In this document: one piece after another, positions 1-44,471 of the stretch | Numbering within the stretch: position 1 is the stretch's first letter | Layout of the letters: every line of letters begins with the position of its first letter | Assembly: GCA_029945625.1 (NCBI GenBank) | Contig: JAQSCW010000023.1 | Location: 39,414 to 83,884 of the forward strand | Origin: a bacterium | GTDB taxonomy: Bacteria; Bacteroidota; Bacteroidia; B-17B0; Aurantibacillaceae | Direction: 5' to 3' | Length of the DNA: 44,471 nt | Translations under genes and position numbers: made by a program | The notes under the pieces: model-generated | What the model was told of the DNA's origin: nothing | Database searches by the model: none | Seen by the model: only the letters and a program-made list of their open reading frames with translations

Positions 1-2
1 CA

Positions 3-3000
3 CCTGCGGCAACCGCTCAAACCATCACGCCACAAGGCATTGTCACAGTGACTACAGGTGTAAATAGTTTTACCGTTGGGGCACCTGCACAAACCATTGT
101 TCCGCAAGGAGCAGTAACTGTAACAAATGGCGTAAACAGTTTTACCGTAAATGCGCCTGCACAAGTAACCCAAACTATAACACCACAGGGTGCTGTAACC
201 GTAACCACAGGTGTTAATAGCTTTACTGTAGGAGCACCTGCAGCAGTTGCGCAAACAATTGTACCACAAGGTGCGGTAACAGTAACGAATGGGGTCAACA
301 GTTTCACGGTAAGCGCACCGGCACAGGTTGCCCAAACCATAACGCCACAAGGTGCTGTAACAGTAACCGCAGGGGTTAATAGCTTTACCATCGGAGCTAG
401 TTCAGCAGTACCTCAAACCATAACACCGCAAGGGATTGTAACAGTAACTACCGGTGCAAATAGTTTTACCGTTGGCGCCCCGGCACAAACCATTGTGCCG
501 CAAGGAGCAGTAACTGTAACAAATGGTATCAACAGTTTCACCGTAAATGCGCCTGCACAAGTAACCCAAACTATAACACCACAGGGTGCTGTAACCGTAA
601 CCACAGGTGTTAATAGCTTTACTGTAGGAGCACCTGCAGCAGTTGCGCAAACAATTGTACCACAAGGTGCGGTAACAGTAACGAATGGGGTCAACAGTTT
701 CACGGTAAGCGCACCGGCACAGGTTGCCCAAACCATAACGCCACAAGGTGCTGTAACAGTAACCGCAGGGGTTAATAGCTTTACCATCGGAGCTAGTTCA
801 GCAGTACCTCAAACCATAACACCGCAAGGGATTGTAACAGTAACTACCGGTGCAAATAGTTTTACCGTTGGCGCCCCGGCACAAACCATTGTGCCGCAAG
901 GAGCAGTAACTGTAACAAATGGTATCAACAGTTTCACCGTAAATGCGCCTGCACAAGTAACCCAAACTATAACACCACAGGGTGCTGTAACCGTAACCAC
1001 AGGTGTTAATAGCTTTACAGTGGGAGCTCCTGCAGCAGTTGCTCAAACCATCGTACCACAAGGTGCCGTAACAGTTACCAATGGAGCAAATAGTTTCACC
1101 GTGAGTGCACCCGCACAAATTGCTCAAACCATCACCCCTCAGGGCGCGCTCACAGTTACTAATGGTGTAAACAGTTTCACGATTTCAGGACCCGCCGCCA
1201 CCCCAACTACAGTTATATTAGGAACGGGTGCGGTTGTAGTTACCTCTGTGGCGCCAAACAATTTTACAGTTGATGTACCCATTACCACCGTAACTCAAGG
1301 TACCAATATCGCGGTTTCAGGTTCTTATCCTAATTTTACAGTGTCTGCTCTGCCTACACTGGCCCTCAACAGCGGAAGCTTGTTAAGCATCAGTGGAGGA
1401 AATACGGTGACCATTCCCGCTACCAATATTTCCTTAACCACCGGTACGGCTGCGGCTGCAAGTATTTCTACTGTGGGACTCAATAATTTTTCTTTAAACA
1501 TTCCTTCGGCAATTACGCCTACCATTACGCCTTCGGGTGTATTATCACGCACGGCTACCGGAAGTAGTTTTACCCTCGATGTACCGGCCCCTGTATATGT
1601 AGCAGCAACAGGCGCACTTAACACCGGCACGGCCTCGGTAAACATCACCCCTTTGGCAACTTTTGTGGGTACCGTGTTAACGGTGGGTCCAACTACGAAT
1701 ACAGTTGGGATTCCATTTACACAAACTACCAGCATTATTGGTACAGGCGCTGCGTTGGTGACTTCCAATACAGCAGCCAATTATACAGTAGACGTACCTC
1801 AAACCAGTTTAACGCAAAGCACAAATATTAGTATCAATGGAAGTTTCCCTTCCTATACCATTTCTGCTTTACCAACTCTGGCACTTGCCAGCGGCAGTGT
1901 ATTAAGTATTAGTGGCGGTAACTCTGTTGTTTTTCCCGGACTTACTACGATGGCAGCAGCCGGCGTGGCTACTGTTTCAGCGGGACCAAACTACACGGTA
2001 GGTGTTCCAGCATCCAATATTGCCATGACCTTCTCGGCAGGTGCAGCGGGAGTGAGTACAACCTCCGCTAATAATTTTAATTTAAATATTCCTTCCCCTA
2101 ATATTGCAGTTACTCAAACTGCAGGTGCAGCGGGCATTACCACCGTGTCTGCAAACTCATATAATATTAATATTCCTGCACCTACCTATGTTGCCGCCAC
2201 TGGCGCACTTAACTCAGGCACCGCTTCTGTGAACATTACCCAGGCTTTAAGTATTTCGGGTAACACCATCACTTCCGGACCTGCATCCAATTCAATTAGT
2301 TTGTCCTTAATTACCAATACACTTTGGAGCACCGTTGGAAATGCCGGAACGAGTCCTGCTACAAATTTTATAGGCACAACAGATGCTCAAGACCTGGTAG
2401 TGAAAACCTCGGGTACTGAACAAATGAGGGTTACTACCGCCGGCAAAGTAGGTATTGGATCAAACGCTCCATCTGAAAATCTGCAAGTTGAAACCGGCGG
2501 TAATACAGCAGTATCCATTTTGGGAAGTTCTTCCAGTGTGGCGAATATTGGTTTTGGACTTACAGGAGGAAATCACACCATGGGTAATATCCGTTATAAC
2601 AATTCTAATAATTCATTTAATTTATGGACCAACAATACCGCCAACCGATTGGTGATTGATAACGCAGGTCTTGTTGGAATTGGTTTGGCTACGCCAACAT
2701 ATCCCCTACATGTTAACGGAGATGTGAAAGCAAATTATTTGCACGGAGACGTAATAAATGATGCCGGAACTCTTCAGTCGTTACGACTTAGAGGAAATGG
2801 TTCAGTGCTTTTTGTTGCAGATGATAATAATGATGATGTTTCAAGTGGTTTTACCTGGTATAATAATGGCGAAGCGGCTCTTAATATTCAGATGCTCCTC
2901 GATAATTCGGGTAATTTGGGAATTGGAAATGCTCTACCTACACAACGTGTAGATATAACAGGTAACCTTAAATTCTCAGGTGCCTTGATGCCGAATAACT

Positions 3001-5315
3001 TGCCGGGTACTTCTGGATATATCCTCACCTCAGCCGGTGCGGGGGTTGCTCCCACCTGGCAAAACCCGAATGGCCTCAGCTGGGGTTTGTTAGGAAACTC
3101 GTTAACGAGTACTGTTACTAATTTCGTGGGCACAACTGACAACGTGGGTCTTGCATTCAGAACCAATAATGCAATCCGGATGTCGATACTAAATACAGGT
3201 AACGTCACGGTGGGAACACCATCCAATCCTGAACCGGACGGACTATTGAATGTTGTTTCAAATAACGCCGCTGTAAATGGTCTAAATGGGGTTTTTCTGG
3301 ACATTCAAAACAGCAGCAATACCACAAACAACTTAACCGGGATACGTTTTACCGGAAGTTCGGCAGCAAATTGGTATACAAAAACTGCGATCCTTGTACC
3401 TTATACTAACGGGTCTTTTGGCGTGAGTGATATGATCTTTGCCTTAAACAATGTGAATGCCATTGGCGCAGTAAGTACTGCAGATGCGAAGATGATTATT
3501 AAATCGAACGGAAACGTGGGAATAGGTACAACGGCACCTAATTTTTATTCAGGAACTGGAAGGTACCTGTCGGTTAGCGCCAGTACGGTTTATTCAGCGA
3601 ATCAAACAGCAGCCCTTGAATTAGAAGGTTCTTCAATCAGCGGAGTAGTGCCCACCGCGAAACTAGATTTCAATTCAGTTGGCCCTCCCAACACCCCGAC
3701 AGTTACAGGAAGACTGTCTCTATATCCATCGGCAGCCAATGGAATTTATGGAGGTGATTTAGCGTTTTCAACTTATAATGGTTCGACTTTAGGAGAACGA
3801 ATGAGAATTAGCGATAATGGAAAAATTGGTATTAATACCTCGGCACCGGACGCTACACTTAGTATAGAGGGAAGTTTTGATGCTGGTACAGGAAATACCG
3901 TAACCAACGCCTTATCCTTTGCGATGGGAGTAAGCAATAACGTCACAGGAGTTGGTTCGGGCGCTATTGGTTCATTTAATACGGTCGCCGGAAATAGAGC
4001 TTTTGGCTTTGGAAACTTTGTGAGTGTACCTAATCTTGGTTCAGTTGCTTTTGGAGATTGGAGTGGGGGCTCACCTACCACACTCGCCTCCAGTACCAGT
4101 GACGAGTTTTCAGCAAGGTTTAGCAATGGTTATCGTTTCTTTACGGATCCCGCACTTACTCCGTCTCTAGGAGTTTACATTTCATCTGCAGGTAAAGTTG
4201 GCATTGGAACAGCCACACCGGCTGACAGATTTTCTGTGTATGGTTCTAAATTTAGTGTTTCGGATGGGCCACACTTAAGTTTTACGACTGATGAAGATAT
4301 TTATCCTGTTTCTTACATGTTAAATTGGGGACATAATGAACAATGGCTGATGTTTAACGGTTATTATGACGGATCATTTAGAAGCTCCAGTACAGTTGGG
4401 AATTATGCAATAACAAACCAAACTTCCGGATCCCAGGCACTGATTTTCAAGACAAATCAAGGGACAGCTCCCGGTTCATCTATCGGAACTTGGACTAATG
4501 CCTTGGCCATAAGCGGCGCGGGATTTGTTGGAATTGGTCTTGTAGCCCCACTATATCAATTACATGTGGAGAAGAATAACGCCGGTACTGTGGCATTTTT
4601 TGATAATAATTCCACGGCAGGTGGAACATGCTTATTAGCGCAAGTAAATACCAATTCTTTATCTGCAGGTACAAGAATGGCAATTGACGCCCAAACTAGA
4701 TTCGGGAATGGAACCGGATATGGAATTAATGCCACATCTTGGTACAACAGTGCCACAAATTATGGTGTTTACGGGTACGGTTATGGGGGAACTGGAGCCT
4801 ATGGTGTGCAAGGGCAGGCCGGAGGAACCGCCGGAACATGTTACGGGATTTTGGGAAGCGCATTCGGTTCAGGAACGAACTACGCAGTATATGCTTCTGG
4901 AAACTTAGCTTACACAGGAGCTTTGCAAAGCATTTCCGATCAACGATTCAAGGATGACATTCAACCACTGACCGGTGCTCTTGATAAATTGATGAAACTT
5001 CAACCAAAAACCTACAACATGAAGGTTGCAGAATATGATTATATGAATTTTTCAAAAACACGCCAATTTGGTTTGATAGCTCAAGAAGTTGAAGAGGTGC
5101 TCCCTGAACTAGTTGAAAAGGGAGTTAATCCAGGTCCGGTAGACGCGAAAACTCGCGAACCCCTTGGGGAAGAAATTACCTTTAAGACAATGAATTATCT
5201 GGGACTCACTCCTGTCATCATCCAAGCCATCAAAGAACAACAACAACAAATTGAAGATTTGAAAAAAGTAGTCGCAGAACAACAAAAACAAATAGATCAA
5301 TTATTAAAAAAATAA
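3..5315 (+). CDS. Giant repetitive surface fibre protein with C-terminal peptidase S74 chaperone domain (5' partial)
   Basis: The frame is open to the left edge, so the true start lies upstream; 1770 residues are visible. Residues 1 to about 400 are tandem repeats of about 27 residues (24 in one unit) around T-I-x-P-Q-G-x-V-T-V-T-x-G-x-N-S-F-T-V. More degenerate beta-rich repeats follow to about 770. From about 817 to 1525 there are seven GIGxxxP-type units (GIGSNAP, GIGLATP, GIGNALP, GIGTTAP, GINTSAP, GIGTATP, GIGLVAP), with a stretch near 1300-1360 resembling trimeric-autotransporter head repeats. The C-terminus (about 1643-1770) is an S74 intramolecular chaperone domain as in phage tail spikes, with SDQRFK supplying the Ser (1645) and Lys (1650) of the self-cleavage dyad, then IAQEVEEVLPE and a Gln/Lys-rich coiled coil. 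In that family the domain trimerises the fibre and then cuts itself off. No T9SS sorting domain is present. It is probably a secreted trimeric adhesin or fibre; its ligand is unknown. Confidence 0.9.
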   Translation, partial: PAATAQTITPQGIVTVTTGVNSFTVGAPAQTIVPQGAVTVTNGVNSFTVNAPAQVTQTITPQGAVTVTTGVNSFTVGAPAAVAQTIVPQGAVTVTNGVNSFTVSAPAQVAQTITPQGAVTVTAGVNSFTIGASSAVPQTITPQGIVTVTTGANSFTVGAPAQTIVPQGAVTVTNGINSFTVNAPAQVTQTITPQGAVTVTTGVNSFTVGAPAAVAQTIVPQGAVTVTNGVNSFTVSAPAQVAQTITPQGAVTVTAGVNSFTIGASSAVPQTITPQGIVTVTTGANSFTVGAPAQTIVPQGAVTVTNGINSFTVNAPAQVTQTITPQGAVTVTTGVNSFTVGAPAAVAQTIVPQGAVTVTNGANSFTVSAPAQIAQTITPQGALTVTNGVNSFTISGPAATPTTVILGTGAVVVTSVAPNNFTVDVPITTVTQGTNIAVSGSYPNFTVSALPTLALNSGSLLSISGGNTVTIPATNISLTTGTAAAASISTVGLNNFSLNIPSAITPTITPSGVLSRTATGSSFTLDVPAPVYVAATGALNTGTASVNITPLATFVGTVLTVGPTTNTVGIPFTQTTSIIGTGAALVTSNTAANYTVDVPQTSLTQSTNISINGSFPSYTISALPTLALASGSVLSISGGNSVVFPGLTTMAAAGVATVSAGPNYTVGVPASNIAMTFSAGAAGVSTTSANNFNLNIPSPNIAVTQTAGAAGITTVSANSYNINIPAPTYVAATGALNSGTASVNITQALSISGNTITSGPASNSISLSLITNTLWSTVGNAGTSPATNFIGTTDAQDLVVKTSGTEQMRVTTAGKVGIGSNAPSENLQVETGGNTAVSILGSSSSVANIGFGLTGGNHTMGNIRYNNSNNSFNLWTNNTANRLVIDNAGLVGIGLATPTYPLHVNGDVKANYLHGDVINDAGTLQSLRLRGNGSVLFVADDNNDDVSSGFTWYNNGEAALNIQMLLDNSGNLGIGNALPTQRVDITGNLKFSGALMPNNLPGTSGYILTSAGAGVAPTWQNPNGLSWGLLGNSLTSTVTNFVGTTDNVGLAFRTNNAIRMSILNTGNVTVGTPSNPEPDGLLNVVSNNAAVNGLNGVFLDIQNSSNTTNNLTGIRFTGSSAANWYTKTAILVPYTNGSFGVSDMIFALNNVNAIGAVSTADAKMIIKSNGNVGIGTTAPNFYSGTGRYLSVSASTVYSANQTAALELEGSSISGVVPTAKLDFNSVGPPNTPTVTGRLSLYPSAANGIYGGDLAFSTYNGSTLGERMRISDNGKIGINTSAPDATLSIEGSFDAGTGNTVTNALSFAMGVSNNVTGVGSGAIGSFNTVAGNRAFGFGNFVSVPNLGSVAFGDWSGGSPTTLASSTSDEFSARFSNGYRFFTDPALTPSLGVYISSAGKVGIGTATPADRFSVYGSKFSVSDGPHLSFTTDEDIYPVSYMLNWGHNEQWLMFNGYYDGSFRSSSTVGNYAITNQTSGSQALIFKTNQGTAPGSSIGTWTNALAISGAGFVGIGLVAPLYQLHVEKNNAGTVAFFDNNSTAGGTCLLAQVNTNSLSAGTRMAIDAQTRFGNGTGYGINATSWYNSATNYGVYGYGYGGTGAYGVQGQAGGTAGTCYGILGSAFGSGTNYAVYASGNLAYTGALQSISDQRFKDDIQPLTGALDKLMKLQPKTYNMKVAEYDYMNFSKTRQFGLIAQEVEEVLPELVEKGVNPGPVDAKTREPLGEEITFKTMNYLGLTPVIIQAIKEQQQQIEDLKKVVAEQQKQIDQLLKK
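145..1018 (+). repeat. 396-bp perfect tandem repeat inside the fibre gene
   Basis: Bases 145-540 and 541-936 read as identical, and a third partial copy continues to about 1018 before diverging. The 396-bp unit encodes 132 residues, equal to five subrepeats (four of 27 and one of 24 residues). Identity at silent positions points to recent duplication or gene conversion. The period is a multiple of three, so copy-number change would keep the frame. The exact copy number could also be an assembly artefact. Confidence 0.92.
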
Positions 5316-5392
5316 ACCGCTAAAAAAAACCAAACAAAACCCAATTGTATTTGAGTTTTTTTCTAAGCTTTTAGAAACGAAAAAAAACACCT

Positions 5393-8300
5393 ATGAGAAA
5401 TAAATTAACCATTTTCCTGCTTTTCATTTTTGGGCTCACGTATGCTCAGGCGCCTTTACGCATCAATTACCAAGGGGTAATGAGAGGTTCAGACGGAGCG
5501 CCTGTCATTAGCCAGAGTATTGGACTGAAGTTCGCCATTTACCAAGGTGGTAATACCACCACGGCTACGTATAACGAGTCGCAAGGAACTGTTTCTACCA
5601 ATTCATTGGGCTTGATCTTAACTCAAATTGGAAAGAACGGTAATTTGGCAACCATCAACTGGCAAAACGGTCCCTTCTTTTTGGAAGTATTGGTTGACAA
5701 CGGTAGTAGTTTTGTATCAATGGGTCTTCAGGAAATTTTAAGTGTGCCTTTTTCCATGCACGCTAAAACGGTGCCTGCCACATACACAAATAATTTATTA
5801 ACTGTGGGTGGAAATACGTTCACCTTGCCGCCAGCCGCTACCATCACACCTTTGGGCATCTTAAACATGACCAGTACGACCACCAATTCGTTTGTGTTGG
5901 ATGTGCCGGCACCAAGCTTTACATCTGCCGGTCCGGTTACTATTACAGGAACTTATCCGAACCTCACGGTATCCTCTCCAACCGTTCCTCCAAGCATGAC
6001 AGTGACCCCTTCGGGTATTGTGAATGTGACCAATACAGCTTTAAATTCTGTGGTGGTAGGGGTTCCTTCACCTACATTTACGTCGGTAGGACCAAGCAGC
6101 ATTACAGGAACTTATCCCAACCTTACACTGACCTCACCCTCCGTTGCACCTAACACCACAGTAACAGCCAATGCGGTCGGTATTGCAACCGTGAGTAATC
6201 CGGGTTTAAATAATTTTGTGGTGGGGGTACCTCAGCCTATATTTACAGCAGTTGGAGCAACCAGTATCACCGGTGTTTATCCGAACTTAACTGTTAACTC
6301 TCCGGCAGCAACGCCACCAACTTCCGTGTCGGCCAATGCAGCCGGTATTGCTACTGTTAGTTCAACCGGTACTAATTCATTTGTGGTGGGTGTGCCACAG
6401 CCAACATTTACTTCTGTTGGGCCTACTACTATTTCGGGGGTTTACCCAAACTTAACGGTTACCACACCCACAATAGCTCCTACCACAACACTGAATCAGT
6501 CAGGTGCCGTTACAATCACCACTCTGGCTGTGAACCGATTTTCGATTGGAGTTCCTCAATCCACTATAACGGTTTCGACCTTACCGGGAACTCATAGTGT
6601 GTCTACTGCAGGAACCAATAGTTTTAACATTAACGTTCCTCAAACCAATATCACGGTTTCTAACTTGCCGGGCACCACCAGTGTGTCCACCATTGGAACC
6701 AATACTTTTAACATTAACGTTCCGCCGGGTGTTACGCCGGTAACCCCTTCGGTGGTTGGAGCCGGAGCGGCAGTAGTATCACCCACTACCGGAAATAGCT
6801 TTACGGTAACGGTGCCTCAAGCCAATGTGGTATTAACACAAACTTCAGGAGTAGCCGGTATGACCAGTCCCGGAACAAACTCTTTTAATATTAACATCCC
6901 TCCTTCAAATTTAACATCGAGTGGTATTGGAACAGTTACCTCAGCGGGCACAAATAGTTTTAATATCAATATTCCTCAATCCAACTTAACGTCGACTGGC
7001 ATTGGTACTATTACTTCGGCGGGTACCAATAGTTTTAATATTAATATTCCTCAAACTAATTTAGCCGGTACCGGAGCAGCAACTGTAACGGGAGCTTTCC
7101 CGAATTACACAGTAAATGCGCCGGCGGCAACACCAAATACAAGCCTGGTTGGTACAGGAGCAGCGGCAGTAGCTACTTTAGGTATAAATTCATACAGTGT
7201 AGATGTGCCTCAATCCACTTTAACTGCAAGTGGTATTGCTACGGTGACTGCAATAGGTACCAATAGTTTTAACGTCAATGTGGCCCAAACCAATATGGCA
7301 GCGGCCGGCGTTGCAACCCTCGGGGGTGCCTTCCCCAATTATACGGTGGGTGTGCCTGCCTCAAACATTGCAGTGACTACCGCTACGGGAGTAATTTCTA
7401 TGGCGACTATCACTGCTAATAATTTTTCATTGAATATTCCACCTGCCATTACACCCACATTAACGGGAACGGGACTGGCGAGTGTGACCCCGGCAGGAAA
7501 TTCCTTTACAGTGAATGTTCCTGTTTTAACGTATACATCGGCCACCGCAGGTTTAGGTTCGGGAACAAACAGTGTCAGCATTTTGCAAGCGTTGAGCGTT
7601 ACCGGAGGGACGTTGCTGCAATCAGGACCCGCTTCTAACACCATTAGTTTGGCGGCAATTAGTCCTTGGAGACAAGCTGTGGGCTCTACCACACTCACCA
7701 ATATAACCGACAAAGTAGGAATAGGCACAAATGCACCCGCTGAAAATTTGCAAGTGGAATCGGCAACCAGTGCATCTCTGTCGCTAATTTCAGGTGCTAC
7801 GCAAACCTCTGAAGTTACATTTGGAACTACGGGAAATCATATTTTGGGTAGAATGCGATACAATAATACTACCAATGAGTTTAGTTTGTGGACCGGCGCT
7901 ACTGCCGACAGGCTCTTTATTGATGCCACAGGTAATGTAGGTATGGGAACGAACTTGCCGGTTTCAAAATTAGACGTGGCCGGAAATTTAAGATTAAGCA
8001 GCAGCAAATTATATTTGGGAGCTGTGGGCGGTGTGAACAGCGGGTACGCAGGGGTTTATGAAAGCGCAGGAAGCATGGGGATCGCCGTATTTAAAGCCGG
8101 TGCGGGTGCGACAGGGTTTGGTCCAGGTGGTAATTCGCTTGACGCATTATTTATTAAAGCAAATACTGGTGAAGTCGGTTTGGGTACTATAAATCCAATT
8201 GAGAATTTGCAAGTAGAAACAGCAGTAAATTCTTCTGTTTCAGTAGTCTCGGGCGGAACCAATACTTCGGATATATTATTTGGAACTACAGCAACTCACG

Positions 8301-9613
8301 GTCTAGGGAGAGTAAGGTATGATAATTCATCAAACACCATGTCCTTCTGGACCAATTCAACCTCGCGCGCGAGTATCAACTCAAGTGGTCAAATGATTAT
8401 TGGCAATAACGTACCGGTATTAGCCAACACCGGCTTATTACTCAGCCGAAACGGGGCATTTGATAACCGTTTGGTAATTACCGGCGGAGACAATTCTAAT
8501 ACGTATGGCGGCATGATCAATTTTGCAGAGAACTTAAATCACGTGGGTGGCATGAGTTTAAAATTAGATGCTGTATGGAACCGATTAATTTTTACAAATG
8601 ATTTGGCCGGAGCCTCCCCGGTTATGGCAATTGCAGGATATAGCGGCAACTCCGGGGTGTTGATAGGACCGGCATACGCTACCTTAAGTCCTCCTGTAAA
8701 TGGTTTGGTTACGCAGGGAGATGTAGGTATTGGCACAGCAACGCCTAACGCTCGCTTAGAGGTAGCAACTTCTACAGGTATACTTGCCGGTAGGGCACAG
8801 TCGATATTTTATCAAAACAGTGGAACAGGTGCAGCTGTTTTAGCTGAGTCAAATTTGAATGGTACTCAAACCGGCACTACCACTTTATATGCCAGGGCAT
8901 TTTTGGCAGGATGGCAAAACTTTCCACAATCACTAGGTGATATAGGTGTGCAAGGTTTTGGAAACACTTGGGGCGGCGCCTTCTCAGGCGGCGGAACATT
9001 TGCAGCACCTAATACATCAGTTGTGCTTGCGGGTTCGGGTATTGCAGGTGCATTTATGGGTGGTAATGTGGGTATTGGAACTATTGCACCTACTGCCGCA
9101 CTTGATGTGGAAGGAACTATGAAAATTACCGATGGAACAGAAGGAGCAAATAAAGTGTTGACTTCTGACGCTGCGGGTAATACAACTTGGGAAAATGGTT
9201 CTAAGAATACCGGGTTTTTGGCCTATGCCACAGGAAGTCAGGGAAACTTTGGCTCCTGGATGCAATTGACCCTTGGCAATGAGGAATTTGATGATGGAAA
9301 TAATTTCGCGTCCAATGCCTACACTGCTCCATCAACGGGCGTGTATCACTTTGATGCACAGGTTTCGTGGGGTACCGGCATGACCGTAGGCAATTGGTCG
9401 TTTATTTCAATATATAAAAATGGATCGCCTTATAAATACACCATGTCACCAACAAGCATAAATTATTACTCAATAGATTGCAGTGCTACAGTACCACTTA
9501 CAGCGGGTGATGTTATTACAATTTGGGTGGTTCAGTTTAGTAGTACTGCGAGCAGTACTTACAGTGGGGGAACAAATCAGTTTACTTATTTCAGCGGCTA
9601 CCGATTATATTAG
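5393..9613 (+). CDS. Giant repetitive surface fibre protein with C-terminal C1q-like domain
   Basis: This 1406-residue protein begins with a signal peptide (hydrophobic residues 5-16, likely cut after TYA). An N-terminal domain (about 19-125) contains RINYQGVMRGSDGAP, a motif common at the start of Bacteroidota fibre proteins. Residues about 130-720 are beta repeats of the GTNSFNINVPQ type. From about 773 to 1245 there are GIGT units (GIGTNAP, GMGTNLP, GLGTINP, GIGTATP, GIGTIAP). Residues about 1270-1406 look like a C1q/TNF-like jelly roll: YTAPSTGVYHFDAQVSW, then VPLTAGDVITIWV and a terminal YFSGYRLY. C1q-like heads trimerise and bind ligands, so this is probably a trimeric fibre with a binding head. 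It is a paralogue of the upstream gene (both carry a KVGIG...ENLQVE block and a RYNN...LW block) with a different C-terminal module. It lies 77 bp downstream of that gene. No T9SS sorting domain is visible. Confidence 0.9.
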   Translation: MRNKLTIFLLFIFGLTYAQAPLRINYQGVMRGSDGAPVISQSIGLKFAIYQGGNTTTATYNESQGTVSTNSLGLILTQIGKNGNLATINWQNGPFFLEVLVDNGSSFVSMGLQEILSVPFSMHAKTVPATYTNNLLTVGGNTFTLPPAATITPLGILNMTSTTTNSFVLDVPAPSFTSAGPVTITGTYPNLTVSSPTVPPSMTVTPSGIVNVTNTALNSVVVGVPSPTFTSVGPSSITGTYPNLTLTSPSVAPNTTVTANAVGIATVSNPGLNNFVVGVPQPIFTAVGATSITGVYPNLTVNSPAATPPTSVSANAAGIATVSSTGTNSFVVGVPQPTFTSVGPTTISGVYPNLTVTTPTIAPTTTLNQSGAVTITTLAVNRFSIGVPQSTITVSTLPGTHSVSTAGTNSFNINVPQTNITVSNLPGTTSVSTIGTNTFNINVPPGVTPVTPSVVGAGAAVVSPTTGNSFTVTVPQANVVLTQTSGVAGMTSPGTNSFNINIPPSNLTSSGIGTVTSAGTNSFNINIPQSNLTSTGIGTITSAGTNSFNINIPQTNLAGTGAATVTGAFPNYTVNAPAATPNTSLVGTGAAAVATLGINSYSVDVPQSTLTASGIATVTAIGTNSFNVNVAQTNMAAAGVATLGGAFPNYTVGVPASNIAVTTATGVISMATITANNFSLNIPPAITPTLTGTGLASVTPAGNSFTVNVPVLTYTSATAGLGSGTNSVSILQALSVTGGTLLQSGPASNTISLAAISPWRQAVGSTTLTNITDKVGIGTNAPAENLQVESATSASLSLISGATQTSEVTFGTTGNHILGRMRYNNTTNEFSLWTGATADRLFIDATGNVGMGTNLPVSKLDVAGNLRLSSSKLYLGAVGGVNSGYAGVYESAGSMGIAVFKAGAGATGFGPGGNSLDALFIKANTGEVGLGTINPIENLQVETAVNSSVSVVSGGTNTSDILFGTTATHGLGRVRYDNSSNTMSFWTNSTSRASINSSGQMIIGNNVPVLANTGLLLSRNGAFDNRLVITGGDNSNTYGGMINFAENLNHVGGMSLKLDAVWNRLIFTNDLAGASPVMAIAGYSGNSGVLIGPAYATLSPPVNGLVTQGDVGIGTATPNARLEVATSTGILAGRAQSIFYQNSGTGAAVLAESNLNGTQTGTTTLYARAFLAGWQNFPQSLGDIGVQGFGNTWGGAFSGGGTFAAPNTSVVLAGSGIAGAFMGGNVGIGTIAPTAALDVEGTMKITDGTEGANKVLTSDAAGNTTWENGSKNTGFLAYATGSQGNFGSWMQLTLGNEEFDDGNNFASNAYTAPSTGVYHFDAQVSWGTGMTVGNWSFISIYKNGSPYKYTMSPTSINYYSIDCSATVPLTAGDVITIWVVQFSSTASSTYSGGTNQFTYFSGYRLY

Positions 9614-9631
9614 AAATTATAATTGAAAAAA

Positions 9632-10438
9632 ATGAAACTACTCTTAACATTCCATTTATCTCTGTTTTGCTGGATAGCCCTGCAGAGTCAAACCATCAGC
9701 ATCTCACCTCAGGTAATAAATGCTGCAGGCGATCACCGGGCAATCGGGTCCTCGGGTATTTACCTCACCGATAATGTGGGAGAACCCTTTACCGAAACCA
9801 TTTATGGCAATGCCGGTAAATTTATGATCACGCAAGGGTTCATACAACCTGAAACGGTGACTCAGGCCGGCTTTACACTCAATGCCATTCAACAAAGTTT
9901 GCAGTGTTTGGATAAGGAAGACGATGCCTTTATTGCGCTCACACTAACAAGCACCATCGATACGAGTAAGTACCGCGCCAAATATTTCTGGACCCCGTCG
10001 AGTGTTTGTCCGAATAACGACTGTGCCAAAATCGACACCTTAAAACCGGGAGCATACAGCGTTATGGTGCGGATTTCTTATACCACCAATGTGGGGGTTG
10101 TTCGTTTTGATTCTATCCCAAGGAATTTTCAGATTGATCAGGCCACGCAAAATTGTATCATAAAAGTGTTCAGTGGAATTAGCGCGAACAACGACGGAAA
10201 AAATGATTTCTTCTCCATCGAAAACATCAAAGAATTTCCGAATAACCGGGTTACTATTTATAACCGTTGGGGAACTCAACTGGCCGACATTAACGGCTAC
10301 GATAACGAGAAGCCCGAGAAACGCTGGCCAAGCCAGGAAGAAGCGGATAAATTACCTTCCAGTACCTATTTCTATATCATAGAACTTGAAAAAGGAAAGA
10401 ATCCGGTGAAGGGTTGGGTTGAATTAATAAAAAATTAA
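9632..10438 (+). CDS. Secreted protein with T9SS type B (gliding-motility-type) C-terminal sorting domain
   Basis: A TTG lies 9 bases upstream in frame, but the ATG at 9632 begins a clear signal peptide (MKLLLTFHLSLFCWIALQSQ), giving 268 residues. An N-terminal segment with NVGEPFTETIYGNAGKF and ITQGF resembles a short domain often found in Bacteroidota secreted proteins. A middle Cys-containing beta region follows. The C-terminal 95 residues carry the type B sorting-domain hallmarks: SANNDGKNDFF, FPNNRVTIYNRWG, and near the end SSTYFYIIELEKG and KGWVELIKN. This domain directs export through the type IX secretion system. The gene starts 18 bases after the C1q fibre gene and ends 5 bases before the porP/sprF-like gene, the usual pairing for type B substrates. 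It could be an anchor or adaptor for the fibres; that role is inference. Confidence 0.88.
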   Translation: MKLLLTFHLSLFCWIALQSQTISISPQVINAAGDHRAIGSSGIYLTDNVGEPFTETIYGNAGKFMITQGFIQPETVTQAGFTLNAIQQSLQCLDKEDDAFIALTLTSTIDTSKYRAKYFWTPSSVCPNNDCAKIDTLKPGAYSVMVRISYTTNVGVVRFDSIPRNFQIDQATQNCIIKVFSGISANNDGKNDFFSIENIKEFPNNRVTIYNRWGTQLADINGYDNEKPEKRWPSQEEADKLPSSTYFYIIELEKGKNPVKGWVELIKN

Positions 10439-10443
10439 TCACA

Positions 10444-11355
10444 ATGAAAAAGATCTATACCATAGTATTATTTTCTGCTTTTTGTCTCAGAGGCAATGCG
10501 CAGCAGGATCCACAGTACAGTCTTTACCAGTTCAATCAAATGATCCTGAACCCTGCGTATGCCGGATCTCGAGAGGGTTTCTCAGCCGTAGCTTCCAACA
10601 GGCAGCAATGGGTGGGATTTAATGATGCGCCACGCACCACCTGCGCGAGTATTCACACGCCCATTATGAGTAAAAATATTGGCTTAGGTCTCACCTTAAC
10701 GAATGACCTCATGGGTCCGCGCGACGTTACCAGTATTTATGCCAATGTGGCCTACATGCTTAAAATTACCAATCACACCCGTTTGTCGTTTGGGCTAAAT
10801 GCAGGCTATAACCGTTATCAGTTCCATTTTGATAAAATCACCTGGAAAGAAGGAGAGGCTCCATCGGACTTATTTTCAAATCAAACGTCAGGAACACTTG
10901 ATATTAACGGAGGTTTATACTTAAAGAGCAGAAACTACTTTGTGGGAGTTAGTGCCAGCCATATTAATAATCCAAGCGCGTATTCGTACGATGCCGGAAA
11001 AGTGACGTATAAATTGCAAACGCACTTCTTCATCACTGCGGGGTATTCATTTATTTTGGATAAGGATGTTGTTTTTGCGCCAACCGTATTAGTGAAACTG
11101 GTAGACGGCCACATGAACAGCGACATAAATGCCAATTTCTTTTTGATGAAAAAAATGTGGCTGGGTGCATTTTACCGCACCGGTTACGGACCGGGCATGT
11201 TGTTTCAATATTATATTACAAATCCGCTGCGGGTGGGCATGTCCTATGACACAGGGCTGCAGGCAGCACGACGTTTAGGTCCAAGTTTTGAATTGATGTT
11301 AGGTTATGATTTCGCAGGTACAAAAGCAAAAATGGTTAATCCGAGATTTTTATAA
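10444..11355 (+). CDS. PorP/SprF family type IX secretion outer-membrane protein
   Basis: This 303-residue protein has a signal peptide (MKKIYTIVLFSAFCLRGNAQ) followed directly by the family signature QDPQYSLYQFNQMILNPAYAG. The rest alternates like a beta barrel (GLGLTLTNDLMGP, YANVAYMLKI, LRVGMSYDTG). Family members sit in the outer membrane. SprF is needed to deliver the type B substrate SprB to the surface, and PorP binds PorE and helps link the T9SS motor. The position directly after a type B substrate gene and before a PorE-like gene suggests a dedicated partner for that substrate. Genomes of this group usually carry many porP/sprF paralogues, so this need not be the core housekeeping copy. 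Confidence 0.94.
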   Translation: MKKIYTIVLFSAFCLRGNAQQDPQYSLYQFNQMILNPAYAGSREGFSAVASNRQQWVGFNDAPRTTCASIHTPIMSKNIGLGLTLTNDLMGPRDVTSIYANVAYMLKITNHTRLSFGLNAGYNRYQFHFDKITWKEGEAPSDLFSNQTSGTLDINGGLYLKSRNYFVGVSASHINNPSAYSYDAGKVTYKLQTHFFITAGYSFILDKDVVFAPTVLVKLVDGHMNSDINANFFLMKKMWLGAFYRTGYGPGMLFQYYITNPLRVGMSYDTGLQAARRLGPSFELMLGYDFAGTKAKMVNPRFL

Positions 11356-11362
11356 GACGACT

Positions 11363-14095
11363 ATGTTAAAACGATATTTTTATTTGTTCGCGTTTGTGGT
11401 TTCTGTTGCCGGTACCACATTTTCGCAGATCTCCGCCGTATTCTCCCCTATGGAGAGAGCCGATAAACTCTATAAAAACGGAGAATACTTCAGGGCTATT
11501 CCTATCTATAAAAAGGAGGCCCGTTCAAAAGACCCTGCGCATAAACAAGACTCCTATGTAAAGCTGGGAAACTGTTACAAGGCCATAAATAATTATCCTT
11601 CAGCTGAAGATGCGTACAAAAATGCAACTGAGAGTGGGGGAGAAATTGAACCGGAAGTATATTATAACTACGCTCAAATATTAAAAACCAATAATAAATA
11701 CGAAGAAGCAGCTACACAATACGACAATTACTTGAAGGTGAGTCCGAATGATGAGCGTGCTAAAAAGGCAAGAAAGTTTTGTAAAGAAGTAAAATCCTAT
11801 CTGTCGAAGCCCATTGAATACAAAGTCACCAATGTGGGAGCAATCAATACCGAGAAAGCTGAATTCTCACCCTATGTCATGAATAATAAATTGATGTTTA
11901 TTGCAGAGCGCGCCAATTTTGATTTTGTGAGTTATGAGGTGAGTGACTACAGTGGCCAGCCCTATTTTAACATGTATGTTTCGGCCATTTCCGATAAAGA
12001 TCTGAAGAAGGAAAAACCTTTTTCAAAAAATATTAATACTGCGTACGATGATGGTCCGGGCTGTTTGAGCCCCGATGGCATGATGCTGTATTTTACCCGA
12101 TCTGATTATGTGAATAAAAAGAATTTTGTGAATCAGGCGAAAATATACACTGCTGTAAGCTCTGATAAATCGTGGAAAAAAATAAAACCTATTGAATTGA
12201 ACAACGATGATTATTCCATCGCGCACCCGAGTATCAGTTCTGATAACACCATGTTATTTTTTACCAGTAATATGCCCGGTGGCTTTGGCGGTAAAGATAT
12301 TTGGGTGTCGACCCGCACGGGCGAGAGCTGGGGAGAGCCGGTGAATTTGGGTCCTGATATCAATACCAGTGGCGACGAAATGTTTCCATCGGTGCGTAAA
12401 GACGGGGTGTTATTCTTTTCGTCGAATGGTTTGCCCGGTTTTGGTGGATTGGATATTTACACTGCCAAACAGGAACAGGGCAAGTGGATTATGCAGCGCA
12501 ACGAGGGTTTAGATATTAATAGCAGTGCCGATGATTTCGGGATCACGTTTTTGAATGATACAGTTGGTTATTTTTCTTCCAACCGTGCGGGCGGCAAAGG
12601 CAACGATGATATTTACCGGTACGAATACAATCCTAAATCAATGGTGATTTCGGGTAGTGTATTGTTAACTGAGAACATTGAGGATAAAGCAAAGGGAAAG
12701 AAAGTAGTGTTGATGGATGAAAACGGAAACGCAGTAGATAGTACAGTAACCGATGCCAAAGGTTATTTTGAATTCAAGAATCTGGATCCCGATAAAAAAT
12801 ACATGACCTCCATTGATGAAGAAGATCCTGAATTATCGGGGAAAGCCCGGTTCTTTTTAGCGGATAACGACAGCACCATTCACCGTGTTACCGGGAAGTA
12901 TAAGAATAACCGTTTTGTGTTTAAGAACCTGCCGGTAGATCCGAATGGCTTGCCTGAAATGTACACCGAAGACGATCTGGTTTTTGCCGGAACATTGGTA
13001 AGGAATGACAAAGAAGGACTGAAGAATGTGAAATTAAAATTGGTGAACGATTTTGGGGATGTGGTAGAAGAAACAACTACCAATGAGTTCGGAGCATTTG
13101 CTTTCAGAAACATTCCGTCTGATCAAAATTATATGGTATCGGTAGTGGACGAGGGAGCACTCGACCTTCCGGAGGGCACTAAAATTACCTTGAATAACAA
13201 AGTGGGCAAAGAAGTGCGGTCCTTTTACAAAGGGAAGGGGGCTTTCACATTTAAGGTGTTAAATACCGATCAAACCTTGCTGAATGATATGAGTGCCGAA
13301 GATGCCAATTTGGAGATGGGGATTTACGGTTATATGTACGATCAAGACAAACGACCGCTGCCCAATATTAAATTGCATGTGAAAGATGAAGATGGCAGTA
13401 ATCCACGTGATTGGGTCACCACCGATGCCGGTAAATTTGACTTTACAGACCTTTCGGCCGCTAAGAATTATATCTTTGAAACAGATGCCAACGATCCGGG
13501 CTTAAAAGGCGTGGAAAAGATTTATATAGCCGATAATAAAGGTCGCGTTTATAAGATTGTAGACCTATCTAATGGAAAATTCTCGTTCAGAATCCTTGAG
13601 GAAGATAAATTCTCACTTGGAGAATTCGTATTGGTTGATCCTTGGTTAAAAGTTACTGATACCAAAAAGGAAGTGAAGAAGGGGAAGAAAGATATAAAAG
13701 AGCCTGAGCCGGAAGAGGAATCGGAATTGAGTATTACCATTGTTGAGAATATTTATTATCCCTATGGCGTTTGGGAGATTGACGCGGATGGCATGGCGGT
13801 ATTAGACCGTGCTGTAGATGCACTGAATGATTATCCCAAGTTGGTGATGGAGATCAGTTCGCATACCGATTCGCAGTCGAGCTCCGAGTTCAATTTGGGC
13901 CTTTCGAAGAAACGAGCACAAACAGCAGTAGATTATGTGGTAAGCAAGGGGATTTCTCCAACGCGCTTAAAAGCTACAGGTTATGGCGAAACACGACTAT
14001 TAAATAAATGCGCCGATGGGGTGGAGTGCAGCGATGCCGAACACAAGATTAACCGCCGCACCGAATTTAAGATCACCAAACCCATTAAACGGTAA
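11363..14095 (+). CDS. PorE-like OmpA family protein (TPR, beta-propeller, regulatory-like domains, OmpA)
   Basis: The frame opens at 11306 inside the preceding gene, but the ATG at 11363, 7 bases after that gene's stop, begins a signal peptide (MLKRYFYLFAFVVSVAGTTFSQ). The protein is 910 residues. Domain order: TPR-like helices (about 25-150); PD40/WD40-type propeller repeats (about 172-420; for example HPSISSDNTMLFFTSNMPGG); three copies of a carboxypeptidase-regulatory-like beta domain of about 115 residues (about 429-770, each with a DAKGYFEF/NEFGAFAF/DAGKFDF turn); a Lys/Glu-rich linker; and an OmpA peptidoglycan-binding domain (about 794-905, SSHTDSQSSSEFNLGLSKKRA). This is the architecture of Porphyromonas gingivalis PorE, which links the T9SS to peptidoglycan, except that three regulatory-like domains are present. 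No lipobox cysteine is seen. It probably works with the adjacent PorP-like protein. Confidence 0.9.
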   Translation: MLKRYFYLFAFVVSVAGTTFSQISAVFSPMERADKLYKNGEYFRAIPIYKKEARSKDPAHKQDSYVKLGNCYKAINNYPSAEDAYKNATESGGEIEPEVYYNYAQILKTNNKYEEAATQYDNYLKVSPNDERAKKARKFCKEVKSYLSKPIEYKVTNVGAINTEKAEFSPYVMNNKLMFIAERANFDFVSYEVSDYSGQPYFNMYVSAISDKDLKKEKPFSKNINTAYDDGPGCLSPDGMMLYFTRSDYVNKKNFVNQAKIYTAVSSDKSWKKIKPIELNNDDYSIAHPSISSDNTMLFFTSNMPGGFGGKDIWVSTRTGESWGEPVNLGPDINTSGDEMFPSVRKDGVLFFSSNGLPGFGGLDIYTAKQEQGKWIMQRNEGLDINSSADDFGITFLNDTVGYFSSNRAGGKGNDDIYRYEYNPKSMVISGSVLLTENIEDKAKGKKVVLMDENGNAVDSTVTDAKGYFEFKNLDPDKKYMTSIDEEDPELSGKARFFLADNDSTIHRVTGKYKNNRFVFKNLPVDPNGLPEMYTEDDLVFAGTLVRNDKEGLKNVKLKLVNDFGDVVEETTTNEFGAFAFRNIPSDQNYMVSVVDEGALDLPEGTKITLNNKVGKEVRSFYKGKGAFTFKVLNTDQTLLNDMSAEDANLEMGIYGYMYDQDKRPLPNIKLHVKDEDGSNPRDWVTTDAGKFDFTDLSAAKNYIFETDANDPGLKGVEKIYIADNKGRVYKIVDLSNGKFSFRILEEDKFSLGEFVLVDPWLKVTDTKKEVKKGKKDIKEPEPEEESELSITIVENIYYPYGVWEIDADGMAVLDRAVDALNDYPKLVMEISSHTDSQSSSEFNLGLSKKRAQTAVDYVVSKGISPTRLKATGYGETRLLNKCADGVECSDAEHKINRRTEFKITKPIKR

Positions 14096-14097
14096 CT

Positions 14098-15270
14098 ATG
14101 AATGTTGTACTGTATGATGATGAACATATTTGGAAAAGTTTTCTTCCCATCACCTTCACCCGACCACTTTCTGAGATTAGAATAGGAATTCTCACCCTAA
14201 AGGAAAAATGGGAGCTCTGTTTGGGTGTGACCTGTAGTTGTTACACACAACCCTATTTAAGAAAGAAATATCCGGCCCTTCTTCATGCACATTCTATTTA
14301 TATAAATTCAAAATTCTCGCCCAACAAAGATCTTGGGCACATCCTTAAAAATTTATTGCCCAGTCAGGCACTTTACAAGGGAGAGCAATTACTTGCCTTT
14401 TGCGGGGATGAAAAAAACATGGAGGATCATTCGTTCCTGCAGCGCATTCAATACTCTAAGGAACTACTTGAAATTAATAACGTATGGGATCTTTTTCAAA
14501 AAAACGCGGAGGCGATCCGTCTCGATTTTGAATTGATAACCTCCGGCAGAAGCTCTGCTCCCTTAAGCAGCAGTGTAACCGTGATTGGCGACAAGCGTCT
14601 GATATTTCTGGAAGAAGGGGCACAAGCGGAAGCCTGTGTGCTAAATACAGTTGGGGGACCAATTTATTTAGGAAAGAATTCGGAGGTGATGGAAGGCTCA
14701 GCTGTTCGGGGTCCTTTTTCGTTGGGAGAAAAGAGCACTTTAAAATTAGGTACCAAAATATATGGGGCCACCACCATAGGGCCGCACTGTAAAATTGGCG
14801 GAGAAGTGACTAACAGTGTTATTTTGGGATACAGTAATAAAGCGCACGATGGTTTTTTAGGAAATTCAGTGATTGGTGAATGGTGCAATTTGGGAGCTGA
14901 TACCAATAATAGTAATCTGAAAAACAACTACGGAGAAGTAAAACTATTTAATTACGAAAAAAATAAACAAGTGGACACCGGTCTGCAATTTTGCGGCCTC
15001 ATTATGGGTGACCATTCTAAAAGTGGCATCAATACTATGTTTAATACCGGCACGGTGGTGGGGGTTGGTTGCAATATTTACGGTGGCGGTTTTCCGTCTA
15101 CGCATATTCCCGATTTTAGTTGGGGAGGAAGTGAGGGGATTGAAACCCACAGGATAGAGAAATTATTTGAAACTGCGGCGATCGTCTATGAACGAAGAGG
15201 CCTAAGTTTTACAGAAACCGACAGAGAAATATTGAAAGAAGTGTTTGAGCGGACGGTAGAGGACTATTAG
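14098..15270 (+). CDS. GlmU-like putative sugar nucleotidyltransferase
   Basis: This 390-residue cytoplasmic protein starts with MNVVLYDDEHIWKSFLPITF and TRPLSEIRIGILTLKEKWE, the characteristic opening of the Bacteroidota GlmU-family sugar nucleotidyltransferase. The usual GxGTRM nucleotide loop is replaced in this family. Residues about 165-340 form a left-handed beta-helix of hexapeptide repeats (IYLGKNSEVMEGSAV, TTIGPHCKIGGEVTNSVI, GHC-type turns), as in the acetyltransferase half of GlmU. The probable activity is UDP-GlcNAc or related nucleotide-sugar synthesis; the exact substrate cannot be read from the sequence. The start codon lies 2 bases after the stop of the PorE-like gene, so it is translated from the same transcript. 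Confidence 0.88.
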   Translation: MNVVLYDDEHIWKSFLPITFTRPLSEIRIGILTLKEKWELCLGVTCSCYTQPYLRKKYPALLHAHSIYINSKFSPNKDLGHILKNLLPSQALYKGEQLLAFCGDEKNMEDHSFLQRIQYSKELLEINNVWDLFQKNAEAIRLDFELITSGRSSAPLSSSVTVIGDKRLIFLEEGAQAEACVLNTVGGPIYLGKNSEVMEGSAVRGPFSLGEKSTLKLGTKIYGATTIGPHCKIGGEVTNSVILGYSNKAHDGFLGNSVIGEWCNLGADTNNSNLKNNYGEVKLFNYEKNKQVDTGLQFCGLIMGDHSKSGINTMFNTGTVVGVGCNIYGGGFPSTHIPDFSWGGSEGIETHRIEKLFETAAIVYERRGLSFTETDREILKEVFERTVEDY

Positions 15271-15324
15271 CATTTTTCCATCTAAAGCGGTTTTTAGAGA
15301 CCACGAAACCTAAGCGGGCTCCCC

Positions 15325-16122
15325 TTATATTTTAGTGGCCATTAACGAAAACATCAGGGGTAATTTATTTTCCAGGTGTTTGAATCTGAATTTTCCGGGC
15401 TCAAATTCCACCATGTTTTCAAAGCAGTTATAGGGAGAGTAATCGAATTCTTCAAACACATCCAATCGCAAGCCATTCGATAATAAGCCGGTGAGTACTT
15501 CAGAAGTAGGGTGATTCCAGCCCACAGTTTCACCGGAGATGGCCGCATGTCGATCGGTATAGGTGCCGTTTTCGTTCTCAAGGATGGGACCTGCGTTAAA
15601 ATAATTATGTACGATGTGCTCCATCTTAGTATCAAACATCCAGAGCACCGGATGAAAATCGGCGAAAACAAATTTGCCCTCAGGTTTCAAAAACTGTGAG
15701 ACGATTTTTGCCCACTTGTCAATGTCGGGTAACCAGCCAATGGTGCCGTAACTGGTGAATACAATATCAAATTGCCGGTGGAGGAATTGTGGCAATGAGT
15801 ATACATCGCAGCAAATAAAATCGCCCTTTAAACCCGTTTTTATGGCGAGCACTTCTGCGTGTTGGATGGCATTATCGGATAGGTCAACCCCGGTAACAAG
15901 AGCCCCCATGCGGGCCAGAGAGAGGGTGTCCTGCCCAAAATGACATTGCAGGTGTAGAATAGATTTGCCGCCTACATTGCCCAGTAATTTCAATTCAATT
16001 GCATGGAGCGAATTTCTGCCCGCAATAAAACTAGCCACATCGTAAAAGTCGGAGCTAATATGAACGTTTGTTCTTTTGTTCCAGGACGCTCTGTTTTTCT
16101 TTAAGTAATCTTGTTCTTCCAT
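15325..16122 (-). CDS. Class I SAM-dependent methyltransferase
   Basis: The frame allows a start at 16158, but the internal ATG ending at 16122 (MEEQDYLKKNRASWNKRTNV) fits family members better and gives 265 residues. SAM-binding motif I is ILHLQCHFGQDTLSLARMG, followed by VTGVDLSDNAI (acidic ribose-binding residue), ICCDVYSLP and the post-motif FVFADFHPV. The fold belongs to the small Bacteroidota methyltransferases annotated only as class I SAM-dependent; the substrate is unknown. It is convergent with the GlmU-like gene (54 bases between stops) and divergent from the beta-barrel gene at 16229. Confidence 0.88.
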   Translation of the reverse strand: MEEQDYLKKNRASWNKRTNVHISSDFYDVASFIAGRNSLHAIELKLLGNVGGKSILHLQCHFGQDTLSLARMGALVTGVDLSDNAIQHAEVLAIKTGLKGDFICCDVYSLPQFLHRQFDIVFTSYGTIGWLPDIDKWAKIVSQFLKPEGKFVFADFHPVLWMFDTKMEHIVHNYFNAGPILENENGTYTDRHAAISGETVGWNHPTSEVLTGLLSNGLRLDVFEEFDYSPYNCFENMVEFEPGKFRFKHLENKLPLMFSLMATKI

Positions 16123-16228
16123 GTGATTTCTTGATTTTAAACCAACATCTAAGTTCACAAAATAAACGCTACCTTCACACTATCTCAACAAATTACCCGT
16201 TTGAATTTGAACCCATAAATTATCAACC

Positions 16229-16951
16229 ATGAGAAAAGTAACAGTTGGTTTTATTTTTTTATTTTTTGCTTTAGGATCAAAGGCCCAGGTAGAAAAGGGC
16301 AGAATAATGCCGGGTGGCAATATTAATTACCAACAAAATTCACAGAAGACCAAGGCTACCAGTACAAATAGCGGATCAAAACAAGAAAACGCCAACTTTA
16401 ATACAGGAATTAGGTGTGGGTATTTTATCATGGATAATTTAATGGCCGGAATTCTGTTTAACATCGGTAAATATAAGGGGGAGGGAGAGAATATTATTTA
16501 CCAGGCTACTTCTCCAACAATACTGTATCACCAACGTGGAACAATGAATTCAGTGGGACTGTTTGGGAGATACTATCATATGTTGAGTAAAAGTAAATTT
16601 GCCGTATTTGTCCCACTCGATATCCGTTATGGAAAGGGAAATTCGTTAAATGAATCGCAGAATGTGGTTCAGGGAGTACCCACCACGGAAAATCGTTCTT
16701 CGTCGGATGACACCCAGTTTTCTGTGACAATGGGCCTGGGGCTAACTTATTTTGTAACCAAAAATATTGCCGTTGAGTCGTATTTTGGAAATTTCGGATA
16801 TTCCTACAGTAGTTCTATACTTAAAAGAGACGGGTATCCTGATCGGGAAAGTACGCAATCAGGATTTAATTCCAATTTGAATTTTAATTTGGCCACTATT
16901 TATCTGGGGGTGAATTTTTATTTTGGAGGAACCTCTGTCACAAAGCCATAA
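16229..16951 (+). CDS. Outer-membrane beta-barrel protein
   Basis: This 240-residue protein has a signal peptide (MRKVTVGFIFLFFALGSKAQ). The mature part has alternating amphipathic strands and aromatic girdles (GIRCGYFIMDNLMAGILFNIG, SVGLFGRYYHML, TMGLGLTYFVTKNIAVESYFG) and ends in NLATIYLGVNFYFGG. It is a small porin-like barrel of 8 to 10 strands. A Ser/Thr/Asn-rich stretch after the signal peptide is probably a loop. No partner is evident; the neighbours on both sides are unrelated. Confidence 0.82.
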   Translation: MRKVTVGFIFLFFALGSKAQVEKGRIMPGGNINYQQNSQKTKATSTNSGSKQENANFNTGIRCGYFIMDNLMAGILFNIGKYKGEGENIIYQATSPTILYHQRGTMNSVGLFGRYYHMLSKSKFAVFVPLDIRYGKGNSLNESQNVVQGVPTTENRSSSDDTQFSVTMGLGLTYFVTKNIAVESYFGNFGYSYSSSILKRDGYPDRESTQSGFNSNLNFNLATIYLGVNFYFGGTSVTKP

Positions 16952-17042
16952 CAAGAATAGCGGGAGGTGAAGACAGTCACTATACCTTTGTGCTTTAAAG
17001 AGAGCATTATGCAAGAATAGTCCGATCTTTCAAAACTTTCGG

Positions 17043-17050
17043 TACTTTTG
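17043..17050 (+). promoter_or_regulatory. Candidate -7 box for the SRPBCC gene
   Basis: TACTTTTG matches the Bacteroidota -7 consensus TAnnTTTG exactly and lies 12 bases before the ATG at 17063. No convincing TTTG sits at the right distance upstream. A second exact match (TACCTTTG) is at 16983-16990, so either could be used. Confidence 0.35.
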
Positions 17051-17062
17051 ATAAAATTTACG

Positions 17063-17521
17063 ATGGACAAACGATTTATTATTAATTCTATCACCATCCA
17101 TGCCGATAGAAACAAAGTTTGGTTAGCCTTAACAGATCCCCAACTCACCAAAAAATACATGTTTGGATGCGAGGCAGTGAGTGACTGGAAAAAAGGGAGT
17201 ACGTTGTTGTGGAAGGGGTTTTACGAAGGGAAGGAGATGGTATTTGTGAAAGGAAACATAACTGAGATCCATCCCGGAAAATTTCTGGCCTATACCACGT
17301 TTGATCCAAATAATACGTCGATGGCGGATGTGCCGGAGAATTACCTCACGGTAACCTATGATTTGCAGGAGAAAGGTGGAGAAACTCTTCTCACGGTGAG
17401 GCAGGGCGATTACAGCAAAGTGGCAGAAGGAGAAAAGAGATATGAAGAATCCTATAACAAGGGGGAAGGCTGGAATCCGATTCTGATCCAAATTAAGAAA
17501 CTAGTAGAAAGTAATTTATAA
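17063..17521 (+). CDS. SRPBCC (START/AHSA1-like) domain protein
   Basis: The frame opens at a TTG at 17048, but the ATG at 17063 (MDKRFIINSITIHADRNKVW) matches the usual start of this family and gives 152 residues. The N-terminal strand plus HADRNKVWLALTDPQLTKKYM, then GSTLLWKGFYEGKEMVFVKGNITEI and the C-terminal helix GWNPILIQIKKLVE are typical of the AHSA1-like helix-grip fold, which binds hydrophobic ligands or client proteins. The ligand is unknown. It ends 13 bases before the NYN gene, so co-transcription is likely. Confidence 0.85.
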   Translation: MDKRFIINSITIHADRNKVWLALTDPQLTKKYMFGCEAVSDWKKGSTLLWKGFYEGKEMVFVKGNITEIHPGKFLAYTTFDPNNTSMADVPENYLTVTYDLQEKGGETLLTVRQGDYSKVAEGEKRYEESYNKGEGWNPILIQIKKLVESNL

Positions 17522-17534
17522 GAGTAAACAAAAC

Positions 17535-18344
17535 ATGGTAGCACAAGACAAAAAAATTGCCGTATTGATTGACGGAGATAACGCGGATGCCACCTTAATT
17601 GAGCAGATTTTAAACGAAGCCTCGAAGTTTGGAAGGGTTACCATTAAGCGGATTTATGCCGACTTTACCACCACTCAAATGAATGGCTGGAAAAATCAGC
17701 TGAATATTTTTGCCATACGACCCATTCAAAAATTTGCTTATACAAAAGGTAAAAATTCAACCGACAGTGCCTTGATCATCGATGCCATGGATATTATGCA
17801 TTCGAAACTGGTGGATGGATTTTGTATTGTGTCGAGCGACAGTGATTATACCGGCATTGCGCATCGGGTGCGAGAAGAAGGATTGTTTGTGATGGGAATC
17901 GGGAAGGCACATACGCCCGAAGCATTTGTGAAGGCCTGTGAAAATTTTACTTATACCGAGATTTTAGCGCCAAAACAACGTCGGATCGAAAAGTCGGTGG
18001 AGAAAACGCAAGTAGTAGGAACACCTGCTCACAAGGTGACAAGCAAACCAATGCGTCAGATTCCTCAGGAGGTAAAGAAAGGACTCACCAATGTGATTAC
18101 GAAAGAGCCTATTGACATGGGGATTGTAAATAGTGCCTTTGAGATGGTTTTTGATGATATCAGTGGATTGGCCATGGCCAGTCAATTGGGTGCTGCCTTA
18201 AAAAAGGTTGATCCCACGTTTGATATTCGAAGTTATGGGCATACTTCTTTCAGCAAATTTATTGAAGCCCTTAAGCCACAATTTGAGATTGTGGTGCGCA
18301 AAGACAAACAAGGCCAAACGGTGATGGTAAAACGGAATAAGTAA
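17535..18344 (+). CDS. NYN (LabA/PIN-like) nuclease-fold protein with OST-HTH/LOTUS domain
   Basis: This 269-residue cytoplasmic protein has an N-terminal NYN domain (about 6-145). Acidic residues sit at the expected metal-binding positions: D13 and D15 in VLIDGDNAD, D77 in NSTDSALIIDAMD, and D102/D104 in VSSDSDYTGIAHRVREEG. After a basic linker, the C-terminus (about 195-269) is an OST-HTH/LOTUS domain (LGAALKKVDPTFDIRSYGHTSF, SKFIEALKPQFEIVVRKD), which in known families binds RNA, including G-quadruplexes. The combination suggests an RNase acting on specific RNAs. Its last 15 codons are copied into a tandem duplication downstream. Confidence 0.92.
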   Translation: MVAQDKKIAVLIDGDNADATLIEQILNEASKFGRVTIKRIYADFTTTQMNGWKNQLNIFAIRPIQKFAYTKGKNSTDSALIIDAMDIMHSKLVDGFCIVSSDSDYTGIAHRVREEGLFVMGIGKAHTPEAFVKACENFTYTEILAPKQRRIEKSVEKTQVVGTPAHKVTSKPMRQIPQEVKKGLTNVITKEPIDMGIVNSAFEMVFDDISGLAMASQLGAALKKVDPTFDIRSYGHTSFSKFIEALKPQFEIVVRKDKQGQTVMVKRNK

Positions 18345-18648
18345 TTCTGTTGGGCGAGTTTGAATTTTAGGAGTCTTTCTTATGCAATGGTAAATTGCTC
18401 CACTCACAGGCATGTGAAGATTGTTTATGAGATGGTGTATTGTAAGAATTTTAAAACGCGGCCCTTGTGTGAGGCTGAGGGATTGAGGCGGCAGCCTTGC
18501 GCGGGAAAGCAAAACATGGCGTAGCAGCGAGGAGGCTGAGGGCACGAAGCCCCCGCAGCGCACAGGCATTTTGCTTTTCAAACAAGCTAGAGCCGAAAGC
18601 CCGACCCTCCCGTGGCAGGAATAGAGTGGGCCGGGAGGGGCAGCCCCT
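18300..18648. repeat. 349-bp tandem duplication, copy 1 (includes 3' end of NYN gene)
   Basis: Bases 18300-18651 match 18649-19000 at 351 of 352 positions by eye, the only difference being c at 18631 versus t at 18980. The two copies share an AAA junction. Copy 1 holds the last 45 bases of the NYN gene with its stop, about 150 bases of AT-rich DNA, and a GC-rich block. Read on the minus strand from about 18648 to 18520, that block is a member of the dispersed repeat family also found at 35724 and 40771. A perfect 8-bp hairpin lies within it (CCCTCCCG 18605-18612 with CGGGAGGG 18632-18639). No convincing gene is present after 18344. Confidence 0.93.
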
Positions 18649-19000
18649 AAAGACAAACAAGGCCAAACGGTGATGGTAAAACGGAATAAGTAATTCTGTT
18701 GGGCGAGTTTGAATTTTAGGAGTCTTTCTTATGCAATGGTAAATTGCTCCACTCACAGGCATGTGAAGATTGTTTATGAGATGGTGTATTGTAAGAATTT
18801 TAAAACGCGGCCCTTGTGTGAGGCTGAGGGATTGAGGCGGCAGCCTTGCGCGGGAAAGCAAAACATGGCGTAGCAGCGAGGAGGCTGAGGGCACGAAGCC
18901 CCCGCAGCGCACAGGCATTTTGCTTTTCAAACAAGCTAGAGCCGAAAGCCCGACCCTCCCGTGGCAGGAATAGAGTGGGTCGGGAGGGGCAGCCCCTAAA
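18649..19000. repeat. 349-bp tandem duplication, copy 2
   Basis: This is the second copy of the unit described for 18300-18648. It carries a detached duplicate of the 3' end of the NYN gene (18649-18693), which has no start and is not a gene, and a second copy of the GC-rich dispersed element on the minus strand (about 18869-18997). The single base change at 18980 lies just outside the internal hairpin stem. Bases 19001-19131 after it hold only the AT-rich leader of the CLC gene. Confidence 0.92.
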
Positions 19001-19131
19001 CTATTATGTACGCACGTTTCAGGTTACAGATCAGGATCCTGACCTTTTCCCCTATTCTAGTTGGTGAGTATATCGTTTCTGAAACAAAAATGAATTGATA
19101 CTAAAAAGGAATTGTTATTTTTAAGGAAATA

Positions 19132-20916
19132 ATGCGATTTATATTTTCAAAAATAATTAGGGGTTACGCTCTTATTTATTGGATTCAACAAAGGCTGAGG
19201 CCTAAGCAGTTCATTATCTTTAGTGCCATTTTAATTGGGTTAACGGCAGGACTGGCGGCCGTATTGCTGAAATTGTTTGTGCATTTTTTGCTCACGCACA
19301 TAGAGCGACTGTCACAAAACAAACAGGTGATTGAAGCTATTTTTCCCATTATTGGAATTAGTTTGTGCGTGGTTTATGTGCGGTATTTTAATCGCAACAA
19401 GCTGGGACGAGGTATGTCGAATATTTTACTTGCTATTGCGAAGAAGTCGAGTATTTTACCACGCGATCAGAGCTACAGTCATATTATTACCAGCGCGTTT
19501 ACGGTTGGATTCGGAGGGTCATCGGGAATTGAGTCACCTATTGTTACCACCGGATCGGCGATTGGTTCAAATTTTGGGCGCATCTATAAGTTGAGTTATA
19601 AAGAGCGCACGCTTCTTTTGGCTTGCGGTGCAGCGGCCGGAATTGCAGGGGCTTTTAACACGCCAATTGCGGGCGTGTTGTTTGCCTTGGAAGTATTGTT
19701 GGTGGAGGCGAACATCTCTGCGTTTATACCCATTCTCATTGCGGCTGCCTCCGGTGCACTTTGTTCGAAAGTGATTTTGAAGGAAGACGTGTTATTGTAT
19801 TTTAAGTTGCAACAACCTTTTGATTATATGAATGTGCCATTTTATTTGGTGCTTGGCTTGGTGTGCGGTTTATGTTCTTTTTATTATTCAAAAACATTTT
19901 TAGCCAGCGAGAATTTCTTTAAACGTTTTGAGTCGAGCGCGATGTTGAAAATACTGGTGGGTGGTTTGGGATTGTTTGTGTTGATCCTTCTTTTTCCGCC
20001 CTTGTTTGGTGAAGGGTATATGTCCATTAAACAGCTGGCCGACCTGCATGTGGTAGATGTATTTCGCAATTCACCTCTGGCGGTTTTAGGTTTTTCGAAG
20101 CCGGTGATTTATCTGTTGTTGTTGCTCGTTATTTTTTTGAAACCCGTGGCAACCGGATTTACGCTGGGAAGCGGAGGCAACGGTGGAAATTTTGCACCTT
20201 CCTTATTTATGGGTGCTTTTGTTGGCTTTTTATTTTCATCGTTGATTAACGAACTAGGTTTGTCGCACTTGCCGGTGAGCAATTTTGCGTTGGTGGCGAT
20301 GGCGGGTTTATTGAGCGGGATTTTTCACGCGCCTCTCACGGGGATTTTTATCATTGCAGAGATTACGGGAGGATACGAGCTTATTATTCCGCTGATGATT
20401 GTTTCGGCCCTAAGTTATGCGGTGTCGAAGTACTTTATGCCGCTGAGTATTGACGGATTAAAATTGATGCAAAAGGAAAGGATCTACACCACCAATACCG
20501 ATTCGTATTTGCTCAGTAATATTGATCTCACCGAATTTGTGGAAACAGGCTTTTCGGAAGTGCCCGAGGAGGCCGATTTGGGGGCGATTGTAGACGCGGT
20601 ATCGGTATCGAAACGAAATTTATTTCCGGTATTGGACAAAGAGCTTCGCCTTAAGGGATTGATCACCATTGACGATATTCGCGACATCATGTTTAAACAA
20701 GAATTGTATCGCAAAGTGACGGTGAAGGAAGTGATGCGGCGACCCGACTATATTATTACGGCGAAAGACGACATTCGTACGGCCATGAAATTATTTGACG
20801 AATCGCATTTATGGAACATTCCCGTGGTGATTGATGGAAAATACAGGGGGTTTATTTCAAAGTCCACCATCCTTGAAAAATACAGGGAGGTACTTATCAC
20901 CACCTCACTTGAATAA
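19132..20916 (+). CDS. CLC family chloride channel/transporter with CBS domains
   Basis: This 594-residue membrane protein has the CLC core (about 25-440) and a C-terminal CBS pair (about 455-594; RRPDYIITAKDDIRTAMKLF). Signatures: GSSGIESP (131-136 region), with E134 at the external gating-glutamate position; AGIAGAFNTPIAGVLFALEV; and GGNFAP (351-356), the GxFxP anion-site motif. E187-V188 aligns with the E202-E203 pair of Escherichia coli CLC-ec1, so the internal proton glutamate is replaced by valine, as in channel-type CLCs. It should move chloride or similar anions, with CBS control by adenine nucleotides likely but not shown. It is apparently transcribed alone. Confidence 0.93.
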   Translation: MRFIFSKIIRGYALIYWIQQRLRPKQFIIFSAILIGLTAGLAAVLLKLFVHFLLTHIERLSQNKQVIEAIFPIIGISLCVVYVRYFNRNKLGRGMSNILLAIAKKSSILPRDQSYSHIITSAFTVGFGGSSGIESPIVTTGSAIGSNFGRIYKLSYKERTLLLACGAAAGIAGAFNTPIAGVLFALEVLLVEANISAFIPILIAAASGALCSKVILKEDVLLYFKLQQPFDYMNVPFYLVLGLVCGLCSFYYSKTFLASENFFKRFESSAMLKILVGGLGLFVLILLFPPLFGEGYMSIKQLADLHVVDVFRNSPLAVLGFSKPVIYLLLLLVIFLKPVATGFTLGSGGNGGNFAPSLFMGAFVGFLFSSLINELGLSHLPVSNFALVAMAGLLSGIFHAPLTGIFIIAEITGGYELIIPLMIVSALSYAVSKYFMPLSIDGLKLMQKERIYTTNTDSYLLSNIDLTEFVETGFSEVPEEADLGAIVDAVSVSKRNLFPVLDKELRLKGLITIDDIRDIMFKQELYRKVTVKEVMRRPDYIITAKDDIRTAMKLFDESHLWNIPVVIDGKYRGFISKSTILEKYREVLITTSLE

Positions 20917-20972
20917 AAAGTAAAAATTGGGGTGTAACCTTGTGAGAAAATACACGTTATTTGAAAAACTAC

Positions 20973-21176
20973 ATGAAATACGTCTATCGAATTCTAATCT
21001 TCGCTCTTGTTCTGTGCTTTCAACCGCTGAACGCGCAGTACAATCCCTACCTTAAGAAAAAAGCGAAAAATAAGCCCAGTGCCGTGATGGCGCGTCAAAA
21101 CAAAAAAGAGATCAAAAGGCAAAAGCACAGGGCTAAGCGACAAATGCGTCGTTCGAAAAAGAAAACAAACAGATAA
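20973..21176 (+). CDS. Small secreted Lys/Arg-rich protein
   Basis: An in-frame TTG lies upstream, but the ATG at 20973 (MKYVYRILIFALVLCFQPLNAQ) begins a good signal peptide and gives 67 residues. The mature peptide of about 45 residues is extremely basic (YNPYLKKKAKNKPSAV, then RQNKKEIKRQKHRAKRQMRR and a KKK tail). No domain is recognised. Binding to anionic surface polymers, DNA or peptidoglycan is possible; nothing in the context decides. The stop codon lies 27 bases from the end of the convergent gene. Confidence 0.7.
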   Translation: MKYVYRILIFALVLCFQPLNAQYNPYLKKKAKNKPSAVMARQNKKEIKRQKHRAKRQMRRSKKKTNR

Positions 21177-21203
21177 TAGGGCTGAGAATTAAGGCAGGCG
21201 CAT

Positions 21204-21854
21204 TTATTTCTTCTTGGTACTGAATTTACCCTGTCGCCATGCCGTTATGAAGTCGGCCCAGGCAATGGGGTTGAGCAGGTTATTCACGGGTGCTTGTCCG
21301 CTAGTGTATACTTTTGTGTAATAAGCTTGCATCACGTATTTGTAATTTTCAGAAGCGCTGGCCCCTTGTGTACGCTCCATGTATGAAAGTTCCTCACGTG
21401 TTAAATTTCTGTCGGCACGTTCTCCGTCGGTTTCTCTGAGGTCGAGGGCCAAGAAGGCACGTTTAAAATCTTCTTTACTTGGCCATGGGTATACATCAAC
21501 AATTGGTAACTGAAACGTGTCTTTGGTGAGCACCTGAATGGCATAGTAATATTTGAGAGAAGTGGTATCGGCCATTTTATACGTTCGGCTTTTATGTGTT
21601 AAGGAAGAAAATACAACTTCGTCGCCCGGGCTAATCACAATGGTAAAGAAACCATACACGTCGCTCACGGTGCCACGCTTTGTGCCTTTAATAACTATAG
21701 ATACAAAGGGGATAGGGAAGAGGCTGTCCTGATCAAGAACCACCCCTGAAAATTGCAATAGGTGGGCTTTTTCGCTCTGGGGACTTAGGGTTTGAGCCAC
21801 CCACGAAGAAGGAAGTATAAGAAAGGAAAATATTACGATGCGAAGATATTTCAT
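21204..21854 (-). CDS. Secreted protein with carboxypeptidase-regulatory-like domain
   Basis: The start ending at 21854 (MKYLRIVIFSFLILPSSWVAQ) gives a signal peptide and 216 residues; upstream codons in the same frame look non-coding. Residues about 35-115 form a CarboxypepD_reg-like beta sandwich (FSGVVLDQDSLFPIPFVSIV, GTVSDVYGFFTI, YYAIQVLT). The C-terminal half (EDFKRAFLALDLRETDGERA, PVNNLLNPIAWADFITAWRQ) is typical of short Bacteroidota envelope proteins that have this domain but no TonB receptor barrel. Function is unknown; it is probably periplasmic. It is divergent from the barrel gene at 22001. Confidence 0.82.
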   Translation of the reverse strand: MKYLRIVIFSFLILPSSWVAQTLSPQSEKAHLLQFSGVVLDQDSLFPIPFVSIVIKGTKRGTVSDVYGFFTIVISPGDEVVFSSLTHKSRTYKMADTTSLKYYYAIQVLTKDTFQLPIVDVYPWPSKEDFKRAFLALDLRETDGERADRNLTREELSYMERTQGASASENYKYVMQAYYTKVYTSGQAPVNNLLNPIAWADFITAWRQGKFSTKKK

Positions 21855-21988
21855 GTGAATAGCGTTTATTTTCGATAGCCAAGAGCAAAAGCCCGGTGTC
21901 ATCAGACCTAAAAATAAGAATTGTTTTTGAAGGGCATTTCCTTATTAACAAATTTTAGGCAGGCTCTGAATCAAAGCAAAATTTGAAT

Positions 21989-21996
21989 TAAATTTG
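21989..21996 (+). promoter_or_regulatory. Candidate -7 box for the gene at 22001
   Basis: TAAATTTG matches TAnnTTTG exactly and ends 4 bases before the ATG, which would make the mRNA essentially leaderless. A good -33 TTTG is missing (CTG at the expected place), so support is limited. Confidence 0.3.
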
Positions 21997-22000
21997 TGAT

Positions 22001-22696
22001 ATGCGCAATCGCCTTTTAGCCATGTTCGTTTTTCTGCTTTTGGGTGGTGTTTTGCCGGCACAACTAAAGGTAGTGAAGCCCATTGTGACCCATCCCAAGC
22101 GCACTACGCTGGCATTTGGATTGGGTGCTACGCGCAGTGTGGTGTATTTGAGCCGCAACATCAAAGCCAATAACGATGCCAAAGGGCTAACTATTTCGGC
22201 GGTATATGGGGGCGCCAGGCTGCTGCGGGTGAGTGTGGAGTATACATATTATCGCATCCTTGACATATCGCCTACTTGGTACGACATACGGGCCAATACC
22301 ATTGAAGCCAATCTGCATTTTTTGGCCCGGTTCAAGAGCAGAAAAGCTGTTTTTTACCCCATTGTTGGGCTGAGTTATAACGTGTTTTCGGGTTATTTTA
22401 CGGGAGTCAACGATTATCTTAACCTCACTTCTTTGTATCCAGTGAATGAAACCGTCACCACTCATTGGCTTGGATTAAATGCAGGAACGGGTTATGAGTA
22501 TTATTTTAAGCCGGGAAGCTTATTTATTGACTATAAAATGCGGGTAGGCGTAACAGAAGGCACGAATCAATTAAACATTCAGGATGTTTGCTTTTCGGCC
22601 GGTTTGCGATTTAATTTCAGGGTGCCCTCTATCTACAAAGTGTTTAAGGGTACCAGGGGAAGGTATTCTCTTGACACGGTTGATAGCGAATGGTAG
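22001..22696 (+). CDS. Outer-membrane beta-barrel protein
   Basis: This 231-residue protein has a signal peptide (MRNRLLAMFVFLLLGGVLPAQ) and an amphipathic-strand pattern (TTLAFGLGATRSVVYLSRNI, LRVSVEYTYYRILDI, YPIVGLSYNVFSGYF, HWLGLNAGTGYEYYF, CFSAGLRFNF), consistent with a small barrel of about ten strands. No named family is recognised. Its last 7 bases overlap the start of the downstream antiporter gene (ATGGTAG at 22690), implying translational coupling, though a functional link is not obvious. Confidence 0.75.
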   Translation: MRNRLLAMFVFLLLGGVLPAQLKVVKPIVTHPKRTTLAFGLGATRSVVYLSRNIKANNDAKGLTISAVYGGARLLRVSVEYTYYRILDISPTWYDIRANTIEANLHFLARFKSRKAVFYPIVGLSYNVFSGYFTGVNDYLNLTSLYPVNETVTTHWLGLNAGTGYEYYFKPGSLFIDYKMRVGVTEGTNQLNIQDVCFSAGLRFNFRVPSIYKVFKGTRGRYSLDTVDSEW

Positions 22697-24867
22697 AAAA
22701 TATGATGGCATCGATTCGCGATTATTTAGTTTCCTTATTTCATTTTTTTAATCAGTATTTACCGGTTAAGAATCCCGTTCTCATCCTCGCCCTTACCCTC
22801 TTAATTATTTTGTTTTCGCCACTGGTGTTCAGGCGCTTCAGAATTCCGGGCATCATTGGGTTGATCATTGCGGGCATTATCATTGGCCCAAATGGGACAC
22901 ACATCATCGAATCTACCAACAGTTTCGAGCTGTTGTCGAAAACCGGCTTGTTATACATTATGTTTTTGGCCGGACTCGAGATCGACATGCAGGAATTTAA
23001 ATACAATCGCAGTAAAAGTCTTGTTTTTGGGGCCTTAACTTTTTTAATTCCAATTGCCATTGGTTACATCGTGTGTATTTATGTGTTTAAGTTCGATACC
23101 ATGCCGGCAGTGTTACTGGCCAGTATGTTTAGTACACATACCTTGTTGAGTTACCCTATTGTGAGCAATATGGGAATTGTGAAGAACCGCGCGGTGCAAG
23201 TGGCGTTTGGAGGAACCATCATCACCGATTCGGCCGTGTTGATTCTTTTAGGCATCATCACCAAAATAGTAACAGGGGGCATCGACAGTAGTTTTTGGCT
23301 GATGGTGGCCGGCTCTTTGGGTATGCTTTTGTTTGCGACCTTGTACCTCCTTCCCCGGATCAGCAAGTGGTTCTTTAGGAACATTGAAGGTCAAGCCAGT
23401 TCGCATTATATTTTTGTTCTGGCCATGGTCTTCATTTCCAGCTTCATTAGTCAGATGGCGGGTGTAGAGCCTATTATTGGTGCATTTTTGGCTGGTTTGG
23501 GGCTCAACAAAGTAATCCCGCATAACAGCATCTTGATGAACCGAGTTATTTTTATTGGGAATACTTTATTTATTCCTTTCTTTCTGATAAGTGCGGGGAT
23601 GTTGGTGGATATTAAATTGTTTTTCAGTGGTACCAGCGCTCTTGTATTTGCGGGCATCTTATCGGCTGTTGGGTTAATTACAAAATATTTGGCAGCATGG
23701 CTAACGGCACTCATTTACAAATACACAAAACACGAGCGCAATATTTTGTTTGGACTAAGTGTTTCACATGCGGCTGCTACATTGGCCATCATCAAGGTGG
23801 GCTTCGACTTGCATTTGTTTGATCAGAATGTGATCAATGGTACTATTTTGCTCATTCTTATTTCCTGTTTAATGAGTTCTTTTGTGAGTGAGAGTGCGGC
23901 CCGAAATATTGCCATTCATGAAAAGGAATTCACCAAACGATCAAGCGATAAACCCGAAAGGATTTTAATTCCTGTAAGTAATCCCGATAATATTCAGCGG
24001 CTCATCGATTTGGCACTGATGATCAAAGATCAGAAATCCACGGAGCCAATATACCCTTTGTCAATTGTGGAAGACGATGCCGATGCCGATGAGAAGATCA
24101 ACATTGTAAAAAAGGTAATTGAAGGAGTAGCTGAGCAGATTTCGAGTGGCGACAAAAAAGTAGAAGTGCTTAAAAAAGTGGATCTGAGTATAGTGGATGG
24201 GATTGTGAGAACTTCGAAGGCCTATAATATTTCCGATATCCTCATCAGTTACAGGGGCACACAAGGCAGTTCGAACATGGTGTTTGGAGATGTGGCGGCC
24301 AACTTGCTGGCCAAATCGAAACAGGCCGTGGTTATTTCAAAGATCTTGCAGCCACTTAGTAGCTTTAAGCGAATCATAGTGGTGCTAGCGCCCAATTCGG
24401 AGTTGGAAAAAGGGTTTATCAGATCCATTACCAAAATAAATAGTCTGCTCAAACAACTTGGAAACGAAGTATTACTATATGGAAAGGAAAACACCTTTGC
24501 CGAATTTTCAAAAGAGATAGGCGATAAAAAAAGGAGTTTTTACAAGTACATGAACATCTCGTCGTTTGAAGAAATTGATGTGCTGAGCCAAACCAAAGAA
24601 GACGATTTGTTTATTTTCTTGAGTGCCCGAAAACAAACCATTAGTTATAATTATCAGGTGGATGAAATGCCCAAAAAAATGAATAAAAATTACGAGTTCA
24701 GTAGTTTTATTGTGTTTTACCCTGATATTTCAAAAACTCTCACAGAAGGCAGAATTACTGATATTACAGCTCCAATAATTGCGCAGCGTGTGGTTAAAAT
24801 GAAACAGATCAAGGGTAAAATTTCCGACATCTTCAAAAAGGAAGAAGGGGAAGGGGATGTTTCTTGA
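22690..24867 (+). CDS. CPA2 family cation/proton antiporter with cytoplasmic USP-like tail
   Basis: This 725-residue protein has about 12 membrane segments in residues 25-400, followed by a cytoplasmic tail (about 415-715) with universal-stress-protein-like halves (ERILIPVSNPDNIQRLIDLA and FKRIIVVLAPNSELEKGFI). Family motifs include GLIIAGIIIGPNG, the GLLYIMFLAGLEIDM helix, FSTHTLLSYPI, GGTIITDSAVLILLG (with the Asp expected for ion exchange) and GAFLAGLGLNKVI. It probably exchanges Na+ or K+ for H+ at the inner membrane. The chosen ATG overlaps the upstream gene by 7 bases; ATGs at 22702 and 22705 are alternatives. No Rossmann RCK domain is seen, unlike KefB/KefC. Confidence 0.92.
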   Translation: MVENMMASIRDYLVSLFHFFNQYLPVKNPVLILALTLLIILFSPLVFRRFRIPGIIGLIIAGIIIGPNGTHIIESTNSFELLSKTGLLYIMFLAGLEIDMQEFKYNRSKSLVFGALTFLIPIAIGYIVCIYVFKFDTMPAVLLASMFSTHTLLSYPIVSNMGIVKNRAVQVAFGGTIITDSAVLILLGIITKIVTGGIDSSFWLMVAGSLGMLLFATLYLLPRISKWFFRNIEGQASSHYIFVLAMVFISSFISQMAGVEPIIGAFLAGLGLNKVIPHNSILMNRVIFIGNTLFIPFFLISAGMLVDIKLFFSGTSALVFAGILSAVGLITKYLAAWLTALIYKYTKHERNILFGLSVSHAAATLAIIKVGFDLHLFDQNVINGTILLILISCLMSSFVSESAARNIAIHEKEFTKRSSDKPERILIPVSNPDNIQRLIDLALMIKDQKSTEPIYPLSIVEDDADADEKINIVKKVIEGVAEQISSGDKKVEVLKKVDLSIVDGIVRTSKAYNISDILISYRGTQGSSNMVFGDVAANLLAKSKQAVVISKILQPLSSFKRIIVVLAPNSELEKGFIRSITKINSLLKQLGNEVLLYGKENTFAEFSKEIGDKKRSFYKYMNISSFEEIDVLSQTKEDDLFIFLSARKQTISYNYQVDEMPKKMNKNYEFSSFIVFYPDISKTLTEGRITDITAPIIAQRVVKMKQIKGKISDIFKKEEGEGDVS

Positions 24868-24893
24868 TTTCATGCAAAAAAAAAGTAATTTTG
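24863..24893 (+). promoter_or_regulatory. Bacteroidota-type promoter for the gene at 24901
   Basis: CTTG (24863-24866, one mismatch to TTTG), a spacer of exactly 19 bases, then TAATTTTG (24886-24893, perfect TAnnTTTG). The -7 box ends 7 bases before the ATG, so the transcript should be leaderless or nearly so. The -33 box overlaps the stop region of the antiporter gene. Confidence 0.6.
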
Positions 24894-24900
24894 CACGCCA

Positions 24901-25608
24901 ATGACCTTTGACTACAACTATATCACCATCTTGGGATTTCCGGTTTTCGAGCCCATGACCTTGCTTACCAATACTATTTTTTTTACTCTTTCTTGGAGAT
25001 ATTTTAAACGATTGCACAAGTCATCACAGGATTATGCGAAGCAGATGGGCTGGTTTCTGGTACTAATGGGACTGAGTTCTATGTTTGGGGCAGTGGCGCA
25101 TGCGGTTCATTATCAACTAGGGATCTTGCCATTTAAGGTGCTGCTTTTTCTTATGAATGCAACCAGCCTTATGGCCATTTTCTTTTGTTTCAGAGCACCT
25201 TATACGTACTATAAGCTGGAGGATGGTTTTTCAAAAAGAGTCATTTATTTGACAATTCTGTGGGGTTTAATCTTAATGGCACTCACGGTTGTAAATCAGA
25301 ATTTTGTAATCATTAAGATTCACGCCGGCATTGTTTTACTTTACTCGTTGATTGTACATTATATGGGACTGAAAAATAAACCGGAGCGCGGAAACAGGTT
25401 GGTAGTGCAAGGTATTCTGATTTCATTTTTGCCTCTTATCGTGCACTCCTTTAAACTTTCTATTCATGAGTGGTTCAATTATAAGGACATTTCTCATGTT
25501 CTCATGATTGTGTCGATGATCATTATTTATAAAGGGGTCAGCTTAAACACGGAGGACCTTCAACTCAGAAGTGATTTCCTCCTTAAGGAGCACCCTGTTG
25601 ATCTATAG
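24901..25608 (+). CDS. Polytopic membrane protein of unknown function
   Basis: This 235-residue protein has seven likely membrane helices (for example FEPMTLLTNTIFFTL, MGWFLVLMGLSSMFGAVAHAV, VIYLTILWGLILMALTVV, IHAGIVLLYSLIVHYMGL, VVQGILISFLPLIVHSF, ISHVLMIVSMIIIYKGV). Conserved-looking polar residues in or near helices (SS..GAVAHAVH near residue 60, KDISHV near the last helix) recall the Ser/Asp/His metal-site pattern of the CREST membrane hydrolase superfamily (alkaline ceramidase, PAQR). That link is only a pattern match. The 3' end overlaps the tamB-like gene by 26 bases on the opposite strand. Confidence 0.8.
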   Translation: MTFDYNYITILGFPVFEPMTLLTNTIFFTLSWRYFKRLHKSSQDYAKQMGWFLVLMGLSSMFGAVAHAVHYQLGILPFKVLLFLMNATSLMAIFFCFRAPYTYYKLEDGFSKRVIYLTILWGLILMALTVVNQNFVIIKIHAGIVLLYSLIVHYMGLKNKPERGNRLVVQGILISFLPLIVHSFKLSIHEWFNYKDISHVLMIVSMIIIYKGVSLNTEDLQLRSDFLLKEHPVDL

Positions 25609-28600
25609 TGGTTTTAGGTTCTTTGCTCTTTACCTTCGACTGAAAATTTCGGTACATGGATTTAAAAGTTTCAAATTCTACGCGGTAAAAGAATCCGGCA
25701 CCTTGTGTGTAAGGTCCTCCTGCCGTGGCTTGCTGGGTATTGTCGTTGCTTCGGTAAAAGGCTTTTAATCTGAAACGCCCGTCTTGCGAGAGTTTATAAT
25801 CCACTACCACGTCGCCTATTAATCCATTTGAGTTTTGTGTCTTATTGGTCACGCCAAAATTTCCGTCAACTGACACCTTGTTATCGAAGAATTGTTTGCT
25901 GAGTGCGATGTCGAAGGCTTCGGGATTATTTTGGTTGGCGGGGCGATAATTAACGCCCACCTGCATATCTTTCATGCCGGTTAAATTGCCAAACGACGAA
26001 TTAAGAAAACTACTTACCCTGTTGCTGAGCAACTCGCTCCCGGTGGAAGCGGCGGCCCCGCCTGCCGAAACGCCCCCCTGATTGGTATTGTAGATTAGCG
26101 GAGTCACAAATGTTCTGAAGAGAAGGAATGAAAACACTTGTCGGTTAAGTTCGGCCTCGTCGCTCAACACACTTTCGATTCGTGACTTTGCTGTAACGTC
26201 CAAATTCGGAAATTCGATTCCCAGCTTGATGTTAGGACTAAACAGTTTCCCCGTGATGCCCAATTGACAATCCACCGGTGTTGTGTTCTTATACAATCCA
26301 TTGGTGTCGTTCAGAAGCGGGGCCACCGACGCGCGTTGTCGGTAATTAGTAAGTACATCTACTTCTGCATTCATGGGATTTCCGCTCCAGGAGATGCTGC
26401 TTCCCGCTTTGATCTCAAATTTTTTATTGATCACATTTTCGAGTGTAAAAATATAATCCCCATGGGTGATGATGTAATCGCCAAACATTTCAAATGTTCC
26501 CAAGGTATTTACATTCAGTTTCAAATCTCCCCTGCCCTGAACATTTAGAATATCGCCTGTTTTTTTGTCGATGATGATCTGTGCCTGAGCCTCGGGCGTG
26601 GCGTGCAAGATCATTTCAAAATTGAAACCGGTTGAGGTATTTTCTTTTACAAGTTGTGTGGTGTCTTTTTTAACGAAGGTAATGAAATCGCTTTCACCAA
26701 TTTCGGTCGGGCCATCGAGGGGAAGGTAGAACTTTGAGTGTTTGTTGGTGGTGGCTTCCACCGTCATGTAAAGATTATTAATGAATCCATAAATGCCGGC
26801 GTTTCCCGTGGCGTAAATCTTACCATAAAAGGAAGGATTGTCATTTTCAGTAGTATTTAATACAAGCATGTTGCGGTAACTGATGTCGTAATCTAATTGC
26901 ATTTTGCTGAAATTGTGATGAAACAAGTTTCCGTTTATTGTTCCCTGCGGTGCAGCTTTACTTCCCTTCTCGCGCATCAGTAAATCAGAGAAACGAATTT
27001 GATCGGGCAAAATTTCTAAGTCACCGGTGATGTTATAGGTTACATTGGTGTAATCTACCTTTATTTCACTGTTAAAAAGTTTGAATTTGCCCTCAATCAT
27101 AATATTGGATGGATCGCCATGCACTTTACCGGTGCCATTCACAAACCCATGATTGATGGTGAGGATGCCTGCTAGAAAAGGATTGAGCAAACTGAGGTTG
27201 GCCGGCCTAGCCGAAAAATCGATAGCGATGCTTTCCTTTTTCTTATTGAGGTCGTAAATGCCGTTAAAACTAATGTTCTTGGATGTTTCGCCCGATTCGT
27301 CTGCAATTCCAAGTGAAGTAAATCCGTCGAGTGAAATAAAATTATCATTATCGTGGTAATTGGTATGAATAACCAGTTCCCCAACCTTGCTGTTGTTGAT
27401 CGTCAACTTATTGATAAACATATTACCGTTGAAGATGAAATTCTTGTCAGATCGTGTAAGACTCACGTTGCCATTAAGAATGCCTTTCAGATTTAACGAG
27501 AATACGCTCAGTAGTGGATTAAATTGCTCAAGAATAAGATTGTTGGCATGCACCACGAGACTATCGGAAGGCACGTTGCTGATCTTGCCCATTAGGTCAA
27601 TTTCCTGTTGTTTATTAGTCACTGTAAATCGATCTACGGTGATCCCACGTTTGTTATCAAAGATCATCGTGCTTGGGGCGGGCATGCTCCAGATGCTGTC
27701 TGACAGGGTTACCAATAGTTTTTCATTTATAATTTCCACCCGCGTGCTATCAATGTAAACTCGCCCCTTGATATCACCTTTACTGCTGTTGGGACTGCGG
27801 AGATTATCCCAGTCAATGGAATAGGACGACTTTTGATCCATTGAATTGACGACGATGTTGAAGTTCTCAATATTCAAACTGTCGGATAAATGAAGACCTT
27901 TGCCCGAAAGCTCCGCCAGCACATTTTCGTTGTTTTCGTTGAGAATAAATACCAGATCGCTGATAGAAAAAGATTTATAGGCAAGTTTAGAAGATTTAAC
28001 CTGCGCGTTGAGTTTGTTGTTTGCAGCATCAAAATTACCTTCAAGAGTACTTTTTTGACTAATCATCAAATTTGGAATGAACAGTTCGTTGATGGTTTTG
28101 AAGTTCTTAACCTTCACGTAAAAAGAAAATTCATCTTTGTAAATTTTATCACGCGTTTGTTTTTTGAAAAATGCAGGATAGTAATGAGACACCATGTCGG
28201 CAAAAGCAGGATAAATATTTTCGGCATGAAACTTTCCAAATACTGTGGCGTCAATGTATTCAGAACTCATCCGGATTTTTTTATCCTCAGTATTTTGTTC
28301 TAATTTAGCTGTAAGCGTGCTGAGTTTGAAAGTGCGCGTTTTGGTTTTGTAAATAGTATTGTCGAAATTAATAATACCCGATAAATCGTCGATGCTCGAG
28401 CCATTGAGATCAATCATAATCTGCGAAGACAAGATTCCGCTATCCGCATTGTTTGTAAAATGAAGTTCTTTGAGATCGAGTTTGTTGATGCTGGTGATAA
28501 AGTCCATTTTAGGGACATTCCCTTTAAAATCAACCGTGCCGTTAAAATCAAAATCCGCGTTAGGATCTTTGCTCAGCAGCAAACCACTAAACAGTTTATC

Positions 28601-30079
28601 CGAAAGAGCTCCATTTAGAGTAATGTTCTTGTATGTATAGCCATTGAAGTTAATGCTATAAATTTGCCCGTTAAATTCTGCCTCTATCGTCTTTACCGAA
28701 TTTCCCTTGCCTTTTATTTCTGAATTTACGGTGAGGTTATTGAAGTCGGTTTGCCCCAAAAGGGTTCCCAATTCAAAGTTCTCGCTGTTGATTTTCCCTT
28801 CGTAAGAAAGGTCTTCGGGTTTTTTGCCCAGCTTGATACTTAGTTCTGCACGCAGTTTTCCAAGATCCGTTGTAAAAGTGCCAAAGGTGGTAAAGTCGCT
28901 GAAAAATCCGTCAAACTTACCCTTATAACTCACAGTGCCCAATCTTTTTAATTGCAGCGGGACTTCCATTTTCTTTGGCCCCGTAAACGGATACTGTGGC
29001 AGCCGAACAATGTCGATGTAGTTAGTGGCTACCTCCTTTGCATCGAAATGAATGAAGGTGGCTTTGATATCGGGAAGACCAACCAGACTCAAATTGCCTC
29101 TGAATCGCGAATAAGAGCCGTACTCAAATTTCAGATTTTTCAAACTCATGTCGCTCACCGTGCCTTTTACTTTGCCCGAAATCTTCACCGTTTCATTGAG
29201 TCCGTTCAATTCTTGGGTGAATGCGGCTATATCTGTAAAACTTACATAGGTGCTGTCGGTCAAATATGAATCCATATACACCTTGGTAATAAAATCGGGA
29301 AAATCATCCCATGATGTATACGAAAAATCAACCTTTCCCTTAATGGAAGAGCGCGTCGTTTTGAGGACGATCTCATCGCAAAGCAGACGTTTGTTGCTGA
29401 TGCGCGCTTTGGTGCTTAATTCAGTGATTGTAAACCCGCTTTTTTCAATGGTTCGAAAGTTTCGCAGGATACCTATCATGGTGTCTTTCTCAAATTTGAA
29501 TCCCGACAGCGTGCCGTAGGTATGTTTTAACGAAATGTCATCAAAATTGATGTTTGACGATGCTTTTTCCTGAAATTTCTCAAGCCGGTACACAAAGGCC
29601 ACATTTTCCAGTTCAATATCTCCCAACGTGATGTCCCACTCTTGTTTTACCGTGGTGTCTTTTTTCCCTGAGGTAAAATAATCACTGAGGAATTGATAGT
29701 TAAAAACAGAATCGCCCTTGTATTCAATCACCTTGGCCGTGATATTTTTCAGAAGGATTTTATCCAGTTTCAAGCTCTTTTTTCGGTAGTGAAAGTCTTT
29801 GATAGTCACATCCACTTCCCCATTCAAAATGGTGTCGCCCCGTTTGTCGAGTATGAGCACACCTCTGAGACTGGCCCTGGAAAAGAATTCCAGCTCAATC
29901 TTATCTACATACACCTTGTTTTTTAACTCCGAGCTCAAATAGCTACCGGCCTTTCTGCCCAGCCAAGTTTGAAATGAATAAGTTTGGAAGCCAAAAAAAA
30001 GAAAAACGCCGAGCAAAAAACAGCTCAATAGCAGGATGGCGACACTTCTAAAGAATATTCTTGTAATTTTGCGCCACAT
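25583..30079 (-). CDS. tamB: TamB-like translocation/assembly module protein (DUF490)
   Basis: The frame extends to a TTG at 30136, but the ATG ending at 30079 (MWRKITRIFFRSVAILLLSC) gives the expected N-terminal membrane anchor and 1498 residues. A long beta-rich region follows, made of repetitive AsmA/TamB-type strands. The C-terminal 450 residues hold the DUF490 domain (GRGDLKLNVNTLGTFEMFGD, YIITHGDYIFTLENVINKKF, SWSGNPMNAEVDVLTNYRQR, ELLSNRVSSFLNSSFGNLTG, IALSKQFFDNKVSVDGNFG). TamB proteins span the periplasm as a hydrophobic groove and help outer-membrane assembly or phospholipid transport. In Bacteroidota the gene is commonly divergent from tsaD, as here (51 bases between starts). Confidence 0.93.
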   Translation of the reverse strand: MWRKITRIFFRSVAILLLSCFLLGVFLFFGFQTYSFQTWLGRKAGSYLSSELKNKVYVDKIELEFFSRASLRGVLILDKRGDTILNGEVDVTIKDFHYRKKSLKLDKILLKNITAKVIEYKGDSVFNYQFLSDYFTSGKKDTTVKQEWDITLGDIELENVAFVYRLEKFQEKASSNINFDDISLKHTYGTLSGFKFEKDTMIGILRNFRTIEKSGFTITELSTKARISNKRLLCDEIVLKTTRSSIKGKVDFSYTSWDDFPDFITKVYMDSYLTDSTYVSFTDIAAFTQELNGLNETVKISGKVKGTVSDMSLKNLKFEYGSYSRFRGNLSLVGLPDIKATFIHFDAKEVATNYIDIVRLPQYPFTGPKKMEVPLQLKRLGTVSYKGKFDGFFSDFTTFGTFTTDLGKLRAELSIKLGKKPEDLSYEGKINSENFELGTLLGQTDFNNLTVNSEIKGKGNSVKTIEAEFNGQIYSINFNGYTYKNITLNGALSDKLFSGLLLSKDPNADFDFNGTVDFKGNVPKMDFITSINKLDLKELHFTNNADSGILSSQIMIDLNGSSIDDLSGIINFDNTIYKTKTRTFKLSTLTAKLEQNTEDKKIRMSSEYIDATVFGKFHAENIYPAFADMVSHYYPAFFKKQTRDKIYKDEFSFYVKVKNFKTINELFIPNLMISQKSTLEGNFDAANNKLNAQVKSSKLAYKSFSISDLVFILNENNENVLAELSGKGLHLSDSLNIENFNIVVNSMDQKSSYSIDWDNLRSPNSSKGDIKGRVYIDSTRVEIINEKLLVTLSDSIWSMPAPSTMIFDNKRGITVDRFTVTNKQQEIDLMGKISNVPSDSLVVHANNLILEQFNPLLSVFSLNLKGILNGNVSLTRSDKNFIFNGNMFINKLTINNSKVGELVIHTNYHDNDNFISLDGFTSLGIADESGETSKNISFNGIYDLNKKKESIAIDFSARPANLSLLNPFLAGILTINHGFVNGTGKVHGDPSNIMIEGKFKLFNSEIKVDYTNVTYNITGDLEILPDQIRFSDLLMREKGSKAAPQGTINGNLFHHNFSKMQLDYDISYRNMLVLNTTENDNPSFYGKIYATGNAGIYGFINNLYMTVEATTNKHSKFYLPLDGPTEIGESDFITFVKKDTTQLVKENTSTGFNFEMILHATPEAQAQIIIDKKTGDILNVQGRGDLKLNVNTLGTFEMFGDYIITHGDYIFTLENVINKKFEIKAGSSISWSGNPMNAEVDVLTNYRQRASVAPLLNDTNGLYKNTTPVDCQLGITGKLFSPNIKLGIEFPNLDVTAKSRIESVLSDEAELNRQVFSFLLFRTFVTPLIYNTNQGGVSAGGAAASTGSELLSNRVSSFLNSSFGNLTGMKDMQVGVNYRPANQNNPEAFDIALSKQFFDNKVSVDGNFGVTNKTQNSNGLIGDVVVDYKLSQDGRFRLKAFYRSNDNTQQATAGGPYTQGAGFFYRVEFETFKSMYRNFQSKVKSKEPKTTIDQQGAP
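30064..30071 (+). promoter_or_regulatory. Candidate -7 box for tsaD
   Basis: TAATTTTG is an exact TAnnTTTG match on the plus strand, giving a leader of about 55 bases for tsaD. It overlaps the first codons of the divergent tamB gene. No good -33 box is present at N19-21, so it is tentative. Confidence 0.3.
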
Positions 30080-30130
30080 AAGCCGTAGCCATAAAGATAA
30101 GAGAAAATAAGAGGGCAGCGGTTCTAAAAA

Positions 30131-31162
30131 ATGCAAAATTTAAACACCTACATATTAGCAATTGAAAGCAGTTGCGACGACACTTCCTGCGCAGTGATGA
30201 AGAATCGGCAAGTGCTTTCGAATGTTACTGCAAACCAACACATACATGCGCAATACGGCGGGGTGGTGCCCGAATTGGCGAGCCGCGATCATCAAAAGAA
30301 TATTGTGCCGGTAGTGCATGCTGCTCTTAAAAAAGCAAACATCGAATTGAAGGACCTACATGCCATAGCCATAACGCGGGGACCCGGCTTAATGGGAAGT
30401 TTGTTAGTAGGCATCTCCTTCGCCAAATCACTTTCATTGGCCCTCGCTATTCCTTTAATTGAAGTCAACCACCTGCAAGCCCACATTTTGGCACATTTTA
30501 TTGAAGATGAAGTCACACTTGCGAACGGGTTTCCTCAATTTCCATTTTTATGCCTTACGGTTAGCGGCGGGCACACGCAATTGGTAAAGGTGAACGATTA
30601 TTTGCAGGTTGAAATTCTGGGTCAAACCATCGATGATGCTGTGGGAGAAGCCTTCGACAAAGCGGCAAAGATCATGGGCTTGCCCTATCCCGGCGGACCC
30701 TTAATTGACCGACATGCCAAAGAGGGAGATCCTTCAAAATTTAAATTTGCAAGCACAAAAGTACCCGGGTACGACTATAGTTTTAGCGGAATTAAGACCT
30801 CCTTTCTCTATTTCATTCAAAACAATGTTCAAAAGAATGCCAATTTTGTGGCCGAAAATTTAAAAGACATCTGTGCTTCCTACCAACAGCACCTCATTAC
30901 GGTGTTACTGCGAACTACAAAGCAAGTGATCAAAGACCATTCTATAAAGGAATTAGCGATTGCAGGTGGTGTATCGGCCAACTCTGAACTTCGATTGCAA
31001 ATACTGGCACTTGAAAAGGAACTAACGATACGTACCTATCTTCCAAAATTTGAATATTGCACCGATAATGCTGCCATGATTGGCATTACAGCCTATTTCA
31101 AGTATCAGAAGAAAGAATTTTCGGGACTCGACATGGTTCCTTTACCGAGAATGATATTATAA
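30131..31162 (+). CDS. tsaD: tRNA N6-adenosine threonylcarbamoyltransferase
   Basis: This 343-residue protein matches the usual length. It opens with YILAIESSCDDTSCAV, the Kae1/TsaD signature, and continues with GGVVPELASRDH, ITRGPGLMGSLLVG, the metal-binding NHLQAH (H114 and H118), LTVSGGHTQLV, DDAVGEAFDKAAKIMGLPYP and YSFSGIKT. The C-terminus has AGGVSANSELR and YCTDNAAMIG. It transfers the threonylcarbamoyl group from TC-AMP to A37 of ANN-decoding tRNAs, with TsaB and TsaE (not in this window). It is essential in most bacteria. Confidence 0.98.
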   Translation: MQNLNTYILAIESSCDDTSCAVMKNRQVLSNVTANQHIHAQYGGVVPELASRDHQKNIVPVVHAALKKANIELKDLHAIAITRGPGLMGSLLVGISFAKSLSLALAIPLIEVNHLQAHILAHFIEDEVTLANGFPQFPFLCLTVSGGHTQLVKVNDYLQVEILGQTIDDAVGEAFDKAAKIMGLPYPGGPLIDRHAKEGDPSKFKFASTKVPGYDYSFSGIKTSFLYFIQNNVQKNANFVAENLKDICASYQQHLITVLLRTTKQVIKDHSIKELAIAGGVSANSELRLQILALEKELTIRTYLPKFEYCTDNAAMIGITAYFKYQKKEFSGLDMVPLPRMIL

Positions 31163-31228
31163 ATTAATGAAAGAATGTGAAAATTGTAAGTATTCGCCCT
31201 TCAATTGGTGAATTGTCACCTGCTTAGC

Positions 31229-31259
31229 TTTGTGCTATTTGCAAATAGTTGTAGCTTTG
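31229..31259 (+). promoter_or_regulatory. ftcD promoter with a perfect palindrome in the spacer
   Basis: TTTG (31229-31232), 19 bases, then TAGCTTTG (31252-31259) is a perfect match to the Bacteroidota sigma consensus, 32 bases before the ATG at 31292. The spacer contains CTATTTGCAAATAG (31235-31248), a perfect 14-bp palindrome expected to bind a dimeric regulator between the two boxes. A second TAGCTTTG overlaps the -33 box (31225-31232), and a shorter dyad GGTGA-N4-TCACC lies at 31207-31220. Confidence 0.72.
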
Positions 31260-31291
31260 AACCCTGAATTTTTCTAATAAAATCAATTACC

Positions 31292-32983
31292 ATGATGGAT
31301 CAATTAATTGAATGTGTGCCCAATTTTAGTGAAGGAAACGATCTCAACGTGATCAAACAAATTACCGACGCTGTTGAAAACGTGGAGGGTGTAAAATTGC
31401 TGAATGTGGATCCGGGTAAGGCCACCAACCGCACCGTCGTAACTTTTGTTGGTTCTCCGGCTGCCGTTATTGAAGCGGCTTTTCAGGCCATAAAAAAGGC
31501 GGGAGAATTAATCGACATGAGCAAACACAAAGGCGAACATCCCCGCATGGGAGCAACCGATGTATGTCCTTTAATTCCCATCAGCAATATTAGTATGGAA
31601 GAAACTGCCAAATATGCGCAGCAATTGGCCAAGCGGGTGGGTGAAGAATTGGCCTTGCCGGTATACTTGTACGAAGAAGCACAATCAAACAAAACCAGAA
31701 GTAATTTATCTGTAATCCGCAATGGCGAATACGAAGGGTTCTTTAAGAAAATAAAATTGCCGGAATGGAAGCCCGATTGTGGTCCTGCTGAATACGATGC
31801 AAAACGCGGAGCAACCGTTATTGGTGCCCGCGATTTTTTGGTGGCCTATAATGTGAACCTAAATACTACCTCCACGCGTCGCGCCAATTCAATAGCATTT
31901 GATGTACGCGAAGCCGGCCGTGTGATGCGCGAAGGAGATCCCATCACAGGCAAGATCGTAAACGGGCCCGACGGAAAACCAAAATTTATTCCGGGAACCT
32001 TAAAATCGGTGAAAGCCATTGGTTGGTACATTGAAGAATATGGCATTGCCCAAATCTCGATGAACCTTACCAATATTACTATAACCCCCGTTCACATTGC
32101 TTTTGACGAGGTGTGTGCAAAGGCTGCTGAACGCGGCATTCGTGTTAGCGGTTCAGAATTGGTGGGACTCATTCCCTTAAAAGCGATGTTGGATGCGGGA
32201 ACGTATTTTCTTCGTAAACAAAAACGTTCAACAGGAGTCAGCGAAAAAGAATTGATTAAGATCGCTATCAAATCGATGGGTCTCGATGAACTCGCCCCCT
32301 TTAAACCCCAAGAACGCATCATCGAATACCTTCTTAAAAATGGAGCCGATTCGCGCTTGGTAAACATGGACCTGATTGCCTTTGCCGATGAAACTGCCAG
32401 TGAGAGTCCTGCTCCCGGCGGTGGTTCTGTATCGGCCTATGTTGGAGCACTTGGTGTATCACTTGCCACCATGGTGGCTAATTTAAGTTCGCACAAAAAA
32501 GGTTGGGACGATCGTTGGGAAGAATTCAGCGATTGGGCCGACAAAGGTCAGCGTATTAAGAATGAATTGCTGAAGTTGGTGGATGCCGATACACTCGCAT
32601 TTAGCAAGATCATGTTAGCTTTTGCTTTGCCAAAAACAAACGAGGAAGAAAAAAAGATCCGAACGGCATCTGTTCAGGAGGCTACAAAATTTGCCATCGA
32701 AATTCCGTTCAAGGTGATGGAATTGAGTTACGAGAGTATGGATCTTATTAAAGCCATGGTGGAGCTCGGCAATCCAAACAGTGTAACCGATGCGGGAGTA
32801 GGGGCTTTGTGTGCCCGCGCCGCGGTAATAGGTGCATTTATGAATGTGCGGATAAACGCGGGAGGTTATGCGGACAAAAAATTTGTGAACGACATTATTT
32901 CAAAAGGAAAAGTAATCGAGATTAAGACCCTTTCAAAAGAAGCGGAGATCTTAAAAATTGTGAACGATAAAATTGGCGTGTAA
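31292..32983 (+). CDS. ftcD: Bifunctional glutamate formimidoyltransferase / formimidotetrahydrofolate cyclodeaminase
   Basis: This 563-residue protein covers both activities, as in the animal enzyme (about 541 residues). The N-terminal transferase (about 1-330) has ECVPNFSEGNDLNVI, GEHPRMGATDVCPLIPI (H83 at the catalytic position), EEAQSNKTRSNL, RGATVIGARDFLVAYNVNL and AIGWYIEEYGIAQISMNL. The C-terminal cyclodeaminase (about 365-560) has FADETASESPAPGGGSVSAY and PNSVTDAGVGALCARAA. It passes the formimino group from formiminoglutamate (histidine breakdown) to tetrahydrofolate and then releases ammonia to give methenyl-THF. No other hut gene is adjacent. The start could be either of two consecutive ATGs (31292, 31295). 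Confidence 0.97.
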   Translation: MMDQLIECVPNFSEGNDLNVIKQITDAVENVEGVKLLNVDPGKATNRTVVTFVGSPAAVIEAAFQAIKKAGELIDMSKHKGEHPRMGATDVCPLIPISNISMEETAKYAQQLAKRVGEELALPVYLYEEAQSNKTRSNLSVIRNGEYEGFFKKIKLPEWKPDCGPAEYDAKRGATVIGARDFLVAYNVNLNTTSTRRANSIAFDVREAGRVMREGDPITGKIVNGPDGKPKFIPGTLKSVKAIGWYIEEYGIAQISMNLTNITITPVHIAFDEVCAKAAERGIRVSGSELVGLIPLKAMLDAGTYFLRKQKRSTGVSEKELIKIAIKSMGLDELAPFKPQERIIEYLLKNGADSRLVNMDLIAFADETASESPAPGGGSVSAYVGALGVSLATMVANLSSHKKGWDDRWEEFSDWADKGQRIKNELLKLVDADTLAFSKIMLAFALPKTNEEEKKIRTASVQEATKFAIEIPFKVMELSYESMDLIKAMVELGNPNSVTDAGVGALCARAAVIGAFMNVRINAGGYADKKFVNDIISKGKVIEIKTLSKEAEILKIVNDKIGV

Positions 32984-33003
32984 ACTAAATAATACGGAAC
33001 CTG

Positions 33004-33873
33004 TTAAAGCACATTATTTGCTTGTTCTTTAATTTTTTCTAGTTCGTCTTTCATCAGCACCACCAATTTCTGCATGCCGGCGTCGTTGGCTTTGGAGCCA
33101 ATTGTATTGATCTCGCGACCAATTTCCTGAGAGATAAAATTTAATTTTCTTCCCGGAGCAGGTTCTTTACAGGTATCGATAAAATAATCGAGGTGCGTTT
33201 TTAAACGTACCTTTTCTTCGTTAATGTCAAGTTTTTCGATGTAGTAAATCAATTCTTGCTCAAAACGATTTTGATCAATTTTATCCTTCCCAATAATATC
33301 GGTTAAATTTCCGCGGATCCGGTCTTTGATCCCTGTAATCCTCGTCATATCGAGTTTCTTCACTTCCTCCAGGGCTGTATTAATTTTCCCCAATCGCGTT
33401 TCAAAATCGTTCTGCAAAGATCTCCCCTCGGTTTCTCTAAAGGCATTGAGTTGGAGAATGGCCTTGTCCATACACGTTTTAATTTGTTTCCACTCCTGTT
33501 CGTCGGCTTCCTTTTTTTCGTTCTTTAGTACATCGGGAAATTTTAGGAGTTGACTGATGGGATCGGGGATAGGCTCATTTATTTCACGTGCCAGTTGTTT
33601 TAATTGTTCGTAATAGGCTTTGGCCAGTGGAACATTTATTTCTACGGGCGTTTCGGCCTTATTCGATTCAACAGAAATGCTGAGGTCGATCTTACCACGC
33701 TCCAATTGTTTGGAGAGTTCGTTTCGCAATTCAAGTTCGTAATTGCGCAAACCCGAGGGCAGGCGCAAACTTATGTCGGCCCCTTTGCTGTTCAGAGACC
33801 TAATCTCAACGGTGATCGTTTTGTCGCCGGTTTCTAAGCTGGCTTTTCCAAAGCCCGTCATGGATTTAATCAT
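33004..33873 (-). CDS. yicC: YicC family endoribonuclease
   Basis: This 289-residue cytoplasmic protein starts with the family motif MIKSMTGFGKASLE, then VEIRSLNSKGADISLRLP. It has an acidic and basic coiled middle section, and the C-terminus carries KLNFISQEIGREINTIGSKAND, the most conserved block of YicC/YloC proteins. E. coli YicC is an RNase implicated in decay of the small RNA RyhB and in stationary-phase growth. Its ATG overlaps the stop of the DMT transporter gene upstream by 4 bases (33870-33873), so the two are coupled. It ends 20 bases from the convergent ftcD stop. Confidence 0.95.
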   Translation of the reverse strand: MIKSMTGFGKASLETGDKTITVEIRSLNSKGADISLRLPSGLRNYELELRNELSKQLERGKIDLSISVESNKAETPVEINVPLAKAYYEQLKQLAREINEPIPDPISQLLKFPDVLKNEKKEADEQEWKQIKTCMDKAILQLNAFRETEGRSLQNDFETRLGKINTALEEVKKLDMTRITGIKDRIRGNLTDIIGKDKIDQNRFEQELIYYIEKLDINEEKVRLKTHLDYFIDTCKEPAPGRKLNFISQEIGREINTIGSKANDAGMQKLVVLMKDELEKIKEQANNVL

Positions 33874-34763
33874 GTTATTATTTTTTTTGGTTTTTTATTC
33901 ACCAGGTACAATCCTAAAATTATTAAAAAGCCACTCAATAGTTTAATGGGCGTAAGCACATCTTCACCCAACAATATAGCGAATAAAGAAGCTAAAAAGG
34001 GTTGCAGGTAAATATAGGCGCTCACGGTATTGGGACTTAATTCGCGCAAGCCGTACACATTTAGAAAATAGGCAAGAAAAGTTGTTGCCACTACCACAAA
34101 GAACAGGGCTCCCACGGCGTGAGTCGTAAAGGCCTGCCAATTGGTGTTAGCTGTTTGAATAATACCGATGGGAATAATATAAAGAGTGCCAAATAAAAAC
34201 AACCAGCGCATGGCGGTTACGGTATTGTATTTCATCATAATAGGTTTTACCATCACCACAAACAGGGCCCAGGAGGCCGAGTTAATGAGGGTCATCACAT
34301 CGCCTACAATGGTATCACTGCCCACTTCAAAATTTCCGCGGTAACGTAAAATGAGTACCGCGCCACTAATGGCCAGCAAGAGTCCTGTAAGTTTAGCAGG
34401 CGTAATGCGTTCCTTTAATAGAAAGAGCGTGAAAATAAATACTATAATGGGATTCGAGATCATGATGATGGATGAATTGATGGGACTGGTAAGGCTAAGG
34501 CCCCAGATAAAAAATACCTGGTTAATCACAATGCCAAACAAGGCCAGCAAAGCAATGCGTTTTAGGTCTTTTTTTTCTACTTTTTGAGTTTTAGCAAAAA
34601 GAGACAAGATCCAAAAGAGAATGCCTGCCCCCACCACCCTTGTAAAGACGAGAGCAAGCGGGTGAATGAAGCCCGGCATCAAGCCTTTGGCAATGGAATA
34701 ATTGAGTGCGTAAATAAGTTGCGCAGCAAAAAGTGCAATATGTCCTTGTAAAGCCTTGGTCAA
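33870..34763 (-). CDS. EamA/DMT superfamily transporter
   Basis: This 297-residue protein has ten predicted membrane helices in two EamA halves. Motifs: YALNYSIAKGLMPGFIHPLA, SPINSSIIMISNPIIVFIFT, LFLLKERITPAKLTGLLLA, GDVMTLINSASWALFVVMVK, and ELSPNTVSAYIYLQPFLASL followed by LLGEDVLTPIKLLSGFLIIL. Typical substrates are amino acids, nucleotides or metabolites; the actual one cannot be inferred. The stop overlaps the yicC start by 4 bases. It is divergent from the metal-receptor gene (103 bases), where ATACTC-A-GAGTAT (34777-34789) lies 14 bases before its start. Confidence 0.92.
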   Translation of the reverse strand: MTKALQGHIALFAAQLIYALNYSIAKGLMPGFIHPLALVFTRVVGAGILFWILSLFAKTQKVEKKDLKRIALLALFGIVINQVFFIWGLSLTSPINSSIIMISNPIIVFIFTLFLLKERITPAKLTGLLLAISGAVLILRYRGNFEVGSDTIVGDVMTLINSASWALFVVMVKPIMMKYNTVTAMRWLFLFGTLYIIPIGIIQTANTNWQAFTTHAVGALFFVVVATTFLAYFLNVYGLRELSPNTVSAYIYLQPFLASLFAILLGEDVLTPIKLLSGFLIILGLYLVNKKPKKIIT

Positions 34764-34852
34764 AACAGGAGTAAATATACTCAGAGTATTTATAGGAATG
34801 AGTAATTATGCGTTTGGCTAGCAAAAAAGGCTTTTAGCCAACATTTTATGAA

Positions 34853-34860
34853 TATTTTTG
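34853..34860 (+). promoter_or_regulatory. Candidate -7 box for the metal-receptor gene
   Basis: TATTTTTG matches TAnnTTTG exactly and ends 6 bases before the ATG at 34867; GGAG also directly precedes the ATG. Upstream lies a 7-bp inverted repeat (TTGGCTA 34814-34820 with TAGCCAA 34835-34841), a possible operator. No TTTG sits at N19-21. Confidence 0.35.
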
Positions 34861-34866
34861 TAGGAG

Positions 34867-35658
34867 ATGCCAACGTTTAACGATCAACTGAGAAATAGGA
34901 TTGAGCTCGATGAGATTCCCAAAAGGATTATTTCCATTGTGCCTTCACAATCGGAGTTTCTTTGGGATCTTGGCATCAGAGAAAATTTAGTAGGCATCAG
35001 CAAGTTTTGTATCCATCCGTCTGAAATGTTCAGGACCATTGAGCGGGTAGGGGGTACAAAGAAATTGGATCTTGAGAAGATCAGAACATTAAATCCCGAT
35101 CTCATTATTGGCAATAAAGAGGAAAATAGTATTGACGATATTGTGGCGCTTCAGAAAGAATTCAGGGTGTGGATGAGTGACATTACCTCTTTGGACGACA
35201 TGTATGCCATGATGAACAGTTTGGCACTAATTTTCGAAAAACAAAAAGAAGGATCACTGCTGGTTCAAAAATTGGAAGCATCTCTTAACCGATTGAAAAA
35301 TGTGTTTCAATCTGAACGCGTTTTGTATTTCATTTGGAAGGATCCTTATATGGTGGCGGCAAATGGTACGTTTATTAATTCTGTTCTTCAGCTTCTTGGT
35401 TTAAGCAATGCAGCCGCTTCACGCGAGCGTTATCCTGTTTTGACTCCGGAGCTTATTCAAAAACTTGATCCCGAACTTTGTTTTCTCTCCGGCGAACCTT
35501 TTCCGTTTAGGGAAAAACACCTGAACGAATTTCAAACACTTTTACCAAAATCAAAAATTGTATTAGTAGATGGAGAATTGTTTAGTTGGTATGGGACCAG
35601 GCTGTTGCAATTGGAAGGTTATATAGAAGACTTGGTGGATAAGTTGCATGGGGGCTAA
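34867..35658 (+). CDS. Helical-backbone metal-receptor protein (BtuF-like), no signal peptide
   Basis: This 263-residue protein has the periplasmic-binding fold of BtuF/FhuD proteins: PKRIISIVPSQSEFLWDLGI, LVGISKFCIHP, VGGTKKLDLEKIRTLNPDLI, then FIWKDPYMVAANGTFINSVL and LLGLSNAAASRERYPVLTPE. Relatives bind cobalamin, haem or metal chelates for an ABC importer. The start MPTFNDQLRNRIELDEIPKR has no hydrophobic segment and the adjacent upstream DNA offers none, so the protein should stay in the cytoplasm. No ABC permease or ATPase is adjacent, so its role is probably not classical import. Confidence 0.85.
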   Translation: MPTFNDQLRNRIELDEIPKRIISIVPSQSEFLWDLGIRENLVGISKFCIHPSEMFRTIERVGGTKKLDLEKIRTLNPDLIIGNKEENSIDDIVALQKEFRVWMSDITSLDDMYAMMNSLALIFEKQKEGSLLVQKLEASLNRLKNVFQSERVLYFIWKDPYMVAANGTFINSVLQLLGLSNAAASRERYPVLTPELIQKLDPELCFLSGEPFPFREKHLNEFQTLLPKSKIVLVDGELFSWYGTRLLQLEGYIEDLVDKLHGG

Positions 35659-35723
35659 ATAATTAAGAATCAAAATGCATATTTATTGTATTTGATCTCC
35701 CTCGTTAAAGATTTGGTAGCAAG

Positions 35724-35835
35724 TTTGGGCGCCCGGGCGCGCTTTCGCGGCTCGCTCTTTCTTCGCGAAAAGAGGCCGCGAAGAAAGGAGCTCAAACAAA
35801 CCGCTCAATCGCTGGCGCTCACCCTACTATAGCTC
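35724..35835 (+). repeat. Dispersed GC-rich intergenic repeat, copy B
   Basis: The sequence begins TTTGGGCGCCC, continues directly as GGGCGCGCTTTCGCGGCT, then has a perfect 11-bp inverted repeat (35757-35767 CTTTCTTCGCG with 35777-35787) and ends with CCGCTCAATCGCTGGCGC. The same ordered boxes occur at 40771-40970 and, on the minus strand, in both copies of the 18300-19000 duplication. It stands out from its AT-rich surroundings. No plausible coding frame was found. Confidence 0.7.
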
Positions 35836-36009
35836 TGCTTTTCTTTACAGTCTTTTATCATTTCTCAATGCACTAATCAAACATTTATTGGCATCATTCT
35901 CACTTTAGCTCGTAAAAGAAAATCTGTGTTTTTCTAATTTCTTTAAGCAAGACAAAGACCTTTTTTTTGTACGTCCTCTGCTCTCAATAACGCCTATATT
36001 CCCGTAGAT

Positions 36010-36116
36010 AAAAACCGCTTGAAATTCAGGTGAGCAAAGTTCCCCGAAGCCTGCGCAAGAGCAGAAATCATTCGGGTAGGAACCAAACTATTTTTTTTAT
36101 TCTTGCGGTTTTTTTT
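36010..36116 (+). ncRNA. Candidate structured RNA or complex terminator
   Basis: An outer stem pairs AAAAACCGC (36010-36018) with GCGGTTTTT (36105-36113), with a possible GAA/TTC continuation (36021-36023 with 36100-36102). Inside is a rod of three nested stems: GTTCC/GGAAC (36039-36043 with 36079-36083), CCGAA/TTCGG (36044-36048 with 36071-36075) and CTGC/GCAG (36051-36054 with 36061-36064). Eight Ts follow the inner rod and eight more are at the 3' end. It lies in a 578-bp gene-free region. Family unknown. Confidence 0.4.
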
Positions 36117-36236
36117 AATTCTTCGTCATAAAAAGCCCCGCCTTTGTGAACCTCCGTCAGCCATTAAGGGTGAACGGGTTCTGCTGGACTAGTCCTGCAG
36201 AAACCTACTTTGCAAATTGGATAACAAGAAAACAAA

Positions 36237-36749
36237 TTAATTCTTTTCAAGCGTTTCATTTTTTGCCAGTTTCTGGATCAGAACATAAAGATCGTCTTCA
36301 CTTCCCTGAAGGTAGGAATTAGACTGCCATACAATTTGTCCGTTATTGTTAACGAGAAAGGTGGCGGGACAGCCATAAGCATTCATCACCCTTTTGAAAT
36401 CCTGGTTAATATCCAGGTATACTTCATAATTCCAATCCTTTACCTTCACCATGGCGGTGACTTTAGCTGAACTTCGTGAATCGTCGATTGAAATTGCGAT
36501 GAGTTTTACGCCGGTTTCATTTTGCCAGTCGGGGTATAATTCGGCAATATTGTCAAGTTCTTTTATCGAGTTCCGGTTCCATGTTTTCCAAAAACAAATG
36601 ATGATGGGTTTTCCATTATTCGAAATATTCTCGGTATTAAAGGAAGAACCATCCAGAGTTCTGACCTTTGCCGAAGGGATCTTATCGGCATGAGGTTGAG
36701 TAGAGGCCGCCAAAGGAATCAGAAGGAAAAGAAATACACTTTGTCTCAT
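36237..36749 (-). CDS. TlpA/AhpC-TSA-like thioredoxin-fold protein lacking the CxxC motif
   Basis: An upstream in-frame start exists, but the ATG ending at 36749 (MRQSVFLFLLIPLAASTQP) begins a signal peptide and gives 170 residues. The fold is clear: IPSAKVRTLDGSSFNTENIS, KPIIICFWKTWNRNSIKELD, VKLIAISIDDSRS, NQDFKRVMNAYGCPATFLVN (P128 as the cis-proline) and GQIVWQSNSY. Where TlpA/ResA proteins have WCxxC, this one has WNRNS (N58-R59-N60-S61), so it cannot do dithiol chemistry. It is a periplasmic protein, perhaps a binding or chaperone derivative. It stands alone on the minus strand. Confidence 0.88.
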   Translation of the reverse strand: MRQSVFLFLLIPLAASTQPHADKIPSAKVRTLDGSSFNTENISNNGKPIIICFWKTWNRNSIKELDNIAELYPDWQNETGVKLIAISIDDSRSSAKVTAMVKVKDWNYEVYLDINQDFKRVMNAYGCPATFLVNNNGQIVWQSNSYLQGSEDDLYVLIQKLAKNETLEKN

Positions 36750-36904
36750 TATATATTCAAAATTTTTTTGGTGGATGGAGAGCATAGTAAACAAAATATA
36801 CAAAAAAATTTTCAAATGTTGATGAGCGCGACAAGTTAAATTGGGGCTTAGATATGAAGAATAAGGAATTGGACCAAAGCCAAATAATCGTGGTCGTTCG
36901 CACT

Positions 36905-37125
36905 GGCACAGTGGCGCACAGAGAAACGCGGAGACCCGATAGCTTTTGGATTTTATCGAATGTATTTATATCTCTTTGTGCACTTTGTGTAATACTTTGC
37001 GCACTTTGTGGTTAAAAGGGAACAGAAACCACAAAGACCACAAAGAAAGATGCAACACAAAGGAACACAAAGAATTTCTCCGCGACATCCGTATAAAAAC
37101 TCCGCATTCTCTGCCGTTAAAAAAG
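36905..37125. repeat. Large imperfect palindromic repeat built of CTTTGTG/CACAAAG units
   Basis: The left arm holds CAGAGAAACGCGGAGA (36919-36934), then CTTTGTGCACTTTGTG and CTTTGCGCACTTTGTGGTT (36974-37013). The right arm is the inverted counterpart, AACCACAAAGACCACAAAG and CACAAAGGAACACAAAG (about 37027-37072), then CTCCGCATTCTCTGC (37100-37114). The loop is about 14 bases. It resembles dispersed palindromic elements between genes in many bacteria, possibly MITE-like. The rest of the 422-base gap (36750-37171) is AT-rich, with a 12-bp AT inverted repeat (36759-36770 with 36801-36812). Confidence 0.65.
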
Positions 37126-37171
37126 GCGAATCACAGGTGGAGGTTGGTACAGTGTTCAGTTCGTTCTCTAC

Positions 37172-38476
37172 TTACTTTTTTTCCAACAGTACCAAAGTAT
37201 CGGCTACCACAAATGTGCTGCCGCCAACAAAAATAAGATCGCCCTTATTATAAGCCTTTTTCGCAGCTTTTAAACCGGCCTCTACCGAATCATAACACGT
37301 TCCCCGTAAACCCTCCACCTTTGCTTGAGCGCATAACAGCGAGGGATCAAGAGCCCGGGGGATATTGGCTTTTACAAAATAGTAAATGGCTTTTTTTGGA
37401 AGTAAATGCAGAATTTGTGAGATATCTTTATCATTTACCACCCCAAACACAATATGCAAGTGATCGTGTTCTACATTGTGTATATTTTCTATAACCTGTT
37501 TAATGCCGTCTTCATTATGTCCGGTATCGGCAATAATCAGCGGTTTTTCACTCAGGGTCTGCCAGCGTCCTTTTAGTCCGGTGATCTTCACCACTTGCCT
37601 CAGAGCGGCCACAATGTTTTCAGGTTCAATCAAAAAGCCTGCCTCCTCCACAAAATCTAAAACATTTAAAACACCCAGTAAGTTTTTTAATTGGTAGTGC
37701 CCTGTAAGATCCAATTCATAGTCGCGGGTCATCTCCGTTTTTTTATTCAGCACCTTCACTTTCAATACACCATGATCTTTTTTATGACTTTGAATCTTAT
37801 AATTCTTATCGGCATACTCAATGGGTGATTTCAAGTCTTTGGCCATGGCATTGAATACCGGCGCCGTCTCACTTTGATACTGGCTCACCACCACCGGCAC
37901 CCGTGGTTTAATGATCCCCCCTTTTTCCCGGCTGATCTTTTCGAGGGTGTCGCCCAAAATGTTTACATGATCGAGACTGATATTTGTAATCAAAGAGGCC
38001 TTTGGTAGAATCACATTGGTAGAGTCGAGGCGACCTCCCAATCCCACTTCAATGATGGCCACATCTACTTCCTCTTTTGCAAAATAGTCGAGCGCCAGTC
38101 CCACAGTCCATTCAAAAAAACTGGGTTCAATGGCTTCAAAGGCTTCTTTGTGTTGTTGTACGAAGTCGATCACAAAATTTTTAGGGATCATTTTTCCGTT
38201 AATCTTCACACGTTCACGGAAATCGGTAAGATGGGGGGAAGTATACAGACCCGTTTTGTATCCGCATTGTTGCATGATGGCTGCCAGCATGTGACTACTC
38301 GATCCTTTGCCGTTAGTACCTGCAACGTGAATGCACTTGAGTTTTAACTGTGGTTTACCCAGAATATCGGTAATCTTAATGGTGTTTACCAAATCAGCTT
38401 TGTATGCTGAAGCTCCAACCCGTTGGTACATCGGTAAACGCGCGAATAAATATTCCAGCGTTTGTTGGTAGGTCAT
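37172..38476 (-). CDS. folC: Bifunctional dihydrofolate synthase / folylpolyglutamate synthase
   Basis: This 434-residue protein is of normal family length. MTYQQTLEYLFARLPMYQRV is a typical opening. The P-loop is AGTNGKGSSSHM (52-63), followed by GLYTSPHLTDFRERVKING, the Mur-ligase-type block VDVAIIEVGLGGRLDSTNVI, NISLDHVNILGDTLEKISRE with K as the carbamylated-type lysine region, and the C-terminal ligase domain (LIIADTGHNEDGIKQVIENI). It adds glutamate to dihydropteroate and folates. It is the last gene of the exbB-exbD-tonB-folC run, 3 bases after the tonB stop; the pairing with TonB genes is physical rather than functional. Confidence 0.97.
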   Translation of the reverse strand: MTYQQTLEYLFARLPMYQRVGASAYKADLVNTIKITDILGKPQLKLKCIHVAGTNGKGSSSHMLAAIMQQCGYKTGLYTSPHLTDFRERVKINGKMIPKNFVIDFVQQHKEAFEAIEPSFFEWTVGLALDYFAKEEVDVAIIEVGLGGRLDSTNVILPKASLITNISLDHVNILGDTLEKISREKGGIIKPRVPVVVSQYQSETAPVFNAMAKDLKSPIEYADKNYKIQSHKKDHGVLKVKVLNKKTEMTRDYELDLTGHYQLKNLLGVLNVLDFVEEAGFLIEPENIVAALRQVVKITGLKGRWQTLSEKPLIIADTGHNEDGIKQVIENIHNVEHDHLHIVFGVVNDKDISQILHLLPKKAIYYFVKANIPRALDPSLLCAQAKVEGLRGTCYDSVEAGLKAAKKAYNKGDLIFVGGSTFVVADTLVLLEKK

Positions 38477-38479
38477 GCT

Positions 38480-39352
38480 TTAATTAAATGAAAAGATGAT
38501 GGTTATAGTTCCTTTTTGTTCCTCAAATTTGCCGTCCACATTAAATTTAGTTGCCATGGCTGCCTGTTTTGCTTTGGCCTTTAACAGCGCATTGCTGGTG
38601 GTAGTACCGCGACCGTTAGGATTGGCTTCAATCACTGTCCCCGTTTTATCTACCGTAATTTCAACCACTACTTTTCCTTCTTCCTTAGTATCAGTTGGTA
38701 ATTTCGGCGGCACAACCACAGCGCGACCTTTTAAGTCAATACCAAATTTGCCGCCACCAAAACCCGGACCATTTCCGGGGCCGTTGCCCGGACCATTTCC
38801 GTCCCCATTACCTCCGCCTGTGCCATTTCCTGTTCCACCGGTTCCGTCTTTGTTAGGATCGCCATCAGCAGATCCATTTTGACCGGCATTTTCATTGGTT
38901 CCTATCCCGCCGCCATTCTTGCCCGAGTTCTTTATAAACTTCTCGCGCATTTTTTCAGCTTCTGTTTTTTCTTTCACCACTTCTTTTACCACCACCTCTT
39001 TTGGTTTTACGGGAGTGATCACCATCTTATCATTCTTTACCACCGGTTTTGTTTCGGTAATCTGAACATTTTCACCGCCTTCTGCGGTCACCACTTTCTC
39101 TTTGGCCTCGGTTTTCTCAACCACCACATCGGTAACGGCGCCCATGCTGCCATAGTCAATTACATCGTTGCCCACATTCATCATGCCCAGGGCGAGTTCT
39201 TGCCCACCGCCGCCACCGCTTTCAGGAAAGGGTGGGTTAGGGGTAATGAGTTTAAATAAAATAAGAAAGAGGAGAAATAATAAAAAAATAAGCAGGGTCA
39301 CTGTGGCCGAAATGGCCCGGTTCTTAGTTATTTCCTGCTGTGTGAGTATCAT
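38480..39352 (-). CDS. tonB: TonB-family energy transducer protein
   Basis: This 290-residue protein has an N-terminal anchor (about 13-37: ISATVTLLIFLLFLLFLILF). A Gly-rich patch, a Lys/Val/Glu-rich stretch, and an unusual low-complexity linker (about 140-200, mostly Gly, Asn, Asp and Pro, with GNGPGNGPGNGPG) replace the usual Pro/Lys periplasm-spanning segment. The C-terminal TonB-like domain (about 205-290) includes EGKVVVEITVDKTGTVIEAN and ends KFEEQKGTITIIFSFN. With ExbB and ExbD it would pass proton-motive energy to outer-membrane receptors. The gene starts 1 base after exbD ends. Confidence 0.88.
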   Translation of the reverse strand: MILTQQEITKNRAISATVTLLIFLLFLLFLILFKLITPNPPFPESGGGGGQELALGMMNVGNDVIDYGSMGAVTDVVVEKTEAKEKVVTAEGGENVQITETKPVVKNDKMVITPVKPKEVVVKEVVKEKTEAEKMREKFIKNSGKNGGGIGTNENAGQNGSADGDPNKDGTGGTGNGTGGGNGDGNGPGNGPGNGPGFGGGKFGIDLKGRAVVVPPKLPTDTKEEGKVVVEITVDKTGTVIEANPNGRGTTTSNALLKAKAKQAAMATKFNVDGKFEEQKGTITIIFSFN

Positions 39353-39353
39353 C

Positions 39354-39755
39354 TTATTTATTGGTGGCAGCTGTAGCCAGAACAGTTTTGCATTTCAAAT
39401 TATAACACATGGTCATCACATCAATCTCATCTTGGATGGATAGTTCTTTGTCGAGGTGCATCAGTACCGTTGGTTCGGTTTGAAGATTAGACAGTTTAGC
39501 GATCTCTTGTTCCAGATTTTCTTTGGCCACTTCTTTGCTGTTCACATAGTATTTATGATCCTTGGTCACCGCCACATGAATAGGTTTGGCATTATCAATA
39601 GTAGGTTTCGCTTGAGAATTGGGCAGCGCTACCTTTATGGCATTAGGACTTACCATGGTGGATAAGATAATAAAGAACAGCAACAAAAAGAACATGATGT
39701 CGTTCAATGAATCAGTACTTACCTCTGCGTCCCTGTGTTTTTTTCGTAAAGCCAT
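39354..39755 (-). CDS. exbD: ExbD/TolR family biopolymer transport protein
   Basis: This 133-residue protein has one membrane helix (about 17-38) with the functional aspartate in STDSLNDIMFFLLLFF (D19), followed by a periplasmic domain (IHVAVTKDHKYYVNSKEVAK, EPTVLMHLDKELSIQDEIDV). It is the proton-coupling partner of ExbB. It lies 58 bases after exbB and 1 base before tonB, in one operon. Confidence 0.93.
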   Translation of the reverse strand: MALRKKHRDAEVSTDSLNDIMFFLLLFFIILSTMVSPNAIKVALPNSQAKPTIDNAKPIHVAVTKDHKYYVNSKEVAKENLEQEIAKLSNLQTEPTVLMHLDKELSIQDEIDVMTMCYNLKCKTVLATAATNK

Positions 39756-39813
39756 TATTTCAAATTATAAAATTAGAAATTGAGAATGAGATTTCAGAAT
39801 TCCCGATCTTAGT

Positions 39814-40536
39814 TTATTTACTTGGTTCGTTCAACATATCCAGAAACTTAATTTGGGTATCTTCCATACGGTGTGCCAGTTTATCAATTCGAGCATTGAG
39901 CCAGTGGTAGCAAATAAATGCCAAAACCCCCACTACCAAACCGCTTGCCGAGGTGATCATTTTTTGGTACAATCCCTTTGAGATAATCTCGATCTCCACA
40001 GTTTTTGCCAGAGAGATGTCATAAAAAATAGTGATTACCCCTAAAATCGTCCCTATAAAACCAAACATGGGAGCAATTCTCCCAATAATATTGAGCACGT
40101 TTAAGTTCTTCTCGAGTTTACCAATTTCGTTGGCGCCGCTTTTATCCATGGCAGTCCTGATTTCTGCCACCGGCTGACCAACGCGCACCACTCCTTGTTC
40201 AATCATCGCGCTTTCGGGCGAATTAAGATTGAGGCACATCGCTTTTGCATTGGCAATATTTCCGCTGTGGATCATTTCTTTCAACGAAGGCAATAACTGG
40301 TCGTGCCGCTTGGAGGCTTTGCTCAACACCAATAAACGTTCCACCAAAATATAGATGGTGGCAAAAAGTAAGATTGCCAACGGATACATAATGGGTCCTC
40401 CTTTAGCAACCATGTCGATAAGCGACATGCTGGTTTCGGTGACTTCGGGCGTGGTAGCGGTCTGAATACCGGTCACAGCAGTAGAATCGGCGACATTGCC
40501 GATGGTAGCGCCGGCCTGTAAAATGAAATTGAGCAT
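39814..40536 (-). CDS. exbB: MotA/TolQ/ExbB family proton channel protein
   Basis: This 240-residue protein has an N-terminal leader-like segment, then three membrane helices: PIMYPLAILLFATIYILVER, NIIGRIAPMFGFIGTILGVI and SASGLVVGVLAFICYHWLNA. The ExbB motif around APMFGFIGTILGVITIFYDI and the Thr/Gly-rich third helix region TSASGLVVGVLAF match the proton-channel family. It forms the inner-membrane pentamer around ExbD. It heads the operon exbB-exbD-tonB-folC. No promoter meeting the consensus was recognised in front of it. Confidence 0.94.
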   Translation of the reverse strand: MLNFILQAGATIGNVADSTAVTGIQTATTPEVTETSMSLIDMVAKGGPIMYPLAILLFATIYILVERLLVLSKASKRHDQLLPSLKEMIHSGNIANAKAMCLNLNSPESAMIEQGVVRVGQPVAEIRTAMDKSGANEIGKLEKNLNVLNIIGRIAPMFGFIGTILGVITIFYDISLAKTVEIEIISKGLYQKMITSASGLVVGVLAFICYHWLNARIDKLAHRMEDTQIKFLDMLNEPSK

Positions 40537-40770
40537 TTAGAATAGATTTATGTACGAAATTAGGTTTTAATAAAGCAGATATGTTTCCCCGACTAACTGC
40601 TTATAAACACTTCTTTGTTTATTATAAGGAACGGGTGGAAAAAAGTTACCGAATCATCTTCCTTTTTTGTTTAGCCCACCCATGAAGAGATGGTGAATGC
40701 CTGAATGATGGGTCAAATCTTCAGCCGACTCCGATTCAGGGTCAAACAGAAAAGCCGGGAGGTGTTTTTT

Positions 40771-40970
40771 GGGCGTGCCCCTCATGAAGCAGAAGCCTGT
40801 CAAAAAACGGGGAGAACTTCGCTTCATGAGCACGCCAATGAAGCGAAAAACTTACCAAAACAATTCCTGGTTTTTCTGCTTCAGGGGTCGCGCTTTGCGC
40901 TGCAAGTCCTCGCCGCGCAAAGAGACAAGCGCGTCTGTGGGCTTTCCGCTGCAATCGCTCACGCAGGCGT
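40771..40970 (+). repeat. Dispersed GC-rich intergenic repeat, copy A (long form)
   Basis: Boxes in order: GGGCGTGCCCC (40771), a hairpin insert (GGCGTG and CTCATGAAGC, 40772-40790, pairing with GCTTCATGAG and CACGCC, 40821-40836), then GGGGTCGCGCTTTGCGCT (40884), a second variable part, and GGGCTTTCCGCTGCAATCGC (about 40940-40959). Copies at 35724 and in the 18300-19000 duplication share the boxes but have different or no inserts. Open frames across it look non-coding (Arg/Cys-rich, no homology). The rest of the 660-base gap (40537-41196) shows nothing recognisable. Confidence 0.7.
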
Positions 40971-41196
40971 CATCCACACCAATCTTATTTCTTTAAAATT
41001 GCTTCTTTCAAGTCTAATTTATTTCAACCAACCTTTGAGGATTGATCTCTGAATTAATAATTCTTAAAGGTTTTCAAACAGGTATTCTAAATCACTAGCG
41101 AAAAAAGAATTCGTCGTAAAATGGCTTTCCAAGCAAGATCTTGGGACTGCAAAAATTGGGTAATTGGTGAGGAGGATAAATAATTTGAAACGTACC

Positions 41197-41634
41197 TTAG
41201 CTTCTGGTACTCAGACTTTGCGATACCATTTTTTCAATCTCCGTCTGGAGCAAGGCAATTTGTGAACTGCGGATCCCAAAGAGATTTACACGTTCCACTT
41301 CATCGTCGTTATACGTGATGTATAGCTTGTTTCCTTTGGCCCGCGAAACATTTTTTATATCCACAAAATACCTCGCCTTATGGTTCAAAAACGAATGTTT
41401 GATCTCGAATTTATTTTCAAAAATGAGGGCAAATGGATTTAAAAAGAGCCAAAGCAGGTAAAATGCCAAAAAAGCACCCGGTACCATGATGATAAAGCCC
41501 CAGGGGTTAAAATTAGTTAACAAAAAGGCTCCCACATAAATAACCGAAGCGGCCAAAAGAGCCACCATAAACACCATTAGCGGGTGACGATCAATATTTA
41601 TCAGGGCAATTTCGTCTTTTTCGGCTTTTCTCAC
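41197..41634 (-). CDS. Small membrane protein with PH-like cytoplasmic domain
   Basis: This 145-residue protein has a short basic N-terminus, two adjacent membrane helices (about 18-65: PLMVFMVALLAASVIYVGAF and IIMVPGAFLAFYLLWLFLNP) and a C-terminal beta-rich domain (about 68-140: ALIFENKFEIKHSFLNHKAR, YFVDIKNVSRAKGNKLYITY, SSQIALLQTEIEKMV). The layout resembles bacterial PH-domain (bPH-type) membrane proteins. Function unknown. It is divergent from the lytic transglycosylase gene (168 bases). Confidence 0.75.
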   Translation of the reverse strand: MRKAEKDEIALINIDRHPLMVFMVALLAASVIYVGAFLLTNFNPWGFIIMVPGAFLAFYLLWLFLNPFALIFENKFEIKHSFLNHKARYFVDIKNVSRAKGNKLYITYNDDEVERVNLFGIRSSQIALLQTEIEKMVSQSLSTRS

Positions 41635-41742
41635 AATGCGAAGTTAAGAATTATTGGCCGGGAGGGGTAATTACTCTAATTAATATTAATAAACTTGTTA
41701 AAATTCAGCAAGATAGCATTCTTAATAAATAGAAGTATTATC

Positions 41743-41771
41743 TTGTAACGTTTTAGAACCATTTACGTTTA
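41743..41771 (+). promoter_or_regulatory. Candidate promoter of the lytic transglycosylase gene
   Basis: TTG (41743-41745), an 18-base spacer and TACGTTTA (41764-41771) match the Bacteroidota consensus except for one base of each box. The -7 box ends 31 bases before the ATG at 41803. Confidence 0.35.
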
Positions 41772-41802
41772 ATTACATAGTACCGTTATCAATCGTTTCA
41801 AT

Positions 41803-43284
41803 ATGAGTTTACTAAAAAAGTGCTTTATCTTGCCGATTCTCTTGATCAGCGCATCGGTAGGTGCTCAAACAATGGCCGTGGAAAACCCTATTGCCGATAT
41901 GCTCGACAGTTTGTCGACGCAAAAAATGTTTGAGACCGCCTTTTCAAAACCTGTCTTTCCAAAAAACAACAAGTACCACTTTGCAGAAGATAGTATTCCT
42001 CTATACGACGATTACACCTATCAGGCCCGGATTGCTAAATTGGACGCGGTGTCGCCTTTTGACCTCATTTACAACCCCCATGTAAAGGGCTTCATTGACC
42101 TTTATGCTTTGCGTAAACGCGAAAGCGTGAGTCGTATGATGGGAGTCGCCCAACTCTACTATCCCATGTTTGAGGAGGTACTTGACAAATACAATATTCC
42201 TTTAGAATTAAAACATTTAGCCGTAATTGAAAGCGCCCTTATTCCTTATGCGCGTTCAAGAGCGGGAGCAACAGGCCTCTGGCAGTTCATGTACCCCACC
42301 GGTAAAATGTATGGCTTAAACGTTACCTCGTATATCGATCAGCGTTGCGATCCTTATAAGGCCACCGTGGCAGCGGCAGAATATCTAAAATCTTTATACG
42401 GTATGTTTGGCGATTGGCAAATGGTGCTGGCCGCTTATAATGCAGGTCCGGGTTCCATCAGCAAAGCCATTCGCCGAAGTGGTGGCAAAAAAACCTATTG
42501 GGAGATCCGGCCTTATCTGCCACTAGAAACTCAGGGCTATGTTCCCGCATTTATTGCTGCCAATTATATCATGACCCATGGTCCGGAGCATAACATTTAT
42601 CCTGCCGTGCCACGCAAAACCTATTTTGAAGTAGATACCATTGTGGTGAAAGATCAAATGAGTTTTGAGCAGGTATCGCAAGCACTCGATATTACTACTG
42701 AAGAAATCCTTTATTTTAACCCACAATACCGTAAAAACATTATTCCTGCCGGAGGAAATACCATTTGTTTGCCTAAAAATAAGATTGCTTATTTTCTAAA
42801 TAACGAGGAAGCGATTTATGCTGCTATCAAGGCGCAACGACAAGAGGGTACCGATATTGAAACCATTGCGGAAGTGAAAAAGACACATACCGTGCGATCG
42901 GGTGAAAAGTTAAGTACCATTGCGCGTAAGTATGGTGTTACCGTAGCCGATCTGAAGACCTGGAATTATGTGAAAAAGGGAAGCCTTCGTCCGGGTAAAA
43001 AATTGGTGGTGTACGTAAAAGTTCAAAAACCTGTAAATTCCAAAAAACTGGATATCAAAAGCGAACAAGCAGTGGCTTCTACCACCGGTGTTGATCAAAA
43101 ACAATTGGCCGCCAATACCACATCTTCAGAGTACCTGAGTTACAGTGTGAGGAAAGGGGAAAGTATTTACAGCATTGCTAAAAAATTCGGAGTAAGCGCC
43201 GTTTCCATAAAAGAATCAAATGCGCTGAAGTCAGACCAATTACGCATTGGGCAGACACTAAAAATTTACACGGCTAATAAATAA
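41803..43284 (+). CDS. MltD-like membrane-bound lytic murein transglycosylase with LysM domains
   Basis: This 493-residue protein has a signal peptide (MSLLKKCFILPILLISASVG, then AQ). The family 1D transglycosylase domain (about 110-250) has HLAVIESALIPYARSRAGAT with E143 as catalytic acid, GLWQFMYPTGKMYGL, and AYNAGPGSISKAIRRSGG. Two LysM domains follow (about 360-407, HTVRSGEKLSTIARKYGV; about 444-491, YSVRKGESIYSIAKKFGV), with a degenerate third before them (about 280-330). It cleaves peptidoglycan glycan strands, giving 1,6-anhydro ends, and LysM binds the glycan. No lipobox cysteine is seen, so attachment would be through LysM. Confidence 0.95.
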   Translation: MSLLKKCFILPILLISASVGAQTMAVENPIADMLDSLSTQKMFETAFSKPVFPKNNKYHFAEDSIPLYDDYTYQARIAKLDAVSPFDLIYNPHVKGFIDLYALRKRESVSRMMGVAQLYYPMFEEVLDKYNIPLELKHLAVIESALIPYARSRAGATGLWQFMYPTGKMYGLNVTSYIDQRCDPYKATVAAAEYLKSLYGMFGDWQMVLAAYNAGPGSISKAIRRSGGKKTYWEIRPYLPLETQGYVPAFIAANYIMTHGPEHNIYPAVPRKTYFEVDTIVVKDQMSFEQVSQALDITTEEILYFNPQYRKNIIPAGGNTICLPKNKIAYFLNNEEAIYAAIKAQRQEGTDIETIAEVKKTHTVRSGEKLSTIARKYGVTVADLKTWNYVKKGSLRPGKKLVVYVKVQKPVNSKKLDIKSEQAVASTTGVDQKQLAANTTSSEYLSYSVRKGESIYSIAKKFGVSAVSIKESNALKSDQLRIGQTLKIYTANK

Positions 43285-43367
43285 AATAGCTTTTTCTTCC
43301 GGAACAAGATTGTGGTCTTCTTTCCTTATTAATAATCTTTGAGGAGCTTAGTGGAGGAGAATGAAAA

Positions 43368-43387
43368 CGGTCTTTTCACTAAGACCG
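43368..43387 (-). terminator. Candidate intrinsic terminator for the DUF2147 gene
   Basis: On the minus strand a perfect 7-bp stem CGGTCTT/AAGACCG with a 6-base loop is followed by TTTTCATT. It lies about 70 bases beyond the stop codon at 43457. The U tract is short, so the call is tentative. Confidence 0.45.
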
Positions 43388-43456
43388 ACAAAGCCGGGTA
43401 ATATTCCAAATATGGTAGCTTCAAAATAATTTTGCAACTCTAACCTTCCTGCAAAT

Positions 43457-43897
43457 TTAATTCACCTTCACCCACAACACTTCTTTGCCAATCAACGAAA
43501 ACCCTATATAACCCTTTACATGAAGTTGTTTTGGGTCACTGTCAAACCACATAATACACTTGTAGGTTTTACCTTCTTTGGGGTCATAAATAGTGCCATC
43601 CTGCCATTCTTTATCGCCAACATCGTATTTAAAACCCGAAAGTATTGTAAGGCCAAGAGTGGGACGTGACCTCAGTTTCTCATCCGGATTTTTGTGATCC
43701 GTTTTGGGTTTGCCATCTCTGTTAGGTTCTTTGAGCCAAACAATTTCACCACTGAACTTTCCGTTCAATCCTTTCTTAATAGTAACCTTAGAGTCGCCAT
43801 TGCTGGTAAGCCAAGTCCCCAACACATGGTTCTCATCCTGAGCAAAAAAAGCAAGAGCTGAAAACAGCAGGGAGCAAATTAAAAATAGTTTTTTCAT
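43457..43897 (-). CDS. DUF2147 family secreted protein
   Basis: This 146-residue protein has a signal peptide (MKKLFLICSLLFSALAFFAQ). The mature part matches DUF2147: VLGTWLTSNGDSKVTIKKGL, KFSGEIVWLKEPNRDGKPKT, DHKNPDEKLRSRPTLGLTIL, GFKYDVGDKEWQDGTIYDPK and EGKTYKCIMWFDSDPKQLHV. The fold is a small lipocalin-like beta barrel of about 120 residues. The biochemical role is unknown; it is probably periplasmic. It is divergent from the gene at 44055 (157 bases). Confidence 0.93.
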   Translation of the reverse strand: MKKLFLICSLLFSALAFFAQDENHVLGTWLTSNGDSKVTIKKGLNGKFSGEIVWLKEPNRDGKPKTDHKNPDEKLRSRPTLGLTILSGFKYDVGDKEWQDGTIYDPKEGKTYKCIMWFDSDPKQLHVKGYIGFSLIGKEVLWVKVN

Positions 43898-44054
43898 AGT
43901 TTACGATTTATGTTCTAAATATAATGTTTTTACACATAAAATGCTTCGACTCCCCGATTAGTTCGCTCATCAGGCCTGAATATTGATTTGCTGAAATAAT
44001 ATCATTATAATTACATTCTGATCCTTGCCGGTAATCATTCCTTAATTATACCTC

Positions 44055-44471
44055 ATGAAGAAAAAGAATTTACTCATTACTGTATGCAGTTTCTTTTTTT
44101 GCGCTTCGCTGGTAAGGGCCCAGCCATTCGTCGACCTTATTAATTATAATAATCAGAATTTCTTTTCCCATTACAACGATAGTTCAAACAGCCCCGTGTA
44201 CATTCAGGATAATTTGCTCAACCTGTTTGTTCCTACCAAATTCAAAAACGACAATGTACTCATCGTTCGCGTAAATTCTGAAAAAGCAACCGTAAACAGA
44301 AGCGGGCCATCACCTTTAAAGGAAAATTTATTTTCAGTATCCATCCCGGTAGGGTTTATGGTTGTATCTCCCAATAAAAAATGGAAATACACAGGTATTT
44401 TTATTCCGAAACTAAATTCCGATTTGAGGGATGATCTGCAACATGATTTTCAATACGGCGGCATTGCCCTT
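44055..44471 (+). CDS. Outer-membrane beta-barrel-like protein (3' partial, DUF6268-like)
   Basis: The ATG at 44055 begins a signal peptide (MKKKNLLITVCSFFFCASLV, then RAQ) and the frame stays open to the window edge, giving 139 visible residues. The mature part has alternating strands and Asn-rich turns (QDNLLNLFVPTKFKNDNVLI, LFSVSIPVGFMVVSPNKKWK, YTGIFIPKLNSDLRDDLQHD, FQYGGIAL), resembling the DUF6268 family of Bacteroidota outer-membrane barrels. The family call rests on pattern only. Confidence 0.7.
   Translation, partial: MKKKNLLITVCSFFFCASLVRAQPFVDLINYNNQNFFSHYNDSSNSPVYIQDNLLNLFVPTKFKNDNVLIVRVNSEKATVNRSGPSPLKENLFSVSIPVGFMVVSPNKKWKYTGIFIPKLNSDLRDDLQHDFQYGGIAL

Follow-up and report, generated by a model that had tools for sequence, protein, structure and literature searches.

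Small type IX sorting-domain proteins encoded next to Bdellovibrio MAT-like fibres in Bacteroidota: candidates for a secretion signal in trans

Results

Gene organization of the locus

The window (the whole stretch of DNA analysed, 44,471 nucleotides) spans C23:39414-83884 of a 4.12-Mb draft Bacteroidota genome. A run of genes on the + strand codes for fibre 1, fibre 2, a small protein with a type B sorting domain of the type IX secretion system (T9SS), a PorP/SprF-family protein and a PorE-like protein, and continues into a GlmU-like gene; the intergenic gaps along the run, from fibre 1 through the GlmU-like gene, are 77, 9, 5, -50 and 2 bp. The order of the first five genes, proposed in an initial annotation made from the sequence alone, was confirmed from the open reading frames (ORFs) and their domain matches (Table 1). 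A scan for promoters and terminators between positions 5000 and 16300 gave counts at the level of shuffled sequence. Further along the window, at 18300-19000, there is a 349-bp tandem duplication (two copies, 99% matches), which is either real or an effect of the draft assembly.

Table 1. Features of the fibre locus (positions are those of the window)
Feature	Position	Strand	Basis and remarks
Fibre 1, 3' part of giant MAT-like fibre (repeat shaft)	3..5315	+	Open at window edge; signal peptide and MAT-like N-domain upstream, across a scaffold gap, at C23:36868
Peptidase_S74 chaperone/autoprotease domain of fibre 1	4935..5114	+	PF13884 1.1e-17, residues 1645-1704; SDxxxK motif = SDQRFK
Fibre 2, complete MAT-like fibre, 1406 aa, signal peptide	5393..9613	+	C1q-like tip under Pfam cut-off
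MATN (MAT-like N-terminal domain) of fibre 2, predicted beta-sandwich	5447..5785	+	NF053851 5.1e-7; AlphaFold2
Small T9SS type B protein, 271 aa; proposed carrier/anchor	9623..10438	+	Signal peptide, TQGF N-domain, Ig-like middle domain, type B C-terminal sorting domain (CTD)
TQGF N-domain, ~55 aa, common to small fibre-adjacent proteins phylum-wide	9689..9865	+	Alignment A5
Type B sorting domain (CHU_C)	10163..10426	+	PF13585 4.1e-23, residues 181-268; TIGR04131
PorP/SprF-family outer-membrane barrel; proposed cognate shuttle/anchor	10444..11355	+	PF11751 1.1e-65; TIGR03519
PorE-like protein; proposed peptidoglycan link	11363..14095 (ORF open from 11306)	+	TPR, PD40, CarboxypepD_reg (3 stretches), C-terminal OmpA

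The fibres and their N-terminal domain

Fibre 1 starts ~2.5 kb upstream of the window. A scaffold gap of ~100 N falls within its near-identical repeats, so that its length in the assembly may differ from the true one. The N-termini of fibres 1 and 2 are 48% identical, and a genome search with both of them returned only these two copies. The domain they share, ~130 aa directly after the signal peptide, resembles the N-domain of the Bdellovibrio MAT fibres and is referred to here as MATN. When diverse MATN domains were aligned, the NCBIfam model NF053851 (Bdello_MAT_N) matched 23 of 23, with a best value of 2.3e-10. Scores in the window were below the curated cut-off of 60 bits, being 24.0 bits for the whole of fibre 2 and 29.6 bits for its domain alone, and we therefore class the fibres as MAT-related, apparently outside the curated NF053851 subfamily. 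Pfam offered nothing convincing for MATN; Big_1 was matched by 7 of the 23 members (best 1.3e-4).

An AlphaFold2 model of positions 5447-5851 predicted a confident beta-sandwich for MATN of fibre 2, with a mean pLDDT of 90.2. A sequence-profile search recovered no relatives in the PDB (best 0.36), and structure searches returned generic sandwiches only: the best Foldseek match was a phage XM1 neck chain (2.9e-3), and VIA-align Z reached 6.8. The fibres had initially been described as phage-tail-like, a wording better replaced by relatedness to Bdellovibrio MAT fibres. A phage remnant was considered and rejected: the window MATN had no match in 50,697 phage records, in a single-sequence tblastn search that distant phage relatives could escape. 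The same kind of search of 72,556 plasmid records gave one match, on a 122-kb plasmid of Aureispira anguillae (NZ_AP026868.1:12809-13267).

At their C-termini the fibres are diverse. Among 100 tips (98 of 148 non-redundant ones plus the two from the window), S74 was found in 18, C1q in 5 and H-type lectin (H_lectin) in 4; the remaining matches, one or two each, were to Lcl_C, BclA_C, phage collar, depolymerase and other domains. Of the two tips initially assigned in the window, the S74 domain of fibre 1 stands and carries the catalytic motif as defined for S74 domains (PMC10769870, in excerpt), while the C1q tip of fibre 2 scored 16.6 bits against a Pfam gathering cut-off of 23.7. The fibres are presumably trimeric, with interchangeable C-terminal tips. 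They were said to lack a T9SS sorting domain, and indeed no such match was found at E<=0.01 on fibre 1 or fibre 2. Nor was a sorting domain found on any of the 100 fibre C-termini (Pfam, 1e-3) or on any of 197 MATN ORFs with a complete C-terminus (our own models; some genomes were fetched twice).

The small protein and the genes that follow it

The small protein of the window passes both type B models, TIGR04131 with 52.8 bits (cut-off 35) and CHU_C with 81.7 bits (cut-off 27). We coined the name TQGF for the ~55-aa N-domain of this and other small fibre-adjacent proteins. In the window protein, no Pfam or NCBIfam match covered this N-domain, and scans of 34 small proteins revealed no known family recognisable as TQGF (match positions being available for the first member only). 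AlphaFold2 gave block means of pLDDT of 36-59 for the first 60 residues, which include TQGF, and of 86-97 after residue 60; values this low would be expected, without being proof, if the segment needs a partner in order to fold. In Foldseek, the model matched S-layer, cadherin and other Ig-like chains weakly, the best at 5.5e-4.

Two variants bear on the architecture. In one same-genus relative (G017, locus L088), the small type B protein has 172 aa and is without the middle Ig-like domain, and TQGF plus the CTD may therefore suffice. At L139, the adjacent TQGF protein has no recognisable sorting domain, and its C-terminus looks, by eye, like a membrane tail. The window's genome holds a second TQGF-like match, at a contig end (G000:C4:68-214), any partner of which lies off the contig. 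Giant adhesins of ~1700-4600 aa (L077, L078, L079, L086 and L087) resemble the Ig-CTD part of the small protein over their last ~220 residues; a search inside them found no TQGF, and the retrieved stretches have no MATN gene.

The PorP/SprF gene scored 241.9 bits with TIGR03519 (cut-off 90.55). The window's genome has 17 PorP-family genes over this cut-off, the window's own included, and several of them directly follow large type B adhesins (L003, L004, L005, L009). For the last gene of the run, initially called a PorE-like peptidoglycan anchor, the domain make-up agrees with that assignment, TPR_2, PD40, CarboxypepD_reg and OmpA each being over cut-off; PorE, by its published description, combines TPR and propeller domains and ends in an OmpA domain that binds peptidoglycan (PMC9143113, in excerpt). 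The curated scores do not agree, with 388.4 bits against 600 for NF052230 (PorE) and 427.6 against 620 for the CHU_0125 model. Its start lies more plausibly at 11363 than at 11306.

Conservation of the neighbourhood

Relatives keep the gene order, as do Cryomorpha ignava and members of other families in the class. A lack of conservation among relatives, which the initial annotation had named as grounds for refuting its proposal, was therefore not observed. Of 36 same-genus relatives, 28 gave one locus each with a full-length small protein (L049-L076); the others were G017, with the shorter variant, and seven without a full-length match. The ORF directly upstream of the small protein was a MATN fibre in 23 of the 28 loci; in the remaining five it was open at a contig or locus edge (L050, L059, L068, L076) or interrupted (L071). 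PorP follows in 27 of the 28 and a PorE-like gene in 26, the rest running off the contig (L066, L070). In 16 of these loci a second type B protein of ~740-960 aa, of which the window is devoid, lies between the small protein and PorP (L053, L057, L058, L061-L067, L070-L074, L076); by eye, it contains FG-GAP/VCBS-like and PKD-like repeats.

Loci from other families of this class show the order as well. It is present in L080 and L082; L083 has it with a 793-aa protein reaching from TQGF to the CTD, and in L081 it comes after a collagen-like ORF that runs into the contig edge. In Cryomorpha ignava (L210) the order is fibre, small protein, PorP and PorE-like. Chance does not explain the gene order, given these loci and the phylum-wide and order-level counts below. 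Named isolates with a fibre-adaptor pair are Cryomorpha ignava, Chitinophaga deserti, Niastella sp. OAS944 and Ferruginibacter paludis.

Association of MATN and TQGF across the phylum

MATN was present in 46 of the 148 genomes of a phylum sample, and 60 loci were fetched from 39 of these 46. An immediate same-strand small TQGF neighbour within 500 bp was found at 42 of 62 MATN runs, compared with 19 of 492 control genes; the control counts, here and below, include genes that flank that very protein from its other side. No such neighbour was detected at the other 20 runs, some of which lie where a contig breaks off. The median gap to the fibre, over 43 small CTD/TQGF neighbours, was 10 bp. In a separate set of 79 loci taken from genome contigs, the neighbour was present at 49 of 85 runs (control, 32/252) and undetected at 36, again with some cut by contig ends, and in the relatives it was present at 24 of 27 (control, 39/249). 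These adjacency counts lean low, since frames at some loci escaped the ORF caller; no pair was counted at G190, for example, where TQGF starts right after the fibre. Thirty of the 39 genomes, and 14 of the 19 families, have at least one fibre-adaptor pair.

A search of the same 148 genomes with TQGF gave 59 matches in 35 genomes, all of them within the 46 MATN genomes (hypergeometric 1e-24, kinship ignored), the presence of TQGF there being partly by construction, as alignment A5 was built from fibre neighbours in this sample and in the relatives. At E<=0.01, TQGF was absent from 11 of the 46 MATN genomes. Fifty-three of the 59 TQGF matches lay within 6 kb of MATN, where ~0.6 were expected, and 56 of 92 MATN matches lay within 6 kb of TQGF. 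An independent check was provided by 30 genomes of the order that had not been used in model building: here there were 37 TQGF matches in 27 genomes, and 32 of the 37 were within 6 kb of MATN (0.27 expected). Over all 61 genomes of this order-level repeat, TQGF was present in 56 and MATN in 58, and 66 of 81 TQGF matches were within 6 kb of MATN; of the 15 others, 14 are on contigs without any MATN match, and contig breaks could explain those 14.

Some loci (L117, L142, L202, L212) contain two or more fibre-adaptor pairs each. In family f42, a protein of ~196 aa that looks, by eye, like a rhomboid protease occupies a constant place after the fibre (L095-L102 except L100).

Type A and type B adaptors

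Among 34 adjacent small proteins, TIGR04183 (type A) matched 30 and TIGR04131 (type B) 7, while Por_Secre_tail matched 29 and CHU_C 12, with some proteins matching both types in either case. When 100 distinct adaptors were typed by sorting-domain motif, 57 were type A, 30 type B and 13 untyped. PorP/PorE genes lie downstream of type B adaptors in 28 of 28 readable cases (two loci end too early); downstream of type A adaptors, neither is found in any of 38 readable cases (19 end too early). PorP and PorE-like proteins were accordingly rejected as invariant partners of the fibres. For the untyped adaptors, PorP/PorE came next in four cases and not in four, and five were at locus ends. The dedicated PorP/PorE cassette that had been claimed for the window thus holds as a local variant; phylum-wide, the partner of the fibre is the small protein made of TQGF plus a sorting domain, mostly of type A.

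The translocon gene SprA was found in 117 of the 148 genomes and in all 46 with MATN (P 1.8e-6, kinship ignored), a co-occurrence that is phylogenetically weak because 19 of the 20 SprA-negative genomes listed belong to one family (11 more were SprA-negative).

Co-variation of the fibre with the small protein

Over 94 pairs, the distance correlation with MATN was 0.55 for TQGF and 0.22 for the CTD, and the partial values were 0.53 and 0.13. The difference was seen in the 63 type A or untyped pairs (0.55 for TQGF versus 0.25 for the CTD); the 31 type B pairs showed no separation (0.54 versus 0.51). Taken over all pairs, the fibre N-domain tracks TQGF more closely than it tracks the sorting domain. 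No fusion of MATN and TQGF in one ORF was found in loci L049-L227.

Discussion

Proteins are recognised as T9SS cargo when they bear a sorting domain of their own. At the loci described here, the fibre and the T9SS signal probably reside on different polypeptides, the small protein acting as a T9SS signal and surface anchor in trans; this is our reading of gene neighbourhoods and domain content. The role of carrier or anchor, already suggested for the small protein in the initial annotation, is the best explanation of the comparative data, foremost the conserved neighbourhood; only the notion of a dedicated cassette shrinks to a local one. We infer contact between MATN and TQGF, co-export of the assembled fibre and anchoring, as follows. 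The fibres would enter the periplasm by Sec, where MATN would dock on TQGF, the ~55-aa N-domain of the adjacent small protein. SprA, the translocon of the T9SS, would recognise the sorting domain of that protein. If this domain is of type B, it would next be taken up by the cognate PorP/SprF barrel encoded next door, which would hold the small protein at the surface, and the PorE-like protein would tie this barrel to peptidoglycan. Elsewhere in the phylum, the adaptor, mostly of type A, would use the general PorV route. One reason for a signal in trans would be that the fibre itself ends either in a tip that trimerises or in an S74 chaperone that cleaves itself off.

A bolder version is possible, and we put it forward tentatively: pre-assembled MAT-like trimeric fibres would hitch-hike through SprA on the TQGF adaptor and constitute a class of T9SS cargo with a signal in trans. 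The sorting domain, A or B, would merely select the kind of shuttle and anchor, and in Bacteroidota it would be the adaptor that partners the MAT-like N-domain at the surface.

Several observations count against the signal in trans: the MATN runs and MATN genomes in which TQGF was not detected, the TQGF protein of L139, the phylogenetically weak co-occurrence with SprA, the type B pairs, in which TQGF and the CTD co-vary with MATN alike, and the lack of a MATN-TQGF fusion. In addition, Bdellovibrio, to our knowledge, has no T9SS, and because its MAT fibres are nevertheless surface-exposed, MATN can be displayed by some other way. The small protein might then be an anchor only, secreted alone by the T9SS as a surface receptor on which fibres dock after crossing the outer membrane by another route. 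The gene-order and co-variation data fit this equally, and the surface element that holds the MAT N-domain in Bdellovibrio is stated to be unidentified (PMC10769870, in excerpt). We nonetheless consider an anchor-only role rather unlikely, given that SprA accompanies MATN in every MATN genome sampled and that no other conserved outer-membrane translocator was noticed beside the fibres, among the few neighbours that are annotated.

Operon-like spacing alone can also arise when two separate adhesive surface proteins are co-expressed for regulatory or ecological reasons and never touch. Such a linkage appears improbable, as TQGF stays mostly adjacent to the fibre, in the phylum sample as in the order and its new genomes, while the sorting domain swaps, and as it is TQGF, not the CTD, that tracks MATN. 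Least credible of all, to the point that we give it very little weight, is that the small protein caps PorP, that PorP and the PorE-like protein serve the T9SS core, and that the fibres are bystanders. The PorE-PorP-PG1035 complex of Porphyromonas gingivalis, together with its authors' speculation about a cap, speaks for such a maintenance role (PMC9143113, in excerpt). Against it stand the 17 PorP-family genes of the genome, several of which follow large type B adhesins, so that there is no need to see a core component in this PorP, and the many adaptors across the phylum that sit beside a fibre with no PorP.

If the adaptor carries the fibres, the T9SS surface proteome of Bacteroidota gains a large set of modular tail-fibre-like adhesins. 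Such fibres would be invisible to searches for sorting domains and would have been counted as non-substrates. A concrete candidate for the surface holder of a MAT-type N-domain would also be at hand. The TQGF domain is a short, searchable handle, and the named isolates with a fibre-adaptor pair make the idea testable; the finding generalises beyond the coordinates of the window.

No paper coupling such fibres to the T9SS was recognised in the open-licence PubMed Central literature. Several described systems share parts of the arrangement. The C-terminus of GhpA of Aureispira (PDB 9flp), presumably the grappling-hook protein of the report cited in the next sentence but one, matches the type B profile used here at 6e-17. 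GhpA differs in being a 5898-aa chain with its CTD in cis and no MAT-type fibre. A review describes T9SS-secreted grappling hooks as heptameric (PMC11205867, in excerpt), which makes them a known multimeric surface structure of the T9SS.

Type B proteins use cognate PorP/SprF shuttles (PMC12618676, in excerpt). In SprB-SprF of Flavobacterium johnsoniae and other cognate pairs, a PorP/SprF-like gene lies directly downstream of the type B substrate, as it does here (excerpts of PMC12618676 and PMC9143113). There, however, the adhesin itself bears the CTD, while here a separate small protein does and the fibres have none. A further difference is the PorE-like gene present here, as the excerpted PMC9143113 postulates for non-mobile substrates; in the view put forward there, type B proteins owe their anchoring to PorP-like barrels, and those that do not move are linked to the cell wall through PorE-like partners. 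The complex of PorE, PorP and the type B CTD protein PG1035 reported in that excerpt resembles three of our genes in composition, combining a type B CTD protein (PG1035, by description), a PorP-family barrel and a PorE-type protein. In our case the trio forms one gene run headed by MAT-like fibres, in a genome with many PorP-family genes. Together with the data presented here, these PorP/PorE precedents make a T9SS signal in trans the economical reading.

The MAT fibres of Bdellovibrio bacteriovorus resemble the fibres described here in their homologous N-domain after the signal peptide, their long shaft and their interchangeable S74 and non-S74 tips (PMC10769870, in excerpt). What sets the Bacteroidota fibres apart from them is that they adjoin a protein with a T9SS signal.
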